A stretch of DNA of 64,000 nucleotides, from assembly GCF_000169175.1 (NCBI RefSeq), contig NZ_AAWS01000014.1, positions 1-64,000 on the forward strand. Reading direction: 5' to 3'. The first letter of the stretch is position 1. The number at the start of each line of letters is the position of its first letter. This document shows, piece by piece, positions 1 through 64,000 of this stretch. Position numbers and translations under genes: made by a program. The stretch comes from Microscilla marina ATCC 23134 (lineage in GTDB: Bacteria; Bacteroidota; Bacteroidia; Cytophagales; Microscillaceae). The notes under the pieces were generated by a model. It was not told the origin of the DNA and made no database searches. It saw only the letters and a program-made list of their open reading frames with translations.

Positions 1-227
1 ATATAAAAAAAGATGAAAATACTTTATATTTGTTTACAGGCAGTGTGGAGGTTTTGTGCAATTAACTTATTTTGTTAAAAACGCATATTCACCCATAAAA
101 ACACGTGTTTTACTTGCACAAACTTTAGGGATTTTTGGCAACTACTACCCTATTATATTCGTTACTTATTATACAATATCAGTTTTTCAAATTCACATAA
201 CTTTTCTAATGGCAAAAGCTTATGTAA

Positions 228-258
228 AAAGCCCTCGCTGCTACAGCGAGGGCTTTTA
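228..258 (+). terminator. Rho-independent terminator
   Basis: Perfect 13-bp stem (aaagccctcgctg paired with cagcgagggcttt) with a 3-nt loop, followed by T residues. It is well formed for plus-strand transcripts. No plus-strand gene precedes it inside the window. Confidence 0.8.
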
Positions 259-445
259 TTGTGCCCAAAAATATCATAAACTTACACCAGCTACCCTCCC
301 CGTATTTCTACCTGTTTTCGCAAAAGCCGTAGATACACGCTTACCTAAAACACTTTTAACAACTACTTTTGTAATATCAGTTTTTCAAACAAAATAGTTT
401 CTCAAACATCACATAAGCTTTACCCCAGGTCAAGTCATTATGTTT

Positions 446-475
446 GCCCTTTGTGTAGGTAGCAAAGGGCTTTTT
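446..475 (+). terminator. Rho-independent terminator
   Basis: Stem gccctttg / caaagggc with a 9-nt loop, followed by five T residues. It is a second plus-strand terminator in the same gene-free stretch. Confidence 0.65.
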
Positions 476-588
476 AGTGTAGGTGATATATATGAGTAGA
501 GTAAAAAAATATTAAGAGGGAATATGGTGACAGAGGCTCCAGGCCTTGGTTGCTGTTTAGCATCCTCTGCCAGTATGTGTGTGTCAGC

Positions 589-621
589 AAAAGGGTTGGG
601 TGGTTTCATCCAACCCTTTCT
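589..621 (-). terminator. Terminator of the Ser/Thr kinase gene
   Basis: The inverted repeat aagggttgg / ccaaccctt lies just past the kinase stop codon. On the minus strand the stem is followed by TTTTGC, so it can end kinase transcription. Confidence 0.65.
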
Positions 622-651
622 TTTGAAAGATGTTTTATCTTTTGGGCAAGT

Positions 652-2154
652 TTATTTCTTGATATTTTTCACATAGTATACCCGGTATTCTTTGTCCATG
701 CGCACTTCTGCCTTGCGTGATACAGACTTTGTTTTACCTTGATCTTCGGGTTTTTTAGCTTTTTTGGGTTGATACTCATAAGTATAATCAAATATTGCGG
801 TGTGGTTACCCTCTTCGTCTTCGCTATACTGCATACTATCCCAATCAATTTTGTGTCGCTCCTCGGTCACTACCTTATCCCACGAATACTTATAAGCACT
901 TCGCAAATCCCGCTCGCGGTCAATGTTTTTATTGCCAAAATAATTGGTAATTGTTTTACGGTAAAATGGACGGATATTGTCAAAATTACGGCTTTCTGCA
1001 GCATCATAAAACTTACGCAATGTAATCTTTACCGTCTCCTTTTTATCTTGTTTTGTGGTAGCATTTCGTTTTTTGTATGCATGCGAAAACACCGCAATCT
1101 TTTGCAAAGGCTTGATATTTAAAGGGTTCCACAACACCAGATAAGTCAATATTCCCAGTAAAACAACGACCGACAAAGGCAACCAAATATTATTGTTAGG
1201 AGCAGTTTTTTTTGGAGCAGGTTTGCGGTTTTGTGTACGAGGCTTGTTTGGTGGAGCTTGGCGTTGCGGGTTCACACTGCCACCTGTAGGTGCAGTAGTG
1301 GTCAAGGTAGAGCCTGTCGGAATAGTCTGCTGTACCAAACTTTGCAAGGCTTGTTTAAACTCTATTGCAGTCTGATAACGTTCTTGTGGTTCCTTGGCAG
1401 TAGCTTTGTCTATTATGGCTTGCATACGCTCCGATACACCTGGATTAAACTTACGCAAACGAGGCAACGGTGAGTTTACTATTTTGGTATATACATCATA
1501 CTCAGTAGACGTTTTCTCGTCGTAAGGAGGGCGCCCGGTTAATATCTGAAAAAGCGTAACTCCCAGCGAATAAATATCACTGCATCGGTCTGCCGATAAG
1601 CCCTTTACCTGCTCAGGGCTCATGTAAAGCACCGTACCCATCTTAGATCCAGTACGTGTAAGTCCTTTGTTGACATCATTTAGAATTTTGGCAATACCAA
1701 AATCCAGAATTTTAATCTGGTTTTCGTTGCCAATCATCAAGTTAGAAGGTTTAATATCACGGTGTATAATACCTCGGTCATGAGCGTAAGCAAAACCATC
1801 CAATGCTTTGGTAAACAAAGCAATGGCGCGATCTTCAGGTAATGGACCAGTCACAGTGCGCACATAGTCATCCAGAGGCTTGCCCTCTATAAACTCCATG
1901 ATCAAAAACAAGCCTTGGTTGGTCTCCAGAAAATCATACAAATCAATGATATTAGGGTGTTTAAGGCTTGCCATTGCTTCTGCCTCATTACGAAACCGCT
2001 CTCTGATTTGAGTATTGTTTACCAGATTAGGATGCAAAGCTTTGATAGCAGCCTTACGCCTCATTTGCAAATGAGAAGCAAGGTAAACACTGCCCATGCC
2101 TCCTTCGCCTATTTTTGAGTCTATTCGGTAATTAAGTACTTGTGCGCCAATCAT
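652..2154 (-). CDS. Membrane-anchored Ser/Thr protein kinase
   Basis: Hanks-type (PknB-like) serine/threonine kinase of 500 residues. The glycine loop GEGGMGSVY is at 16-24, the ATP-anchoring Lys is K38, the catalytic HRDIKPSN starts at 131, DFG is at 151-153 and SPE at 179-181, so every catalytic element is intact. A Pro/Thr/Lys-rich linker (about 275-322) leads to one transmembrane helix (323-342). The remaining 150 or so residues should lie outside the cytoplasm and include a segment (KITLRKFYDAAESRNF) that resembles an NTF2-like or calcium-channel-like fold, which is a guess. The likely role is sensing at the envelope and phosphorylating cytoplasmic targets; no substrate is suggested by neighbours. 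It is a single gene with its own terminator, and no Shine-Dalgarno sequence precedes the ATG. Confidence 0.92.
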   Translation of the reverse strand: MIGAQVLNYRIDSKIGEGGMGSVYLASHLQMRRKAAIKALHPNLVNNTQIRERFRNEAEAMASLKHPNIIDLYDFLETNQGLFLIMEFIEGKPLDDYVRTVTGPLPEDRAIALFTKALDGFAYAHDRGIIHRDIKPSNLMIGNENQIKILDFGIAKILNDVNKGLTRTGSKMGTVLYMSPEQVKGLSADRCSDIYSLGVTLFQILTGRPPYDEKTSTEYDVYTKIVNSPLPRLRKFNPGVSERMQAIIDKATAKEPQERYQTAIEFKQALQSLVQQTIPTGSTLTTTAPTGGSVNPQRQAPPNKPRTQNRKPAPKKTAPNNNIWLPLSVVVLLGILTYLVLWNPLNIKPLQKIAVFSHAYKKRNATTKQDKKETVKITLRKFYDAAESRNFDNIRPFYRKTITNYFGNKNIDRERDLRSAYKYSWDKVVTEERHKIDWDSMQYSEDEEGNHTAIFDYTYEYQPKKAKKPEDQGKTKSVSRKAEVRMDKEYRVYYVKNIKK

Positions 2155-2658
2155 TTTTGATAGTTATTTATGTAAGTCTACAGCATCACATCTATTACTG
2201 ATCCGGTTTTTAGTCTTGTTATACCACCCATAGCTGCTCAAAACAAGAGTGGCAATTAGCCTTACACAAATCAGCGTTATTTGCTGTGTTGGGTTTATCA
2301 ACGTAAGTTCAACTAAAAAATATAAGAATCCTTTTATTTTTACGATTAGGAACGCTTCGCTTATTTTGTCGATGGTGGTGAGTCGACTATTGACCATTAT
2401 CCTTACAAAGTTAAAAATTAATTGTAAATGATAAATTTTTAGGCAGAATGATTTAATGAGTGCCCCAAAGTAGCAAATAGATATGCTGTTACCTTCAAAA
2501 AAACAAAGGCTTTTTTACAAAAAATCAAACACTTCGATATAACTTTATGTTGGGAGAGTACTGAGCAAATAAGGAGGTGGTTTGCAAGAAGGGATATACC
2601 AAAAAAAATGCCCTAACGTTGTTTTAATGACACCTTATGCTGTTTTACTTATCAAACT
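2155..2658. other. Intergenic region, divergent promoters expected
   Basis: About 500 bases separate the divergent kinase and oxidase genes. A 77-codon minus-strand reading frame exists here but shows no family features and has atypical composition. No repeat or structured RNA was recognised. Confidence 0.4.
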
Positions 2659-3273
2659 ATGACCAATAAACCCAAGATAAAACGACCATCTGTTGAACAA
2701 GGTTTGTTTAAACGCCGTGAACCTTTTCTTTTTATGCTTTGGACTGCCATTGCAGGCATTTCTATTATGTTTTTGGCGCTTACCATTATTTATAGCCTGC
2801 GCAAGGGGCAACATCAGTGGCAAGCTGTAAGCTTACCTTTGGCTTTTTGGTTGAGCACCTTTAGTATTATCACAAGTAGCCTTACACTTTGGCAAACCAA
2901 TCAGGCGGTCAAAAAAGAACAGTTTCGCAGAGCCAAAATCTTGCTAGGTACAACATTGGGTTTAGGGTTGTTGTTTATTGGTTTGCAGGTAGTTGGCTGG
3001 CAACAGCTCATTGCGCAAAAAGTTTACTTGTCCAACAGTTTAGGAGGATCATTTATATACATTATTTCGGGGTTGCACATTGCCCATATATTAGGGGGCA
3101 TATTGTTCCTTACGCTTATTTTTATAGATATTGCCCGTCACACCTCTTATGTAGACTCTTTCATTCATAGCATAAACCCTCCCAATCAGCTTAGGCTCAA
3201 GCTAGTAACTATTTATTGGCACTTTGTCGATGTGTTGTGGCTGTACCTGTTTTTATTTTTTTTGTGGGCATAA
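2659..3273 (+). CDS. Cytochrome c oxidase subunit III family protein
   Basis: A 204-residue hydrophobic protein of the haem-copper oxidase subunit III (CtaE/CyoC) family, which packs against the catalytic subunit I in the inner membrane. About five transmembrane helices are visible. Family signatures include FWLSTFSIITSSLT in the second helix, SGLHIAHILGG near the fourth, and a closing YWHFVDVLWLYLF segment. The short five-helix form fits the truncated subunit III found in many Bacteroidota. No subunit I, II or IV gene lies nearby, so this is an orphan copy that may supply an alternative subunit III. The ATG start follows a GC-poor leader without a ribosome-binding site. tRNA-Arg lies 140 bases downstream under its own promoter. 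Confidence 0.85.
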   Translation: MTNKPKIKRPSVEQGLFKRREPFLFMLWTAIAGISIMFLALTIIYSLRKGQHQWQAVSLPLAFWLSTFSIITSSLTLWQTNQAVKKEQFRRAKILLGTTLGLGLLFIGLQVVGWQQLIAQKVYLSNSLGGSFIYIISGLHIAHILGGILFLTLIFIDIARHTSYVDSFIHSINPPNQLRLKLVTIYWHFVDVLWLYLFLFFLWA

Positions 3274-3350
3274 TAGCCTTGCTTAAAACTCACCAATAAA
3301 ACCAAGTAAAGAGTAAACTCCATACTTTTACTAAAAAAGCCTCTATCTGC

Positions 3351-3382
3351 TTGTACATGTAATGAATATTTAACTAAATTTG
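3351..3382 (+). promoter_or_regulatory. Bacteroidota-type promoter for tRNA-Arg
   Basis: TTG at 3351-3353, a 21-nt spacer and TAAATTTG at 3375-3382 match the -33/-7 consensus of the Bacteroidota primary sigma factor. The predicted start near 3390 leaves a leader of about 25 nt before the tRNA. Confidence 0.65.
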
Positions 3383-3414
3383 CAATCCTTTTTGACGCTT
3401 GTCAAATAAATATT

Positions 3415-3488
3415 GCACCCGTAGTTCAACTGGATAGAATACCAGATTTCGGCTCTGGGGGTTGAGGGTTCGAATCCTTCCGGGTGCA
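3415..3488 (+). tRNA. tRNA-Arg (anticodon TCG)
   Basis: A 74-nt cloverleaf. The acceptor stem is GCACCCG paired with CGGGTGC with discriminator A. The D arm is GTTC-AACTGGATA-GAAT, the anticodon stem is CCAGA / TCTGG around the loop TTTCGGC, and the T arm carries GGTTCGAATCC. The 7-nt loop places TCG at positions 34-36, reading CGA-type arginine codons. An A in the D loop fits the arginine identity element A20. CCA is not encoded. A consensus promoter lies upstream and a strong terminator follows within 10 bases, so it is a single-gene transcript. Confidence 0.93.
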
Positions 3489-3496
3489 CTTTTATC

Positions 3497-3536
3497 AAAA
3501 GCCTCTGATACATTTTATAGTATCAGAGGCTTTTTT
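3497..3536 (+). terminator. Terminator of the tRNA-Arg transcript
   Basis: Stem aaaagcctctgatac / gtatcagaggctttt (15 bp, perfect), 8-nt loop, and a T run directly after the tRNA gene. Confidence 0.9.
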
Positions 3537-3697
3537 ACTTAATAGATGTTCCCGTCTTCTCGTAAAAACCTACTCATTATTTCCTTGCTTCAGATCTTTA
3601 AGGATAAACTTCGTTGTCCAAACGTTCAATCATGTAAACTATAATGTTGTAAAAAATACATTGAATAATGAAACCTTCACTTGCTAAAAGTAGTATA

Positions 3698-3766
3698 TAA
3701 ATTTGCATAGCTGGTTGAAGGATCTTGGGGGTTAGGAACATTGTTCCTTCCCTCAAGTTTTTTTTT
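3698..3766 (+). ncRNA. Candidate very short small RNA
   Basis: A -7-like TAAATTTG (3698-3705) sits only about 20 nt ahead of a strong terminator whose arms cttgggggttaggaac / gttccttccctcaag are followed by nine T residues (3758-3766). The predicted transcript would be about 55 nt, mostly terminator hairpin. The -33 element is poor, so this is a weak candidate. Confidence 0.3.
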
Positions 3767-3822
3767 GCCCCTATCCCAACTCCCTTCTCATATTACTATT
3801 TCTCTTGATTATCTCATTCACA

Positions 3823-3862
3823 AAAAAACCGCCCCAAACCTAGTGGTCTGAAAGCGGTTTTT
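3823..3862 (+). terminator. Terminator-like hairpin
   Basis: aaaaaccgc pairs with gcggttttt across a 21-nt loop, with A and T runs on both sides, so it could work in either direction. No gene ends next to it. Confidence 0.5.
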
Positions 3863-4404
3863 ATATGGAAAAGATTAGTTAGGTATTACTATTATCCATC
3901 CATTATGTACACTGCGATTAAATATTCTATGATTTTTTTCAGAAATTGACAGATATGCTATGAGCATACCTGTCAACAATACATAGATGGTACTGATACA
4001 CACTACATTTTAATGCTTATTTAACAACATAAATGGTTGCTAGTCAATATTTTAAAACTGATAACCTTATAGAATAGAAGAGGTAGGCACCCATTGGGTA
4101 ACTATAGATTGAATGAAGCAAAGGCAAAGCAGAGGTATGAGAAACACAGGGTATACACTATGACTCATTGGCATAGTTACCTCTGTATGAAGTGTTGAAG
4201 TGAGCATAAGCATTTAAAATGGTTAGATATAAGCTGTTTCTGTATTTTAGTTGCAATATACAAGTAATGTACAAACCTTCCAATGTTTATACTCCGGTTT
4301 ACTCAAATTTACTCATAAGAAATGGTTTACTGATGCACCGTAATTGGCACTTCGTCAATCTTTAGGTGGGGGTGTAATACCCGAATCCTTGCCAGGTAAC
4401 GCAA

Positions 4405-5022
4405 TTAACTGATAAACTCCATACGCGTAGGACGAAAATGGTTGCTGTCGTTCATAATCGAAATAATTTTACCATTGCGGGCACGCAATACCCCTGCACC
4501 TATAAGAGCAATAGGCGAGTTGCCTGCAAGATAATAATGTCCGTTGCCAAACCTTACTTCTCCATTGGGCATAATGACATAGGATATTTTTTGGGGTAAA
4601 CCCAAAGATGTTTTGATTGCTCCAGTATAAGGTTGTTGGTGGTTTCCTTGTTCTTGGATTAACAAACCATCGGCAATGTGTACAGGCAACCGCCGATACT
4701 TCTCTCCTTGTTGTATGCCAGGGTTTTTGAGGGTGATCTTGTGGTAAGGCATTTCATTGTTCATCAATTTTTCGTCACCAGCAGCAGCTTCCAGGGTTTG
4801 CAAGTCTTGATACTGTAGCAACTGGTACAACAAAGCGATTTCTTGTTGAGGCAACCTGGCCGATAGTTTGCCAAACCCTTGGGCTATTTTGTCCAGCAAA
4901 ATATTGATTACTTCGCCAGGAGTGCTAATGTTTAACTGCTTACCGGTTTGTAAGGTGTTGATCAGCTGTGGGGCGTAGGTTTCAGCAAGTTGTTCAATAT
5001 TGATGTGCTTACTATATGTCAT
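4405..5022 (-). CDS. Hypothetical protein
   Basis: I do not recognise this 205-residue protein. It has no signal peptide or transmembrane helix and looks cytoplasmic. The first 90 residues are helical and Leu/Gln-rich (ALLYQLLQYQDLQTLEAAAG). The C-terminal half has a beta-rich pattern with NGEVRFGNGHYYLAG and a closing RPTRMEF motif. The ATG at 5022 is preferred over an in-frame TTG two codons upstream. It is a single gene with repeats on its upstream side and a gene-free region downstream. Length, codon use and the absence of frame breaks suggest a real gene; the function is unknown. Confidence 0.65.
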   Translation of the reverse strand: MTYSKHINIEQLAETYAPQLINTLQTGKQLNISTPGEVINILLDKIAQGFGKLSARLPQQEIALLYQLLQYQDLQTLEAAAGDEKLMNNEMPYHKITLKNPGIQQGEKYRRLPVHIADGLLIQEQGNHQQPYTGAIKTSLGLPQKISYVIMPNGEVRFGNGHYYLAGNSPIALIGAGVLRARNGKIISIMNDSNHFRPTRMEFIS

Positions 5023-5131
5023 ACGCAATATTATTTGTTAAGCTCGTAAGTTTATTGAAAAGAGGCTAGTACCTCAAACACTAAGGAACATGTTCAAAAT
5101 AAGTGTCGAGATTGAGGGCGTATACTCGAGG

Positions 5132-5237
5132 CTGACTGAGGCACTTTTTGCAGTCGTAGCCATAGCTACGGCGAAAACCGATGGCTGCAGCCCTGCTGCG
5201 CCGAGCTCTGCCAAAGGCTAAAAGTAACAAAAGTCAG
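5132..5237. repeat. Diverged CTGAC...GTCAG hairpin repeat
   Basis: Begins with ctgact and ends with aaaagtcag, and carries an internal hairpin cgtagc-cata-gctacg. It resembles the clearer copies at 5396, 32095 and 43132 in its ends and central hairpin, but most of the interior differs. Confidence 0.4.
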
Positions 5238-5395
5238 TAAAGAGGATATGTTCTAAACCGGACAGTTATTGTTGAGGGCTATGCCCGAAATCCCGTTTAC
5301 GGGGCGATCACGTTCCTAAACACCTAACCCATTAGCTAAAGTAGAGCTCGGCACAGTAGAACTGTAGCCTCGGTTATTTCGGCGATTTTTGCCCA

Positions 5396-5457
5396 CTGAC
5401 TTTACTTAAAAAAAACTTGCGTAGCTAAGGCTATGCGCGATTTTTTAAGTGCGTCAG
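5396..5457. repeat. CTGAC...GTCAG hairpin repeat, copy A
   Basis: A 62-bp near-palindrome: ctgactttacttaaaaa at one end and ttttttaagtgcgtcag at the other, with a central gcgtagc / gctatgc hairpin. It is the inverted counterpart of the copy at 32095-32154. The homology extends into both flanks (ggcgatttttgcccactgac on one side). Confidence 0.75.
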
Positions 5458-5584
5458 AAAACAAAACTCATCCCAAATAATAGGGCATTTACTTAATGTT
5501 TAAGGTACTGGTTCATCATAGGTTTTACCTGACAGGAATAAAACTTGACCATTGCTTGAATGATGAAACAGCCTCTTCTTGTCT

Positions 5585-6673
5585 CTAACCTAATGCCAGG
5601 TTAACTTCATCCAATTTCAGGATACACTGGCTAGTCATCGTAAACAAGTTGTGATCTTTGAACGCTTGAGGTACTTCCATATCATACCTAAGCAAGGCAT
5701 TGTATACAATTGTATGAATCAATGCCTGGTACACCTCCTCTTGGCTGTAGTCCGGAAAACAAGTAAAACACTGCTTGTTCATTACACTTTCGGGAAAATC
5801 GAGTGCAGGCAACCCATTGGCGTCAAAAAAACGCAGTTGCCCTTTGGTGTCCAAACGTCCATCTATTCGGCTGATGTCTTCAATGTTAAGTGCTTCTACA
5901 ATTTGGGGAATGTACAGCTGGAGTTGTTCGAGTATGTGTTGCTCTGTAATATGAGGTTGTATCTTGTCGTTTTCACTCCATTCCTGCAACCGTTCTTTAC
6001 GACTCAGAATATTGGTTTTACCTGCCACACTTTTGACTATATAAGCTGTAGGCAATAGCATTACTTGATTGCCCAAACGAAAAAAACCACAAGTAATATC
6101 ATCGTTTGGCAAGAAAGCTTCAGCAATTACTTCACTCAATGGAAAATCTGCCAGTATTTGTTGCACACCATCGTTGGCTTCTTCCAAAGTAGTGACCATT
6201 CTTACGCCTACACTGCCCGATTCGGCAGTAGGCTTGAGTACCATCGGAAACCCCACCGCACTTTGACTGAGTAGAGACGAAACCTCTTTCAGGTTTGAGC
6301 GAGTAAGTATAAGGTGGGTAGGAATAGGTAAACCAACCTCTTTTAAAATACGTTGGCAGTCATTTTTTTGTAGTAAGTTGCGCAGCGTTTGGGCATTTGA
6401 GCCAAGCAAAGGCAAGCCTCGTGCTTGTACATAGTCGTTGAGCCATACCGCTTTTTCATCACCATTGTTTACATAATAGGCATTGCTCCAAATCATTGTT
6501 TGAGCAGGAGTGTTGTCCAGTGTTTGTTCCAGTTGGGCTACGTTTTCTACCTCCGTTGTGGTTACTTCAACGCCTGCTTGTTGTAATATATTGGTGGCTC
6601 TTTTTACCTCATCTGGAGTAGTGAGCCAGCCATTCCGCCAGTGTCCTTTGCTGCTGATTATTTTGACTTTCAT
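5585..6673 (-). CDS. ATP-grasp ligase, D-Ala-D-Ala-ligase-like
   Basis: A 362-residue ATP-grasp enzyme, a family that activates a carboxylate as acyl-phosphate and joins it to an amine or thiol. The N-terminal 100 residues form the pre-ATP-grasp Rossmann part. FPMVLKPTAESGSVGV carries the ATP-binding Lys and glycine loop, and RIDGRLDTKGQLRFFDANG is the metal-binding region. The usual E-x-N metal ligand is D284-A-N286 here, a conservative change. It is the last gene of an operon after the BtrH-like gene (148-bp gap). In butirosin biosynthesis the ATP-grasp enzyme BtrJ loads glutamate on a carrier protein and BtrH transfers the finished acyl chain, so a related acylation is possible. The actual substrate cannot be read from the sequence. 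Confidence 0.82.
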   Translation of the reverse strand: MKVKIISSKGHWRNGWLTTPDEVKRATNILQQAGVEVTTTEVENVAQLEQTLDNTPAQTMIWSNAYYVNNGDEKAVWLNDYVQARGLPLLGSNAQTLRNLLQKNDCQRILKEVGLPIPTHLILTRSNLKEVSSLLSQSAVGFPMVLKPTAESGSVGVRMVTTLEEANDGVQQILADFPLSEVIAEAFLPNDDITCGFFRLGNQVMLLPTAYIVKSVAGKTNILSRKERLQEWSENDKIQPHITEQHILEQLQLYIPQIVEALNIEDISRIDGRLDTKGQLRFFDANGLPALDFPESVMNKQCFTCFPDYSQEEVYQALIHTIVYNALLRYDMEVPQAFKDHNLFTMTSQCILKLDEVNLALG

Positions 6674-6821
6674 TGTTTTGCTTGTTTTAGCTAAGTTCCT
6701 TATTGAGCTACATTCGGATTGTTGCAGGGTATAAGGCTTCTCAATTGATTTGTATTCGATGGAAAATGTTGTGAATAAAACCCAATATAATGATGTTTTT
6801 CCAAAGGCAAAACAAGTGTTT

Positions 6822-7814
6822 TTAAATGCTCAAAGCTGCTGTATATAGTTGGGTCATTACCTCGTGCTCTTTTGCCGAAAGTGTGGTCAATAAGTAAGCA
6901 CATTCATCTACCAACACCTTGTGTTGAGTAAGCCCTATTTGATCCAACAAATCAGCCACTTGGGTCCATTGCTGAGCTATATTATCAAAGCGTTCATAAG
7001 CCACTGCAAAGGCATCAATCGCCAGTAGTTCATAACTTTCTTTCAAAAAATCGCGGTATATGTTTCTAAATAAAGCCCCTCCTGTACCAGCCCGTTCCAT
7101 CAACATTGCTGTTGTCTGAAACTCATGTTTGATGTTTTTACTTTGTTCAAACCATTGCTTTACTTCAGTGGCAGTCTTGAGTATGCCTTTGTATCCCAGG
7201 TTTTGGATGGGTGGATTGAGGTACCTTTGAGCATTGTTGATCAAGGCATTTTGAATGGCTTTTTTGAGATCAAATGCTTGCCCACTATGGGTAATGGTAT
7301 AGCTTAAGTTGCGTGATGCCATAGCACCTTTGGCGCTTCGGGCAAGTGCCAGACTGGGTAACGAAGTGCTTACCTGACTTCCCTGAGGTTGTGTATCTAT
7401 CAAATATGCCTTGGTTTGGTCATAACCATACATGGCAGCGTAATGTGCGGCAAAATGGATTTTTTTTGTGAAATAGTCTAAATGATAACAGTCTAGCTTA
7501 AGCCCTACAGCCTTGCCTTGATCAATATAACCTTTCACATTTTTCCAGGCTTTTTTCACCGAGGAAGTCTCTTTTACCTCAAGCATAAGCCCTAGATGAT
7601 TGCAAATATTTTGGGTAAGTTGATCCGGTTTAACCCTCCCCCCTATAAAAGGATAATCCATTGATTTTGTGCGCCAGAAAATGAAGCCTAAGCCCTCACC
7701 CAAGCCAAATAGCATGGGCTCTGATAAATGGATGCCTAGTTGCTTGAGTAAACTCCCGGTAGCAGTTGTTTCGCAATGTTGCCCAATAAATGGGTTAAAA
7801 TCTTCAATGATCAT
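6822..7814 (-). CDS. BtrH-like acyltransferase (BtrH N-terminal / DUF4872)
   Basis: A 330-residue protein with the BtrH N-terminal domain and a helical DUF4872-type C-terminus. The family has a cysteine-peptidase-like fold, and BtrH itself moves an acyl group from a carrier protein to an aminoglycoside. The likely catalytic residues are visible: C14 in GQHCETTATGSLL, H124 in HYAAMYGYD and D140 in YLIDTQ. No transmembrane helix or signal peptide is seen. It starts 3 bases after the DUF1801 gene ends and is followed by the ATP-grasp ligase, giving a transferase plus activating-enzyme pair. No acyl-carrier gene lies in the window, so the donor and acceptor are unknown. Confidence 0.82.
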   Translation of the reverse strand: MIIEDFNPFIGQHCETTATGSLLKQLGIHLSEPMLFGLGEGLGFIFWRTKSMDYPFIGGRVKPDQLTQNICNHLGLMLEVKETSSVKKAWKNVKGYIDQGKAVGLKLDCYHLDYFTKKIHFAAHYAAMYGYDQTKAYLIDTQPQGSQVSTSLPSLALARSAKGAMASRNLSYTITHSGQAFDLKKAIQNALINNAQRYLNPPIQNLGYKGILKTATEVKQWFEQSKNIKHEFQTTAMLMERAGTGGALFRNIYRDFLKESYELLAIDAFAVAYERFDNIAQQWTQVADLLDQIGLTQHKVLVDECAYLLTTLSAKEHEVMTQLYTAALSI

Positions 7815-7817
7815 AGG

Positions 7818-8147
7818 TTATTTTTTGGTTTGGTTAATAGCAATGGCTTGCTCAATGTAATGTTTGAGTATGTCTTGATTGAAGCTGGTAAGAGAGAGAA
7901 TCCTCAGGGTTTTACCTTTGCCAGTGAGCAAGCCTGGTTTATCTTCCATTTTGCTACCCTTCAGGAAACCAATATCTGCCCCATGTGGCATAGTACGCAA
8001 GTGGCATATCCCTCCATTGGCATTGGTATAAGTAGTGATGCGTACTTTTTGGGTTTCAACGATGCCCTCATAAGATTGTAACAATGTCCTGACTTTAATG
8101 AATAAACTTTTGTGTTCACTGTATAAATCTTTGTCAAACTGTTTCAT
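7818..8147 (-). CDS. DUF1801 domain protein
   Basis: A 109-residue protein of the DUF1801 (YdhG-like) group with the typical segment GFLKGSKMEDKPGLLTGKGKT near its middle. Members adopt a small alpha/beta fold of unknown biochemical role. No catalytic residues can be assigned. It starts 6 bases after the AraC-type regulator ends, and its own stop lies 3 bases before the BtrH-like start, so the three genes are clearly co-transcribed. Such proteins often lie beside AraC/GyrI-type regulators in Bacteroidota. Confidence 0.78.
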   Translation of the reverse strand: MKQFDKDLYSEHKSLFIKVRTLLQSYEGIVETQKVRITTYTNANGGICHLRTMPHGADIGFLKGSKMEDKPGLLTGKGKTLRILSLTSFNQDILKHYIEQAIAINQTKK

Positions 8148-8153
8148 AATGAA

Positions 8154-9026
8154 TTAAAAGGTGATGGGTAAGAATATTTTAGTGAGTAACTCTTCTTCGG
8201 GAGTATTGTCAGGAGTATTGAGGTATTGGTCAAAAATGGGTGCTTCACGCAATGAATAACTACTGTTAAATAACCACTGCTTAAGCACCAGGTTGTATAC
8301 TGTGTCTAACTGAGCGTAACTCCCCTGATAGGTAAACATGGCGTATTTTCCGGCAGGCAGTGTTTTTACTACAAATTCGCCTTCTGATGCCACAGGTTTT
8401 GCCAAGGTTACACAAGCCTCGTATTGGTACAATATATCACCAGCTATTTCGGGATGGTCGTGCGAGATACCAAACATCTCCATTGTAGGATAAAATAATT
8501 GTTGGGCAAATACATACGTCATCAGTTTTTGCCAGGCTTTTTGAATGACACTGGTTTCATATTTACCTAAAATTCGGGTGCTCAATAGCTGTTGGGCAGG
8601 TAAATCGATAATTTTGGGAGTAAGGACAAAACCCGGTAAAGTAGTATTGGTAGTTTGTGGTTGGTTTTTAATAAACTGTTGTTGCTGTTCTCTAAAGGCT
8701 TGGGGGCTTTTGCCAAAATATTTGCGAAAAGCATGGCTAAACGAAGAAGGCAGCTCGTAGCCCATCTGATAGCTCAGGTCGTGGATAGGGGTATGACTAT
8801 AAGTAAGCAACTGGGCGGCAGTTTCCATACGCACTCGCTTAATGTATGCCCCCAGTGGTTCGTTGAGGTAAGCTCTGATAATGCGGTGAAAGTGAAAAAC
8901 CGAGAAATTACCTATTTCGGCAAGTCGTGCCACATCTAAAGGTTCAGACAAATGCTGGCGAATGTATTCCAGGACTTTTTGAATGCGGGTTTGGTAGTCG
9001 TTATGAAGATCGTGTTGATTTGTCAT
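8154..9026 (-). CDS. AraC-family regulator with GyrI-like ligand domain
   Basis: A 290-residue regulator. Residues 13-112 form the two helix-turn-helix motifs of an AraC DNA-binding domain (LSEPLDVARLAEIGNFSVFH, then MGYELPSSFSHAFRKYFG and SPQAFR). Residues about 130-290 match the GyrI-like effector-binding domain, which binds small hydrophobic ligands. This N-terminal DNA-binding order is the Rob-like arrangement. It is the first gene of a four-gene minus-strand operon (regulator, DUF1801, BtrH-like, ATP-grasp), so it probably controls its own operon in response to a small molecule. A long gene-poor leader lies upstream. Confidence 0.9.
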   Translation of the reverse strand: MTNQHDLHNDYQTRIQKVLEYIRQHLSEPLDVARLAEIGNFSVFHFHRIIRAYLNEPLGAYIKRVRMETAAQLLTYSHTPIHDLSYQMGYELPSSFSHAFRKYFGKSPQAFREQQQQFIKNQPQTTNTTLPGFVLTPKIIDLPAQQLLSTRILGKYETSVIQKAWQKLMTYVFAQQLFYPTMEMFGISHDHPEIAGDILYQYEACVTLAKPVASEGEFVVKTLPAGKYAMFTYQGSYAQLDTVYNLVLKQWLFNSSYSLREAPIFDQYLNTPDNTPEEELLTKIFLPITF

Positions 9027-9227
9027 AATTGTGTTGGGAGTTCAATAACACAAATATGGGCAAATCAAATGACAGCCACTTGTTCATTTTTGCTTTCTTA
9101 AAAAAATACAAGAAGGGAAAGTTAGGAAGAGAAAAGGGGCAGCGATAAGAGGACTGACTATGACTCAGCCCTCGTTATCTTTCAAATCTAAGTACTAATT
9201 AATTATCTTAAAAGTTGTGTAGACAGT

Positions 9228-9536
9228 TTACACATAAGTAGCCCTGATTTTGTAAGAAACATCATTGCTGCTAGGTGTAAAGTCAAAAGCATACTTGTCA
9301 AAATCAGGGTAAGGAATTTCTTCGTAATGGAGCCATTCCTTGTCGCTTACCTGATAATAATAGTGCCCTTCAAGACCAACACAAGCTACTTGACGATCGT
9401 TGCTTGTAAAATAAATCACTTCAAGCTCCTGAGGATAACCGTGGCTATCGTTTAGCTTCACCTTATTGCCGTCAGGGCTTATAGAGCCAAGAGGGGCCTC
9501 CTCTTGCCATTTTACATATACATCGTTTAAAACCAT
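9228..9536 (-). CDS. Small hypothetical protein
   Basis: An unrecognised 102-residue protein, rich in Tyr, Asp and Trp and predicted mostly beta (LEVIYFTSNDRQVACVGLEG, HYYYQVSDKEWLHYEEIPYP). It has no signal peptide or membrane helix. The ATG at 9536 is the only plausible start. It stands alone, with 200 bases to the AraC regulator and more than 400 upstream. A hairpin at about 9562-9590 lies in its 5' leader. Composition and reading-frame integrity suggest a real gene; the function is unknown. Confidence 0.6.
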   Translation of the reverse strand: MVLNDVYVKWQEEAPLGSISPDGNKVKLNDSHGYPQELEVIYFTSNDRQVACVGLEGHYYYQVSDKEWLHYEEIPYPDFDKYAFDFTPSSNDVSYKIRATYV

Positions 9537-9955
9537 AGTATTATAGTAGTTATTGCTTGTGGGAGCAAAACATACACATTTTGCGCTCCCTGAAATAAGC
9601 GTATATTATAAAGGGAATTACCCCTTGAAATAGTTGCACTAACACACAACGAAGATAATAGGCTAATGTGTTATTTTCCAATAGGAATATGATTTTTGTT
9701 AAGCCCAAATTACCTTATTTTTAAGCAAATGTTACGTGCATTTTTGTTTTGCTTATTTGGTATATAATCGGTCAATACGCTCTTTGTGTAGACATTGTCC
9801 CAAACTACCAAATTTTTTTAGCGTAAATTGTGATTAAAACAGTTTTTGTGTAATACTAAGTTTGAACTTTATGAAGCGGTGTATTTTTTTTGTTTGAAAT
9901 CCTCTAGTAGACTTTAAGTATTGTTGGTGGGAAGTAAACAATAAAAGCTCAGTCA
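9537..9955. other. Intergenic region with a leader hairpin
   Basis: About 420 bases. A hairpin at about 9562-9590 (gggagcaaaa / ttttgcgctccc, 2-nt bulge) lies in the likely 5' leader of the 102-residue gene. It lacks a T tail on the minus strand, so it is not an ordinary terminator. Nothing else was recognised. Confidence 0.45.
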
Positions 9956-10924
9956 TTATTTTTTGCTCTCGTGTTGTTGCGGGAGCAGGGTATCACTTGA
10001 GAGCCAGATCAATACATTATTTGTTTGACTTTGAGTAAGTTCTTGTTCAAAGAAATTGACAATCTCTTGGCTGGTATATCGAAAACTAAAGTGGGTAAGC
10101 ACAAACTGACACTTTGGATGTTGATTGATGTGTGGCTTAAGGTGTTTCCAGTGTGTGTGGCAACGTTCGTTGGCGTAAGCCTCATTGACTGGTTTCAGAA
10201 AAGTACACTCTGTAATAATGGTAGGGTAGTCAAATAGCCACGCATTGTTATCAAAAACCGAGGCGTGGGTGTCGCCCATAAACACAAACAATGGTTGGTA
10301 ATAAGTTTCTTCCACTGTTTCGCCTTTTTGCTTGGCTTCTTGCTTTTTTTGCGCCATCAACTGTCCAAACTCTTGCATTTTGCCCTCCGCCATTTTTTGC
10401 TGTTTCAATGCCTCATATTCAGGCTTGAGCCTTTGTTTTTTCTCGGCAAAAGCATAGCCCACACATACAATACTATGTTCACAATTAACCACTTTTACCT
10501 GATACCGATCGTTTTTACCTATGTAAAATGTGTCTCCACCAGCAACTCCCGTAATACTGTAACTGCCACGTAAGCGAGGGTTGTAAGGTGCCGAGTGGTT
10601 AAGACAGCGTCGGGCAATGATGTATTCTTCTAAATAATTTTGAGAAGCTTTGGGTAAATAAATTTGTACCCCATTGCGACTCGCCAGATACTCTATATCC
10701 GCAATGTGGTCGTTGTGAGTGTGGGTTACCAACACATAGTCGCCCTGCCTGCCTTCGGCGAGTGCAGCATCGAGGCAAAGCTTGAGCTGTGGAATATAAA
10801 AAAAGGTTTTATCACCCGAGCGTGAATAGCCTTCTATAGTAAATGTGGTATTAGGGATAGTCCATTTTCGCCATTGCCGAAAAGGGTGCCCTTCGACCAT
10901 ATTGGGAGTACTAAATGTTGTCAT
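9956..10924 (-). CDS. RNase Z-like MBL-fold metallohydrolase
   Basis: A 322-residue metallo-beta-lactamase-fold hydrolase. The zinc motif THTHNDHIAD supplies H68, H70, D72 and H73; a second cluster is FMGDTHASVF, and LTHFSFRYTSQEI near the C-terminus is typical of the tRNase Z group (AHFS-RY-EI). Members cleave the 3' trailer of tRNA precursors or related phosphodiesters. A Lys/Gln-rich helical insertion (about 165-205, KQQKMAEGKMQEFGQL) is unlike canonical RNase Z. The protein lacks a signal peptide and is cytoplasmic. It follows the BtuF-like gene by 15 bases and is probably co-transcribed with it. A different phosphodiesterase role is possible. Confidence 0.8.
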   Translation of the reverse strand: MTTFSTPNMVEGHPFRQWRKWTIPNTTFTIEGYSRSGDKTFFYIPQLKLCLDAALAEGRQGDYVLVTHTHNDHIADIEYLASRNGVQIYLPKASQNYLEEYIIARRCLNHSAPYNPRLRGSYSITGVAGGDTFYIGKNDRYQVKVVNCEHSIVCVGYAFAEKKQRLKPEYEALKQQKMAEGKMQEFGQLMAQKKQEAKQKGETVEETYYQPLFVFMGDTHASVFDNNAWLFDYPTIITECTFLKPVNEAYANERCHTHWKHLKPHINQHPKCQFVLTHFSFRYTSQEIVNFFEQELTQSQTNNVLIWLSSDTLLPQQHESKK

Positions 10925-10939
10925 CTGAGGGTATCAAGT

Positions 10940-11872
10940 TTAAGTTGTAATCAATGCTTCATCTAAACTTATCCAGTCTTTTTTGGGGTGCTTTCGCCCA
11001 AATGTTTCAGGGTATAAAATTTCGCTGATAATTTCTACCGAATCAGCCAAGCGAGGACCAGGGCGGTTAAAATACTGATTGCCATCGGTCAGGTATACTT
11101 GCCCGTTTTGTACAGCAGGCAGTTCTTTCCAACCAGGCAAATCTGTTAATAGGTTAATCTCTTGCAGGGTACGCTCAATACCAAACCCACAAGGCATAAT
11201 TAAGATCACGTCAGGGTTTTGTTGCTCAATGTCAGCCCATTGGATATAGTGCGAGTGCTGGGCTTCTTTGCCAAATAAATTGACTCCCCCCGCTTTTTCT
11301 ACCAAAGTGGGCACCCAGTTGGCGGCATTCATCAAAGGAGAAAGCCATTCTATACAAGCCACTCTTTTTTTACGGGCAATAGGTTGGGTGGTTTGCTCTA
11401 CTGAATCAATTCTTGCCAATAAGCTAGTGACCAATTGCTGGGCTTTTTGGGGTACTCCCAAAGCTTTACCTACCGCCAATATATCGTTGAATACGTCCTG
11501 AAAACCTACTGGTTCGAGGTTGATAATCTGTGGGTTAGAGCTGATTAACTGGCATACGGCGGCTTCTACATCTTTCATACTTACTGCGCATACCTCACAT
11601 TGCGACTGAGTAACTACGAAATCGGGTGCGAGCTTTTCCAGTACCTCATTGTATACTTCATATACCGACAAGCCTTTTTGTACCAAAGCACCTACACTTT
11701 GGTCTATTTCGGCACTACTGCCTTGCGGAAACTTGGCTTCGGTGCATACGGGCAAATTGGTGATACCTACCGGGTAATCACATTCGTGTGACCTACCAAC
11801 CAATTGATCTTGAAAGCCCAAAGCACATACTATCTCGGTGGCGCTGGGCAAAAGCGATATAATCTTGTTCAT
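10940..11872 (-). CDS. BtuF-like (cobalamin-type) periplasmic-binding-fold protein
   Basis: A 310-residue protein of the BtuF/FecB-type helical-backbone binding-protein family. It opens with IISLLPSATEIVCALG and has HECDYP and QCEVCAVS segments, both common in proteins annotated as cobalamin-binding. There is no signal peptide or lipobox, so it may be cytoplasmic, as in many Bacteroidota relatives where the function is not settled. The ATG at 11872 is preferred to one nine codons upstream because the family begins at this point. It lies upstream of the RNase Z-like gene in the same direction. No ABC permease, ATPase or TonB-dependent receptor is nearby, which leaves cobalamin uptake unproven. 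Confidence 0.78.
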   Translation of the reverse strand: MNKIISLLPSATEIVCALGFQDQLVGRSHECDYPVGITNLPVCTEAKFPQGSSAEIDQSVGALVQKGLSVYEVYNEVLEKLAPDFVVTQSQCEVCAVSMKDVEAAVCQLISSNPQIINLEPVGFQDVFNDILAVGKALGVPQKAQQLVTSLLARIDSVEQTTQPIARKKRVACIEWLSPLMNAANWVPTLVEKAGGVNLFGKEAQHSHYIQWADIEQQNPDVILIMPCGFGIERTLQEINLLTDLPGWKELPAVQNGQVYLTDGNQYFNRPGPRLADSVEIISEILYPETFGRKHPKKDWISLDEALITT

Positions 11873-12073
11873 GGAATGGGTGTTTTTCTGAGAAAACAAA
11901 AATACAAGAGATTATACACAATGTTTACATTATGTGTTTAAACCTTGATAATATAGGGCGTTTGAAGAGTGAATAATGCTGAAAACTTACAAAATATTAC
12001 ATTGGAATCTTTTTTTTTCAAAGAAAACAGACCTTTGTTGCAATTACTTTTTTGGTAAAAAACGCATAAAAGA

Positions 12074-12907
12074 ATGTATACACCAACAAAAATGTCACGC
12101 ATGGATACCTCCAATGCTATTGGCATATTTGACAGCGGAATAGGAGGGTTGACTGTAGCACGTGCTGTGCGCCAGTTGTTGCCACAAGAAAGCATCATAT
12201 ACTTTGGCGATACGGCTCATTTGCCTTATGGCGATAAGTCTACAGCTGCACTTCAGGCGTATGCCATCAAAATATGCAACGTATTGCTTCAGCAAAACTG
12301 TAAAGTAATATTGATGGCTTGTAACTCTGCATCGGTAGCCGCTTATGACTTGGTAAAAGAGTATGTAGGTAGCCGGGCTAAGGTAATGAATGTGATAGAG
12401 CCCATGATCAATTACATAAACGATGTATATGCAGGCAAGAATGTAGGGTTGATAGGTACCAAGCAAACTATTTTGTCGAATGTATACAAAAAAAAGGTAG
12501 ACCAACTAGGGGCAGGTATAGACCTTAGGTCGTTGGCAACCCCATTGTTGGTGCCTATGATCGAGGAGAATTTTTTCAAGAACAGTATTCGGGCAGAAAT
12601 CATTGAGACCTATTTGTCACGAGAAGAATTACAGGACATTGACGCCTTGATTTTGGGTTGTACACATTATCCTTTGATCAAAGCGTCTATCCAAAAATTT
12701 TATAACACCAAGGTAGAAGTGCTCGACTCGTCAGAGATCGTAGCAAGTTCGCTTAAGGGAATGTTGGAAATGCATAACCTGACCAACAAGACTGGCAAAG
12801 TGTTGCAAAAGTTTTATGTTTCAGACTTTACTCAATCTTTTGAAACTTCTACCCAGTTGTTTTTTGGCAAGCATGTACAATTGACGCACTATCCTTTATG
12901 GGAGTAA
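12074..12907 (+). CDS. murI: Glutamate racemase
   Basis: Converts L-glutamate to D-glutamate for peptidoglycan. It is a 277-residue protein of ordinary family length. The two catalytic cysteines are visible: C83 in MACNSAS and C196 in LGCTHYPL. GIFDSGIGGLTVAR and YFGDTAHLPYG are conserved substrate-binding segments. The start could be any of the three methionines in the first ten residues; the first is used. It is a single gene divergent from the BtuF-like gene, with no ribosome-binding site. All features needed for activity are intact. Confidence 0.95.
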   Translation: MYTPTKMSRMDTSNAIGIFDSGIGGLTVARAVRQLLPQESIIYFGDTAHLPYGDKSTAALQAYAIKICNVLLQQNCKVILMACNSASVAAYDLVKEYVGSRAKVMNVIEPMINYINDVYAGKNVGLIGTKQTILSNVYKKKVDQLGAGIDLRSLATPLLVPMIEENFFKNSIRAEIIETYLSREELQDIDALILGCTHYPLIKASIQKFYNTKVEVLDSSEIVASSLKGMLEMHNLTNKTGKVLQKFYVSDFTQSFETSTQLFFGKHVQLTHYPLWE

Positions 12908-13273
12908 AAAGGCTTACTTTGGTACATGAGACTGCCGTAATCTTGTAAAAAACGTATATTAACTTGACACCTTTATATATGTAATGCCCTAAACTGTATA
13001 AATTATTTGATTTTGACAGGTTGCTTTGTGCAACTGTTGTAGGTAAACTACTTTCTATTAATTGTCCTGTTTAGTGTATAAAACGAACTATAGATAACAA
13101 ATAACCAAACGCCAACGGCTATACTATTACAAAGATGACCTCAGAGCTTGTTTAAACTTCACCTAATAGATGTTTTACGCGATTTTTGCACTCATATGAG
13201 CACAAAACTCATCGAAAATCACGCTAAATACGAATGTTTTAAACAAGCTCTCAAACACAAATTTACGGTAGTT
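12908..13273. other. Intergenic region with an inverted-repeat element
   Basis: About 365 bases between murI and the LRR gene. The right half is a 109-bp element with 14-bp perfect inverted ends (13143-13251). An in-frame ATG at 13148 would extend the LRR gene into this element, but the signal peptide starts at 13274. Confidence 0.6.
13143..13251. repeat. 109-bp inverted-repeat (MITE-like) element
   Basis: Ends agagcttgtttaaa and tttaaacaagctct are perfect inverted repeats of 14 bp. The interior is a rough palindrome centred on ctcatatgag with gcgattttt / aaaatcacgc arms. The end sequence agagcttgtttaaac recurs at 49789-49803. It contains no gene. Confidence 0.6.
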
Positions 13274-14665
13274 ATGAGAAAACGAATATTCAACTTAAGT
13301 TATAAAACCCTTTTTGTCGTACTGCTATCAGCTTTTTTTGCGCATTCAACCAAGGCCCAAAAAATTTATAAAATGGCTGAGCCCGACGCCTACAAAATAT
13401 ATAGGTCGCTGGAACAAGCCCTGCAGGAACCTAATAAAGTAAAACATCTTGACTTGAGCGAGCAAAAGCTCTTGGCAGTGCCCAGTGACATCCAAAAGTT
13501 TAAAAACCTGGTAATACTGGACTTGTTCAATACCAAAATTACCCGTTTGCCTCAGACCATCACTGCTTTGACCAACCTGGAAGAGCTGAACCTGAGCCAA
13601 AACCCTGACTTGAACTTAGCTGAAGTTTTTAGACAATTGACCAAGTTACCTTATTTGCGTAAGCTACACCTGGCCTATAGCAAACTCTCCATGCTGCCAC
13701 CCGAAATAGGGCTTTTGTCGCAGCTTGAGGTACTTAATTTATACAAAAACAAGTTGCGTACGTTGCCTGCCACGGTGAGTAAACTTACCAAGCTCAAAGA
13801 GGTATACTTACAGTCTAACCAATTGAGCCAAATCCCGGCTTGTATTACTACACTTGCCAACTTACAAGTACTAGACTTATACCACAACCAGGTGCAGTTT
13901 GTACCAGCCAACATTGGCAAGTTAGGGCATTTGCGCATATTGAATTTGCACCAAAATGCTTTGCATAAGTTTGATAAAAACGCATGGCAGCTACAAAATC
14001 TCGAAGAACTTTACTTGGGTTCTAACCCCCACCTCAACTATGAAGAAGTGTTGGCAGTACTGGCAAAACTACCCCATCTGCGTGTACTTAACCTTACTAA
14101 CAATAATATAAAGGAGCTACCAATGGAGGTAGGAATGATGCTTAACTTACAGGAACTTTACCTGCAAAATAATTACTTGAGCAAATTGCCCGAAGAGTTA
14201 AGTTTGTTAAAAAACTTACATGTACTCTCGCTGGCTAAAAACCGTTTTACTCAGCTACCCAAACGGTTTGTCAAACTTACCAACTTGAAAGTATTAAGCC
14301 TAAGCCAAAACCCGCAGCTTGATTATGCACAAGTGTTTGACGTATTGGGTAACCTGGAGGGTTTGCAGAAGCTTGACCTATCGGGCAATAACTTACAAAA
14401 ACTTTCGGGGCAGATTGTGTTTTTACAAGGGTTAAGAGATTTAGACTTGCGCAACAATCATTTGAAATCGCTTAGCCCCAAGGTAGCCTTGCTCACCAAC
14501 TTGCGTAAACTGGATTTATACCAAAATCAGCTATCAAGTTTGCCCAAGCGTATTCATTCGTTGAATAACCTGATAGAGCTATACCTGGGCAAAAACAGGT
14601 TGCCCAAAACTGAGCAACTCAAAATTAAGGCTTGGTTTCCGAATGCCTTGGTAAGCTTTCATTAA
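13274..14665 (+). CDS. Secreted leucine-rich-repeat protein
   Basis: A 463-residue exported protein. It has a signal peptide (MRKRIFNLSYKTLFVVLLSA, cleavage after about 28) and 17 leucine-rich repeats of the pattern L-x-x-L-x-L-x-x-N-x-L-x-x-LP. Most repeats have 23 residues, but three (repeats 3, 9 and 13, with NP-x-L-x-x-x-EV-x-x-x-L) have 26. A capping segment near the end (TEQLKIKAWFPNALVSF) closes the solenoid. The start at 13274 is chosen because the signal peptide begins there and the 42 codons upstream lie in a repeat element. The likely role is protein binding in the periplasm or at the surface. It is followed by a terminator. Confidence 0.9.
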   Translation: MRKRIFNLSYKTLFVVLLSAFFAHSTKAQKIYKMAEPDAYKIYRSLEQALQEPNKVKHLDLSEQKLLAVPSDIQKFKNLVILDLFNTKITRLPQTITALTNLEELNLSQNPDLNLAEVFRQLTKLPYLRKLHLAYSKLSMLPPEIGLLSQLEVLNLYKNKLRTLPATVSKLTKLKEVYLQSNQLSQIPACITTLANLQVLDLYHNQVQFVPANIGKLGHLRILNLHQNALHKFDKNAWQLQNLEELYLGSNPHLNYEEVLAVLAKLPHLRVLNLTNNNIKELPMEVGMMLNLQELYLQNNYLSKLPEELSLLKNLHVLSLAKNRFTQLPKRFVKLTNLKVLSLSQNPQLDYAQVFDVLGNLEGLQKLDLSGNNLQKLSGQIVFLQGLRDLDLRNNHLKSLSPKVALLTNLRKLDLYQNQLSSLPKRIHSLNNLIELYLGKNRLPKTEQLKIKAWFPNALVSFH

Positions 14666-14687
14666 ACCTCATTTCCGCTCTTTTGAC

Positions 14688-14736
14688 AAAGGCTTTGTTC
14701 TATCTGTTGGATAGGGCAAAGCCTTTGGTGTTTTTA
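14688..14736 (+). terminator. Terminator of the LRR gene
   Basis: aaaggctttg / caaagccttt stem with a 19-nt loop that itself can pair (ctatc / gatag), followed by ggtgttttta. It lies 23 bases past the LRR stop codon. Confidence 0.7.
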
Positions 14737-14775
14737 TACCTGCCTACATCAATTTTATTTTGGTGTACTCCCCCC

Positions 14776-14979
14776 AATAGTATTTAGTCGATAGCTGATT
14801 CGAGTAAATGTTTACCTTGTTAAATACTGTAAACCAGTATTTTATATTAAGATTGCTTACTCAGTTTATTTTTAAAAGTGTGTCGGTTTTACGCCCAAAC
14901 ACCCAATTAAATAGTTTTTAAATTCGTAAATAACTGAGAACCAGCAAACAACTTTGACTAAAATCACTGCGGAGTATTG
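14776..14979 (+). repeat. Approx. 200-bp dispersed repeat, copy 1
   Basis: Matches the reverse complement of 60816-61063 along its whole length with roughly nine in ten bases identical by eye. Shared segments include tatttagtcgatag, ctgattcgagtaaatgtt, aaaccagtattttatattaa and cactgcggagtattg. Copy 2 carries one extra stretch of about 30 bases. No coding potential is seen. Confidence 0.8.
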
Positions 14980-15036
14980 CCCCAAAAAAGCTATCTTGTA
15001 ATGATAGTAATTCTCCTTACCTAAAATTATAATCTT

Positions 15037-16566
15037 ATGAAAAGAGTATTTGCCTGGTTGGTATTCGTTTTTGTGAGTCACTATACCTTGGCTCAAGGCG
15101 TAGATAATAATGAACTTTTGCAGCGTATTGACAAAAACATTCAGGAAAACATGCAAAGATGGCAAATTCCTGGGCTTGCTATAGCCATTGTCAAAGACGG
15201 AAAAACAGTTTTTATGAAAGGTTATGGGGTAACCAAAGTGGGAGGCAAGCAAAAAGTAGATAAGCATACCTTGTTTATGATCGGGTCTAACACTAAAGCT
15301 TTTACTGGTACGGCTATAGCCTTGTTGCACGCCCGCCGTAAGCTCAACCTAAACGATCGGGTACAAAAGTGGTTGCCATCTTTTAGGCTCAAAGACCCAC
15401 TGGCTGCCAAAGAAGCCAGTATTGCCGACTTGTTGTCGCACAGATTGGGATTCAAAACATTTCAAGGAGATTTTGTCTATTGGGGTTCTAAGCTTTCGCG
15501 GACAGAAGTAGTGCAAAAAATGGGATTGATTGACGCACCCTATAGTTTACGTACCCGCTGGGGGTATTGTAATGCAGCTTTTGTGGCAGCCGGAGAGCTT
15601 ACCGCCAAGGTAGCTGGGCAAAGCTGGGAAACCTACATACGGTCACAGATACTGAAGCCGTTGGGGATGAATGAAACTTTGATGTTGTCAGAAGAGTTTG
15701 CCAAAGCCTCTAACATTGCTCAGCCTCATTCGTTGGTAGCAGGCAAACTGGCCAGTGTACCCATCATCAACATTGATAACCTTGCGCCCGCAGGTAGTAT
15801 GGCATCCAATGTCCAAGACATGGCCACTTGGCTAAATGCCCAGGTATATGATGGCAAGCCCAACGGTAAACAGCTTATTCCGGGACGGGTATTTCGTATT
15901 ACACGTATTCCCCAATCTATTTTGGGCACCAACCAACGGCACCAAAAAGCAACTCATTTTTACTTGTATGGTTTGGGGTTGAGCATCAACGACCGCAAGG
16001 GTAAACTGGTTTATTCACACACAGGAGGCGTTAACGGCTTTTTATCGTCAGTGGTGTTTGTGCCAGAAGATAAACTAGGCATAGTAGTGTTGACAAACAG
16101 TGACCAAAACAACTTTTTTGAACATTTGACCGATAAGTTAAGAGATTTGTTTTTGAAAGTGCCTGTAAAAAACAATGACGCTCAATTATACCAAAAATTT
16201 GTAGCAAAAAAACAGACAGAACAAGAGTTAATTGATTCTTTAAAAAAGGTAGTGGCTCAAAAGAACTCGCCTAACATTGCATTGAAAAAGTTTGCAGGAA
16301 AATACCATAACAAAGTGTACGGAGAGGTTGAGATAAAGAAGCGTAAGGGAAAACTGATCTTGCATTTTGCTAACCACCCCCAGCTGAAAGGTCAACTTGA
16401 GTACCTGAAAGATAACCATTTTTTGTGTACTTATTCTGACTACCTGCTAGGGGTGAAGGCGTTCCCTTTTGAGGTAAGCAATGGCAAAGTAAAAAGCTTT
16501 GTATTGAGTGTAAACGGTTTTGTGGAGTATACCACCTATAAATTTTTGAAAAAATCACCTCGATAA
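15037..16566 (+). CDS. Secreted serine hydrolase, class C beta-lactamase fold
   Basis: A 509-residue exported hydrolase of the beta-lactamase / penicillin-binding-protein-like (S12) family. A signal peptide ends at about TLAQ20. Catalytic motifs are S84-N-T-K87, Y177-C-N179 and an HTGG loop near residue 328. A small beta-rich domain of the DUF3471 type fills the last 100 residues or so. Such proteins are esterases, peptidases or D-amino-acid-specific hydrolases more often than antibiotic-resistance enzymes, and the substrate cannot be read here. It lies 57 bases after the dispersed repeat. The downstream SDR and VOC genes run in the same direction, but the 150-base gap argues against a tight operon. 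Confidence 0.9.
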   Translation: MKRVFAWLVFVFVSHYTLAQGVDNNELLQRIDKNIQENMQRWQIPGLAIAIVKDGKTVFMKGYGVTKVGGKQKVDKHTLFMIGSNTKAFTGTAIALLHARRKLNLNDRVQKWLPSFRLKDPLAAKEASIADLLSHRLGFKTFQGDFVYWGSKLSRTEVVQKMGLIDAPYSLRTRWGYCNAAFVAAGELTAKVAGQSWETYIRSQILKPLGMNETLMLSEEFAKASNIAQPHSLVAGKLASVPIINIDNLAPAGSMASNVQDMATWLNAQVYDGKPNGKQLIPGRVFRITRIPQSILGTNQRHQKATHFYLYGLGLSINDRKGKLVYSHTGGVNGFLSSVVFVPEDKLGIVVLTNSDQNNFFEHLTDKLRDLFLKVPVKNNDAQLYQKFVAKKQTEQELIDSLKKVVAQKNSPNIALKKFAGKYHNKVYGEVEIKKRKGKLILHFANHPQLKGQLEYLKDNHFLCTYSDYLLGVKAFPFEVSNGKVKSFVLSVNGFVEYTTYKFLKKSPR

Positions 16567-16719
16567 ACTTGACTTTACTTTGGATAAATACTGAAAAAAT
16601 CCGCAAAAATGAGTATATTAAAATAACCTGTAAACCTGCGCTGCAATTCACAAACAAAATCAATCAAAAATTTGTTGGTGTTCATACACCAAGCCAAACC
16701 ACCATAAGTCTGTAAAACT

Positions 16720-17634
16720 ATGAAAACTGTGATTGTTACCGGAGCCAATTCGGGTTTGGGATTGTATACTTCCAAACATTTGCTGTTGCAAGACTATGCA
16801 GTAGTGTTGGCTTGTCGTAACCTAAAAAAAGCAGCAAAAGCTCAGAAGTGGCTGCATAAAAAAACCGGGAAAAAACGCACTAAAATTGCTCATCTAGACC
16901 TGGCTTCATTCAATCATATTCGTAAGTTTTGCCTGAATACACCGCTTAATAATGTTTATGGAGTCGTATGCAACGCAGGCATTTCTTATGCACACCCTAC
17001 CCGGTTTACTCAAGATGGAATAGAAGAAACCTTTGGAGTAAATCACCTGGGACATTTTTTGTTGGTAAACTTACTACTTGGCAAAGCCCAAAACCTGCAG
17101 CGCATAGCTGTGGTATCGTCTGATGCGCACAACCCAGATATACAAGGGTATCATCCGCCACCTTATTATGAGCGGGCACTAGAGCTTGCCTACCCCGATG
17201 ACTCACGGGTGATCAATTGGGAGAAAGAAGGAGCATTGCGTTATGCCAATTCTAAGCTTTGTAATGTGTTGTTTGTGTATCACCTGGCAGAAGAGCTCAA
17301 GAAAACCCACCGTCAACATATTTTGGTAAATGCTTTTAACCCTGGGTTTATACCGGGCACCGGGCTGGGCAAAAACTCTTCGCCTGTAAGTAAGTTTTTG
17401 TGGTTCAATGTGTTGCCCTTATTTAGTCGGTTCTCTAAAGCCATTCGCACTGCCAACGAGTCGGGCAAGGCGCTTGCTTCGCTTATTAGTGAAGCAAACG
17501 CAAGTGGCAAATACTATGATGGGTTCAAGGAAAAGCCATCGTCGAAGCAGAGCTATGATAAAAAACAAGCCCAAAAACTATGGTGGCGCAGCGAAGAACT
17601 TGCCCACTTGAAGATCAATGAAAAAATTGAATAA
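16720..17634 (+). CDS. Short-chain dehydrogenase/reductase (retinol-dehydrogenase-like)
   Basis: A 304-residue NAD(P)-dependent oxidoreductase with a classical Rossmann fold. TGANSGLG at 7-14 binds the cofactor, NAG is at 85-87, the catalytic Ser is in VVSSDAHN (133/134), and Y175/K179 in YANSK complete the site. The long segment between Ser and Tyr (about 40 residues with HPPPYYERAL) and the overall length resemble the retinol dehydrogenase / protochlorophyllide-reductase-like branch. It is cytoplasmic with no membrane helix. A VOC-family gene starts 24 bases after its stop, and the two are probably one transcript. The substrate is unknown. Confidence 0.88.
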   Translation: MKTVIVTGANSGLGLYTSKHLLLQDYAVVLACRNLKKAAKAQKWLHKKTGKKRTKIAHLDLASFNHIRKFCLNTPLNNVYGVVCNAGISYAHPTRFTQDGIEETFGVNHLGHFLLVNLLLGKAQNLQRIAVVSSDAHNPDIQGYHPPPYYERALELAYPDDSRVINWEKEGALRYANSKLCNVLFVYHLAEELKKTHRQHILVNAFNPGFIPGTGLGKNSSPVSKFLWFNVLPLFSRFSKAIRTANESGKALASLISEANASGKYYDGFKEKPSSKQSYDKKQAQKLWWRSEELAHLKINEKIE

Positions 17635-17658
17635 TTTAACCCTTCACTGAACAACCCC

Positions 17659-18087
17659 ATGTCAACACAAAAAAAGAAAGTAACGGGTATAGGAGGCATA
17701 TTTTTTAAATGCCAAAACCCTGACCAAATGAAAACCTGGTATCACCAACACCTGGGTTTGCGTACCGATCAATACGGCGCTTTGTTTGAGTTTCGGCAAG
17801 CAGACGCTCCCGAAAAACCAGGGTATTTACAATGGAGCCCATTCTCGCAGGATACTACCTACTTTGCCCCTTCCAAAAAAGAGTTTATGGTAAACTATAG
17901 AGTAGAAAACCTGGAAGAACTGGTAGAAGAGCTCAAGGCACAAGGAGTCACTGTGTTGGATGAAATAGAGACCTTTGATTACGGTAAGTTTGTGCACATA
18001 TTGGATCCTGAAAACAATAAAATTGAGCTTTGGGAACCAGTAGATGAGGTGTTTACCAAAAGTCACGGAGACAAGACCACCAAGTAA
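17659..18087 (+). CDS. VOC / glyoxalase-family protein
   Basis: A 142-residue protein of the vicinal-oxygen-chelate fold with two babab units (GIGGIFFKCQNPDQMKTWYH, then EFMVNYRVENLEELVEELKA). The closing DPENNKIELWEP is the characteristic C-terminal strand with the metal-ligand Glu. Members isomerise, cleave or sequester small molecules, and the exact reaction cannot be assigned. It lies 24 bases after the SDR gene in the same orientation, which suggests a shared pathway. It is convergent with the mini-GldM array, with a shared terminator between. Confidence 0.85.
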   Translation: MSTQKKKVTGIGGIFFKCQNPDQMKTWYHQHLGLRTDQYGALFEFRQADAPEKPGYLQWSPFSQDTTYFAPSKKEFMVNYRVENLEELVEELKAQGVTVLDEIETFDYGKFVHILDPENNKIELWEPVDEVFTKSHGDKTTK

Positions 18088-18108
18088 AATATTTGTTGGG
18101 CTAAACCA

Positions 18109-18144
18109 AAAAACGGGAATGTATATTGCCACAATCCCGTTTTG
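18109..18144. terminator. Bidirectional terminator
   Basis: aaaacggga / tcccgtttt with a loop of about 16 nt and A and T runs on the outer sides. It lies between the VOC gene and the end of the mini-GldM array and can serve both. Confidence 0.75.
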
Positions 18145-18150
18145 TATAGG

Positions 18151-19185
18151 TTATTTCATGCGTGGAATCACCACATACTCTTTTTTTACCCTAAAGGTAG
18201 TATCTCTTCCTTTGTTTTTAAAAGTAATGGTACCTTCCCAATATTTACGCCCCAATGGGTAGGTGGTCTTAAAGCGCACTTTGCCTATGCCGTTTTCTAC
18301 TTTAATGGGTTCGCCGTTTACCGTCATTTTTGCGTTTGCTTTGCTGGGTACAGCAGCTATCACCATATTGGCACGGTAGGTATCGCCCGACCATAAAATA
18401 TTGCTTTCTGCGCTCACTCCAGTATATATTCTGTCAAATTTAATATCCTCGGTAGCCGGCTGTTGGACATGCAATTGGGTGAGTATATTTTGTTGATCGT
18501 TCAATACTTGGTGTTGCAGTTGAGTAAGCTTTGCCAATGCTACTACCACAGGCTTTTGCCAAAAGTTATCATATACAAAGTTGCCTTTGGGTGCTTCAGG
18601 GTTTTTGGTAAGCAAAGGCAAGGGCTTTTTGAACAAATCTTTATATTCATTGTTTAGCCAATGGCTATAAGCATTGAGCTTTTTTTCAAGCGTATAGGCT
18701 ACTCCTTTGGGGCTACCCAGCATGCCTACCATTAGCTTACTTACCCTGAGCTTGGCTTGGGGGCGTTTTACTGTATATGTTTTTTCATCAAGCCCGTCTC
18801 CCGCTTCATTTATCAAGCGTTGTTTGTTTTTGGTGAGCTCGCTTATGATCTCTGTCGACTTTTTCTTGAGCATCTCTGCCCGTTTAATCAATTCCAAGCC
18901 TTTGAGGGCATTCCCCCCCTTCTTTACATCTCTTTTGAGCGATTGAAGTGATTGATCGCTTTCCCGCTTGTAATTGACCAGCGAATGCTCTAAAGTACTG
19001 TTGATAAGCACAAATTTTTGTATCAAAGGTTCGGGGACTCGGTAGTGGGTATAATACCAAGCACCGAGCGATAAAATGAGCGCCAGGGTAACCACCGAAA
19101 ACCGAATGATTCGTTTGCGCCTTGGAGCCTTCAAGTTGTTTTTTAGGGCTTCTTTTTGAGTGGGTTCGTTTTCTTCTGTGTTCAT
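18151..19185 (-). CDS. GldM-like N-terminal-half protein, paralog 1
   Basis: The longest (344 residues) and most GldM-like member of a six-gene array. A charged N-terminus (EALKNNLKAPRRKRIIRF) precedes one transmembrane helix at about 29-46. A helical periplasmic domain follows, with LINSTLEHSLVNYKRESDQS and VVVALAKLTQLQHQVLNDQQ, matching the pattern of GldM domain 1. A beta domain then has SGDTYRANMVIAA, MTVNGEPIKVENGIGKV and KYWEGTITF, and ends with KKEYVVIPRMK exactly where GldM domain 2 ends. GldM domains 3 and 4 are absent. In gliding/T9SS bacteria GldM is the periplasmic shaft driven by the GldL motor. Whether this short form couples to GldL is inference. It is the last gene of the minus-strand array, 138 bases after paralog 2. 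Confidence 0.7.
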   Translation of the reverse strand: MNTEENEPTQKEALKNNLKAPRRKRIIRFSVVTLALILSLGAWYYTHYRVPEPLIQKFVLINSTLEHSLVNYKRESDQSLQSLKRDVKKGGNALKGLELIKRAEMLKKKSTEIISELTKNKQRLINEAGDGLDEKTYTVKRPQAKLRVSKLMVGMLGSPKGVAYTLEKKLNAYSHWLNNEYKDLFKKPLPLLTKNPEAPKGNFVYDNFWQKPVVVALAKLTQLQHQVLNDQQNILTQLHVQQPATEDIKFDRIYTGVSAESNILWSGDTYRANMVIAAVPSKANAKMTVNGEPIKVENGIGKVRFKTTYPLGRKYWEGTITFKNKGRDTTFRVKKEYVVIPRMK

Positions 19186-19216
19186 GGGTTAATAGTAAAA
19201 ACTTGAAAATCGTCCA

Positions 19217-19315
19217 TTACCTACGATAGGTGATTTTATCTTGCCAATAAAACTTGACAGGCTTTTGGGTTGGTATATTTACTTTGCTGTATTCGTTGCC
19301 TAAAATTTTTGACAT
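19217..19315 (-). CDS. Possible 32-residue small protein
   Basis: An ATG-to-TAA frame of 32 codons fills the 138-bp gap between paralogs 2 and 1. It is basic and aromatic towards its end (VKFYWQDKITYRR). This end vaguely resembles the KQYWEA...TTxV segment of the neighbouring paralogs, so it may be a small gene or the relic of a lost paralog. Evidence is weak. Confidence 0.25.
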   Translation of the reverse strand: MSKILGNEYSKVNIPTQKPVKFYWQDKITYRR

Positions 19316-19323
19316 GGGAAAGG

Positions 19324-20208
19324 TCAGTTATTTATACTTGTTTGGAGTGCTTTTTTGCTTTGTTTATTACCTTGAGGCAATACCTCATAATACACTTTTT
19401 GTACTATAGTAATATCTTTTCCTCGAGAATTAAACCGAAATCTTGCCTCCCAATATTGTTTGCCTACGCCTTGGGTTTTAAAAATCACTTCACTTTTTCC
19501 CTCATTTACAGGTAAAGGGATTTTATAAATACTGAACCTGGGGATTGAACGGGATGCTGTTCCTGATAATATCATATCGGCTTGGTAACGATCACCTACT
19601 TGTATTTGGTTGAGTGTTGGAATAACGCCTGGGCGAAAGTACCTATCGCTAATAGAAACACTCAAGTCACCCGCTCCTAGCTTTCTTAATATCATTGCCT
19701 GCAAACGCTGTATCTGTAGCTTTTTCTCAGCAATGAGCGCCTTGGTAGCAATGGTGGTAGCGTTACTTCGGTGAGGGTACTTTGCCAAAGTATGCTTTGG
19801 GTCAACTGGTGCCAAATCAAGGTCGTTAAATTCGCTATTGATCCAATCTGTATGTTTTTTTAGCGCTTTTTTCAAGGCATCAAACCCTTGTTTACCATTG
19901 TGCCACTGATTGTTTGTGCGCTCAAATAAGCCATTGAGTTTCGTAGTTTTTTTGATGAGTAATTGCGCGCGTTTTATTCTTTCGCGTCCTTCTCTTGAAT
20001 TACCATTTTTGTGTACATCCTCCTTTAAGTTTTCCATGGCTTTCCCTGCCTTCTTGTGCCCTTGCTGCCAAATTGCTTTCATAGCCGTTTGCAGGTCACC
20101 GAGTTGCAGGTCATACGTAGGCGTGTCCCAAAGTATTTGCCCCAAGCACCCCAAGACAATGAGCAGGACAACTATTTCATAAATGCGAGTAATGGGGTGC
20201 TTCATCAT
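19324..20208 (-). CDS. GldM-like N-terminal-half protein, paralog 2
   Basis: A 294-residue single-pass protein. A membrane helix (EIVVLLIVLGCLGQILW) follows a very short cytoplasmic N-terminus. A helical domain ends in ALIAEKKLQIQRLQAMIL, and a beta domain has VGDRYQADMIL and GKQYWEARFRFNSRGKD. It ends KVYYEVLP plus a 14-residue basic tail not found in the others. The ATG at 20208 lies 4 bases after the stop of paralog 3, so the two are translationally close. Its first 170 codons or so are nearly identical to paralog 3 at DNA level, which points to recent duplication or gene conversion. A periplasmic scaffold or motor-linked role is inferred only from the GldM likeness. Confidence 0.68.
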   Translation of the reverse strand: MMKHPITRIYEIVVLLIVLGCLGQILWDTPTYDLQLGDLQTAMKAIWQQGHKKAGKAMENLKEDVHKNGNSREGRERIKRAQLLIKKTTKLNGLFERTNNQWHNGKQGFDALKKALKKHTDWINSEFNDLDLAPVDPKHTLAKYPHRSNATTIATKALIAEKKLQIQRLQAMILRKLGAGDLSVSISDRYFRPGVIPTLNQIQVGDRYQADMILSGTASRSIPRFSIYKIPLPVNEGKSEVIFKTQGVGKQYWEARFRFNSRGKDITIVQKVYYEVLPQGNKQSKKALQTSINN

Positions 20209-20212
20209 CAAG

Positions 20213-21046
20213 TTATTTTACCTCATAATACACTTTTTGTACTATAGTAGTATCTTTTTTTCCATCTACTGTATAATACCTAAACTTAGCCTCCCAATAT
20301 TGTTTGCCTCGTTGGAGCACTTCAAAACGTACAGCGCCGTCCCCTGTAATTTTGTTGTTATAATACATTCGGGTGGTTAATGAGCCATAACGCCGTATTT
20401 TGACCAAAAACAGGTCAGCAGTGTATGTATCGCCCACTTGCACTACATTCGTTTGAGGTACAACGCGCTGCCAACTTCTAAGACCACATCCAGTAAAGGT
20501 AATCTCATCTACTCCTAGCTTTCTTAATATCACTGCCTGCAAACGCTGTATCTGTAGCTTTTTCTCAGCAATGAGCGCCTTGGTAGCAATGGTGGTAGCG
20601 TTACTTCGGTGAGGGTACTTTGCCAAAGCATGCTTTGGGTCAACTAGTTCCAAATCAAAGTCGCCAAATTCGCTATTGATCCAATCTGCATGTTTTTTTA
20701 CAGCCCTTTTCAAGGCATCAAACCCTTGTTTACCATTGTGCCACTGATTGTTTGTGCGCTCAAATAAGCCATTGATTTTCGTAGTTTTTTTGATGAGTAA
20801 TTGCGCGCGTTTTATGCTTTCCAACTCCTCTCTAGGGTTGCCATTTTTGTGTACATCCTCCTCTAAGTTCTCCATGTCTTCCACTGCCTTCTTGTGCCCT
20901 TGCTGCCAGCTTATGTTCATAGCCGTTTGCAGCTCACTAAGTTGAGCATCATACGTAGGTGCGCCCCAAAGTATTTGCCCCAAGCACCCCAAGACAATGA
21001 GCAGGACAACTATTTCATAAATGCGAGTAATGGTGTGCTTCATCAT
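20213..21046 (-). CDS. GldM-like N-terminal-half protein, paralog 3
   Basis: A 277-residue paralog with the same plan: N-terminal membrane helix, helical periplasmic domain, beta domain with VGDTYTADLFL and RGKQYWEAKFRYYTVDGKKD, and the end KVYYEVK. Its front two-thirds is almost the same sequence as paralog 2, while its last 50 codons (from MYYNNKITGDGAVRFEV on) are almost the same as paralog 4. It is therefore a mosaic. It starts 4 bases after paralog 4 stops. The beta domain ends where GldM domain 2 would end, and no further domains follow. Confidence 0.68.
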   Translation of the reverse strand: MMKHTITRIYEIVVLLIVLGCLGQILWGAPTYDAQLSELQTAMNISWQQGHKKAVEDMENLEEDVHKNGNPREELESIKRAQLLIKKTTKINGLFERTNNQWHNGKQGFDALKRAVKKHADWINSEFGDFDLELVDPKHALAKYPHRSNATTIATKALIAEKKLQIQRLQAVILRKLGVDEITFTGCGLRSWQRVVPQTNVVQVGDTYTADLFLVKIRRYGSLTTRMYYNNKITGDGAVRFEVLQRGKQYWEAKFRYYTVDGKKDTTIVQKVYYEVK

Positions 21047-21050
21047 CAAA

Positions 21051-21932
21051 CTATTTTACCTCATAATACACTTTTTGTACTATAGTGGTGTCTTTTTTTC
21101 CGTCTACTGTATAATACCTAAACTTAGCCTCCCAATATTGTTTGCCTCGTGGGGGCACTTCAAAACGTACAGCGCCGTCCCCTGTAATTTTGTTGTTATA
21201 ATACATCTTAGTGATTAATGATGCATAGTGCCAGTGCGTGATCCAAAACATGTCAGCCGTGTATGTATCGCCCACCCTTACCCAACTGGTGGGGGCTGTC
21301 ACAGTAATTGGTGAAGGCGCAAGATTAAAAGGAAAAGCCTCGCTAATGTCGATATTTGGGTAAAATGCCCCCAAGAAGTACAATACTTGGCTTTGGTAAT
21401 GAAGCAATGACAAACGTTGTTGGGCAAGCCAAGCCTTGAGCGAAGCGGAAGTAGTGGTATCAAAAAAATGAGTAACCCATTGCCCCAAAGTAGGGGTCTT
21501 GAGTGGGAAATCGAACGGCAAAGTAAAATGAGGTTTGTCTAGGTCTTCGTATTCTTTATTCAACCATTTTACATGGGCATTCATTACTTGATACACTTGT
21601 TGCTTTACTATTTGAGGTTGGTGGTTGTTTTTTTCTATCTGGTAAAGCGCCTGCATCACTTTTTGGGTAGTGCTTTGCACTAGTTTCGCCCGTTTTAACC
21701 TAGATAATCCATCACGTCCATTACCGAATTTAGCCACCTCTGCCTTTAAGTTTTTAATTGCTGTGATGAGGTATGCTTTGGAGTCTTTTATATCTTCGTT
21801 CAGGGTTGTTTGTAGGATGTTAAATGTTGTTTGGTAGGCAAACGGTGGCGTAAAAGCCATTAGCCCCACACAAATCACCACTAGGCATATAGCAAGTACT
21901 TCATATATACGATAAATTGTGTTCCAGTTCAT
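21051..21932 (-). CDS. GldM-like N-terminal-half protein, paralog 4
   Basis: A 293-residue member with a distinct front end: the membrane helix is VLAICLVVICVGLMAFTP, followed by a divergent helical domain (LKAEVAKFGNGRDGLSRLKR keeps the array pattern of a K-x-G-N-x-x-x-G turn and a LKRAKL helix). The beta domain (VGDTYTADMFWI, then the MYYNNKITGDG block shared with paralog 3) closes with KVYYEVK. It is separated from paralog 5 by 73 bases. The sharp change from divergent to near-identical sequence against paralog 3 marks a recombination boundary near 21200. Confidence 0.67.
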   Translation of the reverse strand: MNWNTIYRIYEVLAICLVVICVGLMAFTPPFAYQTTFNILQTTLNEDIKDSKAYLITAIKNLKAEVAKFGNGRDGLSRLKRAKLVQSTTQKVMQALYQIEKNNHQPQIVKQQVYQVMNAHVKWLNKEYEDLDKPHFTLPFDFPLKTPTLGQWVTHFFDTTTSASLKAWLAQQRLSLLHYQSQVLYFLGAFYPNIDISEAFPFNLAPSPITVTAPTSWVRVGDTYTADMFWITHWHYASLITKMYYNNKITGDGAVRFEVPPRGKQYWEAKFRYYTVDGKKDTTIVQKVYYEVK

Positions 21933-22005
21933 TTGCCTAAAGCTTACGTGAAAAAAAAGGGCGCATGTTTTATACCTGATAATTTAGCCTCAATAGAACA
22001 TTTTA

Positions 22006-22836
22006 TTACTTGCCTTTTGGCAATGCCTCATAATAAATTTTGTGCACTACAGTAGTATCTTTTCCATTGTATGTATAATACCTAAACTTAGCCTCCCAAT
22101 ATTGCTTGCCCCTGTTTTTTTGGGTAAAACTCACCACCCCTTTGCGGTATTGTAGGTGAGGGGAGGACGATCGCTTAATACTTTCGCCATCAACGGGCTG
22201 TCCATAATACAAGCTTGCCCTGTACTCGTCGCCTACTTGTACCAGTTGACTTTTGGGAGTTATATATACACGTTGGCACCCAAAACAACACTTGATTTCA
22301 CCTGAGGGGCATACAATCAGTAAAGCACGCAACACCATTTTTTGCACCTGTTGTAGTTGTAACTGTTTCGTGGTGACCAATGCCCTGACAACAGCAGGGG
22401 TAGCACCGCCCACCTCAGGGTATTTTGTCAATGAGTCAAGCAGTGGCAATTGAAGATTCTTAAATGTGCGTTGAAGCCACTGGTGATATTTGCTCACCGT
22501 TTGCTCCAAGGAGCTAAGCGCTTGCTGATTGTTTTGCCCGTGAGTCTTTATATGCTCAAGGGCATTGTTTATTTGCTTGGTTTTGTGTACTAGTTGTTGC
22601 CCCTTTCTTACACTTTCCCAGTTTTGGGCTGTATTGTTTCTTATTATCACCGATTCTTTAAAATCATTGATCAACTCAAACGCTTGTTTTTGGCTTTGTT
22701 GCCAATTGGTGTTCATAGCCGTTTGCAGCTCACTAAGTTGGGCATCATACGTAGGCGTGCCCCAAAGTATTTGCCTCAAGCACCCCAAGACAATGAGCAG
22801 GACAACTATTTCATAAATACGCGCAATTATGTGCAT
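22006..22836 (-). CDS. GldM-like N-terminal-half protein, paralog 5
   Basis: A 276-residue member. The first 45 codons or so (RIYEIVVLLIVLGCL, then YDAQLSELQTAMN) are close to paralogs 2 and 3, while the helical domain is diverged (FELINDFKESVIIRN). The beta domain has an unusual Cys-rich entry (IVCPSGEIKCCFGCQRVY, four cysteines), then VGDEYRASLYYG, RGKQYWEAKFRYYTYNGKD and an end in YYEALPKGK. The ATG at 22836 overlaps the TAA of paralog 6 by one base (TAATG), giving translational coupling. A TTG 12 bases upstream is less likely because it lies inside the paralog 6 coding end. Confidence 0.67.
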   Translation of the reverse strand: MHIIARIYEIVVLLIVLGCLRQILWGTPTYDAQLSELQTAMNTNWQQSQKQAFELINDFKESVIIRNNTAQNWESVRKGQQLVHKTKQINNALEHIKTHGQNNQQALSSLEQTVSKYHQWLQRTFKNLQLPLLDSLTKYPEVGGATPAVVRALVTTKQLQLQQVQKMVLRALLIVCPSGEIKCCFGCQRVYITPKSQLVQVGDEYRASLYYGQPVDGESIKRSSSPHLQYRKGVVSFTQKNRGKQYWEAKFRYYTYNGKDTTVVHKIYYEALPKGK

Positions 22837-23660
22837 TACTTTACCCAATAGGGTGTTTTTACTGTATTGGTATATTCTACACCTTCGTGACAGTAGCTAA
22901 ACTTACTTGTCCAGTATTGTTTGCCCTTGCCGCTTACGCGAAACTCTATAACAGCACCCTTGCCCTTAAGGAAAGCTGGCTTGCCATTGACTTCGGCATA
23001 ATACCATTGTTTTTTATCCCAAAAGGGAAAGGCTTCCCCTACCACCATCGCTGCTTTGAGCGTATCGCCCACCTCTATGTGGTTGACAGGTTGTGTTATT
23101 CCTGTTACTGTAGGTATAAAAAAACAACCATAAGGATATATACCATATTTTATCCCTACCCCTTTTACTATTGGTTTCCAATGCTTTAATATAAACAATT
23201 GGTAGGCAGTGAGCATTGCCAAGGTTTCGTAAGTAGTATTCGCTTTGCCAAAGTAGTTGGTAGGCATAGGTCCAAACTGAGGAATATCCAAGTGTTTATA
23301 TTGTTCGTTCCTAAAAACCATATAGGCATTTAAACTGTCTTTCAATGCTTTTGCCTGGCTTGCATGAAGGTATTGAGGCATATTTTTTTTGTAGTAATCT
23401 ATTTGTCGCAACTTTTTCAATGGTTTGTGCCATAGCTGTTGTAGTTCTTGCCAAACCTGATAGCCATTGTCCCTTTTGCTCAATAACTTAGTAATATCCT
23501 CTTTCCAGTATTTTCTCTCAAATTTTTGACTTTTGTCTAAAACCTTGTAAAACTCTTCAAAGTGAGTGTTGTAGTGATTGGGGAATACAATACACACCAG
23601 ACCTAGGTATACTATTACCAACCAGGCAATTATTTCATAAATACGAGTAATTATGCGCAT
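22836..23660 (-). CDS. GldM-like N-terminal-half protein, paralog 6
   Basis: First gene of the array: 274 residues and the most divergent. It has a membrane helix (EIIAWLVIVYLGLVCIVF), a helical domain rich in Trp, Tyr and Lys, and a beta domain with VGDTLKAAMVVGEA, VNGKPAFLKGKGAV and GKGKQYWTSKFSY. It ends KTPYWVK. The ATG at 23660 is preferred. The 21 bases just upstream of it are identical to this gene's own last codons, so a vanished neighbour seems to have ended there. Transcription probably starts in the 100 bases between this gene and the terminator at 23757-23792. Confidence 0.67.
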   Translation of the reverse strand: MRIITRIYEIIAWLVIVYLGLVCIVFPNHYNTHFEEFYKVLDKSQKFERKYWKEDITKLLSKRDNGYQVWQELQQLWHKPLKKLRQIDYYKKNMPQYLHASQAKALKDSLNAYMVFRNEQYKHLDIPQFGPMPTNYFGKANTTYETLAMLTAYQLFILKHWKPIVKGVGIKYGIYPYGCFFIPTVTGITQPVNHIEVGDTLKAAMVVGEAFPFWDKKQWYYAEVNGKPAFLKGKGAVIEFRVSGKGKQYWTSKFSYCHEGVEYTNTVKTPYWVK

Positions 23661-23681
23661 TACTTTACCCAATAGGGTGTT
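23658..23681 (-). pseudogene. Relic of a seventh array member (last codons only)
   Basis: The 24-bp sequence at 23658-23681 is identical to 22834-22857, the junction where paralog 6 ends (TPYWVK-stop) and paralog 5 begins (TAATG). Here it precedes paralog 6 with no gene attached. This is what a deletion by unequal crossing-over in a tandem array would leave. Confidence 0.5.
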
Positions 23682-23756
23682 ACGTTCGTATGGTTGATTG
23701 TTAAACCACCATACCAGATGAAGGCAAGGCAGTGGAGAAAGTAAATTTAATTGGCA

Positions 23757-23792
23757 ACAAAAAAGCCTGCCATCAATGAATGAGGCAGGCTT
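23757..23792 (-). terminator. Terminator of the 82-residue gene
   Basis: On the minus strand aagcctgcc / ggcaggctt with a 12-nt loop, followed by a T run. It lies 8 bases past the stop codon of the 82-residue gene and insulates the mini-GldM array from it. Confidence 0.85.
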
Positions 23793-23799
23793 GTGTGGG

Positions 23800-24048
23800 T
23801 TATGGGTTGAGTTGCTGTAGCGAATCGTACATTTCGAACTCGTTGAGCAAACACTCTAACTCGAAGATGGTGGTTTGCAAATAGTTTTTGAGCGGTTCGT
23901 TTTGTTGCTCCCACAGGTAGTCTAACGAGGCATCGGCATTGAGCACAAACACCTCAAGCCGGGCGCGTAAACTCAAGGCAAACAAATCGATTTGTTGGGT
24001 TGAAATGGCAACACTTTGTGCCTCTGCGTTTAATTCAGTAAATTGCAT
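23800..24048 (-). CDS. Small unknown protein with structured leader, copy 1
   Basis: An 82-residue acidic protein of no known family, paralogous to the gene at 44885-45127. The first 12 residues (MQFTELNAEAQS) are identical in both copies and the rest is about one-third identical, with conserved L-x-LxAD-x-x-L and (K)-x-YLQ(T/A)(T/S)I segments. It is all-helical by appearance, with no signal peptide, membrane helix or cysteine. A promoter and a two-hairpin leader upstream are also shared with copy 2, and a good terminator follows, so each is a self-contained single-gene unit. The invariant N-terminus followed by a variable body could suggest a targeting or leader segment, but this is speculation. 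Confidence 0.72.
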   Translation of the reverse strand: MQFTELNAEAQSVAISTQQIDLFALSLRARLEVFVLNADASLDYLWEQQNEPLKNYLQTTIFELECLLNEFEMYDSLQQLNP

Positions 24049-24139
24049 ACTGTTATATATTTTTATGTGACAAAAAGCCCTTGAGGGAAGCGTCCAAACT
24101 TAACCTCTTGGGCTATACTTTCACCCTGAAAGTACTTGG
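24049..24139 (-). promoter_or_regulatory. Conserved two-hairpin 5' leader, copy 1
   Basis: Reading towards the gene: hairpin 1 is actttca-ggg-tgaaagt (24117-24133). Hairpin 2 pairs agcccaagagg with cctcaagggct and is followed by TTTTTG (24071-24114). Then 23 to 26 nt lead to the ATG. Both hairpins recur in the copy at 45128-45217 while the loops differ. The second hairpin looks like an intrinsic terminator ahead of the gene, so an attenuation or RNA-based control is plausible. Confidence 0.5.
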
Positions 24140-24170
24140 TAAATATAGTAAAAAAGCCCACCTTTTGCAA
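24140..24170 (-). promoter_or_regulatory. Promoter of small gene copy 1
   Basis: On the minus strand TTG (24168-24170), 20-nt spacer, TATATTTA (24140-24147). The same arrangement with a perfect TATATTTG precedes copy 2. Transcription would begin at the first hairpin of the leader. Confidence 0.65.
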
Positions 24171-24432
24171 GTAAAATTAAGTGTTAATTTACTGATAATG
24201 AGTCTATTGCACTTTGAATGAAAGGAGTTAAACTTTGAAAAAACTCTGCGAAAGGGCGATTTGTGGAGACACAAACCGAGGCGAAAAGAGTCTATTGGTG
24301 TGTTTTTGCTAAAATACGTGCGGCGAAAGATCGGTTAAACATAAAAAAATCGTATTAGAAGAATCGTTGTTACAATTCTCCTAATACGATGTGATGCGCT
24401 CAAATACTTAAGAACAGCTTCCTAAATGCTAC
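24171..24432. other. Intergenic region
   Basis: No gene is seen. The YHS-DoxX-DinB terminator lies at 24344-24390. The rest (24171-24340) shows no recognised feature. Confidence 0.5.
24344..24390 (-). terminator. Terminator after the DinB gene
   Basis: atcgtattag / ctaatacgat with a secondary gaat / attc pairing; on the minus strand the stem is followed by TTTTTTT. Confidence 0.8.
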
Positions 24433-24939
24433 TTAAGCAGTTTGGTGGTGAAACTTGATCGTAGAATAAGCCACCCCAAAGTCTTTGGACAAGGTAACAT
24501 GAGGGTAACATTGCTTGATGGCAATCTTGATAATTGCCATGTGGTGAATGGCGTGTTCTACATTATAAGCAAGTTCACGGTCTAGCGAAGTAAGCGTGCA
24601 AGCTTCATGTCCTTCTGGCGAAAGCAACGTAGTAAGGTTGATAGGGTCGTTAGACAACTCCATCGTAGACAAGTGCTGAATGCAATTGTTTATAAAGTTG
24701 ATGGCAAACTCAGGATCATTCTCAATAGAAGGATTACGTTCTCTGAGGTCGTAATTGATAGAAGCATCTGCTATACCTTTAAAGAGGCAGTCATAAAATT
24801 CAACAATATGACGCAAATGTTTGCTGATAGAGTTATCCATTAGCAAAGGCAATGGACTGGTATATTCTTCTGGACTGAGTTGTTTGATGAGTCCAACAAG
24901 TTGATTTAAGATATTACTAGATGATGTAATTAAATTCAT
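24433..24939 (-). CDS. DinB-superfamily protein
   Basis: A 168-residue four-helix-bundle protein of the DinB/YfiT type. Potential metal-binding histidines appear in SKHLRHIVEFYD and in NVEHAIHHMAIIKI, the usual spacing for the HxxxH-type site of the superfamily. Members act as metal-dependent thiol transferases or have no known role. The ATG at 24939 is preferred over an in-frame TTG two codons upstream. It begins 15 bases after the DoxX gene stops. A YHS-domain gene precedes both, a trio that recurs in Bacteroidota and may concern redox or metal stress. Confidence 0.82.
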   Translation of the reverse strand: MNLITSSSNILNQLVGLIKQLSPEEYTSPLPLLMDNSISKHLRHIVEFYDCLFKGIADASINYDLRERNPSIENDPEFAINFINNCIQHLSTMELSNDPINLTTLLSPEGHEACTLTSLDRELAYNVEHAIHHMAIIKIAIKQCYPHVTLSKDFGVAYSTIKFHHQTA

Positions 24940-24954
24940 AATCAATGAGGAATG

Positions 24955-25332
24955 TTATAACTTAATCGGTATATATTTTTTTCTAAGAATAAGTACTATA
25001 AGGCAAAGTGTCCATAGTATAGCTGCCATGGCAAACAAAAAGCCATGATCGTTATTGACTACAATGCCTAAGGTAGTTAAGTGAAAAAATAAGGCACCAC
25101 TCATAGTTCCGAGTCCCAATAGTGCACCTATCCAACTATATCGGGAGGTTAACAACAAAACCGAGGCAATGAGTTCCACTACACCAGACCCAATTCTGCC
25201 ATAAGGCTCCATCCCTATAGTTGAGAAAATATAAATTGAATCTTTATGCCCTGGAAATTTATACAAGAAAACGGTTTGTAGCATGAACAATGCGGAGATA
25301 AGTTGTGCAATCCAAACAATGTTTTTTTTCAT
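24955..25332 (-). CDS. DoxX-family membrane protein
   Basis: A 125-residue integral membrane protein with four helices (near residues 7-25, 45-65, 70-90 and 95-117). The segment IGSGVVELIASVLLLTSR is typical of the DoxX/DoxD family, and MSGALFFHLTTLGI is the third-helix motif. Relatives are inner-membrane proteins linked to thiol or quinone redox balance. It lies between the YHS gene (167-bp gap) and the DinB gene (15-bp gap), probably sharing a transcript at least with the latter. Confidence 0.83.
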   Translation of the reverse strand: MKKNIVWIAQLISALFMLQTVFLYKFPGHKDSIYIFSTIGMEPYGRIGSGVVELIASVLLLTSRYSWIGALLGLGTMSGALFFHLTTLGIVVNNDHGFLFAMAAILWTLCLIVLILRKKYIPIKL

Positions 25333-25499
25333 AACAATTGGGTGCTATAGGGCAAATTGCCTTGCAAATGTATATAAAATAGATTAGAAAAGTAGGAGTT
25401 AAAGGGGTGGAATTAATGAGAATCCTTACATCACCCAAAAAATCATTGCAATCGCTACGAAAGGAGAACGTATGTTGCAATGATTTGTTACAATCGGGA

Positions 25500-25982
25500 T
25501 TATTTATAAATTTTTTGCCAGTTTTTGTCGGCTTTACTTTTCAATTGGCGCTCATCTTTGTTCCACATCTTAAGGGTGTTGGTGCCCAGCTTGTTGTAAA
25601 ACAAGTACAACCTGCCTCCTATAATTTTAAACGTACGAGGATTAATATCTACCTTAGAGGGTTTGTCGAGCCCAAAAGCATAGGCACACCAACCGCCATA
25701 CATAGGCTCATACTTTGCTGGGTTTTGCTTGAATATATTTCTGTTCTGAGCATTTTTAAAACGATATACTATGCCCCCGTAGTTGTGGGTGATCTGAGCA
25801 TTGCCCTTTACTGCTTTCCCTTCGGTAAAATAACTTACCGGGTCGTAGCCCTTGATGGCAAGGTTGCCTCTTTTGGTATTAAAATGCTTGGTTTTGGTCG
25901 ACTGGCTGTAGGCAGTGCTTGTCCAACACAGCAATGCCATGACTAAAGTAAAAACTGAGAATTGAAATTTGTGCATATTCAT
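25500..25982 (-). CDS. Exported YHS-domain protein
   Basis: A 160-residue protein with a signal peptide (FTLVMALLCWTSTAYSQ) and a periplasmic YHS domain. The domain shows LAIKGYDPVSYFTEGKAVKG, YRFKNAQNRNIFKQNPAKYEP and YGGWCAYAFG. The YHS fold often binds metal or small ligands through Cys and His; here a single Cys lies in GGWCAYA. It is the first gene of the YHS-DoxX-DinB group. The start at 25982 is followed by a second Met two codons later, so either could serve. Confidence 0.85.
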   Translation of the reverse strand: MNMHKFQFSVFTLVMALLCWTSTAYSQSTKTKHFNTKRGNLAIKGYDPVSYFTEGKAVKGNAQITHNYGGIVYRFKNAQNRNIFKQNPAKYEPMYGGWCAYAFGLDKPSKVDINPRTFKIIGGRLYLFYNKLGTNTLKMWNKDERQLKSKADKNWQKIYK

Positions 25983-26070
25983 AAGCGCGTAGTATAAGTT
26001 AATTTATCACAAATATAAGCAATGTCAAATCAAGCAAATGTCAGGCAGGTGACAAGCGGGTGATTTTTTC

Positions 26071-26101
26071 AAAAAAAGCGGAATCATCGACTCCGCTTTT
26101 A
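26071..26101 (-). terminator. Terminator of the lysA transcript
   Basis: aaagcgga / tccgcttt with a 9-nt loop; the minus-strand stem is followed by seven T residues, about 105 bases past the lysA stop. Confidence 0.8.
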
Positions 26102-26207
26102 ATCATACGGGTATTTATAAAATACCCTCTAAAAACTAATGTGGTGTTTTTAAATAGTCACAAGCAGTGAGCAACAAGCCTCAAGTGTGTATGCCCAGCA
26201 GTACAAG

Positions 26208-27470
26208 CTATTGGGTGATTACTTTGGCAAAGTCAACGGTGGGCAAATCTACTTGATTGCGCATTAGATCTTCGTAAGTATCTCGTTTGCGAATCAGTTT
26301 GGCTTCGCCATTGAGCACCAATACCTCGGCTGGGCGAAACCTTGAGTTATAGGTAGACGCCATGCTGTAGCCATAAGCCCCGGCACTTTTCAGGGCAATA
26401 AGGTCACCTTCGCGTACCTCGGCGAGCATTCGGTCTTTGCCCAGGTTGTCTATCTCACAGACATTACCCACTACGGTATATTTTTTTTGTGTTCCTTGAG
26501 GGTTCGACACATTTACAATTTGGTGGTAAGCATCGTACATCATCGGGCGAATCAAATGATTAAACCCCGAATCAACCCCCACAAAGTCAGTCCCTCCGTT
26601 GCGTTTGCATACCTTACACTCGGTGAGCAAAGTACCCGAATTGCCCACCAAAAAACGCCCTGGTTCAAACCAAAGTTCCAGCGTATGCCCGTATTTTTGG
26701 CAAAACTGTTGAAATACCGGGTCAAGTTTTTGCCCCAGTTCTACTACATCAATCACTTCTTGACCATCGCCTACGTCTACTTTAATGCCTCCGCCAAAAT
26801 CTATAAACTCCAGGTTTTGGAAGCCCAACGCAATGTCAAACACGGTTTGTGCCCCTTGCAAAAACACTTCTGGAGTCATAATCACCGAACTGCTATGGAT
26901 ATGAATGCCATTGATGGGTAAGTTGTAGGTGGTTTCTATAGCCTTTACTTGGGCTAACTGATCCATAGAAATCCCAAACTTTGATTGGTTATGCCACCAG
27001 TTTACCTTATCGGCGTTTTGTTGGGTAGCAATGTGAGGGTTTAGCCTGATGCATACAGGTACTTGACTACCATAACGTTGGGCAAACTTCTCTAAATTTG
27101 ATAGGTTTTCTATGTTTATTTTTACCCCCAGTTCTACCGCTTCTATCAGCTCTTCAATGCCTACACAATTAGGGGTAAACACGATTTGTTGCGGCACAAA
27201 ACCTGCTGCCAACCCCATGCGTACCTCAGACAACGACACTGTGTCGAGCCCCAAACCCTGGCTTAACATCAACTTCATAATATTGATATTTGTCAATGCT
27301 TTACAGGCGTACTTTATCTGAAGGTTTACAGTCGAAAACCCCTCCCTAAAGCGAGCAATTTGCCCCAAAATATGGTCAGCATCATACACATATACAGGCG
27401 TGCCAAACTGACGGGCAATATCGGTTACCCGCAAGCGTTGGATATAGTATTCATTCTCTGTTCGTTGCAT
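26208..27470 (-). CDS. lysA: Diaminopimelate decarboxylase
   Basis: PLP-dependent fold-III enzyme that decarboxylates meso-diaminopimelate to L-lysine, the last step of lysine synthesis. It has 420 residues, ordinary for the family. The PLP lysine is K57 in IKYACKALTN, the HIHSSS segment and FGGGIKV bind phosphate, and EPGRFLVGNSG, VDSGFNHLIRP and GAYGYSMASTYN complete the site. Its start overlaps the end of the upstream kinase-like gene by 20 bases, so the two are co-translated. The pairing with a homoserine-kinase-like gene suggests coordination of aspartate-family amino acids, but other decarboxylase substrates within the family cannot be excluded. Confidence 0.9.
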   Translation of the reverse strand: MQRTENEYYIQRLRVTDIARQFGTPVYVYDADHILGQIARFREGFSTVNLQIKYACKALTNINIMKLMLSQGLGLDTVSLSEVRMGLAAGFVPQQIVFTPNCVGIEELIEAVELGVKINIENLSNLEKFAQRYGSQVPVCIRLNPHIATQQNADKVNWWHNQSKFGISMDQLAQVKAIETTYNLPINGIHIHSSSVIMTPEVFLQGAQTVFDIALGFQNLEFIDFGGGIKVDVGDGQEVIDVVELGQKLDPVFQQFCQKYGHTLELWFEPGRFLVGNSGTLLTECKVCKRNGGTDFVGVDSGFNHLIRPMMYDAYHQIVNVSNPQGTQKKYTVVGNVCEIDNLGKDRMLAEVREGDLIALKSAGAYGYSMASTYNSRFRPAEVLVLNGEAKLIRKRDTYEDLMRNQVDLPTVDFAKVITQ

Positions 27471-28446
27471 TTTTCAAGCGTTTGGCTATTTGAGTTATCA
27501 ATTGATTGATTTGAGTTTCTTCTTGTCGCATCTGTTGTACCCGGTGCATCAACTCTTGCACCCTTTGCCATTGGCTGTGGTGGTGTTTGTGCAGCAAGTT
27601 GTTTTGCAAGTGCCAGGTAATCATTCCGTGGGCTCCCCATTGAATATAGGCAAACAGCAGTGTCCATTCTTCATGAGTAAGTAGGCGTTGACGTTGGTAG
27701 GCAGTCAAAAACGCCTCAAGTAAGACAGAGTCCAATTGATTGTCAGGAAAACAAAAGCCATTAATCGTCACCCCCACATCAAACAACAAGTGATCGTAGC
27801 ATGCTTCCTCAAAGTCAATGACTGCCACCAGTTGGTTGCCATCAAACAAGGTATTGTCCGTAAAGCAGTCGCCGTGTACTACTCCTTCAGGCAAAGGTTG
27901 CCTCAACAAGGGACGTAAATAATTGGTTTGTTCTTTAAAATACTCCAGTAAAACAGGGATCGGATTTTTTGCCCGCTCAAATTCAGCTATCAAAGCATCA
28001 CAAGTATCTAAATGAATTGCATTTTTTTTGAGGTAACGTGGGGCATTGGGCAACAAACTTAGTTTGCCTATAGCTTCAGCAATGGCACTGCTGGTGTGTA
28101 CGTTTAGTGCAGGTTCGTGCCCATTATAAAATTCATATACCATGACATAATGTTCGCCCAGTGAATGAATAAACCCACCGTCTTTTTTGGCAATAGGGTA
28201 TGCCGTCGGAAAGTCTATTTGTTGCAAGGCTTTCATCAAAGCTACTTCATACTCAATGAGGGGTAAAGGTTGTTGGGTGCACACCCGATACAAAAAACTT
28301 CCTTGGTCAGTATCTATGCGGTAGTTTTGGTTGGCATAACCAAAACTGAGCTGAAAGCAGTTTTTTAAAACTCCCAAATCGTACAGAAGCAATACTTGTT
28401 TGATTTGCCCAACCAATAGGTCTTTTTTTGTGTTAACAGTGCTCAT
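27451..28446 (-). CDS. Homoserine-kinase-type-II-like phosphotransferase
   Basis: A 331-residue member of the APH/choline-kinase-like phosphotransferase superfamily. The Brenner catalytic motif VVHGDCFTDNTLF and the metal-binding VIDFEEACYDHLLFDVG are both intact; YANQNYRI marks the nucleotide loop. Overall it looks like ThrB type II homoserine kinases, which phosphorylate homoserine for threonine synthesis. The overlap with lysA supports an amino-acid role, but aminoglycoside- or sugar-type substrates cannot be excluded. The ATG at 28446 follows a region with no promoter of consensus type. Confidence 0.8.
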   Translation of the reverse strand: MSTVNTKKDLLVGQIKQVLLLYDLGVLKNCFQLSFGYANQNYRIDTDQGSFLYRVCTQQPLPLIEYEVALMKALQQIDFPTAYPIAKKDGGFIHSLGEHYVMVYEFYNGHEPALNVHTSSAIAEAIGKLSLLPNAPRYLKKNAIHLDTCDALIAEFERAKNPIPVLLEYFKEQTNYLRPLLRQPLPEGVVHGDCFTDNTLFDGNQLVAVIDFEEACYDHLLFDVGVTINGFCFPDNQLDSVLLEAFLTAYQRQRLLTHEEWTLLFAYIQWGAHGMITWHLQNNLLHKHHHSQWQRVQELMHRVQQMRQEETQINQLITQIAKRLKNATNRE

Positions 28447-28928
28447 AAAGTTGTTTTTTTGCTACCTGATAATTAGTCGTAGGCAGTAATTTAGACCTGC
28501 CAGATTTTCGAAACCTGACAGACCCGATTCGCTGTCTTAATGCGTACTTAGTTACAATTATTTTTTTTATTACTGAAAAAAACGGAGAGCTTAATTTTAT
28601 CAAACCATGATGACTGCCCCCTTGCAACGAATGTAAGGGGTTTGAACAAACAAGTTTGAAAATTAGACGATTACATAATAGTTAGCAAAATTGAGTCAAT
28701 ATTATACTCGATATGGTAAATATAGTACAGATAGAAATGTACCAAATCATCGCTTTTATCAACATACTCTAGAACAGAGGGACTCAAAAAACTTCAGGGG
28801 GGGAGGTATTCAGTTTTCTCAAAGTAGAGAGATATTAGGTAACTTTACCTGAGCGGTAAACATCATTATATACCATGCGGTTGTAGTTGTTCCTCCCAAA
28901 AGTAATTTATTCAAATAATGTACATCCT
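28447..28928. other. Intergenic region with a quasi-palindrome
   Basis: About 480 bases between divergent genes. A quasi-palindrome at 28498-28522 (ctgccag-attttcgaaac-ctgacag) resembles short repeats common in Bacteroidota intergenic DNA. It contains the promoters of both gene sets, but none matches the consensus well. Confidence 0.4.
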
Positions 28929-29813
28929 ATGATAGAATTTAAACAGCTGACTGTTTTTATCTCTGTTGCTGAGAGTTTGAGTTTTAGCAAAGCAGCTCAA
29001 AGTTTGTCTATTACCCAGCCTACAGTAAGCAAACATATCAAAACCCTGGAAGATGAATTAGGTGTAGCTTTGTTTGTTCGTAACCAAAAACAATTGTCGC
29101 TTACCTTTGAAGGCAAGGTTTTTTTAGAAGAAGCCCGCAAAATATTGGTTACCTCAGAGAAAGCCCGCAATGTGGTAAAGAGTGAGCCTCGTCCCCAGGA
29201 GATTAAAATAGGCTTTGTGCCTTTGGCAATGCTTACTTTCTTGCCTCAGTTTATCAGTGCCATGAAAACCACCTTACCAAATGTCAATATTCAAATCCAG
29301 ACTTTTCACAGCAATCTGGAGCTGTTGGAGCAGTTTCATCAAGGCAATTTAGATGTAGCTTTTTATTACCAAACCTACCCTCAAGACAATATGCAAAGCC
29401 TGATGGTGTATGAAGACGACATTGTGGTAATTCAACCTACCAACTCTGAGTATGCACGGGTCAAAGAAATAACGCCGGCACACGCCCCTTTTTTGCGGTA
29501 TATTTTGCCCCCACGTGAGTCTAATCCTTATTTAATGGATATGTTTTTTAATATGTGTAAGTTTTTGAAATTTGAGCCCGAAATTGCCTTTTATATGAGG
29601 CCTCATCAGGCAAGGTTGTCGTTAGTGTCAGAGGGGTTAGGAGTAATGATGGACAGCGAAAGCCTAAAAAAATTGCATACTCCTAATATAGTTTTTACCC
29701 CATTACACAAAAATGTACGTAGTAAAGCCCGAATATTTATGGGATATAAACCTGAGCACAAGCACCAAGACATTATACAACATTTTGTTGGTTATTTTGA
29801 TCAGACTACCTAG
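28929..29813 (+). CDS. LysR-family transcriptional regulator, first of a pair
   Basis: A 294-residue LysR-type regulator. The winged helix-turn-helix occupies residues 1-60 (SFSKAAQSLSITQPTVSKHI, LEDELGVALFVRNQKQL), and a periplasmic-binding-like effector domain follows from about 90. The ATG at 28929 is chosen because the family begins with a short strand exactly here; an upstream in-frame ATG would add 14 non-homologous residues. It is followed after 5 bases by a second LysR gene in the same direction. The effector and target genes are unknown; the divergent kinase/lysA operon is one candidate. Confidence 0.9.
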   Translation: MIEFKQLTVFISVAESLSFSKAAQSLSITQPTVSKHIKTLEDELGVALFVRNQKQLSLTFEGKVFLEEARKILVTSEKARNVVKSEPRPQEIKIGFVPLAMLTFLPQFISAMKTTLPNVNIQIQTFHSNLELLEQFHQGNLDVAFYYQTYPQDNMQSLMVYEDDIVVIQPTNSEYARVKEITPAHAPFLRYILPPRESNPYLMDMFFNMCKFLKFEPEIAFYMRPHQARLSLVSEGLGVMMDSESLKKLHTPNIVFTPLHKNVRSKARIFMGYKPEHKHQDIIQHFVGYFDQTT

Positions 29814-29818
29814 ACCTT

Positions 29819-30724
29819 ATGGAATTAAAACATGTTGAGTATTTCTTTGTATTGGCAAACGAACTTAATTTTAGCCAAGCAGCCAAAAAACTGCACATCA
29901 GCCAACCTCCACTGAGTAGGCATATCAAGGCCTTGGAAGCCGAATTGGGCACCACGTTATTTTACCGCAATACCCAATCGGTTCGCTTAACCAAAGAAGG
30001 GGAGTTGTTTTATGAAGAAGCTAAAGCTTTGTTGTCGCAGGTAAAAGGAGCAGTCAGCAAACTCAAAACCATTGTCAAAAGTGCGCCTACCCAAGTGCAA
30101 ATAGGGTTTGTGCGTCCGGCAATGCTGTTGTTTTTACCAGGTTTGCTCAAAACATTCAGGCAGTCACACCCACATATTCAGGTAAACATAACCGAGATAA
30201 ACTACCCTGAGACTACCAAAAGCATGTTGCTAAATAACCAGTTAGATGCTGCTTTTAGCCATTCAGCATCTCTTTGCAATGACTTGGTCTACCATCAGGT
30301 GTTTAGCGAGCAGCTTAAACTAGTGATGCTACCCAACCACCCTCTGGCAAACTGTCAGGAGATATCATTAGGTGAACTCAAAGACGAACAGTTCATTTTC
30401 TTTCCGCGTAAACTATCCCCCACATTATATGACTTGTTTATAAGCGCGTGTTTTGAACAAGGTAATTTTCATCCCAATGTATGGATGGAGGCTACCCCAC
30501 CACTGGCAAGGGTAGAGTTGGTAGCCCAAGGAATGGGGGTATCACTTGCGGCAGCCAGTCTTGAGCAAATGTTTGTTGGCAAGGTGGTGTTTAAAAACAT
30601 CGTAAGTACTCCGTGGGTGCAATTTCCTATTGACTTGGTGTGGAATCCTCACTTTCAGCATCAGGTAATTCAAGTTTTTGTAGATTTTGCCAAAAAATAT
30701 ATGGCTAATTGGCAAGCAACATAG
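29819..30724 (+). CDS. LysR-family transcriptional regulator, second of a pair
   Basis: A 301-residue LysR regulator. The DNA-binding domain is residues 1-60 (NFSQAAKKLHISQPPLSRHI, ALEAELGTTLFYRNTQ) and the effector domain is 90-295, with VQIGFVRPAMLLFLPGL aligned to the same region of its neighbour. It looks like a diverged tandem duplicate (about one-third identical by eye). The 5-base gap means it is co-transcribed with the first regulator. Two different LysR proteins from one transcript could form heteromeric or sequential control; this is speculation. Confidence 0.9.
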   Translation: MELKHVEYFFVLANELNFSQAAKKLHISQPPLSRHIKALEAELGTTLFYRNTQSVRLTKEGELFYEEAKALLSQVKGAVSKLKTIVKSAPTQVQIGFVRPAMLLFLPGLLKTFRQSHPHIQVNITEINYPETTKSMLLNNQLDAAFSHSASLCNDLVYHQVFSEQLKLVMLPNHPLANCQEISLGELKDEQFIFFPRKLSPTLYDLFISACFEQGNFHPNVWMEATPPLARVELVAQGMGVSLAAASLEQMFVGKVVFKNIVSTPWVQFPIDLVWNPHFQHQVIQVFVDFAKKYMANWQAT

Positions 30725-30797
30725 GATGAGGTCTAAATACGTGTGGTGGTTTGACTAAAAAAAGCTAAAAACCAGTGAGGCAATAGCTAACAATTGA

Positions 30798-31973
30798 TTA
30801 CTCATCAAAGTATTCTTCTCCTGCCCGGTCTACATAAAAACGTCGTTTACCTTTACGCACCAAAGCAAGCCCATTTTTGTAAGGCTTCACTGCATCGTAT
30901 TGCAAAGGTAAAATAACTTTGCCTGAAGGGTGAATAATGCCCCAACGTCCGTTTTTCTTAGCCAGCACCTGTTGGTTAGGCACTATTTGTAAGTATTGAT
31001 AATAAGTAGGCAATTGTACCCGTCCTTGTGGGTCAATCAGGTTCCAGCCTTTATTGGGCAAGGCTACTGCCGCCAAACCACCCACAAACCGAGGCATTCG
31101 ACGTTTGTGTTCTTGCCTAAACCACTCGGCATTGATCACATACTGACAAGGAACAACCAATGTCCCCTTTGGGTTAATAAACCCTACTTTGCCTTGGTTC
31201 ATTACAGCCGCCAAACCTTCGGTAAACCCATGTACTGCCCCATATTTTGATACATCAAGTACTTTGTTGCCTTGTTTGTCTATGAAATACATCACCTGAG
31301 TCGAGTCATTGCTTTTGGCAATGATCAGGGCAAGCCCATTGGCATAACTTTCTGCTCCTGCCCGATGGATAGCTGCCTGAACTTTGCCTTGAGTATCTAT
31401 AAAAGTAGCTTTAGTGAAAACATGTATACCCAATGCAGGGTCATAGCGAGGGGGTTGGTTGGCTACCAACGCCCTGCCTTCGCTAAAACGGGTAGCATAA
31501 GCATATTGGTGCTTAAGCAAGGTGTCGCCCCGCCAGTGAATGTAGCCGTGTTGGTGGCCGTTCCAGACCATGGCCACGCTGTCGCGAAAAGTAGTGACTC
31601 CTAAATGTGCTACCGGAATAATTGCCTGACCAGTTTTGTCAATGTAGCCTGCTTTGAACTGTCCATCTGTCTTTTTGCCAAAAATAACTTCTACCTTCGC
31701 CCGTCCATTACTAAAAGACTGGGCTTTGTCATATTTAAGGGCAATGACGGTTTTTCCACTACGGTCAATGTATCCATACTTACGGTTAAGTTCTACCAGC
31801 GCGAGCCCTTCAGAAAAAGGTGCTACATAGTGGTAGATGCATGGGATAACAATGGTGCGCTCCTGGTTTACAAATCCCCAGCGTTGGTTTTGAAGGTAGG
31901 GAATGAGTGTGGGCGTTTGAGCACTTGCGCCCAATGAAAGACAGACCAAAAATACCATCAATTGTTTCATCAT
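30798..31973 (-). CDS. Exported WG-repeat protein
   Basis: A 391-residue protein with a signal peptide (MKQLMVFLVCLSLGASAQ) and about ten WG/KWG repeats, each of the form (W/Y)-G-(F/Y)-I-D-x-x-G-x-x-x-I-x-x-x-Y-D-x-x-x-x-F-x-x-G-x-A. These build a beta-rich repeat structure thought to mediate protein contacts; no enzymatic residues are expected. The start at 31973 is preferred over 32015 because the signal peptide begins there. It is related in plan to the cytoplasmic WG protein at 48496-49548. A single gene, convergent with the LysR pair. Confidence 0.85.
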   Translation of the reverse strand: MMKQLMVFLVCLSLGASAQTPTLIPYLQNQRWGFVNQERTIVIPCIYHYVAPFSEGLALVELNRKYGYIDRSGKTVIALKYDKAQSFSNGRAKVEVIFGKKTDGQFKAGYIDKTGQAIIPVAHLGVTTFRDSVAMVWNGHQHGYIHWRGDTLLKHQYAYATRFSEGRALVANQPPRYDPALGIHVFTKATFIDTQGKVQAAIHRAGAESYANGLALIIAKSNDSTQVMYFIDKQGNKVLDVSKYGAVHGFTEGLAAVMNQGKVGFINPKGTLVVPCQYVINAEWFRQEHKRRMPRFVGGLAAVALPNKGWNLIDPQGRVQLPTYYQYLQIVPNQQVLAKKNGRWGIIHPSGKVILPLQYDAVKPYKNGLALVRKGKRRFYVDRAGEEYFDE

Positions 31974-32094
31974 TTGAAGAGGGGTGTCAGGGTTCAAAAA
32001 AAAGAATAGGAGCAATACAGCAAAGTATTAAAAGTGAAAACTAGCACCTTAAACATTAAGTAAACACCCTTTTATTTGGGGTGAGTTTTGTTTT

Positions 32095-32154
32095 CTGACG
32101 CACTTCAAAAATCGCGCATAGCCTTAGCTACGCAAGTTTTTCAAGTAAAGTCAG
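32095..32154. repeat. CTGAC...GTCAG hairpin repeat, copy B
   Basis: A 60-bp near-palindrome: ctgacgcacttcaaaaa against tttttcaagtaaagtcag with a central gcatagccttagctacgc hairpin. It is the inverted counterpart of copy A (5396-5457); flanks on both sides (aacattaagtaaa, gggcaaaaatcgccgaaata) also match. It sits between the WG gene and the flavoprotein gene. Confidence 0.8.
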
Positions 32155-32209
32155 TGGGCAAAAATCGCCGAAATAACGGGTTAGGTATTTAGTGGTTAAG
32201 GTACTAGTG

Positions 32210-33421
32210 TTACCCCAACTTACCCGCCACAAAGCCAGTAGCCCAGGCAGCCTGAAAATTGAACCCACCAGTAAGCCCGTCAATGTCGAGTACCTCTCCG
32301 GCAAAGTACAGCCCGGGGTGTTTTTTACAACCCATTGTTTTTGCCTCAATTTCGTCGAGGCTCACCCCTCCACAAGTAACAAACTCCTCCTTAAAAGTAG
32401 TTTTTCCGTGGGTTTGGTAAGTGTCGTTCGACAAGCCATTGACCAGGCGGTTTCGTTCTTTTTTCGATAGTTCACTCCATTTTTTTTGGGCAGGCACCTG
32501 CCAGCGGTTGAGCAAAAACTCCCATAAACGGTGGGGTAGCCCAAAAGGGTTTTTGTTTTGTACCTGACGGGCTTTGTAGGTTTGTTGGTAGGCAACAATT
32601 TGGTTACGCAATGCCTCTTCATTGATTTCGGGCAACCAATTGACAATGACTGGGCATTGGTATTGTAAATCGTGTAGAACACGTGCCCCCCACGCCGATA
32701 AACGTAGTACAGCAAAAGCACTGATTCCCCAGTGAGTTACCAAGAGCGAGCCTTCTTCTTGCAACTTGGTACCTGGTATTTTTACCTGCACTTTGGGCAC
32801 CGCAATGCCGGGCAGTTGTGTAATGTCCTCTTTGGGCAGGTTAAATGTAAACAGTGAAGGAACGGGTGGCACCAAATCAAGGTTGAGCGAGGCCAACCAG
32901 TTGAGACCCGTCAGTTTAGGGCTGCCTCCGGTAGTTACAATCACCCGATCAGCTTTTTCGATGGCTTTGTTTTTTATGTGTAACAAAAAAGTGCCGTCAT
33001 TGTTTGCCTTGAGTTCGGTTACTTCGGTCTGTGTGTGTATCTCTACTTTGAGTTTTTGGGCAGCAAGCATGAGGCAATCAATGATACTTTGTGAATCGTC
33101 AGATGTTGGAAACATTCGCCCATCGGTTTCGGTTTTGAGCGGGACTCCTTTGTTTTCAAACCATTCTACGGTGTTTTGTGGCATCCATTGTGCCAACACT
33201 TGCCGCAACACCTTTTGGCCACGTGGGTAGTTTTTGAGCAAAGCTTTTCGGTCAAAACAAGCGTGGGTCACGTTGCAACGCCCTCCTCCTGATACTTTGA
33301 CTTTAGCGAGTAGTTTAGTACTTTTTTCCAGTAGGGTAACCCTACTTTCGGGGTGGTGTTGGGCAGCAGAAATAGCAGCAAAAAAGCCTGCGGCTCCTCC
33401 ACCAATCACAAATATTTTCAA
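32210..33421 (-). CDS. HI0933-type (BaiN/YhiN) FAD flavoprotein
   Basis: A 403-residue NAD(P)/FAD-dependent oxidoreductase of the HI0933-like family. The FAD dinucleotide loop GGGAAGFFAAISAA opens the protein, VSGGGRCNVTH is the family signature near residue 45, and LYFAGEVLDIDGLTGGFNFQ closes it. The substrate is unknown; BaiN acts in bile-acid reduction, other members are unassigned. Translation probably starts at TTG (33421), since no in-frame ATG exists before the upstream stop and the Rossmann loop begins at residue 7. It follows the 163-residue gene by 13 bases and probably shares its transcript. Confidence 0.88.
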   Translation of the reverse strand: MKIFVIGGGAAGFFAAISAAQHHPESRVTLLEKSTKLLAKVKVSGGGRCNVTHACFDRKALLKNYPRGQKVLRQVLAQWMPQNTVEWFENKGVPLKTETDGRMFPTSDDSQSIIDCLMLAAQKLKVEIHTQTEVTELKANNDGTFLLHIKNKAIEKADRVIVTTGGSPKLTGLNWLASLNLDLVPPVPSLFTFNLPKEDITQLPGIAVPKVQVKIPGTKLQEEGSLLVTHWGISAFAVLRLSAWGARVLHDLQYQCPVIVNWLPEINEEALRNQIVAYQQTYKARQVQNKNPFGLPHRLWEFLLNRWQVPAQKKWSELSKKERNRLVNGLSNDTYQTHGKTTFKEEFVTCGGVSLDEIEAKTMGCKKHPGLYFAGEVLDIDGLTGGFNFQAAWATGFVAGKLG

Positions 33422-33434
33422 TGTAGTAGTATTG

Positions 33435-33926
33435 TTATCTCATGACAATATTAATCAGGCGCTCCTGAATATTAGGAGGTAATGTGGCCGCCAGCACCAA
33501 CTGTATTTTCTCTAATTTTGGTATTTCATCTTCAAACGAGAAAAACGCCAGCGTTTCGCCTTCGGTCATCAACGTGATTTGTTTCATTCCGGTGAGCGAC
33601 TGATAAAACTCCCAGGCAATTTCCTGTGCGTCCAGTGTTTCGCAAAAACTATAGAGAGAAGTTTGTGGAGTAAAAACAATCTGTTGATGATCCTCTGTTT
33701 CCAGGTATACTTGAGCACCCTTGTCCAGGTCAAAGTTAATGAGTTGGAGCTCATCTTCATAAAAAACAAACTCCGTGTCTTTGAACACATGCGAAAACAA
33801 GTCAGGTTGATTCAATGATCCGGCGTCGTCAAAAGTTTTTAGAATATTAAGTACCTCTTTACGCGACATACCCACTGTGGTTCCATATATAAACCCGGTT
33901 TTCAGAAATTCGAAAATATTGGTCAT
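33435..33926 (-). CDS. Unknown protein, paralog A of a pair
   Basis: A 163-residue protein I cannot place. It shares an overall plan with the gene at 34431-34928: an opening NIFEFLKTG-x(6)-VGMSRKEV, a central FVFYEDELQLINFDL, a later AWEFYQ, a MTEGE turn and FSFEDEIPKLEKIQ. No signal peptide, membrane helix or catalytic motif is seen; it looks cytoplasmic and acidic. The flavoprotein gene begins 13 bases after it. Paralogous small acidic proteins of this size are often immunity proteins, but no toxin gene lies here, so that is only a possibility. Confidence 0.68.
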   Translation of the reverse strand: MTNIFEFLKTGFIYGTTVGMSRKEVLNILKTFDDAGSLNQPDLFSHVFKDTEFVFYEDELQLINFDLDKGAQVYLETEDHQQIVFTPQTSLYSFCETLDAQEIAWEFYQSLTGMKQITLMTEGETLAFFSFEDEIPKLEKIQLVLAATLPPNIQERLINIVMR

Positions 33927-34430
33927 GCTATTTATAATTTTATAGCTTGTTTAATTTTTTCTGTTTGAGAAGTATTGTATGATGAACTATTCCATTAGGG
34001 GCGCTAAAATACTGGGGACTAAAGTCCTGCAAAAAATAAAGGATAACTCATGCTTACCCATTGCAATCTATAAATAATAAAAGTAGTTCGTTAAGTAAAA
34101 CGTAAAAAATAAAGTAGTCCAGTAGAACAAAACAGTGGGCGAACGAGCGAAAAAACCTTTATAAAGTTGGCAATTCTAATTCATCGGAACCAAAGCTATG
34201 GAAAAATTAGCTTCATAGAGTTCACTCAGCTTTTGAAGAAGTCTTCCTGCCTAAGGTGTTGTTCTCTGAATGTAGGTTATTTTGAAAGTTTTACTAAGCA
34301 AAATATATTGATGGTGATTAGCCAGAGAAGTCTTGCAAGTTTGTAGCGCTAAGCCCCTTATTAAAACCTTCATTCAATGGCATTGGTTGTTGGAGAAAAA
34401 TCACCTGGAATAAGGCTGAAAACATAAGCA
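33927..34430. other. Intergenic region between the two paralogs
   Basis: About 500 AT-rich bases. Apart from a short hairpin (ggactaaagtcc, about 34016-34027) nothing was recognised. No relic of a third paralog could be found by eye. Confidence 0.4.
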
Positions 34431-34928
34431 TTATGATTTGCTTTTTTTCAATTGTGTTGTCCTCAACCTACTTTTGAGGCTTGCCGTAAGCGAAGCGTCT
34501 ACCCTACGTTGAATTTTTTCCATTTTACCTTCGGCACCAAACGAAAAAAACAACAATACTTCACCTTCGGTCATTATAGCAATTTGTTTTTGTATACAAA
34601 AAGGTTGGTAAAACTCCCAGATAATACCTGCCTTGTTCAACGCATCAGTAGCGTCATAAATAGAGGTATCATAACTGAACATGAGCTTTTTTCGTTCCCA
34701 TTCCATCTGTACACTAGGCTTGTTTTCCATTTTAAAGTTGACTGTCTCCAGTACATTTTCATAGAAAATAAGCTCTATACCCTCGTATAAATAAGCGTGA
34801 TAGTTAGGCAAATCCATCAGAATTTCATCATCTATGTCAGAAATAATATTGAACACAACATCTTTAGACATGCCTACGATTACTTCCTGAATGACCCCTG
34901 TCTGTAAAAACTCTAGAATGTTTATCAT
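34431..34928 (-). CDS. Unknown protein, paralog B of a pair
   Basis: A 165-residue counterpart of the gene at 33435-33926, about one-third identical by eye (NILEFLQTGVIQ, VGMSKDVVFNII, LIFYENVLETVNF, WEFYQPF, MTEGEVLLFFSFG, KMEKIQ). The ATG at 34928 aligns with the start of paralog A and is preferred over one 14 codons upstream. The C-terminus is Lys/Arg/Ser-rich (LRTTQLKKSKS). Function unknown. The 500-bp gap suggests each paralog has its own promoter. Confidence 0.66.
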   Translation of the reverse strand: MINILEFLQTGVIQEVIVGMSKDVVFNIISDIDDEILMDLPNYHAYLYEGIELIFYENVLETVNFKMENKPSVQMEWERKKLMFSYDTSIYDATDALNKAGIIWEFYQPFCIQKQIAIMTEGEVLLFFSFGAEGKMEKIQRRVDASLTASLKSRLRTTQLKKSKS

Positions 34929-35342
34929 ATTTAGTTGGCTATAGTTTGTTTGAAGTGATAGTATAAACACATAATCCTGCCTGAATAAGAATACAAAAGT
35001 AATGAAACTCCAGAAAGCTATTTGTTAAGAATGTTGGTGATAAGGTGGTTTCTGCAGAATTATTAAGTACTTGGTAAAGCCAAAAACTATACACATCAAC
35101 TACTTAAAGATGTTACTTTTTTTTAAAACTAACAATTTGATGTTACAAAAATGTGTCGAACCAGCTTCTTTTGTTGTTTTGGTTAAAATAGTAGGACTAA
35201 ATAAAGAAGGTAGGCAATGATTTGTGAAAAAAGTTTACAATAAGAAAAACACCCAATCACTATACAAGTCATGGGGTGCTAAAAAAAAGAAAGGAATCAC
35301 GAGCCAACGATAAGCGTAGGTAATTGATGGTTTTTAGGTCAA
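34929..35342. other. Intergenic region
   Basis: About 410 AT-rich bases holding the permease terminator at 35249-35281 and nothing else recognised. Confidence 0.4.
35249..35281 (-). terminator. Terminator of the permease gene
   Basis: On the minus strand caccc / gggtg with a loop of about 20 nt followed by TTTTTC, about 65 bases past the stop codon. The stem is short. Confidence 0.55.
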
Positions 35343-37745
35343 CTACTCGTTCCTCAACGATCTTACTGGATTATTTTGTGTAGCAGCAAGGGTTTGATAA
35401 CCTATAGTAAATAATGTAATAAGCAAAGCGATGCTTCCTGCCCATACAAATACCATGAGTCCTATCGAAGTGCGATAGGCAAAACCATCGAGCCAGTGAC
35501 GCATTACATAATACCCTACAGGAAAAGCCACCACAAAAGACAGTAAAATTTGTTTGATATAGCCTTTGACCAATAAGGCAAACAGTTGTGCTGAAGAAGC
35601 CCCCAAAACCTTCCGTATGGCTATTTCTTTACTGCGTTTTTGTACTGTAAAAGTGGCAAGCCCAAACAATCCCATGCTGGCAATGAGTATGGTAATAATG
35701 GCGGCAATGTTGAAAATTTGTCCGGTGAGTGCTTCCTTATGATAAAAATGCTTCATTTGCTCATCCAAAAAATGATATTCCAGTGGGGTGTCAGCATCAA
35801 ATTTATCATTTACTTTTTTGGCATAAGCCACTACTTGAGCCATATCCTGACTGTGTACTTTTATCGAAAAATAGTCTAAACGTCTTACTGGATTATTCCA
35901 ATGCGCTATGATCAAAGGAGCCATTTTGTTATGCAATGATTGTAAGTGAAAATCCTTGACAATGCCTATGACTTTTGCCTTAAACCTACGACTAGTATCT
36001 GCCGATCTTACATAATCTCCCACCCCCAGTTTAAACTGTTTGGCGGCAAGTTGGTTAATCAACACCTTGCTTGAGTCGGTTTTGTCATTGCCCCCAAAAT
36101 TGGCTCCTGCCACCAATTGAATATCAAAAGTAGACAGAAAATCTTGATCTGCGCCCACCAAAAACGATTGTTGTGCTTCATTGACTGTTTGCCCTTTGCC
36201 CAGCACAGGTAACAGCGTAATTTCTTTCCAGTCGCCCGGCACCCTGGAAGTAGCCGATACTTTTTGTATGGTAGGGTGCTTAAGCAACTCTTGCTTGATT
36301 GCCCTAAAGCTTTGACGGGTTTTGGCGCTATTGATGTCTATTACCATTAACTGCTCTTTGTTAAAGCCCATTTTTTTATTTTGAACATAGTCGAGTTGTT
36401 TATGTACAATCAAGGTGGCGATTACCATCAACATAGACAAGGCAAACTGCCCTACCACTAAAACCTTGCGCAGTAACAAACCTCTGGGAGATGTTTTTAC
36501 CTGAGACTTAAGTACATATACTGGTTGATAGCCAGAAAGTATCAGGGCAGGATAAATGCCTGCCAGCAAACCTACAGCCAGGGTAATCAGAAATAGTTGC
36601 CCCAGCGATGCTGCGGCACTGTGCCAGCCAATCTCAAAATTTTTGTGGGCAAGTTCATTAAAATAAGGCAAGATGGCTTCGATAACCCCTACCGACATAA
36701 TAAAAGCCAGCAAAGCAACGATGCTCGACTCAATCAAAAACTGCACGATTAACTGTTGGCGGTATGCCCCCATTACTTTGCGTACGCCTATTTCTTTGGC
36801 TCGATACACCGACTTAGCCGTGGTAAGATTGATGTAGTTGATACTGGCAATGATAAGTACAAACAGGGCAACTGCCGTAAAAGCATACACATAAAAAATG
36901 TTACCTTTGTTGGTCGTCGCAAACCCTACCTCGATGTGGGTCGAGTTAAAATGCACTTCAGTAAGTGGCTGAAGAAACAAAGAACGGGTTTTCCAGGAGT
37001 TGCCTCCTTTGGCAATAGCCAAAGTCGAGAGCTTTTGTGACAATGTTTGGACGTTGGTATGAGGCTTTAGCAACATGTAAGTAATGGCTGCCCGGTTTTG
37101 CCATTGTTTCAAATACTTTCTCCAGCGAGGCTGGTTTAAGGGCAGCGAAAACAACATAGAAAAGCGCACGTGGGTATTTTGAGGCAAGTCTTTAATCACT
37201 CCGCTTACAGTGATTTTTTTCTTAAAGCGGTTAAATTCCATTGTTTTACCTACAGCGTTGACGGTGCCAAACAAACGCAAAGCCGCTGATTTGGTCAATA
37301 CCACCAAATGGGGTTTGGTAAGCGCAGTTTGGGCATTGCCCGCCAGCATTTCCAAGTCAAATACTTTTAATACATTGGGCGTGGCAATCTGAAACAAACG
37401 GTCATTGAAGGTTTGGTTCCCAATTTTAATCACTGCCTGTCCACCCGCTACAAACTGTACTACTTCTTCTATTTCTGGAAAACTGCTTTGAGCTGGCTTT
37501 GCCAATGCGCTGCTGGTATACGCCAACCAACGAGTCGTTTGATTGGCTGTTTGGTTGCGTTCTACTACCCGGTAAATGCGTTGGGCTTTAGGAAAGGTAG
37601 TGTCATACTTCAGCTCGTCTTGGATATAAAGCCATAAAATAAAACTACAACTAATGCCCAGTGTAAGCCCTAGCAGGTTGATGGCTGAGTGTAGTTTATT
37701 GCGCCAAAGATTGCGCAGGGCGGTTTTCAAATAACTTATAAACAT
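35343..37745 (-). CDS. FtsX-type ABC transporter permease (MacB-like)
   Basis: An 800-residue permease of the MacB/FtsX type with two FtsX-like halves. The opening FISYLKTALRNLWRNKLHSA and the first membrane helix (LLGLTLGISCSFILWLYI) precede a large MacB_PCD periplasmic domain. Membrane helices appear near 285-305, 335-355, 380-400 and 430-450, then a second periplasmic domain, and three helices at about 685-790. The RAKEIGVRKVMGA and RSKEIAIRKVLGA motifs are the coupling-helix signatures of the two halves. Cytophagales carry many such proteins, usually annotated as antimicrobial-peptide or lipoprotein transporters. No ATPase gene lies nearby, so its partner is encoded elsewhere or absent. 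Confidence 0.88.
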   Translation of the reverse strand: MFISYLKTALRNLWRNKLHSAINLLGLTLGISCSFILWLYIQDELKYDTTFPKAQRIYRVVERNQTANQTTRWLAYTSSALAKPAQSSFPEIEEVVQFVAGGQAVIKIGNQTFNDRLFQIATPNVLKVFDLEMLAGNAQTALTKPHLVVLTKSAALRLFGTVNAVGKTMEFNRFKKKITVSGVIKDLPQNTHVRFSMLFSLPLNQPRWRKYLKQWQNRAAITYMLLKPHTNVQTLSQKLSTLAIAKGGNSWKTRSLFLQPLTEVHFNSTHIEVGFATTNKGNIFYVYAFTAVALFVLIIASINYINLTTAKSVYRAKEIGVRKVMGAYRQQLIVQFLIESSIVALLAFIMSVGVIEAILPYFNELAHKNFEIGWHSAAASLGQLFLITLAVGLLAGIYPALILSGYQPVYVLKSQVKTSPRGLLLRKVLVVGQFALSMLMVIATLIVHKQLDYVQNKKMGFNKEQLMVIDINSAKTRQSFRAIKQELLKHPTIQKVSATSRVPGDWKEITLLPVLGKGQTVNEAQQSFLVGADQDFLSTFDIQLVAGANFGGNDKTDSSKVLINQLAAKQFKLGVGDYVRSADTSRRFKAKVIGIVKDFHLQSLHNKMAPLIIAHWNNPVRRLDYFSIKVHSQDMAQVVAYAKKVNDKFDADTPLEYHFLDEQMKHFYHKEALTGQIFNIAAIITILIASMGLFGLATFTVQKRSKEIAIRKVLGASSAQLFALLVKGYIKQILLSFVVAFPVGYYVMRHWLDGFAYRTSIGLMVFVWAGSIALLITLFTIGYQTLAATQNNPVRSLRNE

Positions 37746-38109
37746 AGTTTCAATGGGGTTATATGGTATAATGGTTCATAGCTTCTACAGCCTCAAGCCT
37801 TTAGCTTTTGCCTGTCGCAGGTGGCTCACGTGTTTGTTTTTTTAGTGTTTAATCCTTTATGCACAAGTTTTGGAACTGCGCTTTCAAGTTCTGTGCCGTA
37901 GCGTTAATATACTGAAAGGCAGTGACTTGAAGCCATTTCTTTACCTCATGTGATTTTTAAACTGCCCACCAGTGGACATTTTTTGTTTCAAAGCTGGGCA
38001 CTTATGAAAGTGAAAGGTTTTTGTGTATTTTTGGCAAGTGTTTGACACTGAACCAATTGCAATAAATGGTTTGGGTCTTGTATGGCATTACCCAAAAACA
38101 AAAACCACC
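37746..38109. other. Divergent intergenic region with a promoter-like element
   Basis: About 360 bases between permease and response regulator. It holds one copy of a 58-bp repeat (37797-37852) and a TATTTTTG -7-like box at 38026-38033 that would start the response-regulator transcript near 38040, leaving a 70-nt leader. Confidence 0.5.
37797..37852 (+). repeat. Short dispersed repeat, copy 1
   Basis: About 58 bases (ttagcttttgcctgtcgcag, gtggctcacg, gtttttttag) that recur with few changes at 39560-39617, in the same orientation. The two copies flank the response-regulator gene. Confidence 0.6.
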
Positions 38110-39483
38110 ATGGCTAAACAAACAGGGAAAATACTGGTAGTAGACGATGACCAATATGTAACATTGTCGTTGAGAATGTTGCTGGAGCAATACTTCAAAA
38201 AAGTAGAAGTGCTCAATTCGCCCAAACTCATTCCAGAAGCATTTGCCCAACAAGTATTTGATGTGGTTTTGTTGGACATGAACTTTAGCCCTGGCGAAAC
38301 ATCGGGTAAAGCAGGGATCAAATGGCTGGAGAAAATCATAGAATTAGATCCTAACACCAGCGTAATATTGATGACTGCCTATGGAGCGGTAGACATGGCC
38401 GTGCAAGCGATCAAAGACGGAGCCGTAGACTTTGTGGTCAAACCGTTTCAAAACGAAAAACTGCTGTCTACAGTCACTGCGGGCTGTCAACTGAGTCAAT
38501 CTAAAAAAGCGGTGAAACATCTGCGCTCGCAAAAAGATATTTTGAGTTCGGCAATGGATCATCAGTACGCCAACATGATAGGGCGCTCCGCAATCATGCA
38601 AGAGGTTTTTCAAACCGTAGAAAAAGTAGCCCAAACCGATGCCAATGTCTTGATCTTAGGTGAAAATGGTACAGGTAAGGAGCTTATTGCCAGGGCAGTA
38701 CATCGTAGCTCGGCGAGGGCTGGCGAGGTGTTTATTAGTGTAGACCTGGGGGCAGTGTCTGAGACTTTGTTTGAGAGCGAACTTTTTGGGCACAAGAAAG
38801 GAGCTTTTACCGATGCTAAAGAAGATCGGGTAGGGCGCTTTGAAGCGGCGTCGGGTGGGACATTGTTTTTAGATGAAATTGGCAATCTTTCGCTGCCTTT
38901 GCAGGCAAAACTGTTGGCGGTGTTGCAAAACCGCCAAGTAGTAAGGGTGGGTAGCAACCAACCCATTGCTATAGACATACGCCTGGTATGTGCGACTAAT
39001 ATGAACCTGACCAAAATGGTAAAAGAGGGTACTTTCAGGCAAGACTTGTTGTACCGGATCAACACCATTGCTGTGCAACTGCCCGCCCTGCGTGAACGCA
39101 ACGAAGACATCCCTTTGCTTGCTGAACATTTTCTGAAAATATATTGCAAAAAATACCAAAAACCCGAATTAAGAGTTCCCGAGTATGTGGTAAAAAAACT
39201 GCAAAAATACCAGTGGCCAGGCAATGTGCGCGAGCTACAACATGCCCTGGAGCGTGCCGTGATTTTAAGCGATGGGGTACACCTCAAATCCAGTGATTTT
39301 CAGTTTTTGACCGATGACGTAGAAGAAGAACGAAAAGTGGAAAACTACAATCTGGAAGACCTCGAAAAATGGGCGATCAAAAATGCCTTGGTCAAACATA
39401 AAGGCAATGTAAGCCACGCTGCCAAAGAGTTGGGGCTTACCCGTGGGTCGATGTACCGCAGAATGGAGAAGTATGGGTTATAA
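38110..39483 (+). CDS. Sigma-54-dependent response regulator (NtrC type)
   Basis: A 457-residue transcription activator with three domains: receiver (1-125, phospho-acceptor D56, conserved acidic VVDDDQ and VVKPF Lys), AAA+ sigma-54 interaction domain (about 150-390: GENGTGKE Walker [11 protein letters not shown] Walker B) and a Fis-type helix-turn-helix ([20 protein letters not shown]). The loop contacting sigma-54 reads GAFTDA rather than the usual GAFTGA. The ATG at 38110 starts the receiver; an upstream in-frame ATG would precede the predicted transcription start. The sensor gene lies 181 bases downstream. It drives sigma-54 promoters whose targets are not evident. Confidence 0.93.
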
Positions 39484-39664
39484 AATAGTTGATAGCCGCG
39501 TGTTCAATGCTGTTTAACTGCGTTGAGCTCACTACGTTCGGTTCTTTAACAAAGCCATTAGCTTTTAGCTTTAGCCTGTCGCAGATGGCTCACGCGTCTG
39601 TTTTTTTAATGCTCAATTCTAGTGATTTTCGAAGCTAAATCAAGCCACCTAAAAAACTGTACTA
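39484..39664. other. Short intergenic region with repeat copy
   Basis: Carries the second copy of the 58-bp repeat at 39560-39617 and a gttgagctcactacgttcgg stretch seen in similar form near other repeats. It separates the response regulator from its sensor, suggesting an insertion between originally adjacent genes. Confidence 0.5.
39560..39617 (+). repeat. Short dispersed repeat, copy 2
   Basis: Direct repeat of 37797-37852; shared core gcctgtcgca and tggctcacg followed by a T tract and a near-copy of the aatgctcaat end. Confidence 0.6.
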
Positions 39665-41011
39665 TTGAAAAACATAAAATTAAATATACTACTTCGCTTT
39701 ATACTACTGTTGGCGCTTATGGGACTACTGATGTACACTTGGGTAGTATTGGGTAGGCAACTTCGCAGTATATACATTATGGCATTTTTGGTGTTGGCTA
39801 GTGCCGAGTTTTTGTGGTATGTAGACAAGACCAACCGCGATTTGGGCAGCTTTTTACTTGCCTTGCTGCACAACGACTTTACCACCCGTTTTTCGGCAGG
39901 GTACCAAGGCAAGAGTCAGGCACACTTGTATAAGTCGTTCAATGCGATCAATCAAAAGTTTTTGGAGCTCAACGCCGAACGCGAAGTGCTTTTTTTGCAT
40001 CAACAAATGTTGGTAGAGCACCTCAATGTAGGCATTATCAGTTTTGACCGACACGGTAAAGTTCATTTGCTAAACAATGCCTTTCGGCAAATACTGCAAC
40101 AACCTCAAGCTTTGTTGCGTCAAGTAGATGACCTCAAACGAGTACAGAAGACATTATGCGAGGCTATCCAACAGACCAAGGCAGGCGAACGTAAAGTAAT
40201 AAAAATAAGGCGGGAAAATGACCTGCTTCAGCTTGCCATACAAGCCACCGAGTTTAACCTCAAGGGCAAATATTTTAAGCTAATATCTGCACAAGACATT
40301 CAAGGGGCACTGGATGAACAAGAGCTAGACGCCTGGCAAAAACTAATCAAGGTGTTGACTCACGAAATAATGAACTCGGTGGTGCCTATTACTTCCCTGA
40401 GCGATACTTTACACCTGATACTTGCCCAATCATTGCAAAGTACAGACACCTTGAGTGCCAAAACCCTGGAGGACGTTCGTTTGGGGCTCGATGCCATCAG
40501 AAACCGTAGCAAAGGATTGGTCAATTTTACCGAAACCTATAAAAATCTCACCCGAATACCTCCTCCGCAGTTTGCCCAATTATCGTTGTCTGCTTTGGTG
40601 GCACGTTTGCGTAGTTTGATGCAGCCCCGTTTGGAAGAAGCCCAAATTCCTTTGTTGATTGACTTGCCCGACCCTGAAGTGTATATTCTTGCTGATGTAC
40701 AATTGATAGAACAAGTACTGCTCAATTTGATCAAGAATGCCATAGAAGCCCTCGAAAATCAACCCAACCCTTGCATTACCCTACAGGTGGGGCTTTCGCC
40801 CGAAGGCAAAACCTGGCTAAAACTCAAAGACAATGGACCTGGCATTGCTGCCGATCAATTAGACAAAATATTTGTACCTTTTTTTACTACCAAACCTGAG
40901 GGCTCAGGCATTGGGCTAAGCTTGTGTCGTCAAATAATGCGTATGCACAAAGGCAGTCTGTCTTGTCACTCAGTAATAGGGCAGGGAACGGCGTTTACAG
41001 TGGTTTTTTAG
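39665..41011 (+). CDS. Sensor histidine kinase (NtrY-like)
   Basis: A 448-residue membrane histidine kinase. Two N-terminal membrane helices (about 8-30 and 34-52) are followed by a HAMP/linker and a PAS-like segment (EHLNVGIISFDRHGKVHLLN). The phospho-acceptor is H233 in VLTHEIMNSVVP, and the ATPase domain shows NLIKNAIEAL, DNGPGIA and PFFTTKPEGSGIGLSL. The start is TTG at 39665: no in-frame ATG occurs between the upstream stop at 39650 and the first helix. It surely pairs with the sigma-54 regulator immediately upstream. The signal is unknown. Confidence 0.9.
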   Translation: MKNIKLNILLRFILLLALMGLLMYTWVVLGRQLRSIYIMAFLVLASAEFLWYVDKTNRDLGSFLLALLHNDFTTRFSAGYQGKSQAHLYKSFNAINQKFLELNAEREVLFLHQQMLVEHLNVGIISFDRHGKVHLLNNAFRQILQQPQALLRQVDDLKRVQKTLCEAIQQTKAGERKVIKIRRENDLLQLAIQATEFNLKGKYFKLISAQDIQGALDEQELDAWQKLIKVLTHEIMNSVVPITSLSDTLHLILAQSLQSTDTLSAKTLEDVRLGLDAIRNRSKGLVNFTETYKNLTRIPPPQFAQLSLSALVARLRSLMQPRLEEAQIPLLIDLPDPEVYILADVQLIEQVLLNLIKNAIEALENQPNPCITLQVGLSPEGKTWLKLKDNGPGIAADQLDKIFVPFFTTKPEGSGIGLSLCRQIMRMHKGSLSCHSVIGQGTAFTVVF

Positions 41012-41071
41012 CGCTTTCTTTGCACTCTTTGATGTGTTGTCCTGTACTCATAGCAGTATACCCTATTTTGC

Positions 41072-41101
41072 TTGCACAAAGCTGGGCAAATGGTAGATTT
41101 G
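41072..41101 (+). promoter_or_regulatory. Promoter of the GNAT gene
   Basis: TTG (41072-41074), 19-nt spacer, TAGATTTG (41094-41101): a good match to the Bacteroidota promoter. Transcription would start near 41108, about 30 nt before the start codon. Confidence 0.6.
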
Positions 41102-41138
41102 TGCTCTTGTTTGATTGTAAACTTACCATAAAACCCCC

Positions 41139-41636
41139 ATGAATTTAACTTCCGAAAGACTCCTGTATATTCCAGTGACCGAAGCCGAGCGCGAAGGTTA
41201 TATGGCCTGGTATACCAACGACAAGGTAATGAAATACATTACGGGCAAAGGCTTGACCAAGGCTCAGGCAAACGAACGTTTTGCCAAAGCTATAGAAAGT
41301 AACCTGGCAAACCCCGAAATGGGCTTATATGTAGTAAAACACCGTGAAACCAACAAAAATATTGGCATCGCCAAACTAGCTTATTTCAATGATAACAACA
41401 CCGTTGAAGTAGGTTATGGTATGATGCCTGACAATTGGGGACAAGGTTATGCTACCGAAATGCTCCTTTGCTTAATGGCGCATTGTCGTGCTTTACCTCA
41501 AATAAAAACTTTGGTAGGCATAGTAAAACCCGAAAATAAGGCATCGGTCAAGGTGCTCACCAAACAGGGTTTTGTACTTGATAAAGTAGCACTGAGCCAG
41601 GGGGTAGAAGAGGCATATTACAAGCTTGATTTATGA
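41139..41636 (+). CDS. GNAT acetyltransferase, RimJ/RimL type
   Basis: A 165-residue N-acetyltransferase. The family pattern is clear: opening LTSERLLYIPVTEAE, central IGIAKLAYFNDNNTVEVGYGMMPDNWGQGYATEMLLCL (acetyl-CoA motif A, Q/G-x-GY-A), and NKASVKVLTKQGFVL (motif B). Members of this branch acetylate ribosomal-protein N-termini or small amines. The substrate is not predictable. A consensus promoter precedes it and a strong terminator follows, making a single-gene unit. Confidence 0.9.
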   Translation: MNLTSERLLYIPVTEAEREGYMAWYTNDKVMKYITGKGLTKAQANERFAKAIESNLANPEMGLYVVKHRETNKNIGIAKLAYFNDNNTVEVGYGMMPDNWGQGYATEMLLCLMAHCRALPQIKTLVGIVKPENKASVKVLTKQGFVLDKVALSQGVEEAYYKLDL

Positions 41637-41642
41637 AGCTAA

Positions 41643-41678
41643 AAAAAAGCTTGTCTAAGTTGTTAGACAAGCTTTTTG
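41643..41678 (+). terminator. Terminator of the GNAT gene
   Basis: aaaagcttgtctaa / ttagacaagctttt, a perfect 14-bp stem with a 4-nt loop and a T run, directly after the stop codon. Confidence 0.9.
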
Positions 41679-41955
41679 GATTTAATCACTTATTCGTAAG
41701 ACTCGGATAGCAAATGAATCTGTATTGGTGATTCGTTTGATTAGTTAGGTTTTGTCAGATTAAAAATGTTCGATCACTTATTTAAAACTCGCTTAATAGG
41801 TGTTCATAAATAATCAGTGTTTGAAAAATAGGTTTTGTATTGCCTGATGGTATTTTGCTCTATCTTGAATAATAAAAAAAGTTTGACCACTTATCGAAAA
41901 AGACCCGGATAGCAAAATAGCTGGGCTAGTGGTTAGTAGTTAGGTTTAGCACATT
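41679..41955. other. Intergenic region with a 60-bp direct repeat
   Basis: Two imperfect copies of about 60 bases at 41688-41753 and 41889-41947 share acttat, cggatagcaaa and agttaggttt. No coding potential was recognised. Confidence 0.5.
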
Positions 41956-42543
41956 TTATTTTAGTTTAAATGTTTTAGCAGACTTCCACATCAGTTGCAC
42001 GTCTTGGCGAGTATAAGCCGTAAATTTATCAGGTGACAACCGATAAGGCATGCCACTACTGATGACTACAGTTTCGCCGTTGGTACCTACACAATGCACA
42101 AAAGATAATGCGCCGTTTTTATCGGCTTTCAGGTATCCGGTTGCTCCGTCAACTTCAAGCTTGGCAAACGAAGGGTTCAAATCCTTGTCTGTAGCCAATG
42201 CCCTGATTGCCTGAGTGTTTTCTTGGGCTGTTCCTTGTATTTTGTTGAGTTGCATTTTAAAATACTTGCCTCCATATATTGTAACCCCCAAATTGGTTTT
42301 ATGTGGAATCACCCTGGCGTTTTTAGGTGCCATAATGGTTGCCGCAAATCCTGCATTGCTTAAATCAAACACCGCAAAACCGTCAAAATTGGGACGTTTG
42401 TGCAATATATTGGTGGTGGTGCTCATACTTGCCGTCATTACCTGAGCTTCACCTTTTAGGGTGTTTGCTCCTTGGTAAACTTCTCCACATGAAGCCAACA
42501 TGCAACTCAAAGCAAATGTGGTAGATAATAGTGTTCTTTTCAT
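41956..42543 (-). CDS. Predicted lipoprotein, unknown function
   Basis: A 195-residue protein with a signal peptide ending in a lipobox (CMLASC|GE, lipidated Cys 19), so it is attached to a membrane of the envelope. The mature part is beta-rich (FAVFDLSNAGFAATIMAP, VTIYGGKYFKMQLNK, AKLEVDGATGYLKADKNG). I do not recognise the family. It is a single gene; its downstream side holds the 60-bp direct repeats and its upstream side an 830-bp gene-free stretch. Confidence 0.75.
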   Translation of the reverse strand: MKRTLLSTTFALSCMLASCGEVYQGANTLKGEAQVMTASMSTTTNILHKRPNFDGFAVFDLSNAGFAATIMAPKNARVIPHKTNLGVTIYGGKYFKMQLNKIQGTAQENTQAIRALATDKDLNPSFAKLEVDGATGYLKADKNGALSFVHCVGTNGETVVISSGMPYRLSPDKFTAYTRQDVQLMWKSAKTFKLK

Positions 42544-43380
42544 GAGTGTTATGGGGTGTTGTTTTTAGTAGTAATGTGATACAAAAGTAGGGGTAAAACA
42601 ACGCCTAACCAACCAAACCAAAGGCAGGAATTTACTTTGAAAAATATCTTAAATGCGGGGTGCTCATTTGCTGAGTAATGGTCTTTTAGAGCTTATAAAG
42701 AAGGTTTTTGAATGAAAAACATGTTTAAAAACTCAAGAATAAAATCTAATTGAAAAAAAAGAATAAAGTAGAGGAGGCAATAGGCAAAGCAGGGCTATTT
42801 GCATTGACCAAATGTTTGCTTCAAAAGCATTAAAAATAAAGCAATATTTAAATGAAAAAATAATTTAGAATTTACCGCTTCTACCCACCCTGGCACCACC
42901 TCAAATCTCCATTTTTTATTTTCGATTCCTGTATATATTTACCTATGCTTCTAGCTAAGGTTTTTACAAATCGCTAAAAATCAATGTGATAGAAAACGTG
43001 TAACTACCTGTGAACCAAATCTACAGCAATTTGCTGTGATGAGTTCAACGGAGTAGGGTTTACCTAGAGCCTAACACCTAGTGCACTGGGGATTAAATAA
43101 ATGCGCTATTTATTCGAGGGTATTTTGTTTGCTGACGCACTTCAAAAAGTGCACAGAGTTAGTTTACAATTCCGATGTATATCGGAACCGGAGCTACGCA
43201 AACTTTTTGAAGTAAAGTCAGCGGGCTAAAGACTCCGAAGAACCGAGCCTACAGCTATGCTGTGGCGAGCTCTGCGAAGCTAATATGGTAGGAATTTAGT
43301 TTCCAGTGCACTAGCCCCTAGAACCCTGCTGGAGCTTCTAACCAGCAATACTACTATCAACAACACAAAAGGATCATACT
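42544..43380. other. Long intergenic region with hairpin repeat
   Basis: About 835 bases. A CTGAC...GTCAG hairpin element occupies 43132-43221; a stretch rich in gagctctgcgaag-type motifs follows at about 43255-43290. No gene was seen. Confidence 0.5.
43132..43221. repeat. CTGAC...GTCAG hairpin repeat, copy C
   Basis: Arms ctgacgcacttcaaaaa / tttttgaagtaaagtcag as in copy B, but with about 30 extra bases in the middle that themselves contain a perfect palindrome (ttccgatgtatatcggaa, about 43171-43188). Confidence 0.75.
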
Positions 43381-44691
43381 ATGATGAACAATTTTTTTTA
43401 CTCTCTGATGATAAGTTGGTGGATGGGCATCACTTTATCATTTGCCCAAACCTCCCCTGTCCGTACCTCTTCAGTTTATTTTGCCTACAAGCAAAGTGAG
43501 TTAAGCGCCAAAGCCAAGCAAAAGCTTGATCAAACATTTGCGCGTCTTTATCGCAAGCAAGTGCTCGATTATGAGGTAACACTTACCGGGCTTGCCGATT
43601 CGGTGGGTAATGTAGCCGCTAATCATCAACTGGCAAATAAACGAGCCTTGGCAGTTAAAACTTATCTGATTGCTCAGGGTGTTGGTGCCGATAAAGTAAC
43701 AGTAAAAGTGTTGGGCGAACGCCCGGCAAATAACGAAGACGAGCATCGTCGCAACCGAAGGGTTGAAATAGTGTTGCGTTGGCAAACACGCAGCAAACCA
43801 ATAGCAAGCAAAAGGCCTCCCACCAAACCATCAGAACATAATATCCAAGTGTTTTTTGATAGTGTAAGGCAAACCGCCCAAACTTTTGTGATTGACAACA
43901 GCCTCGACACTATATTGGTGGGCAAAAAAGGCACTCGAATGCTTTTTTATGCTCAATCGTTTTACATCCCACGCGGGCAAACTGCAAAACCTATCACCAT
44001 TACCCTACGCGAATATTACACTTATGCCGATATGGTGTTTGCCGACCTTACTACTACTTCGGGCAGACGACTGCTAGAGACGGGAGGAATGTTACAAATA
44101 CGCGCTACACAGGCAGGCAAAGCACTCCGGTTGAAAAGAGGGCAAAATGTACTATTGTCTTTTCCGACAAATAGTCTAAAAAAAGGTATGACCGCTTTTA
44201 ATGGCAAACGAGGCAATGAAGGGTTGATCAACTGGCAACGCAACAATAGAGGATGGGTACGTGGTGGTTCATTACTTTGCATCAACAGACCCAGAATATG
44301 TTGGTTACGACGTTTGTTTAGCCGTAGGTTACGCCTACTTAAAAATAAGGAAACCAAGAAAGCTACCGCAGCCAACCGTTTAATGATGGCAAGTGTAAAT
44401 CAAGCAAATGAAAAGGGGAACAAAGCCTACGTTATGAGTACCAATCGTTTGGATTGGGTTAACTGTGATGCTTTTGTAGGCGTATCTAACAGCGCCATGG
44501 TAAAAGTACAGGTAGCACCCCATCATTCTTTCAGAAACACCCGATATTATCTTTTGCTACACCAACGCCGTAGTGTGGTGGCAGGTTATCAATATTATCA
44601 GGGAAAGTTATACTTTAGACGTTTGCCCAAAGGCGAAAAAGCTACCCTGATTGTGATTGATTACAAAAAAGCGAGTATTGTTGGCATCTGA
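43381..44691 (+). CDS. OmpA-family envelope protein, frameshifted near its end
   Basis: A 436-residue exported protein with a signal peptide (SWWMGITLSFAQ) and, unusually at the N-terminus, an OmpA/MotB peptidoglycan-binding domain (about 25-145): VYFAYKQSELSAKAKQKLDQ, GLADSVGNVAANHQLANKRA and NRRVEIVLRW. The C-terminal 290 residues are unfamiliar, with YIPRG, RGQNVLLSFP and VNCDAFVGVS segments. The reading frame stops at 44691, but the +1 frame from the A6 tract at 44665-44670 stays open with protein-like sequence to 44818, 20 bases before the terminator. The annotated end (KKASIVGI) is probably the product of a one-base slip in that A tract. Confidence 0.82.
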   Translation: MMNNFFYSLMISWWMGITLSFAQTSPVRTSSVYFAYKQSELSAKAKQKLDQTFARLYRKQVLDYEVTLTGLADSVGNVAANHQLANKRALAVKTYLIAQGVGADKVTVKVLGERPANNEDEHRRNRRVEIVLRWQTRSKPIASKRPPTKPSEHNIQVFFDSVRQTAQTFVIDNSLDTILVGKKGTRMLFYAQSFYIPRGQTAKPITITLREYYTYADMVFADLTTTSGRRLLETGGMLQIRATQAGKALRLKRGQNVLLSFPTNSLKKGMTAFNGKRGNEGLINWQRNNRGWVRGGSLLCINRPRICWLRRLFSRRLRLLKNKETKKATAANRLMMASVNQANEKGNKAYVMSTNRLDWVNCDAFVGVSNSAMVKVQVAPHHSFRNTRYYLLLHQRRSVVAGYQYYQGKLYFRRLPKGEKATLIVIDYKKASIVGI

Positions 44692-44818
44692 GGAGGTACG
44701 CATAGGTAAAGTAATAGGCAAAAATTTAAAGTTTGTACCGCATAATGTTGTTAGTGCTCGTGAAGCAATCAAAAAATTGACTGCGTTTGAGCAACAACGG
44801 TTAAACACGGGAAGATAG
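44665..44818 (+). pseudogene. Out-of-frame C-terminus of the OmpA-family gene
   Basis: In the +1 frame after the A6 tract the sequence reads about 50 residues (for example GKVIGKNLKFVPHNVVSARE and IKKLTAFEQQRLNTGR) and ends at TAG 44816-44818, just before the terminator. Removing one A from the tract would fuse it in frame to the gene. It has no start codon or promoter of its own. Confidence 0.6.
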
Positions 44819-44837
44819 TCTGTAAACAAAGAAAGTG

Positions 44838-44881
44838 AAAAGCCCGATGCTGATGCATTGTACATCAGCATCAGGCTTTTA
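44838..44881. terminator. Bidirectional terminator
   Basis: A very stable hairpin: aaaagcccgatgctgatg / catcagcatcaggctttt with one mismatch and a short loop. It serves the OmpA-family gene (+) and the 80-residue gene (-). Confidence 0.9.
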
Positions 44882-44884
44882 TAT

Positions 44885-45127
44885 TTATTTTTGGTGCAAG
44901 GCATCCAGCAACTCTACATTGTTGAGCAAATATTGCATTTGAAGAATACTTGCCTGTAAATAAGTTTTTACCTGTTCGTACTCTTGGTTTTCGAACAGTG
45001 TTAAAGGCATATCTGCGTCAAGTGCCAATGCTTCTAAGTTGGCGCGTACACTTTGGGCAAATATGTTTACAATTGATTCAGGAATGGTAATGCTTTGTGC
45101 CTCTGCGTTTAATTCAGTAAATTGCAT
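44885..45127 (-). CDS. Small unknown protein with structured leader, copy 2
   Basis: An 80-residue paralog of the gene at 23800-24048: MQFTELNAEAQS is identical, then L-x-LDAD and TYLQASILQMQYLLNN align with the other copy. All-helical by appearance, acidic, no export signal, no cysteine. Its leader, promoter and terminator arrangement repeats that of copy 1, 21 kb away, so the whole transcription unit was duplicated or kept. Function unknown. Confidence 0.72.
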   Translation of the reverse strand: MQFTELNAEAQSITIPESIVNIFAQSVRANLEALALDADMPLTLFENQEYEQVKTYLQASILQMQYLLNNVELLDALHQK

Positions 45128-45217
45128 ACTGTTATATATTTTTATGTGACAAAAAGCCCTTGAGGGAGGTCTGTCAAAACAATCCTCTTGGGCTTACTTT
45201 CACCATGAAAGTATGAA
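45128..45217 (-). promoter_or_regulatory. Conserved two-hairpin 5' leader, copy 2
   Basis: Hairpin 1 is actttca-tgg-tgaaagt (45196-45212); hairpin 2 pairs agcccaagagg with cctcaagggct followed by TTTTTG (about 45150-45194). The last 35 or so bases before the ATG are identical to copy 1, while the loops and the spacer between arms differ. This pattern suggests the stems are under selection. Confidence 0.5.
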
Positions 45218-45248
45218 CAAATATAGTAAAAACGCCCGCGTTTTGCAA
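45218..45248 (-). promoter_or_regulatory. Promoter of small gene copy 2
   Basis: On the minus strand TTG (45246-45248), 20-nt spacer and TATATTTG (45218-45225), a perfect match to the Bacteroidota -33/-7 consensus. The transcript would start at the first leader hairpin. Confidence 0.7.
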
Positions 45249-45429
45249 GAAAAAACACAGTTAAAACATTGAAATTCAAATGTTTAATACTAAAAGGTTT
45301 AATCCGGAGTCGGGAGTCAGTAGACCATCATTTTTTAGCTTCGTTTTGCGCCCATTAACTAAAGCAGAGCTCACTCATTCGTAATTCCTAATTAAACAAT
45401 TCGTAATTGACCTGTTCGTAATTAAAATA

Positions 45430-45515
45430 GTTTCGAGTGTTGGCGTGCTTTGGTCTCGCTTCACTAAGACCAAAGCAGGGGAATGTTTTTAGGGTTGAAT
45501 TGTCTTAGCTTGCCC
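45430..45515 (+). repeat. 86-bp direct repeat, first copy
   Basis: Begins gtttcgagtgttggcgtgct and includes the 10-bp inverted pair gctttggtct / agaccaaagc. The second copy begins 175 bases later at 45605. Confidence 0.75.
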
Positions 45516-45604
45516 CTGCCAATAAACAACTTCCTGTGAAGGTCTTACCGAAGGGTGACCTGAACAATGCCGACCGAAAACGTCACAAACAACTTGTGTA
45601 TGAT

Positions 45605-45690
45605 GTTTCGAGTGTTGGCGTGCTTTGGTCTCGCTTCACTAAGACCAAAGCAGGGGAATGTTTTTTAAGGTTGAATTGTCTTGGTTTGCC
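45605..45690 (+). repeat. 86-bp direct repeat, second copy
   Basis: Nearly identical to 45430-45515 with a few changes in the last 30 bases, including an altered T tract. Confidence 0.75.
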
Positions 45691-45946
45691 TCTCCTCATC
45701 CGTAATTGACATGTTTTTAATTCAGTCTGCATACGATGATTTTTAGCATCGCTTCGCACCCATTCGTAATTAGCCAAAGGCAGAGCTCCCTCTGGTCGGT
45801 TCGTAATTGACCCATTCGTCATTGGCTTCGCTTCGCGCCCATTCGTAATTCGTAATTCTCAAATTCGTAATTGATTCATTCGTAATTAGCTAAAGCAGAG
45901 GTACTGTGTACAAAGCCAAGTATTTGACTATAATTTTTTTTAGATT

Positions 45947-46983
45947 TTAGGAGGGGCAGCTCGTCGCCCCTTTTTTTATATAATTAGGGTCATAAGAAGT
46001 ATTATTCTTCCATAATGTATATATGAGCGTAAGTACTTTACGACATACAGCTAGAGCTGCGGCTCTGCCGTTCCTTCCTTCGGCTACTCTATCATAAAAA
46101 GCTCTAATCTCCTCAGAAACCCTAATTGTACTCAATGCAGGGCAAAACAACACCCCTTTAATATGTTTGTTACCCTTTTTTTTCATCTTACTTTTCCCTT
46201 TCATTTCTCCTGACTCTGAATGGTCAATGCTTAATGCTGCGTAGGAAATCAGCTGGCGAACACTATGTGTTTTGGCAAAACCATCAGTTTCTGCTAATAC
46301 CGTAGCGACTACAGTGTGACCAACCCCTGGGATAGACAGGACATTCTCTATTTTCTGACTCACATCTTGGTACCCTTTGGATTCCTTAGTCAAATGATTC
46401 TTAATTTCTTTTTCTAAGATCTTAAGTTGGGACTTGATCAAACCCAATCGTTCTTCTATCAAGTCTTTGCGCACAGGGTGCAAAGGAGTGCGTGAAGCTG
46501 GTTTTTAAGACGAGTCTGGTCTTTCTTCAAAGTACTACGCTCTCTAGTTAAGTCTCGAAGCAGCATATAATACTCTGAGGTTGGCTTCCAAGGCTCTAGT
46601 TTACGCTCTAAACCCATACGTGCCAAAGACTTAGCATCCAGCTTATCAGTTTTAGAGGACTGTGATTCACTTTTTTTATAGTTACTTGCCTGCGTGGGTT
46701 GAACAACTGATAATTCGTGGTTCTCTACAAATAAGTAATGAGCTAATTGCTCATAATAAACCCCAGTAGCCTCCATAGTAAAGCATAAACCAGAGTCTGC
46801 TACGGCATGTTGATGAATCCAATCAGAAAAAGTGATAAAACCTTCTGTATTATTCTTAAAATCCTGAACTGATACTACTTTAATATCGCGATCAAACGAT
46901 AAAGAACTAATACAGGCTACAAAACTGTCTTTTGCTATATCAATGCCTACATTTTGGGTCAAAACTTTGTGTTGAGTCATCAT
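45947..46983 (-). pseudogene. IS110-family transposase, frameshifted
   Basis: Two overlapping reading frames make up one IS110-type transposase. The N-terminal part (46459-46983) has the DEDD RuvC-like domain: GIDIAKDS, CFTMEATGVYYE and KTDKLDAKSLARMG. The C-terminal part (45947-46483) has the IS116/IS110/IS902 domain with IPGVGHTVVATVLAE, SYAALSIDHSESGEMKGKSK and KKGNKHI, including the likely catalytic Ser. A -1 shift near 46478 (LKNQLHALL continuing as HPVRKDL) joins them. No canonical slippery sequence is seen, so mutation is more likely than programmed shifting. Together the parts would make about 345 residues, the usual length. Confidence 0.85.
45951..45978 (+). terminator. Inward-facing terminator in the IS110 3' end
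   Basis: aggggc / gcccct with an 8-nt loop followed by seven T residues on the plus strand. It lies inside the last codons of the minus-strand transposase, so it would stop outside transcription from running antisense into the element. Confidence 0.6.
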
Positions 46984-47255
46984 TGAAGTATTTTGAAGCT
47001 AATTATTTAGTAATTGGATATTAGCGAATTTCCCCATCATCTACGCTCGTGTATAGAAGCTTATAGCCTTGCTATAGCTTTGGGTACTGTTGAGATACGA
47101 AGAAAATTGCAAGGAATACCGGCGAAACCTCTGCCAGAGAATCATCGATAAGATGTTGAAAGCTCGAAATGCTCGTGTATTCCCTGCTAATACCTTTTAA
47201 AAAATACTCATCTTTTTGTACTTTTCATAGACCTTTATTTTTTTTACAAATATAC
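46984..47255 (-). ncRNA. Candidate bridge-RNA region of the IS110 element
   Basis: About 270 bases without coding potential between the transposase start and the repeat flank. Position and length match the bridge-RNA-encoding end of IS110-group elements. Short inverted pairs are visible (cttatagcc / gctat near 47070), but I could not derive the two guide loops by eye. Confidence 0.4.
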
Positions 47256-47313
47256 GAGCTCACTCATTCGTAATTAGCTTTGCAGAGCTCCCTCTGGTTG
47301 GTTCGTAATTGAT
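47256..47313. repeat. ttcgtaatt repeats flanking the IS110 element
   Basis: A second copy of the 48-bp unit seen at 45762-45811, ending with ttcgtaattgattcattcgt. The repeat continues into the 3' end of the next gene and encodes its last residues. Confidence 0.65.
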
Positions 47314-48258
47314 TCATTCGTAATTCGTAATTAAAATAGCCTTGTATTGCCCCACAATGCCCCAGTGGTCGGATGGGGTAGTTTCGGTAGTGCCAAAGCT
47401 AAGACATTGAATATTGGGCGAATGAAAAATATGATCGATCGGCACCCCCAATAACCAGCTCCAGGCCGGATAAGATGGGCTAAACTCACGACGACTGTCC
47501 AGTAAATTGGCAGTTTTTTTAAAACGTTGAATCACAGGTGACCAACTCACAACATTGTAATCGCCTACTGCAAGTTTATATCCTTTTTTGCCTTTCATAT
47601 ACACCGCAATTTTTACCAAGTCACTGTTACGACGCTGATACCAATCATTGCTTTTTGGGGGCAACACATGCGACGACACCCAATGCAATTGACCAAAAGG
47701 CATGCTGATAGTGGTGGTAATACTGGGCAGGTCACTAAAATACTTGGCTTGAGTGTTTTGCATCTCAAATTTAGAAAACATGGCAATGCCAAAATTATCG
47801 TCACGGGTGACCACATATTGGTGCGGGTAGGTGTTTCCCAAGCCTTTTTTAAGTGCTTGCCACCAACGATTGTTTACCTCCTCAAAAGAAATGATATCAG
47901 CTTCGGTGTTTTTGGCTACTGTAATCACTTTTTGGTGCTGAGTATTTCTTTTCCACACATTGAAATGGGCAACCTTAAAAGCAGTACCTTTCACGTTTTT
48001 TGGGTCAGGGTGCGACTGCCAAAACCATTGAATAAACAATGTACTCATGAGTACACTACTTAATAGACTACTGGTGAGCAACCACTTCTTTTGCCAAATA
48101 AAACTCAGTATAGCTACACATAAGTATAGCACAACTATTTGAATAGCAAACGAATGGACAATGTCAAACAAAAAGTAATCTAGTGGAAACCGTACAAGTA
48201 AAGCAAAGACGAGCAGCAAAGCCGCACTGATTTTCTCAAACTTAGGCATAAGAGGCAT
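47314..48258 (-). CDS. Membrane-anchored endonuclease/exonuclease/phosphatase-family protein
   Basis: A 314-residue protein with two or three N-terminal membrane helices (about residues 10-85) and a C-terminal EEP (DNase I-like) hydrolase domain. The domain shows FKVAHFNVWKRN, ADIISFEEVN (catalytic Glu), WVSSHVLPPK, LAVGDYNVVSWS (D and N of the active site) and TPSDHWGIVGQ (closing SDH). It should sit on the outer face of the inner membrane and cleave a phosphodiester or phosphoester; the substrate is unknown. ATG at 48258 is preferred over an upstream TTG. The last residues (ILITNYE) are encoded by the ttcgtaatt repeat, so the natural C-terminus may have been replaced. Confidence 0.85.
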   Translation of the reverse strand: MPLMPKFEKISAALLLVFALLVRFPLDYFLFDIVHSFAIQIVVLYLCVAILSFIWQKKWLLTSSLLSSVLMSTLFIQWFWQSHPDPKNVKGTAFKVAHFNVWKRNTQHQKVITVAKNTEADIISFEEVNNRWWQALKKGLGNTYPHQYVVTRDDNFGIAMFSKFEMQNTQAKYFSDLPSITTTISMPFGQLHWVSSHVLPPKSNDWYQRRNSDLVKIAVYMKGKKGYKLAVGDYNVVSWSPVIQRFKKTANLLDSRREFSPSYPAWSWLLGVPIDHIFHSPNIQCLSFGTTETTPSDHWGIVGQYKAILITNYE

Positions 48259-48495
48259 TTTTTGATTAGTAAACTTGCCTTGAGGTACCTTCTGGAGGAA
48301 CAATCCAGGATGAGTTTAATCAAAAGCATTTGCTTTGACTCAAAGGTGAATACCTCAAGATAAGTTCTGGTGCTTAAAAGTACTCTAAAGAAAATGATTT
48401 TGCCAAAACCTGATAAAAAACAAGTTTGCTCTTGCAAAGCAGTGCATACTTTTCTATGATTACACCTTAAACAAGAAAGTTAAAAATATATCTGA

Positions 48496-49548
48496 ATGAA
48501 CCCACAACTGATACCTTATCGTGATGGCGAGAAATGGGGATTTGCTGACCCACAGGGCAATGTAATTATTCCATGTACTTTTGAAGAAGTGCACCCTTTT
48601 CAGGAAGGACTGGCAGCTGTTATGCTCGATGGCTTGATTGGTTTTATCGATACCACTGGCAAACTAGTGGTTCCGGCTGATTACGAGGATGTTGCCAATT
48701 TTACAGATGGACTGGCAGCGGTCATGTCTGACGACAAGTATGGCTATGTAAATACTCAAAACAACCTCGTGATTCCTTGCATATATGATTATGCTGGGTT
48801 GTTTAAAAACGGGTTTGCTGAAGTAGAAATAGATGAACAACATGGGGTGATTGACGCACAAGGCAACGAAGTAGTAGAGTTGGGCGACAATTTTATCATA
48901 GAGGTACAAAACAACCTGGCATTTTTGGCGCGCGATGAACAATACGAAATCATTGACCTAAAAACGCAACAGATGGTGCCGCTTGACTATGATGATTTGG
49001 ATGTGGGCAATCAAACTCACTTGATTGCAGTAGCTCAAATGTTTGAAGACGGACCAGCCTATGGCTACATAAGTCCAGAGGGTAAACTGTTGATAGACTT
49101 TGACTTTGAGCAAGCTTATGGCTTTTTCGAGGGCAGGGCTATTATTATGGAAGAAGAACGCTACGGGTTTATCAATGAAGCCGGACAAGTGATTGTAAAG
49201 CCTACCTATGACGATGCACAAGAGTTTAGCGAGGGCTTGGTAGCTTTAAAAAAAGGTGAAAAGTGGGGGTTTATGGACAAAGATGGCAATGAAGCCATAC
49301 CATTTAAGTACGATTATGTAGGCTCTTTTCAAAATGGGCGCGCGTACATACGTCAAGGTGCCTTGTATGGTTTTATAGACTCTAAAGGCGAAGTGGTAAT
49401 TCCAATAAAATATACCGCAGATGTACAACAGTTAGATGAAGTAGATGTAGAGTTTTTCCAAAGCTTCGAAAATGGTGTTGCTTTGGTCAACATAGGCGAA
49501 AAAATGGGCTATATTGATGTAAATGGCAAAGAGTATTTCAAAGGTTAA
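48496..49548 (+). CDS. Cytoplasmic WG-repeat protein
   Basis: A 350-residue protein built from about nine WG repeats (first unit KWGFADPQGNVIIPCTFEEV; later KWGFMDKDGNEAIPFKYDYV, YGFIDSKGEVVIPIKY and MGYIDVNGKEY at the end). It has no signal peptide, in contrast to the WG protein at 30798-31973, so it is probably cytoplasmic and more acidic. WG repeats make beta-rich solenoids for protein contacts. It starts 237 bases from the divergent EEP gene and ends before a good terminator. Confidence 0.85.
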   Translation: MNPQLIPYRDGEKWGFADPQGNVIIPCTFEEVHPFQEGLAAVMLDGLIGFIDTTGKLVVPADYEDVANFTDGLAAVMSDDKYGYVNTQNNLVIPCIYDYAGLFKNGFAEVEIDEQHGVIDAQGNEVVELGDNFIIEVQNNLAFLARDEQYEIIDLKTQQMVPLDYDDLDVGNQTHLIAVAQMFEDGPAYGYISPEGKLLIDFDFEQAYGFFEGRAIIMEEERYGFINEAGQVIVKPTYDDAQEFSEGLVALKKGEKWGFMDKDGNEAIPFKYDYVGSFQNGRAYIRQGALYGFIDSKGEVVIPIKYTADVQQLDEVDVEFFQSFENGVALVNIGEKMGYIDVNGKEYFKG

Positions 49549-49619
49549 GTTTGCTGACCGTTGACTGGTTTTAGCTAACCTGGCTTTGAATGCTTTAACT
49601 CCAACCAAAATTTTTTTAA

Positions 49620-49657
49620 CCAACGCCTTGTCTAATTGTCAAGGCGTTGCTGTTTTA
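49620..49657 (+). terminator. Terminator of the WG gene
   Basis: aacgccttg / caaggcgtt with a 9-nt loop, then gctgtttt; it lies 72 bases past the stop codon. Confidence 0.75.
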
Positions 49658-49788
49658 ATTGACAAGGTGAAAACTATTGGTATTATTATCATTGCTACGT
49701 AGTTGATAGAGCAAGCATAACTTCGCTCGATAATGTTACAACAAGTACCCTGGCTATTGAATAATAGTTGGTTTAATTGCTGACTGTA

Positions 49789-49806
49789 AGAGCTTGTTTA
49801 AACAAG
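49789..49806. repeat. Isolated end of the 109-bp inverted-repeat family
   Basis: agagcttgtttaaac matches the first 15 bases of the element at 13143-13251, and continues as caag to form the palindrome cttgtttaaacaag. It may be a relic in which both ends have joined. Confidence 0.45.
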
Positions 49807-49814
49807 TCCTCTAA

Positions 49815-49853
49815 TAAAAAAAGCCCATAATCAATGACTATGGACTTTTAGCG
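49815..49853 (-). terminator. Terminator-like hairpin
   Basis: aagcccata / tatggactt with one mismatch and flanking A and T runs; it lies past the end of the minus-strand DoxX gene and could end it. Confidence 0.5.
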
Positions 49854-50023
49854 AATCTATAACTAAACTCTAACCTAACTATGTAATAATATGAGCTACC
49901 ACAACCTCAAGTTCTTAGATGCCGATGCATATCTAAGCAATAAGTGAAAGGCTGCTTTATGAACTTCCAAGGTTTTGTATTACGTTGATTGTTAGTGATT
50001 TATTAAACCCGTAGAGGGAAGTG

Positions 50024-50383
50024 TTAGCTACTAAAAATTTTTCGATCAAAATAATACGACGCTGTCAAAAGAACCAATGCTACAATAGCCCCATAGTGCT
50101 CTCCATCTGCGATGGCTACATGGGCAGCAACGGCGAGTAAAAAATCAAAAAATAGCCCCGCATAAGCCCATTCTTTGAGCCAGGCAGATTTTTTAGTGAG
50201 TATAGCCACCACTGCAAGCACTTTGGCTGCAGCCAATGGGTAAATAATGTAAGTAGGGTAGCCTAAGTTGGCAAATACAACTTTTATGTTTTCATAGTTG
50301 AATACATACATTCCTGCCGACATAAGTACTAGGGCTGACAATAGGCCTGTAGCTACCCAGTAAATAACTTTTTGTATCTTCAT
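50024..50383 (-). CDS. DoxX-like membrane protein
   Basis: A 119-residue membrane protein with four helices (IYWVATGLLSALVLMSAGMY, then IIYPLAAAKVLAVVAIL, AYAGLFFDFLLAVAAHVAIA and AIVALVLLTASYYF). The GYPTYIIYPLAAAKVLA segment is typical of the DoxX-like (DUF4267-type) family. The ATG at 50383 is chosen because the upstream 55 codons of open frame do not resemble the family. It is divergent from rpmG with a 360-bp gap. Function is unassigned in this branch. Confidence 0.82.
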   Translation of the reverse strand: MKIQKVIYWVATGLLSALVLMSAGMYVFNYENIKVVFANLGYPTYIIYPLAAAKVLAVVAILTKKSAWLKEWAYAGLFFDFLLAVAAHVAIADGEHYGAIVALVLLTASYYFDRKIFSS

Positions 50384-50746
50384 TTTGGTAAAATAATACG
50401 ATGTTCGAGATGTGTACTTGGTATTAGTTGCGCACAAAACTAATACAATTACATTAAATGCAAAAGCATAAGTTGATTGCTTAACATTTATTGACCCGGG
50501 AAAGTTCAGCCTGTGAAGGTAAAACTGGTAAGGTAAGATGGAAAGCAAAATAATACGTAAAGCATGCCTGGTAGATTGGCGGGGGTGTTGGGTATGCCTC
50601 TGTGCACAAAAAGCTTTAGTAAATTATTTTATGGCAAATGAATAGATAGGATATCGTGACCCATAAAAAATTTTCCTGACATAAACTCGACTTTATGCCT
50701 TTTATACTTTATATTTGCGTGCTCAAATTTGAAATTTACTGGAATA
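50384..50746. other. Divergent promoter region
   Basis: About 360 bases. A TATATTTG -7 box at 50710-50717 lies 30 bases ahead of rpmG and probably marks its promoter; the -33 element is poor. Nothing else was recognised. Confidence 0.45.
50710..50717 (+). promoter_or_regulatory. -7 element of the rpmG promoter
   Basis: TATATTTG matches the consensus TAnnTTTG exactly. A TTG at -33 is not present at the usual distance. A start near 50725 leaves a 22-nt leader. Confidence 0.5.
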
Positions 50747-50929
50747 ATGGCGAAGAAAGGAAATAGAATTCAAGTTATCTTGGAGTGTACCGAACACAAA
50801 AAAAGCGGTATGCCTGGTATGTCAAGATATATAACAACAAAGAACCGCAAGAACACTACTCAACGCATAGAGTTGAAAAAATACAACCCGGTTCTAAAAA
50901 AGCATACTGTTCACAAAGAAATTAAGTAA
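50747..50929 (+). CDS. rpmG: 50S ribosomal protein L33
   Basis: The 60-residue ribosomal protein L33 of the large subunit. Family features are [31 protein letters not shown] and [16 protein letters not shown]. It is the Cys-poor (zinc-independent) type, with only C14. The ATG at 50747 is used rather than an upstream in-frame ATG since the family begins MAKK. DUF4295 and ftsY follow, which is the usual Bacteroidota order; rpmB (L28), often first in this group, is absent here. Confidence 0.97.
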
Positions 50930-51000
50930 TTTCAATGACTTAAACCCTCCCTTGTATTGAGAGAGAGGCAATTTGTATAGTCAAAAAATTTGAATGAATT

Positions 51001-51150
51001 ATGGCAAAGAAAACCGTAGCAACGCTTAAAACCGGAGAAGGTGCTAAGTTTGTGAAAATCGTAAAGGCTGTGAAGTCTGCAAAAACTGGAGCATACACTT
51101 TTAAAGAAGAAATGGTGCCAGTAGGAGAGGCAAAAGAAGCATTAAAGTAA
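51001..51150 (+). CDS. DUF4295 family small protein
   Basis: A 49-residue basic protein beginning MAKKTVATLKTGEGAKFVKI and ending VGEAKEALK, too short for common gene-length cut-offs. It matches the DUF4295 family, which in Bacteroidota lies between rpmG and ftsY. It is a probable ribosome-associated or translation-linked protein by context only. It starts 71 bases after rpmG and is followed by a terminator, so rpmG and this gene form one transcript. Confidence 0.85.
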   Translation: MAKKTVATLKTGEGAKFVKIVKAVKSAKTGAYTFKEEMVPVGEAKEALK

Positions 51151-51181
51151 TTTTATGCTTACTTATCTTTAAGATATTCTG

Positions 51182-51217
51182 AAGAAGTTTCATCCAGTGA
51201 AACTTCTTTTTTTTTAT
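51182..51217 (+). terminator. Terminator after DUF4295
   Basis: aagaagtttca / tgaaacttctt with a 5-nt loop and a run of T residues, 30 bases past the stop codon. It separates the rpmG unit from ftsY. Confidence 0.85.
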
Positions 51218-51365
51218 CTTTTTATGCGCTATCTTGGCGAAGTTGTGCAGCGTTTAGGTGAAAAACTGACAGTTTGACACCAAGTACTGCTTCTTATTGT
51301 TTCGGCTTCTTACTTGATAGGATTTACTTGTGCAAATCCAAACTAACTAATAATAAAATTATACC

Positions 51366-52325
51366 ATGGGAATATTCGGTATTTTTAATAAGAAAAAAAA
51401 GGAAAAACTCGATCAGGGTTTGGAGAAAACCAAGAAAAATTTCCTTTCAAAACTAGGTAAAAAGCTAGTAGGTAAGTCGAAAGTAGATGATGAAGTGCTA
51501 GACGACTTAGAAGAGGTGTTGATTAGTTCGGATGTGGGAGTAGACACTACAATTAAAATTATTGAGCGGATAGAGGAGAGAGTAAAAAAAGAAAAGTTTT
51601 TTGCCAATGAACTTGACGGTATTCTCAAAGATGAAATAGCTGACCTTTTAGCCGAAAGCAACCAAGATAATGTAGAAGAGTTTGACCTGCCCAAAAACAC
51701 CAAGCCTTATGTAATAATGGTTGTAGGGGTAAATGGAGTAGGAAAAACAACCACCATTGGTAAACTAGCCAATCAGTTTAAACTGGCGGGAAAAGAAGTA
51801 GTGCTGGGGGCTGCCGATACCTTTAGAGCAGCAGCAGTAGACCAGCTCAAGGTGTGGGGCGAGCGAGTAGGGGTGCCTGTGATTGAGCTCGGTATGAACA
51901 AAGACCCAGCATCGGTAGCATTTGATGCAGTAGAGAAAGGAGTAGAGATGAACGCTGATGTGGTGATTGTAGATACAGCCGGACGTTTACAAACCAAAGT
52001 ACCACTGATGAACGAGTTGAGCAAAATCAAGCGGGTAATGAGCAAAGTAATTCCTGAGGCACCACATGAGGTATTGCTGGTACTGGATGGGAGCACAGGA
52101 CAAAATGCCATTTCTCAGGCTAAAGCCTTTACCGAAGCTACAGAAGTAACTGCCCTTGCCATTACCAAGTTAGATGGCACTGCCAAAGGTGGCGTAGTCA
52201 TTGGCATCTCCGATCAGTTCAAAGTACCCGTAAAGTACATAGGAGTAGGCGAAGGTATAGAGGATTTGCAGATTTTTAATAAACACGAGTTTGTAGACTC
52301 ATTGTTTAAGAAAGAAGAAGCGTAG
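51366..52325 (+). CDS. ftsY: Signal recognition particle receptor FtsY
   Basis: A 319-residue SRP receptor GTPase that delivers ribosome-nascent chains to the translocon at the inner membrane. It has a short basic N-terminus (the long acidic A domain is missing, as in other Bacteroidota), an N domain (20-100), and a G domain with GVNGVGKTTTIGKLA (121-), DTFRAAAVDQL, DTAGRLQ and TKLDGTAKGG. The insertion-box sequence DTFRAAAVDQL is intact. It is transcribed on its own after the DUF4295 terminator. Confidence 0.97.
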   Translation: MGIFGIFNKKKKEKLDQGLEKTKKNFLSKLGKKLVGKSKVDDEVLDDLEEVLISSDVGVDTTIKIIERIEERVKKEKFFANELDGILKDEIADLLAESNQDNVEEFDLPKNTKPYVIMVVGVNGVGKTTTIGKLANQFKLAGKEVVLGAADTFRAAAVDQLKVWGERVGVPVIELGMNKDPASVAFDAVEKGVEMNADVVIVDTAGRLQTKVPLMNELSKIKRVMSKVIPEAPHEVLLVLDGSTGQNAISQAKAFTEATEVTALAITKLDGTAKGGVVIGISDQFKVPVKYIGVGEGIEDLQIFNKHEFVDSLFKKEEA

Positions 52326-52362
52326 CAACACCCTTGGAAACGGTGAAAAAATAAACAAAAAC

Positions 52363-52395
52363 ATAGACCTCATTCATTTGAATGGGGTCTATTGG
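52363..52395 (+). terminator. Hairpin after ftsY
   Basis: atagacctcattc / gaatggggtctat (one mismatch) with a 5-nt loop, 38 bases after the ftsY stop. The T tail is weak (tggtttta). Confidence 0.55.
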
Positions 52396-52488
52396 TTTTA
52401 CGGCAAATCATTTGTTTTTCCGCTGTTTTCTAAGCTCAAATTTAGTCGTTTCGAGGATTGAGAACTTACTCCCGACGCAACCAATCCA

Positions 52489-52764
52489 TTATCCATCAGG
52501 TGTATCTCTATTTTTTTTAGGTGTACCAACACAGCTATAGTCTGATGAGCCTTCATATTCTTTGATCTGGTTGATATGAGGGTACTTGGTTATGAGCTAC
52601 CTGAAATTATCAAGTGAATTGCTGTTGATTGATTACTCCGTCCATTTCCAGGTGTTACCTGTCAATACTTTAAAACTGCCACATTTATTTTCGTTAATAT
52701 CCTTATTGGTTTGCAAGATGCCAACAGCACCATTGTAAACATAAGATACACATGAGTTCTTGCA
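52489..52764 (-). pseudogene. Possible remnant of a small secreted-protein gene
   Basis: On the minus strand the stretch 52633-52764 reads protein-like sequence (NSCVSYVYNGAVGILQTNKD, then CGSFKVLTGNTWKWTE and a stop). A different frame at 52489-52596 reads KYPHINQIKEYEGSSDYSCV before a stop. Neither has a start codon or is long enough to stand alone. They look like pieces of a decayed gene, but chance cannot be excluded. Confidence 0.3.
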
Positions 52765-53337
52765 TTAAATTTTAAATATGTCTTGAGATTTACTCCTTCA
52801 TAACCACGCCTGCCAGACACTACAAGCTGTTAGTGTGAAAAAAAAGTATCCAGAAACACCCTAAAGTTTTTGAAGAAAATATTAAAAAGCAAAGAGAATA
52901 AAAAGTAAATCACTGTATTGACCAGCCTAAAAAAATAGTTTCCAAAAGAGTACTCAAAATCTGAAAAACCTGATATGTAGAAACTCTTTACCCTCTTTGG
53001 ACAACTCCAGGGGCTAATCAGATTCTTTTTTGTTTTTTAATTGGCAAAAGCATTCTGTTAACCGAACAATAGTACAAATGTTTCGTTTTAAAGTTATAAC
53101 AAAAAATGTTCGCAACAACAAGTAATAGGTGTTATAGTTAAATGTCTAATTAACAGATTGTTACGATAATAATTCAACAAAATACTCTAACCCGCATGAT
53201 TCGGTAATCTACACCGAAACTTAAACCACAGCTATCACAAAATATCCCTGGCAATATAGCACTTGTTGTATCCGCTTGAGCCTTCACCCATCTCCACTTT
53301 TGTAAATCTATGATGTTCGTCTTAAATGTACTGCTAT

Positions 53338-55443
53338 ATGAAACAAACTTGTTTAATACTATTATGGACATTTTATTGTCTGATACCTGACCAAACCAAT
53401 GCCCAAAGTCGGGAGATTGACAGTCTGATCCAACAACTACAGGTTGTAAAGGCAGATAGTCAGAAAGTAGCATTACTCAACAAGCTCTCTTATGCGTTTT
53501 ATGGAGTCGATGTAAAGCAGGAAAAAGCATATGCAGAACAAGCACTGGAACTTGCCCAAAAAATAGGATACAAAAAAGGAGAGGCCTCTGCTTACAAAAA
53601 TATTGGGGTATCTTATATTAGTCAGGCAAATTATACCAAAGCTCTGGAGTATTACTTCAAAGCTTTGAAAATCGTTGAATATACTCAAGATAAGGCATAT
53701 ATAGCATGGGTGTTTAATGACATTGGCATGGTATATTACGAACAAGCAGAATACTCTCAGGCATTAAAGCATTTTTTCAAAGGGCTTACCCTTGCACGGG
53801 AACTCAACCATTCTCCCAAAATAGCGCTTATATCGGCAAGCATCACAGAAGTTTATTACGCCCAAAAGGACTACGACAATGCATTGATATACAGCCAAAA
53901 GGCGCTGGAAATAAGCAGTAAAAACAACAATCAATTTATCAAATATTTCTCGATGGGCTATGTGGGGCTCATCTATGGTAAAAAGCATGAATACGACAAA
54001 GCTATAGCATTGCTTAAAAAAACCCTTGCCGGATTTGAAATGATCGGCAAGCAGTACTATAAAGCTTATTTCTCAGTACGTTTTGGTAATATATACCTAC
54101 AGCAGGGGAATACCATACTCGCCGAAAAATACCTGAAGCAAGGCGTTGCCACTGCAAAAAAAATAAAATCAGACCGGGATGTGGTGGAAGGCTTACAGGG
54201 ATTGTACCAACTCTACAAAGCTCAGGACAACCCCCGCAAGGCACTTAAGTTTCATGAGCAATTTATACTCTGGAAAGATAGCATTTTTAATCAGCAAAAG
54301 GTAAAGGAAATAGCCAACCTGCAGACTATCTACGAGGTAGAGAAAAAGCAGCAGGAAAACGAATTGCTACTCAAAGACAAAGAAATACAAGATAAAAAAC
54401 TTAAAGCAAGTAAGGCTACCCAAGAAAAACAGTTTTATTTTCTAGTTGCCGTGAGCGGGGCTTCCGTCTTTACTCTGGTATTTGCTGTTATCTTGTTTGG
54501 GTATTACCGCTCAAAAAAGAAAGCCAATGCTCTACTCACAAGTCTTAATAGTGAGTTGCATTTGCAAAAAGATGAAATATCAGTTCAAAATGAAGAATTG
54601 TACCAACAGCAAGAAGAAATTTTAGCTCAACAAGAGGCTATAGAAGTTAAAAATAAAGAACTGGGCAAAAAAAATGAGTTAATTTTTCAAAGCCTCAAAG
54701 TGGCAAAAAACATTCAAGCAGCTACGTTTCCCTCCCAAGCGAGAGTATCCAGATTTTTGCCTGACTATTTTGTTATTTATCGCCCCAAAGATATTGTATC
54801 GGGTGATTTTTACTGGATAGAGCAGGTAGAAGGCAAAAGGTTTGTGGTGGCAGTGGACTGTACCGGACATGGTGTTCCGGGGGCATTTATGAGCATGGTA
54901 GCCAATACCCTGCTTGATAACATTATCAAAGTAAATAAAGTTTTTAACCCTTCAGAAATTCTTGACTACCTGCATGTCAATATTACAAATGGTCTTAAGC
55001 AGGAACAAACGGGTAATAACAGTGGCATGGACGTTGCCATCTGTGTTATGGAAGAGGCCTCATCGAACCACGATATTTGTCTTAGCTTTGCCGGTGCCAA
55101 AAGGCCTTTATTTTATGTATCGGTTAACAAAAAACACACACTAAACACGCTGGAAGGTACCCGACGCTCTATTGGCGGATACCAAAACGAAAATATTGTC
55201 TTTGAAACACAGCAGCTGACCCTACCTTCAGGAAGCATGTTTTATATTGGTTCTGATGGTTTGGCTGACCAAAACAATAAAGCCCGCAAGAAGTTTGGAA
55301 ACCGCTACCTGAAACAAATACTTGCAGAGGTGGCTTTTCTGGAATTGCCCCAACAAAAATCGCACATAGAACAAATGCTGGATAACCACATGGAAGACTG
55401 TGAACAACGGGATGATATTTTACTGGTAGGGGTACAAGTTTGA
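53338..55443 (+). CDS. TPR-containing SpoIIE-type protein phosphatase
   Basis: A 701-residue membrane protein. A signal peptide or first helix (CLILLWTFYCLIPDQTNAQ) precedes about six TPR units (residues 30-330: SAYKNIGVSYISQANYTKAL, AWVFNDIGMVYYEQAEYSQA), one transmembrane helix (about 370-390, LVAVSGASVFTLVFAVILFGYY), a coiled coil rich in QQEEIL (400-455), and a C-terminal PP2C/SpoIIE phosphatase domain (about 470-700) with GDFYWIEQ, VVAVDCTGHGVPGAFMS, GMDVAICV and YIGSDGLADQ. The sensor-like TPR part lies outside and the phosphatase inside. It could act in a partner-switching system; no anti-sigma or STAS gene is nearby. The ATG at 53338 is favoured over 53326 by the signal sequence. Confidence 0.9.
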   Translation: MKQTCLILLWTFYCLIPDQTNAQSREIDSLIQQLQVVKADSQKVALLNKLSYAFYGVDVKQEKAYAEQALELAQKIGYKKGEASAYKNIGVSYISQANYTKALEYYFKALKIVEYTQDKAYIAWVFNDIGMVYYEQAEYSQALKHFFKGLTLARELNHSPKIALISASITEVYYAQKDYDNALIYSQKALEISSKNNNQFIKYFSMGYVGLIYGKKHEYDKAIALLKKTLAGFEMIGKQYYKAYFSVRFGNIYLQQGNTILAEKYLKQGVATAKKIKSDRDVVEGLQGLYQLYKAQDNPRKALKFHEQFILWKDSIFNQQKVKEIANLQTIYEVEKKQQENELLLKDKEIQDKKLKASKATQEKQFYFLVAVSGASVFTLVFAVILFGYYRSKKKANALLTSLNSELHLQKDEISVQNEELYQQQEEILAQQEAIEVKNKELGKKNELIFQSLKVAKNIQAATFPSQARVSRFLPDYFVIYRPKDIVSGDFYWIEQVEGKRFVVAVDCTGHGVPGAFMSMVANTLLDNIIKVNKVFNPSEILDYLHVNITNGLKQEQTGNNSGMDVAICVMEEASSNHDICLSFAGAKRPLFYVSVNKKHTLNTLEGTRRSIGGYQNENIVFETQQLTLPSGSMFYIGSDGLADQNNKARKKFGNRYLKQILAEVAFLELPQQKSHIEQMLDNHMEDCEQRDDILLVGVQV

Positions 55444-55449
55444 AAAAAA

Positions 55450-56253
55450 TCAGAACTCCACGTTCAACACTCGATACTTACTCACAAAACCTGCTTTGTA
55501 AATAGACTGACGAGAGCCTATATTCTCTTTTTCGCAAGAGCATATCGGGGTAAGCCCCTGCTGATAACATTTCTTTTTTGCTTCATTCAGTAGGTAAGCC
55601 CCTACACCTTGGCGGCGATAAGGAATACCCACTACCATACCCACGTCGCCTATTCCTGGTTGTGAATCACTTTTGCGGGCTTCACAAGCACCTATAATCT
55701 CCTCTCCAGCTTGCCACAAAAACAACTCTTGTTTTTGTATTCTAAGGGCATAGTAGCCTTCTAGCCATGTTTTGTCTGCTCCTATAGCCACTACTCCAAA
55801 GTTTACTGCAGCTTGATGGTCGCTTGTTTGAGCAACTTTCAACACAGGCTTGGTTCCATTGGCTAAAGCAGGAGCCACCAAATCACGCTTTTTATGATCT
55901 TGAAACAAATATGAGTGTGGAGTAATAGTATGGGCAAAATCTGCGCAAGCACTTACAAATACAGGGGCGTTGGTGCTCACTATGCCAGACTTAACCTTAT
56001 GTTGGGCCAATAGTTGTGCAAAAACCTCTTCTAATAAAGGGAGAGCAGTTTCTATCAGAAAAAAGTTGATCAAGATGTTGGCATCATCAATTACATAAAA
56101 TCCAATGTTCTTGTGTTGATGGCTAATACTCCAGTGGGTGGCATTGCCAGTAATTTGGTCCCACATGCCATCAAAAGAGGCATGTAATGAAGCATAAAAT
56201 GCTGGATAAATTGTGGAAAGATTGTTTTTTGATTTTACTTTGATGAACTCCAT
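55450..56253 (-). CDS. GNAT-family acetyltransferase, two-domain
   Basis: A 267-residue protein. The C-terminal GNAT domain carries VGMVVGIPYRRQGVGAYLL (acetyl-CoA binding motif A) and SRQSIYKAGFVSKYRVLNVE (motif B). The N-terminal half resembles a degenerate second GNAT fold (FYVIDDANILINFFLIE). The substrate is unknown. It is convergent with the phosphatase gene with only 6 bases between, so the two stop codons nearly touch and no terminator lies between. Confidence 0.85.
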   Translation of the reverse strand: MEFIKVKSKNNLSTIYPAFYASLHASFDGMWDQITGNATHWSISHQHKNIGFYVIDDANILINFFLIETALPLLEEVFAQLLAQHKVKSGIVSTNAPVFVSACADFAHTITPHSYLFQDHKKRDLVAPALANGTKPVLKVAQTSDHQAAVNFGVVAIGADKTWLEGYYALRIQKQELFLWQAGEEIIGACEARKSDSQPGIGDVGMVVGIPYRRQGVGAYLLNEAKKKCYQQGLTPICSCEKENIGSRQSIYKAGFVSKYRVLNVEF

Positions 56254-56277
56254 GTTGATATTGTATTTGATTCAAAT

Positions 56278-56309
56278 AAAAAACCTAAATGTATAAAATT
56301 TAGGTTTTA
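56278..56309 (-). terminator. Terminator of the 129-residue gene
   Basis: aaacctaaa / tttaggttt with a 9-nt loop and flanking A and T runs, just upstream of the GNAT gene start; on the minus strand it follows the 129-residue gene. Confidence 0.7.
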
Positions 56310-56548
56310 GCACTCTGCGGTTCTTAACTTCGTTTAGCTCAGCACAACGGAGTGGGATACATTTTTTGCCAAAAAAAAACAATGTTTAGGTATTTTGACA
56401 AAGAATGTAAAAATAAAAACGCTTAAAAAATATGGAAACCCATTGAAAATAAGTATACTATGAATTTGTTAGTTACCTATGGAATAGGGCGCAACTTGAA
56501 GCTTGTCGCTTAAATCTTGCCCCCTATCAGAGCTTCTAACCAACAAAA

Positions 56549-56938
56549 TTACTCATAGGGTTTCCCCCGATCTTTGAGCAATAATTTGGCAAAGTGAACA
56601 TCTTGAGGGTTCCATTCCTGAGGCGATTTAATAATATCGCGTAGCTCTGGATTGGTAAATTTATGTAAATAATGGGTTTTAGGTACATCGTTTATTTGTT
56701 CGGCAGCCTTGCTCAACAATTCATTGACATTATCTATATCACTGCGAGCAATGCGCAACAACCATTTAGCCCTTAAGTGATCTCCAATGAGGGGTTGCCC
56801 CAATAACTCAGGAATTTCTTCGAGCTGATATTGTACCTCAAATTCAGCTAAAAAATCTAACAAAGGTTGAGCATCCTGAGGGCTAAAAAAAGATTGATAG
56901 TTAATAAAGTCGTCAGTATTTGGTGATGTATTACTCAT
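56549..56938 (-). CDS. DUF2007-like small protein
   Basis: A 129-residue cytoplasmic protein. The segment FFSPQDAQPLLDFLAEFEVQYQLEE, followed by LRAKWLLRIARSDIDNVNELL, has the beta-alpha-beta pattern of the DUF2007 signal-transducing-like fold, which I infer and cannot prove. The C-terminus closes with LRDIIKSPQEWNPQDVHFAK. The ATG at 56938 is preferred over 56992 since the added residues look like a chance hydrophobic extension. A single gene with its own terminator. Confidence 0.65.
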   Translation of the reverse strand: MSNTSPNTDDFINYQSFFSPQDAQPLLDFLAEFEVQYQLEEIPELLGQPLIGDHLRAKWLLRIARSDIDNVNELLSKAAEQINDVPKTHYLHKFTNPELRDIIKSPQEWNPQDVHFAKLLLKDRGKPYE

Positions 56939-57077
56939 AATATGTATGTAAATAGTGTTTAGTACTATAGCAACAACAGAAAGGGAGTACATTCTGTTGG
57001 TTTTCGTGAAAAATCACCAGCTCATTTACCCTGCAACTATTGGCAGGTAAATAACACTTAGAATTCGTCTCTCGAAA

Positions 57078-57107
57078 AAACAAAAACCCGGGATGGGTTC
57101 TTGTTCT
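57078..57107 (-). terminator. Terminator of the 99-residue membrane protein gene
   Basis: On the minus strand aacaagaaccc / gggtttttgtt with a 5-nt loop followed by TTTTC, 45 bases past the stop codon. Confidence 0.8.
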
Positions 57108-57150
57108 AATATACTAAAATTTAGGCAAGCCTGTATGCACGACAAAGATG

Positions 57151-57450
57151 TTATTTATCCACGCCTTTATTTATTCCTCTTTTGTAAATCGCCCACAAAA
57201 GATAACGCATCATCAAAAATCCATAAATCAAACCCGCTAAAAAACCCTCAAACATACGCCAACGCAAATGAGGGAGTATATCTTTATTCACATGAAATAG
57301 TTTGTAGTTTTTGGGTAACTTGCTGGTATCAGTATAAGTACCAAATACCTCAGTAACATGTTGAATAGGTGGTTGTTTTGATAATTCAAAAAAAGACAAT
57401 GCCCCAGCAATACCAAATGCAATAATAAATAGAATGTGTATAGGTTTCAT
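57151..57450 (-). CDS. Small membrane protein, two helices
   Basis: A 99-residue protein with two probable transmembrane helices (IHILFIIAFGIAGALSFFEL at 4-22 and MFEGFLAGLIYGFLMMRYLL at about 66-86) joined by a periplasmic loop rich in Lys and Tyr. I do not recognise the family. It is a single gene with a terminator, divergent from the LRR-TPR gene. Confidence 0.65.
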   Translation of the reverse strand: MKPIHILFIIAFGIAGALSFFELSKQPPIQHVTEVFGTYTDTSKLPKNYKLFHVNKDILPHLRWRMFEGFLAGLIYGFLMMRYLLWAIYKRGINKGVDK

Positions 57451-57589
57451 TGATTATAATTCGTGTTTGACTACAAATATACTGGTGCTGCGGTTTTTAT
57501 CTTGATCTTACCGTTTTTTTTCTGCCTTAAGGCGGTGTTTGTACCCCATTAAGTAGCCTTAAAAACACCCATCAGTCCTGTATTTTTCT

Positions 57590-57597
57590 TATATTTA
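57590..57597 (+). promoter_or_regulatory. -7-like element of the LRR-TPR gene
   Basis: TATATTTA resembles TAnnTTTG and would set transcription to begin near 57604. That places the in-frame TTG at 57601 before the transcript and supports the ATG at 57625. Confidence 0.45.
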
Positions 57598-57624
57598 TCA
57601 TTGAACCCAATCTCTTACCAAGTG

Positions 57625-58926
57625 ATGGAAAATGAGCAATACCTGAAACATAAAAACGAAGAAACCAGCCAATACATTGAAAAGATAAAAAGACTGCTTG
57701 ATAGTAAGTTGTACGAAAACCTACGCCTTGCGCTGCAGCTCATCACTAGTGGTGGGGTACCTTCCGAATTGCTTACTTACTTGTATGTCATTAGTCTTTG
57801 TTGTGATGATTTGGACATTGCTAAACAGGCACATGAGTTATTTAGAGCCAATGCACCCCAGGTATTGCTTGATTATACCCAAAATTTGTGGGACTATGAT
57901 GATCCACTGAGCCTCAGTGAACATGAAGTTTCGGAGTTTTTGGAGGAGACCAAAGAGATTGAAGACTTAGACACTGCGTTGTTGGCAAACCTAATGCTGA
58001 AATATGGTAACATAGGAGGAGCCTATTGTCTCAAAAATAACACTGCTTCACCTCAGCACATTTTACAAGAAGTTTACAACACCGAATGGCTTTCATTGTC
58101 TGCTTTTGAACTAGATAAATTGCCCCCCGAAGTGGGCTTATTTACTGAAACGAAACACTTGGTACTAAGTAACAATAATTTTACTGACATACCCGACGAG
58201 CTCCAAAAACTGGTAAATCTGGAAAGAGTTTATTTTAACGACACGCCTTTGAGTAATGAGGCAATACTGAAAATGGAGTGTTTTTTCCCAAAAGCTATGG
58301 CCTATCATTACTCGGTAATGGGACGTAGTGCTTTTCAGGAAGAAAACTACGATAGTGCGTCTCATTATATGAAAAAAGCGTTGGCACTGGATACCAGCAA
58401 ACCCGATTATTGGAATGTGCAGGGGGTAACCCTGGGGCGACTCCAAAACCGTGAAGAGGCAATTCGTTGTTTTGATAAAGCCATTGCTTTGAACCCTCAG
58501 GATACTTTAGCTTTTTCGAACAAGGCACATGTTTTCCATTTGATGGGTAAAGAAACCGAATCGCTTGCTGCTGCCAATGCTGGATTGGTGATATATAAGC
58601 AAAACCCACAAGTAGCACGAAACTGGGAAGGTTCTCTGTACTTTCGCAAAGGGCAAGCTTTGTTTTACCTCAAACGGTATGAAGAGTCACACCAGGCATA
58701 CGACCAAGCCTTAAGTATAGAGCCTTCGATGGGAGGTGCGTGGTTTAACAAGGCTTGTACCTATGCTCAACAGCAAAACAAAACTGAGATGCTCAAGCAC
58801 TTAGGCCAAGCCATTCGTTGTGATACCAAATTTAAGTGGGATGCTCCCGAAGACACTGATTTTAAAGTGTATTGGCAAGATCCAGATTTCAGGGCGTTGG
58901 TAGGTCATAACTCAGAGAAGATATAA
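57625..58926 (+). CDS. LRR-TPR fusion protein
   Basis: A 433-residue cytoplasmic protein. A helical N-terminal part (1-140) is followed by two or three leucine-rich repeats (LSAFELDKLPPEVGLFTETK, HLVLSNNNFTDIPDELQKL, NLERVYFND), a cap (AILKMECFFPKAMAYHY) that resembles the end of the secreted LRR protein at 13274-14665, and four to five TPR units (SASHYMKKALALDTSKPDYW, EEAIRCFDKAIALNPQD, ESHQAYDQALSIEPSMGGAW) to about 410. The C-terminus matches the tail found after many bacterial TPR arrays (FKVYWQDPDFRALVG). It is likely a protein-interaction scaffold. No enzymatic domain is seen. Confidence 0.85.
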   Translation: MENEQYLKHKNEETSQYIEKIKRLLDSKLYENLRLALQLITSGGVPSELLTYLYVISLCCDDLDIAKQAHELFRANAPQVLLDYTQNLWDYDDPLSLSEHEVSEFLEETKEIEDLDTALLANLMLKYGNIGGAYCLKNNTASPQHILQEVYNTEWLSLSAFELDKLPPEVGLFTETKHLVLSNNNFTDIPDELQKLVNLERVYFNDTPLSNEAILKMECFFPKAMAYHYSVMGRSAFQEENYDSASHYMKKALALDTSKPDYWNVQGVTLGRLQNREEAIRCFDKAIALNPQDTLAFSNKAHVFHLMGKETESLAAANAGLVIYKQNPQVARNWEGSLYFRKGQALFYLKRYEESHQAYDQALSIEPSMGGAWFNKACTYAQQQNKTEMLKHLGQAIRCDTKFKWDAPEDTDFKVYWQDPDFRALVGHNSEKI

Positions 58927-59070
58927 TGGTAGAAGGTGGAGGATAATGATTTAGATAGGTAAGGAGGTGAACAAAATAAAATGATTGTTTTTATAATGAA
59001 TTTACACAAAAATTAGACTTATCTTTAAAGCGTTAAAATAATATCTTTAAAAAACGAAAAATTAGACTCG

Positions 59071-60741
59071 ATGGCGGATTTTCCTTGGCATCAAAAGTAC
59101 CCAAAGGGTATTGTAACAGAAATAGACCCAGATAAATATAGTTCAGTAGTGGCAATCATTGAAGAGAGTTTTCAAAAGTTTGCCAACAAGCCAGCTTACT
59201 CCAATATGGGAGTAGACCTTTCTTATGCACAAATAGACCAAGCTTCTCGTAACTTTGCTGCTTACTTGCAAAGTCTGGGGCTAAAAAAAGGTGATAGAAT
59301 AGGTTTACAAATGCCCAACTTGCTTCAGTATCCTGTGGCATTATTTGGAGCTTTGCGTGCGGGGCTGGTTGTTGTCAATGTAAACCCTTTGTATACTGTG
59401 CGCGAAATGGTGCACCAATACAATGATGCTGGAGTGGAAACGGTCGTTATTTTGGCAAACTTTGCCGATAAACTGCAAACAGCTTTATCCGAAACTAAAA
59501 TCAAAAATGTGATTGTTACCGAGGTAGGCGACATGCTAGGCACTTTTAAAGGTTTGATTACTAACTTTGTAGTGAAACATTTCAAAAAAATGGTGCCTGC
59601 GTTTCGTATTCCTGGCATGATCCGCTTTAAAGATACTTTACGAAAGGGGCAGAGTATGAGTTTTGCTAAACCTGAACTGGTAAATACTGATACTGCTTTT
59701 TTACAATATACCGGAGGTACTACCGGAGTTTCTAAAGGAGCTACCCTTAGTCATCGAAACATAGTGGCAAATCTTACCCAAAACAAGGCTTGGTTTATAG
59801 GACTCGAAGAAGGCAAAGAAGTAATGATTACTGCCTTGCCTTTATACCACGTGTTTGCTTTGACAGTAAACTGTTTGCTGATGGCACACGTAGGCGCCAA
59901 AAGTGTGCTGATTACCAACCCCCGCGATATGCCTGGTTTTGTCAAAACCTTGATTCAAAACCCACCCACTTTATTTACCGGTTTAAATACCCTCTTCAAT
60001 GGCTTATTAAATACTGATGGTTTTACCCAGGTAGACTGGTCTCATACCAAGTTTGTAGTAGCCGGTGGTATGGCAGTACAAAAACCTGTAGCTGAACGCT
60101 GGGAAAAAGCAACAGGTGTACAAGTAGCCGAGGGATATGGCTTAAGCGAAACCTCGCCAGTGCTGAGCTGTAATCCATTGGACGGCAACGCCCGCATTGG
60201 TTGCATAGGACTACCTTTGCCAAGCACTGAACTGAAGATTTTAGACGATGATGGTCACGAAGTAGCTCAAGGCGAACCAGGCGAAATATGTGCACGTGGT
60301 CCTCAGATAATGAGTGGATACCACGGTAGACCCGACGAGACCGCCAAAACTTTTTTTCCTGATAACTGGTTCCGTACTGGAGACATTGGTTTGATGGAAC
60401 CTGATGGTTTTTTCAGAATTGTAGACCGTAAGAAAGATATGATTTTGGTGTCAGGGTTCAACGTGTATCCTAATGAGGTAGAAGATGTAGTGGCAGGGCA
60501 CGATGGTGTGTTAGAGGTAGCTGCTATAGGCATACCCGATGCCAAGGCTACTGAACGGGTAAAGGTATATATAGTAAAAAAAGATGCTAACCTTACCCAA
60601 GCCGATGTGATAGGTTACTGTAAAAATAATCTGGCAGGGTATAAAGTGCCCAAAGAAGTAGAGTTTCGAGAGGATTTACCTAAGTCGAATGTGGGTAAAA
60701 TTTTGCGTAAGAAACTCAAAGATGAGCTAAAACAGGTTTAG
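59071..60741 (+). CDS. Long-chain acyl-CoA ligase
   Basis: A 556-residue AMP-forming ligase of the FadD type, which activates fatty acids to acyl-CoA through an acyl-adenylate. The AMP-binding motif is LQYTGGTTGVSKGATLSH, followed by GYGLSETSPVLSCNP, the hinge GWFRTGD-like NWFRTGDIGLM, RKKDMILVSGFNVYPNEVED and the C-terminal catalytic Lys in KSNVGKILRKKL. It is a peripheral cytoplasmic protein. It stands alone, 144 bases after the LRR-TPR gene and before a strong terminator. Confidence 0.93.
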   Translation: MADFPWHQKYPKGIVTEIDPDKYSSVVAIIEESFQKFANKPAYSNMGVDLSYAQIDQASRNFAAYLQSLGLKKGDRIGLQMPNLLQYPVALFGALRAGLVVVNVNPLYTVREMVHQYNDAGVETVVILANFADKLQTALSETKIKNVIVTEVGDMLGTFKGLITNFVVKHFKKMVPAFRIPGMIRFKDTLRKGQSMSFAKPELVNTDTAFLQYTGGTTGVSKGATLSHRNIVANLTQNKAWFIGLEEGKEVMITALPLYHVFALTVNCLLMAHVGAKSVLITNPRDMPGFVKTLIQNPPTLFTGLNTLFNGLLNTDGFTQVDWSHTKFVVAGGMAVQKPVAERWEKATGVQVAEGYGLSETSPVLSCNPLDGNARIGCIGLPLPSTELKILDDDGHEVAQGEPGEICARGPQIMSGYHGRPDETAKTFFPDNWFRTGDIGLMEPDGFFRIVDRKKDMILVSGFNVYPNEVEDVVAGHDGVLEVAAIGIPDAKATERVKVYIVKKDANLTQADVIGYCKNNLAGYKVPKEVEFREDLPKSNVGKILRKKLKDELKQV

Positions 60742-61051
60742 CTTTATAAAATAAAACCCCTCGTTGATAATGCCAATTTTATCAGTGAGGGGTTTTTATA
60801 TCAATGCCTTTATTTCAATACTCCGCAGTGATTTTAGTCAAAGTTGTTTGCTGATTAACTTTGTTGAGCTCGCCAGAGGCTCGGTTATCAGTCATTGATG
60901 AATTTAAAAACTATTTAATTGGGTGTTTAGGCGTAAAACCGAAACACTTTTAAAAATAAAGTGAGTATACAATCTTAATATAAAATACTGGTTTACAGCA
61001 TTTAACAAGGTGAACATTTACTCGAATCAGCTATGGACTATCGACTAAATA
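60742..61051. other. Intergenic region, mostly a dispersed repeat
   Basis: Contains the ligase terminator and copy 2 of the 200-bp repeat; no gene. Confidence 0.6.
60752..60798 (+). terminator. Terminator of the acyl-CoA ligase gene
   Basis: aaacccctc / gaggggttt with an extended inner pairing gataa / ttatc and a T run, 11 bases past the stop codon. Confidence 0.85.
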
Positions 61052-61063
61052 CTATGGACTATT
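60816..61063 (-). repeat. Approx. 200-bp dispersed repeat, copy 2
   Basis: The reverse complement of 14776-14979 with roughly nine in ten bases the same, plus an insertion of about 30 bases around 60858-60887 (gagctcgccagaggctcgg). It runs into the last codons of the coiled-coil gene disrupted by the IS1634-type element. Confidence 0.8.
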
Positions 61064-61275
61064 GTATTTTTTACCAGTATACTTCTCCAGTTCATCCACT
61101 CGCTTTTCTAGTTCGGCAATGCTCACATTCGTGTTTTTAAGCTCATGAATGTCAATAGCCATTCCACGCATAATGTCGGTTTGAGTGACTTGTACATCCA
61201 CCAGTCTTTGTATTTGCGTGCTGTGTTTGTTAAGTATTGTGCTGTGTTTGTCAAGTGTTTTACCGTGTTTATCAA

Positions 61276-61281
61276 GTACTT
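61276..61281. repeat. Target-site duplication, left
   Basis: gtactt immediately before the left inverted repeat; the same six bases follow the right inverted repeat at 63095-63100. Confidence 0.9.
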
Positions 61282-61361
61282 CCGACTTTCCGCACGTATG
61301 TTCGGGAAAACAAATAATTGATGTAATCACTTGATTGCAAAAGCATTATTTTTTTATGTCG

Positions 61362-61383
61362 ACCAAAAGTTTTACTTTTTGGT
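61362..61383 (+). promoter_or_regulatory. Hairpin against the transposase start codon
   Basis: accaaaag / ctttttggt with a short loop ends at the base before the ATG of the transposase. It could reduce translation of transcripts entering from outside the element, as seen in other insertion sequences. Confidence 0.4.
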
Positions 61384-63031
61384 ATGCAATCATTTCCCAT
61401 AAGTAAAAACCTTGACCACTTAGGGTTGGTAAGTGGCATGTGTGATCGTTTAAACTTGAGCTCTAAAATAGATGAGCTTTTACCTAACACCAATGGGCTT
61501 CATCAAGTAAGCACAGGTACTTGCGTCAAAGCCTTGATTTTAAATGGTTTAGGTTTTGCCGAGCGTCGCTTATACCTGAGTCCTCATTTTTTTTCTGATA
61601 AGCCTGTTGCTCACTTATTAGGAGAAAATCTAAGCGCAGAAATGTTCAATGATGATCGTCTTGGTCGTTGCTTGGATGATTTGTATGCCTTTGGTGTAAG
61701 TGAGTTATTCAGCCATTTGGCTGCACAGAGTTATGAAATACTGGGTTTGTCAGAAGAAGTAGACTCAGAGTTTCGCCACTTGGATGCGACCAGTTTTGGG
61801 TTGGAAGGGCAATATAATAGTGAACTTAACGAAGCAGAGTTCTTGCCTTCACATCACCCAAGGTTACAGCCGGGATCACCGCCCTGACCTAAATCAGGTA
61901 ATGCTTAACTTGGTAGTAGAAAACTCCTCAGGCATACCTTTGGTTATGGAAGGTTTGCATGGCAATACAAGTGACCAAACAAGCTTTGGTCAAACCATTG
62001 ATGATTATGTAGAACGTTGGCAGAATAATGGTCAGCCTATATGTTGGGTGGCAGATAGTGCCTTATACACTGAGGAAACCATCGGTAAAATCTCAGGTCG
62101 GCATTATTGGATCACCCGTGTTCCTTCCAAGCTTACTGCTGTTCAAGAATTACTCCTACAGGTACAGCCAGAGCATATGCAATTCTTCACAGAAGAAAAA
62201 TTGAAAAACTACCGCTACCAGAAAGTATGCAACAGCTATGGAGGTGTAAGACAAGAATGGATGGTTGTCTTTTCTGAGGCAGGTTATAAGCGGGATGTTC
62301 ATAGTTTGAAAAAACGTTACCTAAAAAAAAGCAGTGAAGAGCACCAAGACTTTATCAAGCTTTGCAAAAAGGTTTTTAGCTGTAAACAGGATGCAGAAAA
62401 AGCCTGGGAACAATTTTCAAAAAAGTGCCAGTACTTGTCAATAGAAGACCTGAATTTTCAACAAGTCAAGGGGTTTAAAAAACCAGGTAAACCTCCCAAA
62501 GGAGCTCAAAAACAGACCATAGGGTATCGTATTACAGGGTGTCCACTAACCAAACTCACACACTATGAACAACTAAGACAAAAACAGGGCAAGTTTGTGA
62601 TTGCTTCCAATGATACAGCACAAAGGTGGGGGAATGGACATAAACTACTGGCTTACAAAGGACAATCTAATGTCGAGAAAGGTTTTAGGTTTTTGAAAGA
62701 TAAAGCTTTCCTTGCTGATAGCTTCTTTGTAAAAAAGCCAGAGAGACTTGAAGCTATACTCATGATTATGGCATTGTCGCTGATGGTGTATGCAGCTTTG
62801 GAGAGAGAATTAAGAAAAAACCTGCAGCAGGAAAAGGAGTTTGTCCTGGATCAAACTAAAAAAGAAACTCAAAAACCCACAATGAAATGGATTTTCGAGT
62901 TTTTTAGAGGCATTCACTGCTTGTGGGTTAATCAAGAACAACCTATGCTCATTCTTAATATGAATGAGATGCATACAAAGGTCATTAGGTTACTGGGGCA
63001 AGAAGTTAGGAAATACTATCTCCTTGAATAA
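61384..63031 (+). pseudogene. IS1634-family transposase, frameshifted
   Basis: Two frames encode one DDE transposase. Frame 1 (61384-61887) starts LDHLGLVSGMCDRLNLSSKI (DUF4277-type N-terminus) and contains the first catalytic Asp in LDATSFGLEG. Frame 2 (from about 61850 to 63031) has ITQGYSRDHRPDLNQVMLNL, the second Asp in WVADSALYT and the Glu in NVEKGFRFLKD. A +1 shift between 61840 and 61860 is needed to join them. No slippery run is present, so a single-base mutation is the simplest explanation, and this copy is probably inactive unless the shift is suppressed. Confidence 0.88.
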
Positions 63032-63094
63032 ACGCCTCATAAACAGTGGTTTAATAAATTACTCGGTTTTAGCTACACAGGTGCGGAAAGTCGG

Positions 63095-63100
63095 GTACTT
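63095..63100. repeat. Target-site duplication, right
   Basis: gtactt directly after the right inverted repeat, matching 61276-61281. Confidence 0.9.
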
Positions 63101-63265
63101 TGCTGTTTTGATCAAGCTTCTTGAGGCTTTCAGCAAGCAGCTCCAGTATTTTTTCTTCGTTTTTCATAGTATGCAATTTAAACATTTTGTTTAAAATTAA
63201 CTAAAAAAAGCATTTAAACAAAATGAATTGAGCATAATTTATTACAGAGCTAAACCCTTGTGGTG

Positions 63266-64000
63266 CTACTTGCTAAAGAAACGTTGTCCTGCCCACAAAA
63301 ATATAAGAATACCGAAAAACGTGATGCCACACCATACAAAAAAACTCCCTTGGTAAAAAGCTTTGGCAGGTTGTAGTTGTAGGGGTTGCGGATTGCCAAT
63401 AAGTACAAAACTACTCCAGTAAAAAGGATTGCTGGTGATATGGTCTGAGTCGGCAATATAAGTAAGCTTGGCACGTTGTAGTGCCACATCCTTAGGTACG
63501 CCATCTGCTAGGTGTTTGTAAAACTCAGTCATTATTTTAGCCGTACTTTGGTCTGGTACACTCCACAGGCTCATCAACACATTGGGGCTTCCAGCGTAAG
63601 CAAATGCCCTTCCCAGACTCATAACCCCTTCTCCCGTTTGTATTTTGCCAAAACCAGTATTGCAAGCACTCAAGGTTACCAGTTCAGTATTGAGTCGTAA
63701 ATTGTGTAATTCATAAGCGTGTAAGTACCCATCGTTGACAGTATCGTGGGGCGATAAACTAAACAGCAATCGCGACAAAGCTGGGCGTTGGTCATTGATA
63801 ACCGCGTGTGTGGCAAGGTGGAGCACCGAAGTGTTTTTGATATGTGCCCTAAATGCTTGTTCAGTAGCCCGCTGCCCGGTAAACAACTCTCCCTGATAAA
63901 GCGTATGTAGTACTTTTACCTCATTTTGGGCACCTGTAAGCGACGACAGTTTATTTCTGAGAGTATCATCACTAGAGCCAGTTTGGCTGTTAAACTCAGG
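63266..64000 (-). CDS. CHAT-domain protein, C-terminal part (runs off the window)
   Basis: The last 244 residues of a CHAT (caspase HetF-associated with TPRs) protease-like protein; the frame is still open at 64000. The caspase-like His is in LHLATHAVIN and the Cys in TLSACNTGFG; TGEGVMSLGRAFAYAGSPNV and VLMSLWSVPD are family motifs. A transmembrane helix (about 20 residues, FFVWCGITFFGILIFLWAG) closes the protein, followed by a short basic tail. Members usually have TPR repeats ahead of the CHAT domain, here beyond the edge. Such proteins are proteases in regulatory or defence systems, but a C-terminal membrane anchor is common in Cytophagales copies of unknown role. Confidence 0.88.
   Translation of the reverse strand, partial: PEFNSQTGSSDDTLRNKLSSLTGAQNEVKVLHTLYQGELFTGQRATEQAFRAHIKNTSVLHLATHAVINDQRPALSRLLFSLSPHDTVNDGYLHAYELHNLRLNTELVTLSACNTGFGKIQTGEGVMSLGRAFAYAGSPNVLMSLWSVPDQSTAKIMTEFYKHLADGVPKDVALQRAKLTYIADSDHITSNPFYWSSFVLIGNPQPLQLQPAKAFYQGSFFVWCGITFFGILIFLWAGQRFFSK

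Follow-up and report, generated by a model that had tools for sequence, protein, structure and literature searches.

Truncated GldM paralogs in a mosaic tandem array of Microscilla marina and their possible role outside the gliding motor

Introduction

GldM is the drive shaft of the gliding and type IX secretion (GldLM rotary) motor and is usually treated only as the rigid shaft of this motor. The periplasmic shaft consists of four domains, D1 to D4, of which D1 follows the transmembrane (TM) helix (PMC5790014). Which role could be played by a row of GldM-like proteins that lack D3 and D4 and are encoded without linked motor genes? The question is raised by a stretch of 64,000 nucleotides of the Microscilla marina genome (contig NZ_AAWS01000014.1, positions 1 to 64,000; hereafter the window), in which six genes of the same direction, located on the minus strand at 18151-23672, encode single-TM proteins. 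A sequence-only reading of the window had interpreted the proteins as GldM paralogs reduced to TM-D1-D2 and had proposed that they act as alternative shafts, capping proteins or adaptors for a GldL-type motor. The paralogy has been borne out, whereas the role as shaft or adaptor of a GldL motor has not. A limited search of the open-access literature returned no description of such a system, as that reading had supposed.

Organization of the array

The array consists of the following genes, numbered by position:

18151..19185, minus strand: gene 1, mini-GldM of 344 aa with a cytoplasmic N-terminus and TM helix, a complete D1 (about residues 55-241) and D2 (about 245-341)
19324..20211, minus strand: gene 2, mini-GldM of 295 aa with a shortened D1 and D2 present; the ATG lies one or two codons in
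20213..21049, minus strand: gene 3, mini-GldM of 278 aa, a mosaic of a gene 2-like N-terminal part and a gene 4-like D2 end
21051..21932, minus strand: gene 4, mini-GldM of 293 aa, matched by our D1 and D2 profiles and aligning over its full length with the other copies
22006..22848, minus strand: gene 5, mini-GldM of 280 aa, matched by our D2 profile, with a structure model resembling PorM/GldM D1
22836..23672, minus strand: gene 6, mini-GldM of 278 aa, the first gene of the array and its most divergent copy

The open reading frames (ORFs) as listed encode 278-344 aa each; counted from in-frame ATGs, which place the start of gene 6 near 23660 and that of gene 5 near 22836, the lengths are 274-344 aa, in agreement with the sequence-only reading. 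The single N-terminal membrane helix noted there is likewise found in every protein as one hydrophobic segment (Kyte-Doolittle maximum over 19 residues of 1.8-2.6), and the only later stretch above 1.1 is a weaker one in gene 5 (1.48). The motif AKLTQLQHQVL and the C-terminus EYVVIPRMK, both highlighted earlier in gene 1, are present. With intergenic gaps of 1-138 bp, and with genes 6 and 5 nearly overlapping, the six genes look like a single operon.

In genes 2-6 (19324-23672) the TM helix opens with a shared RIYE motif, in which they differ from both gene 1 and canonical GldM. Gene 5 (22006-22848) carries a cysteine cluster, KCCFGC, in the linker between D1 and D2, which is kept in a sister species and could form disulfides in the periplasm.

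The array is flanked by housekeeping or unrelated genes, and none of the flanking genes tested (10 with NCBIfam, a few with Pfam) is a gldK, gldL or gldN, as had been stated from the sequence. A leucine-rich-repeat protein of 505 aa is encoded near the array at 13148-14665 of the window and is also kept in the sister species. On the other side, an 82-aa ORF on the minus strand (window 23800-24048) lies between the array and a DinB-like gene; a search of the gap at 23672-24433 for an effector gene returned just this ORF and smaller ones.

Homology to GldM

All six array proteins are homologs of GldM D1 and D2, with one N-terminal hydrophobic helix and without D3-D4. Gene 1 matches the Pfam families GldM_1st (6.8e-22) and GldM_2nd (6.8e-24), the latter of which is also matched by gene 2 (9.1e-9) and gene 3 (4.7e-5), with genes 3-6 weaker than gene 2. 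The NCBIfam model TIGR03517 is matched by gene 1 (2.1e-42), gene 2 (1.2e-8), gene 3 (8.6e-4) and, over the D2 part, gene 6 (5.5e-5), and not by gene 5. No array protein reaches the equivalog cut-off of this model (180 bits): gene 1 comes closest with 145.6 bits, a score that derives from D1-D2 alone and is no surprise when D3-D4 are absent, and the other genes score about 34 bits or less or have no match. Domain-split profiles for TM, D1, D2 and D3-D4, which we built from 22 canonical GldM sequences, detected D2 in genes 1-5 and D1 in genes 1-4 (D1: gene 2, 1.4e-5; gene 4, 1.1e-5; D2: gene 2, 8.1e-10; gene 4, 0.03; gene 5, 3.1e-3). The profile of D3-D4, the distal portion of the shaft, matched none of the six proteins, which stop at the D2 boundary; the TM-D1-D2 extent read from the sequence is correct. 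For gene 6, D1 and D2 are assigned only through homology to its sister copies (blastp against gene 4, 8e-17) and the TIGR03517 match to D2, and for gene 5 the assignment is supported by its structure model.

In pairwise comparisons all six proteins align along their full length, and the D2 core residues G, W, T, K and Y are invariant across the copies. In D1, genes 2-6 are shorter than gene 1 and canonical GldM by a segment of about 30 residues. In a phylogenetic tree, genes 2-6 group with their sister-species orthologs in a single clade (support 100/97), while gene 1, which of all array copies is nearest to canonical GldM, is placed among the canonical GldM proteins of its family, with weak support for the deep fork. 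The top sequence match of the array profile in the PDB is PorM (7cmg, 2.7e-8).

The model of gene 5 is of low-to-middling confidence (mean pLDDT 65, pTM 0.53; helical core mostly 70-92). Foldseek places PorM/GldM at ranks 1-3, and in a second structural aligner the seven best matches are all GldM/PorM chains, aligned over D1 (144-153 residues, rmsd 2.9-3.9). Their Z scores are 10.9-12.8, with the next match at 7.2; since unrelated helical bundles may score about 13 with this aligner, the weight lies on all seven top matches being GldM/PorM and on the sequence homology. The model of gene 6 was set aside as evidence (pLDDT 57); its structural matches are mostly STAT and Ig-like folds, and Foldseek places PorM tenth.

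Distribution and evolution

A sister Microscilla (NZ_CANLRP010000030.1) has five array genes in the same place, with conserved neighbours on both sides; the orthologs of gene 1 and gene 4 are 95% and 94% identical, respectively, and the reading frames are intact in both species. Synteny thus extends to this relative, and no further array was seen in 291 genomes of the order Cytophagales, in several families of which mini-GldM proteins occur singly or in pairs. Outside the order, every match listed from 119 genomes sampled from the class, a list that may miss weak mini-GldM, lies in an ORF of at least 431 residues, the length expected of full-length GldM. Motor-free D1-D2 and D1-only proteins are absent among the matches from the sampled genomes of the other orders.

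The array is a mosaic shaped by gene conversion, and its proteins evolve more rapidly than those of gldM and three neighbouring genes. Gene 3 resembles gene 2 in its N-terminal two thirds and gene 4 at its D2 end; compared with the sister's gene 4 its nucleotide identity is 57% overall and 97% in the best 40 codons, located in D2. Genes 2 and 3 are 98% identical in a D1 window, and the N-terminus of gene 5 is 93% identical to that of gene 3. The window identities of these three pairs were attained in 0 of 2000 shuffles, and the same test revealed no high-identity window between genes 5 and 6, genes 1 and 2, or gene 1 and gldM. Between the two Microscilla species, dN/dS (a single species pair, simple counting method) is 0.19-0.41 for the array orthologs, compared with 0.03 for gldM and 0.00-0.07 for the three neighbouring genes, a rise that is also compatible with relaxed constraint.

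The N-terminal segment and the motor

Conservation in canonical GldM is highest in the N-terminal/TM segment, in which 20 of 29 positions are near-invariant among the 22 sequences. Gene 1 retains 8 of these 20 residues, compared with 16 of 20 near-invariant positions in its D2, and genes 2-6 retain 3-6. The profile of this segment matched none of the six array proteins, even with filters off. By a genome search, from which the own-genome paralog counts derive, the genome (98% complete) contains one GldL above cut-off (206 bits), the next match scoring 9.8 bits. This GldL adjoins the full-length gldM in a gldKLMN-like cluster on contig C37, separate from that of the array; a second gldL as a driver of the array, for which the sequence-only reading had suggested a search, was not found. 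In another genome a mini-GldM is present and neither GldL nor full-length GldM was detected; as this genome is just 88% complete and has SprA, it is no more than a candidate for a mini-GldM without a motor.

Relatives carrying D1

Proteins related to the array, of the D1-D2 or the D1-only type, are often apparent lipoproteins, both in this genome and in the order. Those in the Microscilla marina genome that start with a lipobox in place of a TM helix include a D1-D2 pair on contig C43 and D1-only proteins on contig C60, where the latter are interleaved with genes of a single family that has conserved N-terminal parts and variable C-terminal ends. Five of the six D1 genes at loci of this type (the sister species accounts for one) sit directly behind such a family member. 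The C60 partners tD and tE share 99% of their nucleotides over 125 codons, after which identity falls to 37-59%, as in variable-tip effectors. The loci L035 (7704-18559, on C60) and L100 (4088-14793), which combine D1-only lipoproteins, the repeated family and MORN-like proteins, look like polymorphic effector/immunity-type loci. On contig C16 (L037, 5577-11205) a D1-like lipoprotein is encoded behind a protein of 449 residues, near Pvc16_N and AAA ATPase genes; the gene set suggests an extracellular contractile injection cluster, in which the lipoprotein possibly has an adjacent effector partner. The partner proteins of C60 and C16 have no convincing match among the Pfam and NCBIfam toxin families and are thus putative effectors.

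D1 is also found fused to vWA/YfbK domains in lipoproteins of several genomes of the family:

L036, 6996-9152: lipoprotein with D1 and vWA/YfbK, vWA identified by Pfam
L108, L115 and L116: lipoproteins with D1 and vWA/YfbK, by sequence likeness

At L106 (7870-9798), in one genome, D1 is followed by an apparent long TPR-like repeat region, as read from the sequence. The lipoprotein at L111 (8132-9295) has the apparent order D2-D1-D2, in which only the D1 profile match is significant.

Possible roles of the array

We hypothesize, tentatively and with less than even confidence, that the array has a motor-free, diversified periplasmic binding role. GldM D1-D2 would have been duplicated and freed from the gliding and type IX secretion motor in a lineage-specific expansion. 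The resulting proteins would be anchored in the inner membrane, with D1-D2 exposed to the periplasm. As in GldM, D1 helix 1 and a strand swap in D2 may hold them together as homo- or heterodimers, and they would serve passively as a diversified set of binding proteins. Their likeliest use would be an immunity- or decoy-like recognition of incoming or self-made effectors. This function is suggested by an analogy: at other loci of the genome, GldM-D1 lipoproteins are interspersed with variable effector-like genes. We know of no GldM fold in an immunity role. Rapid divergence and recombination are present among the array copies, though they are also found outside immunity genes. It counts against this reading that the analogy is taken from D1-only relatives at other loci and that, among the neighbours checked, no effector-like gene lies beside the array in the window. 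The RIYE motif of genes 2-6 suggests a specific membrane partner beyond a plain anchor, which may also speak against passive binders. A wider proposal, which we hold with clearly less assurance, is that Cytophagales have turned GldM D1-D2 into a recognition module which is no longer tied to the motor, has new TM or lipid anchors, occurs in fusions with vWA or repeat domains and is present in Microscilla as the array and as effector-paired lipoproteins, with an immunity or decoy function.

The main rival to motor-free binding is that mini-GldM proteins, gene 1 above all, form mixed dimers with full-length GldM and, as half-shafts, cap, tune or block the coupling of GldLM to GldKN; this capping or mixed-dimer role, part of which the sequence-only reading had raised, we consider possible but less likely. 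Over D1-D2, gene 1 and the canonical GldM of the same genome are about 45-51% identical; gene 1 retains 22 of 38 residues of D1 helix 1 and stops at the D2/D3 boundary, and GldM/PorM proteins dimerise via D1 helix 1 and D2/D3 swaps (PMC5790014). However, genes 2-6 retain just 5-10 of the 38 residues, about 8 extra residues separate the TM helix from helix 1 in gene 1, isolated D1 did not self-associate in two-hybrid tests (PMC5790014), and the lipoprotein relatives are probably located in another membrane. The GldM D1-D2 dimer could also serve as a generic stalk, that is, as a periplasmic scaffold or adaptor for an unrelated envelope process. The fusions to vWA/YfbK and the apparent TPR-like repeats indicate that D1 acts as a general module, but fast mosaic diversification is atypical of scaffolds and no conserved partner gene was seen beside the array, which leaves this option rather improbable.

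It is more doubtful again that the genes are duplicates in decay or under weak constraint that lack a specific role: the raised dN/dS (0.2-0.4) and the unequal copy number (six versus five) would fit, whereas the intact frames in both species, dN/dS values well under 1 and the invariant D2 core argue otherwise. We give the least credence to alternative drive shafts through which GldL would power another type of motor output. The order TM-D1-D2 is that of the motor-proximal half of GldM, and gene 1 retains Pro-Arg ahead of its TM helix; the contact between GldL and GldM, however, runs through the TM helices (PMC8986121), where the canonical motif is lost. Together with the absence of D3-D4, the single GldL and the lipobox-bearing relatives, which are hard to square with a shaft, this loss makes a role of the array proteins as motor shafts unlikely as far as their sequences indicate. 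They look more like fast-changing spare binding proteins than extra motors.

Comparison with known systems

If the immunity-like reading is true, the gliding motor would be linked to competition between bacteria. Motor-free D1-D2 and D1-only proteins are in any case natural truncations with which D1 and D2 can be probed alone, and genome annotation based on GldM domains could miscount mini-GldM genes as extra type IX secretion motors.

The array resembles GldM/PorM (TIGR03517; PF12081 GldM_1st, PF21601 GldM_2nd) in the D1 helical bundle, the D2 beta domain, the single N-terminal membrane helix and the expected periplasmic orientation, and differs in lacking D3-D4, the conserved N-terminal/TM motif and linked gldL, gldK or gldN, as well as in comprising six divergent tandem copies with gene-conversion mosaics. 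GldO of Flavobacterium johnsoniae, an adjacent paralog of GldN, is likewise an extra paralog of a type IX secretion component in one genome; in contrast to GldO, which is reported to be partially redundant with GldN (PMC9127263), the array copies are truncated and lack the motor-contact motif. With the immunity proteins of polymorphic toxin systems (general reference, PMC3482391), the array appears to share fast change, mosaicism, variable number and membrane or lipoprotein genes. It differs from them in having no adjacent effector gene, and neutralisation is putative, yet D1-only relatives in the same genome are found directly behind variable effector-like genes.
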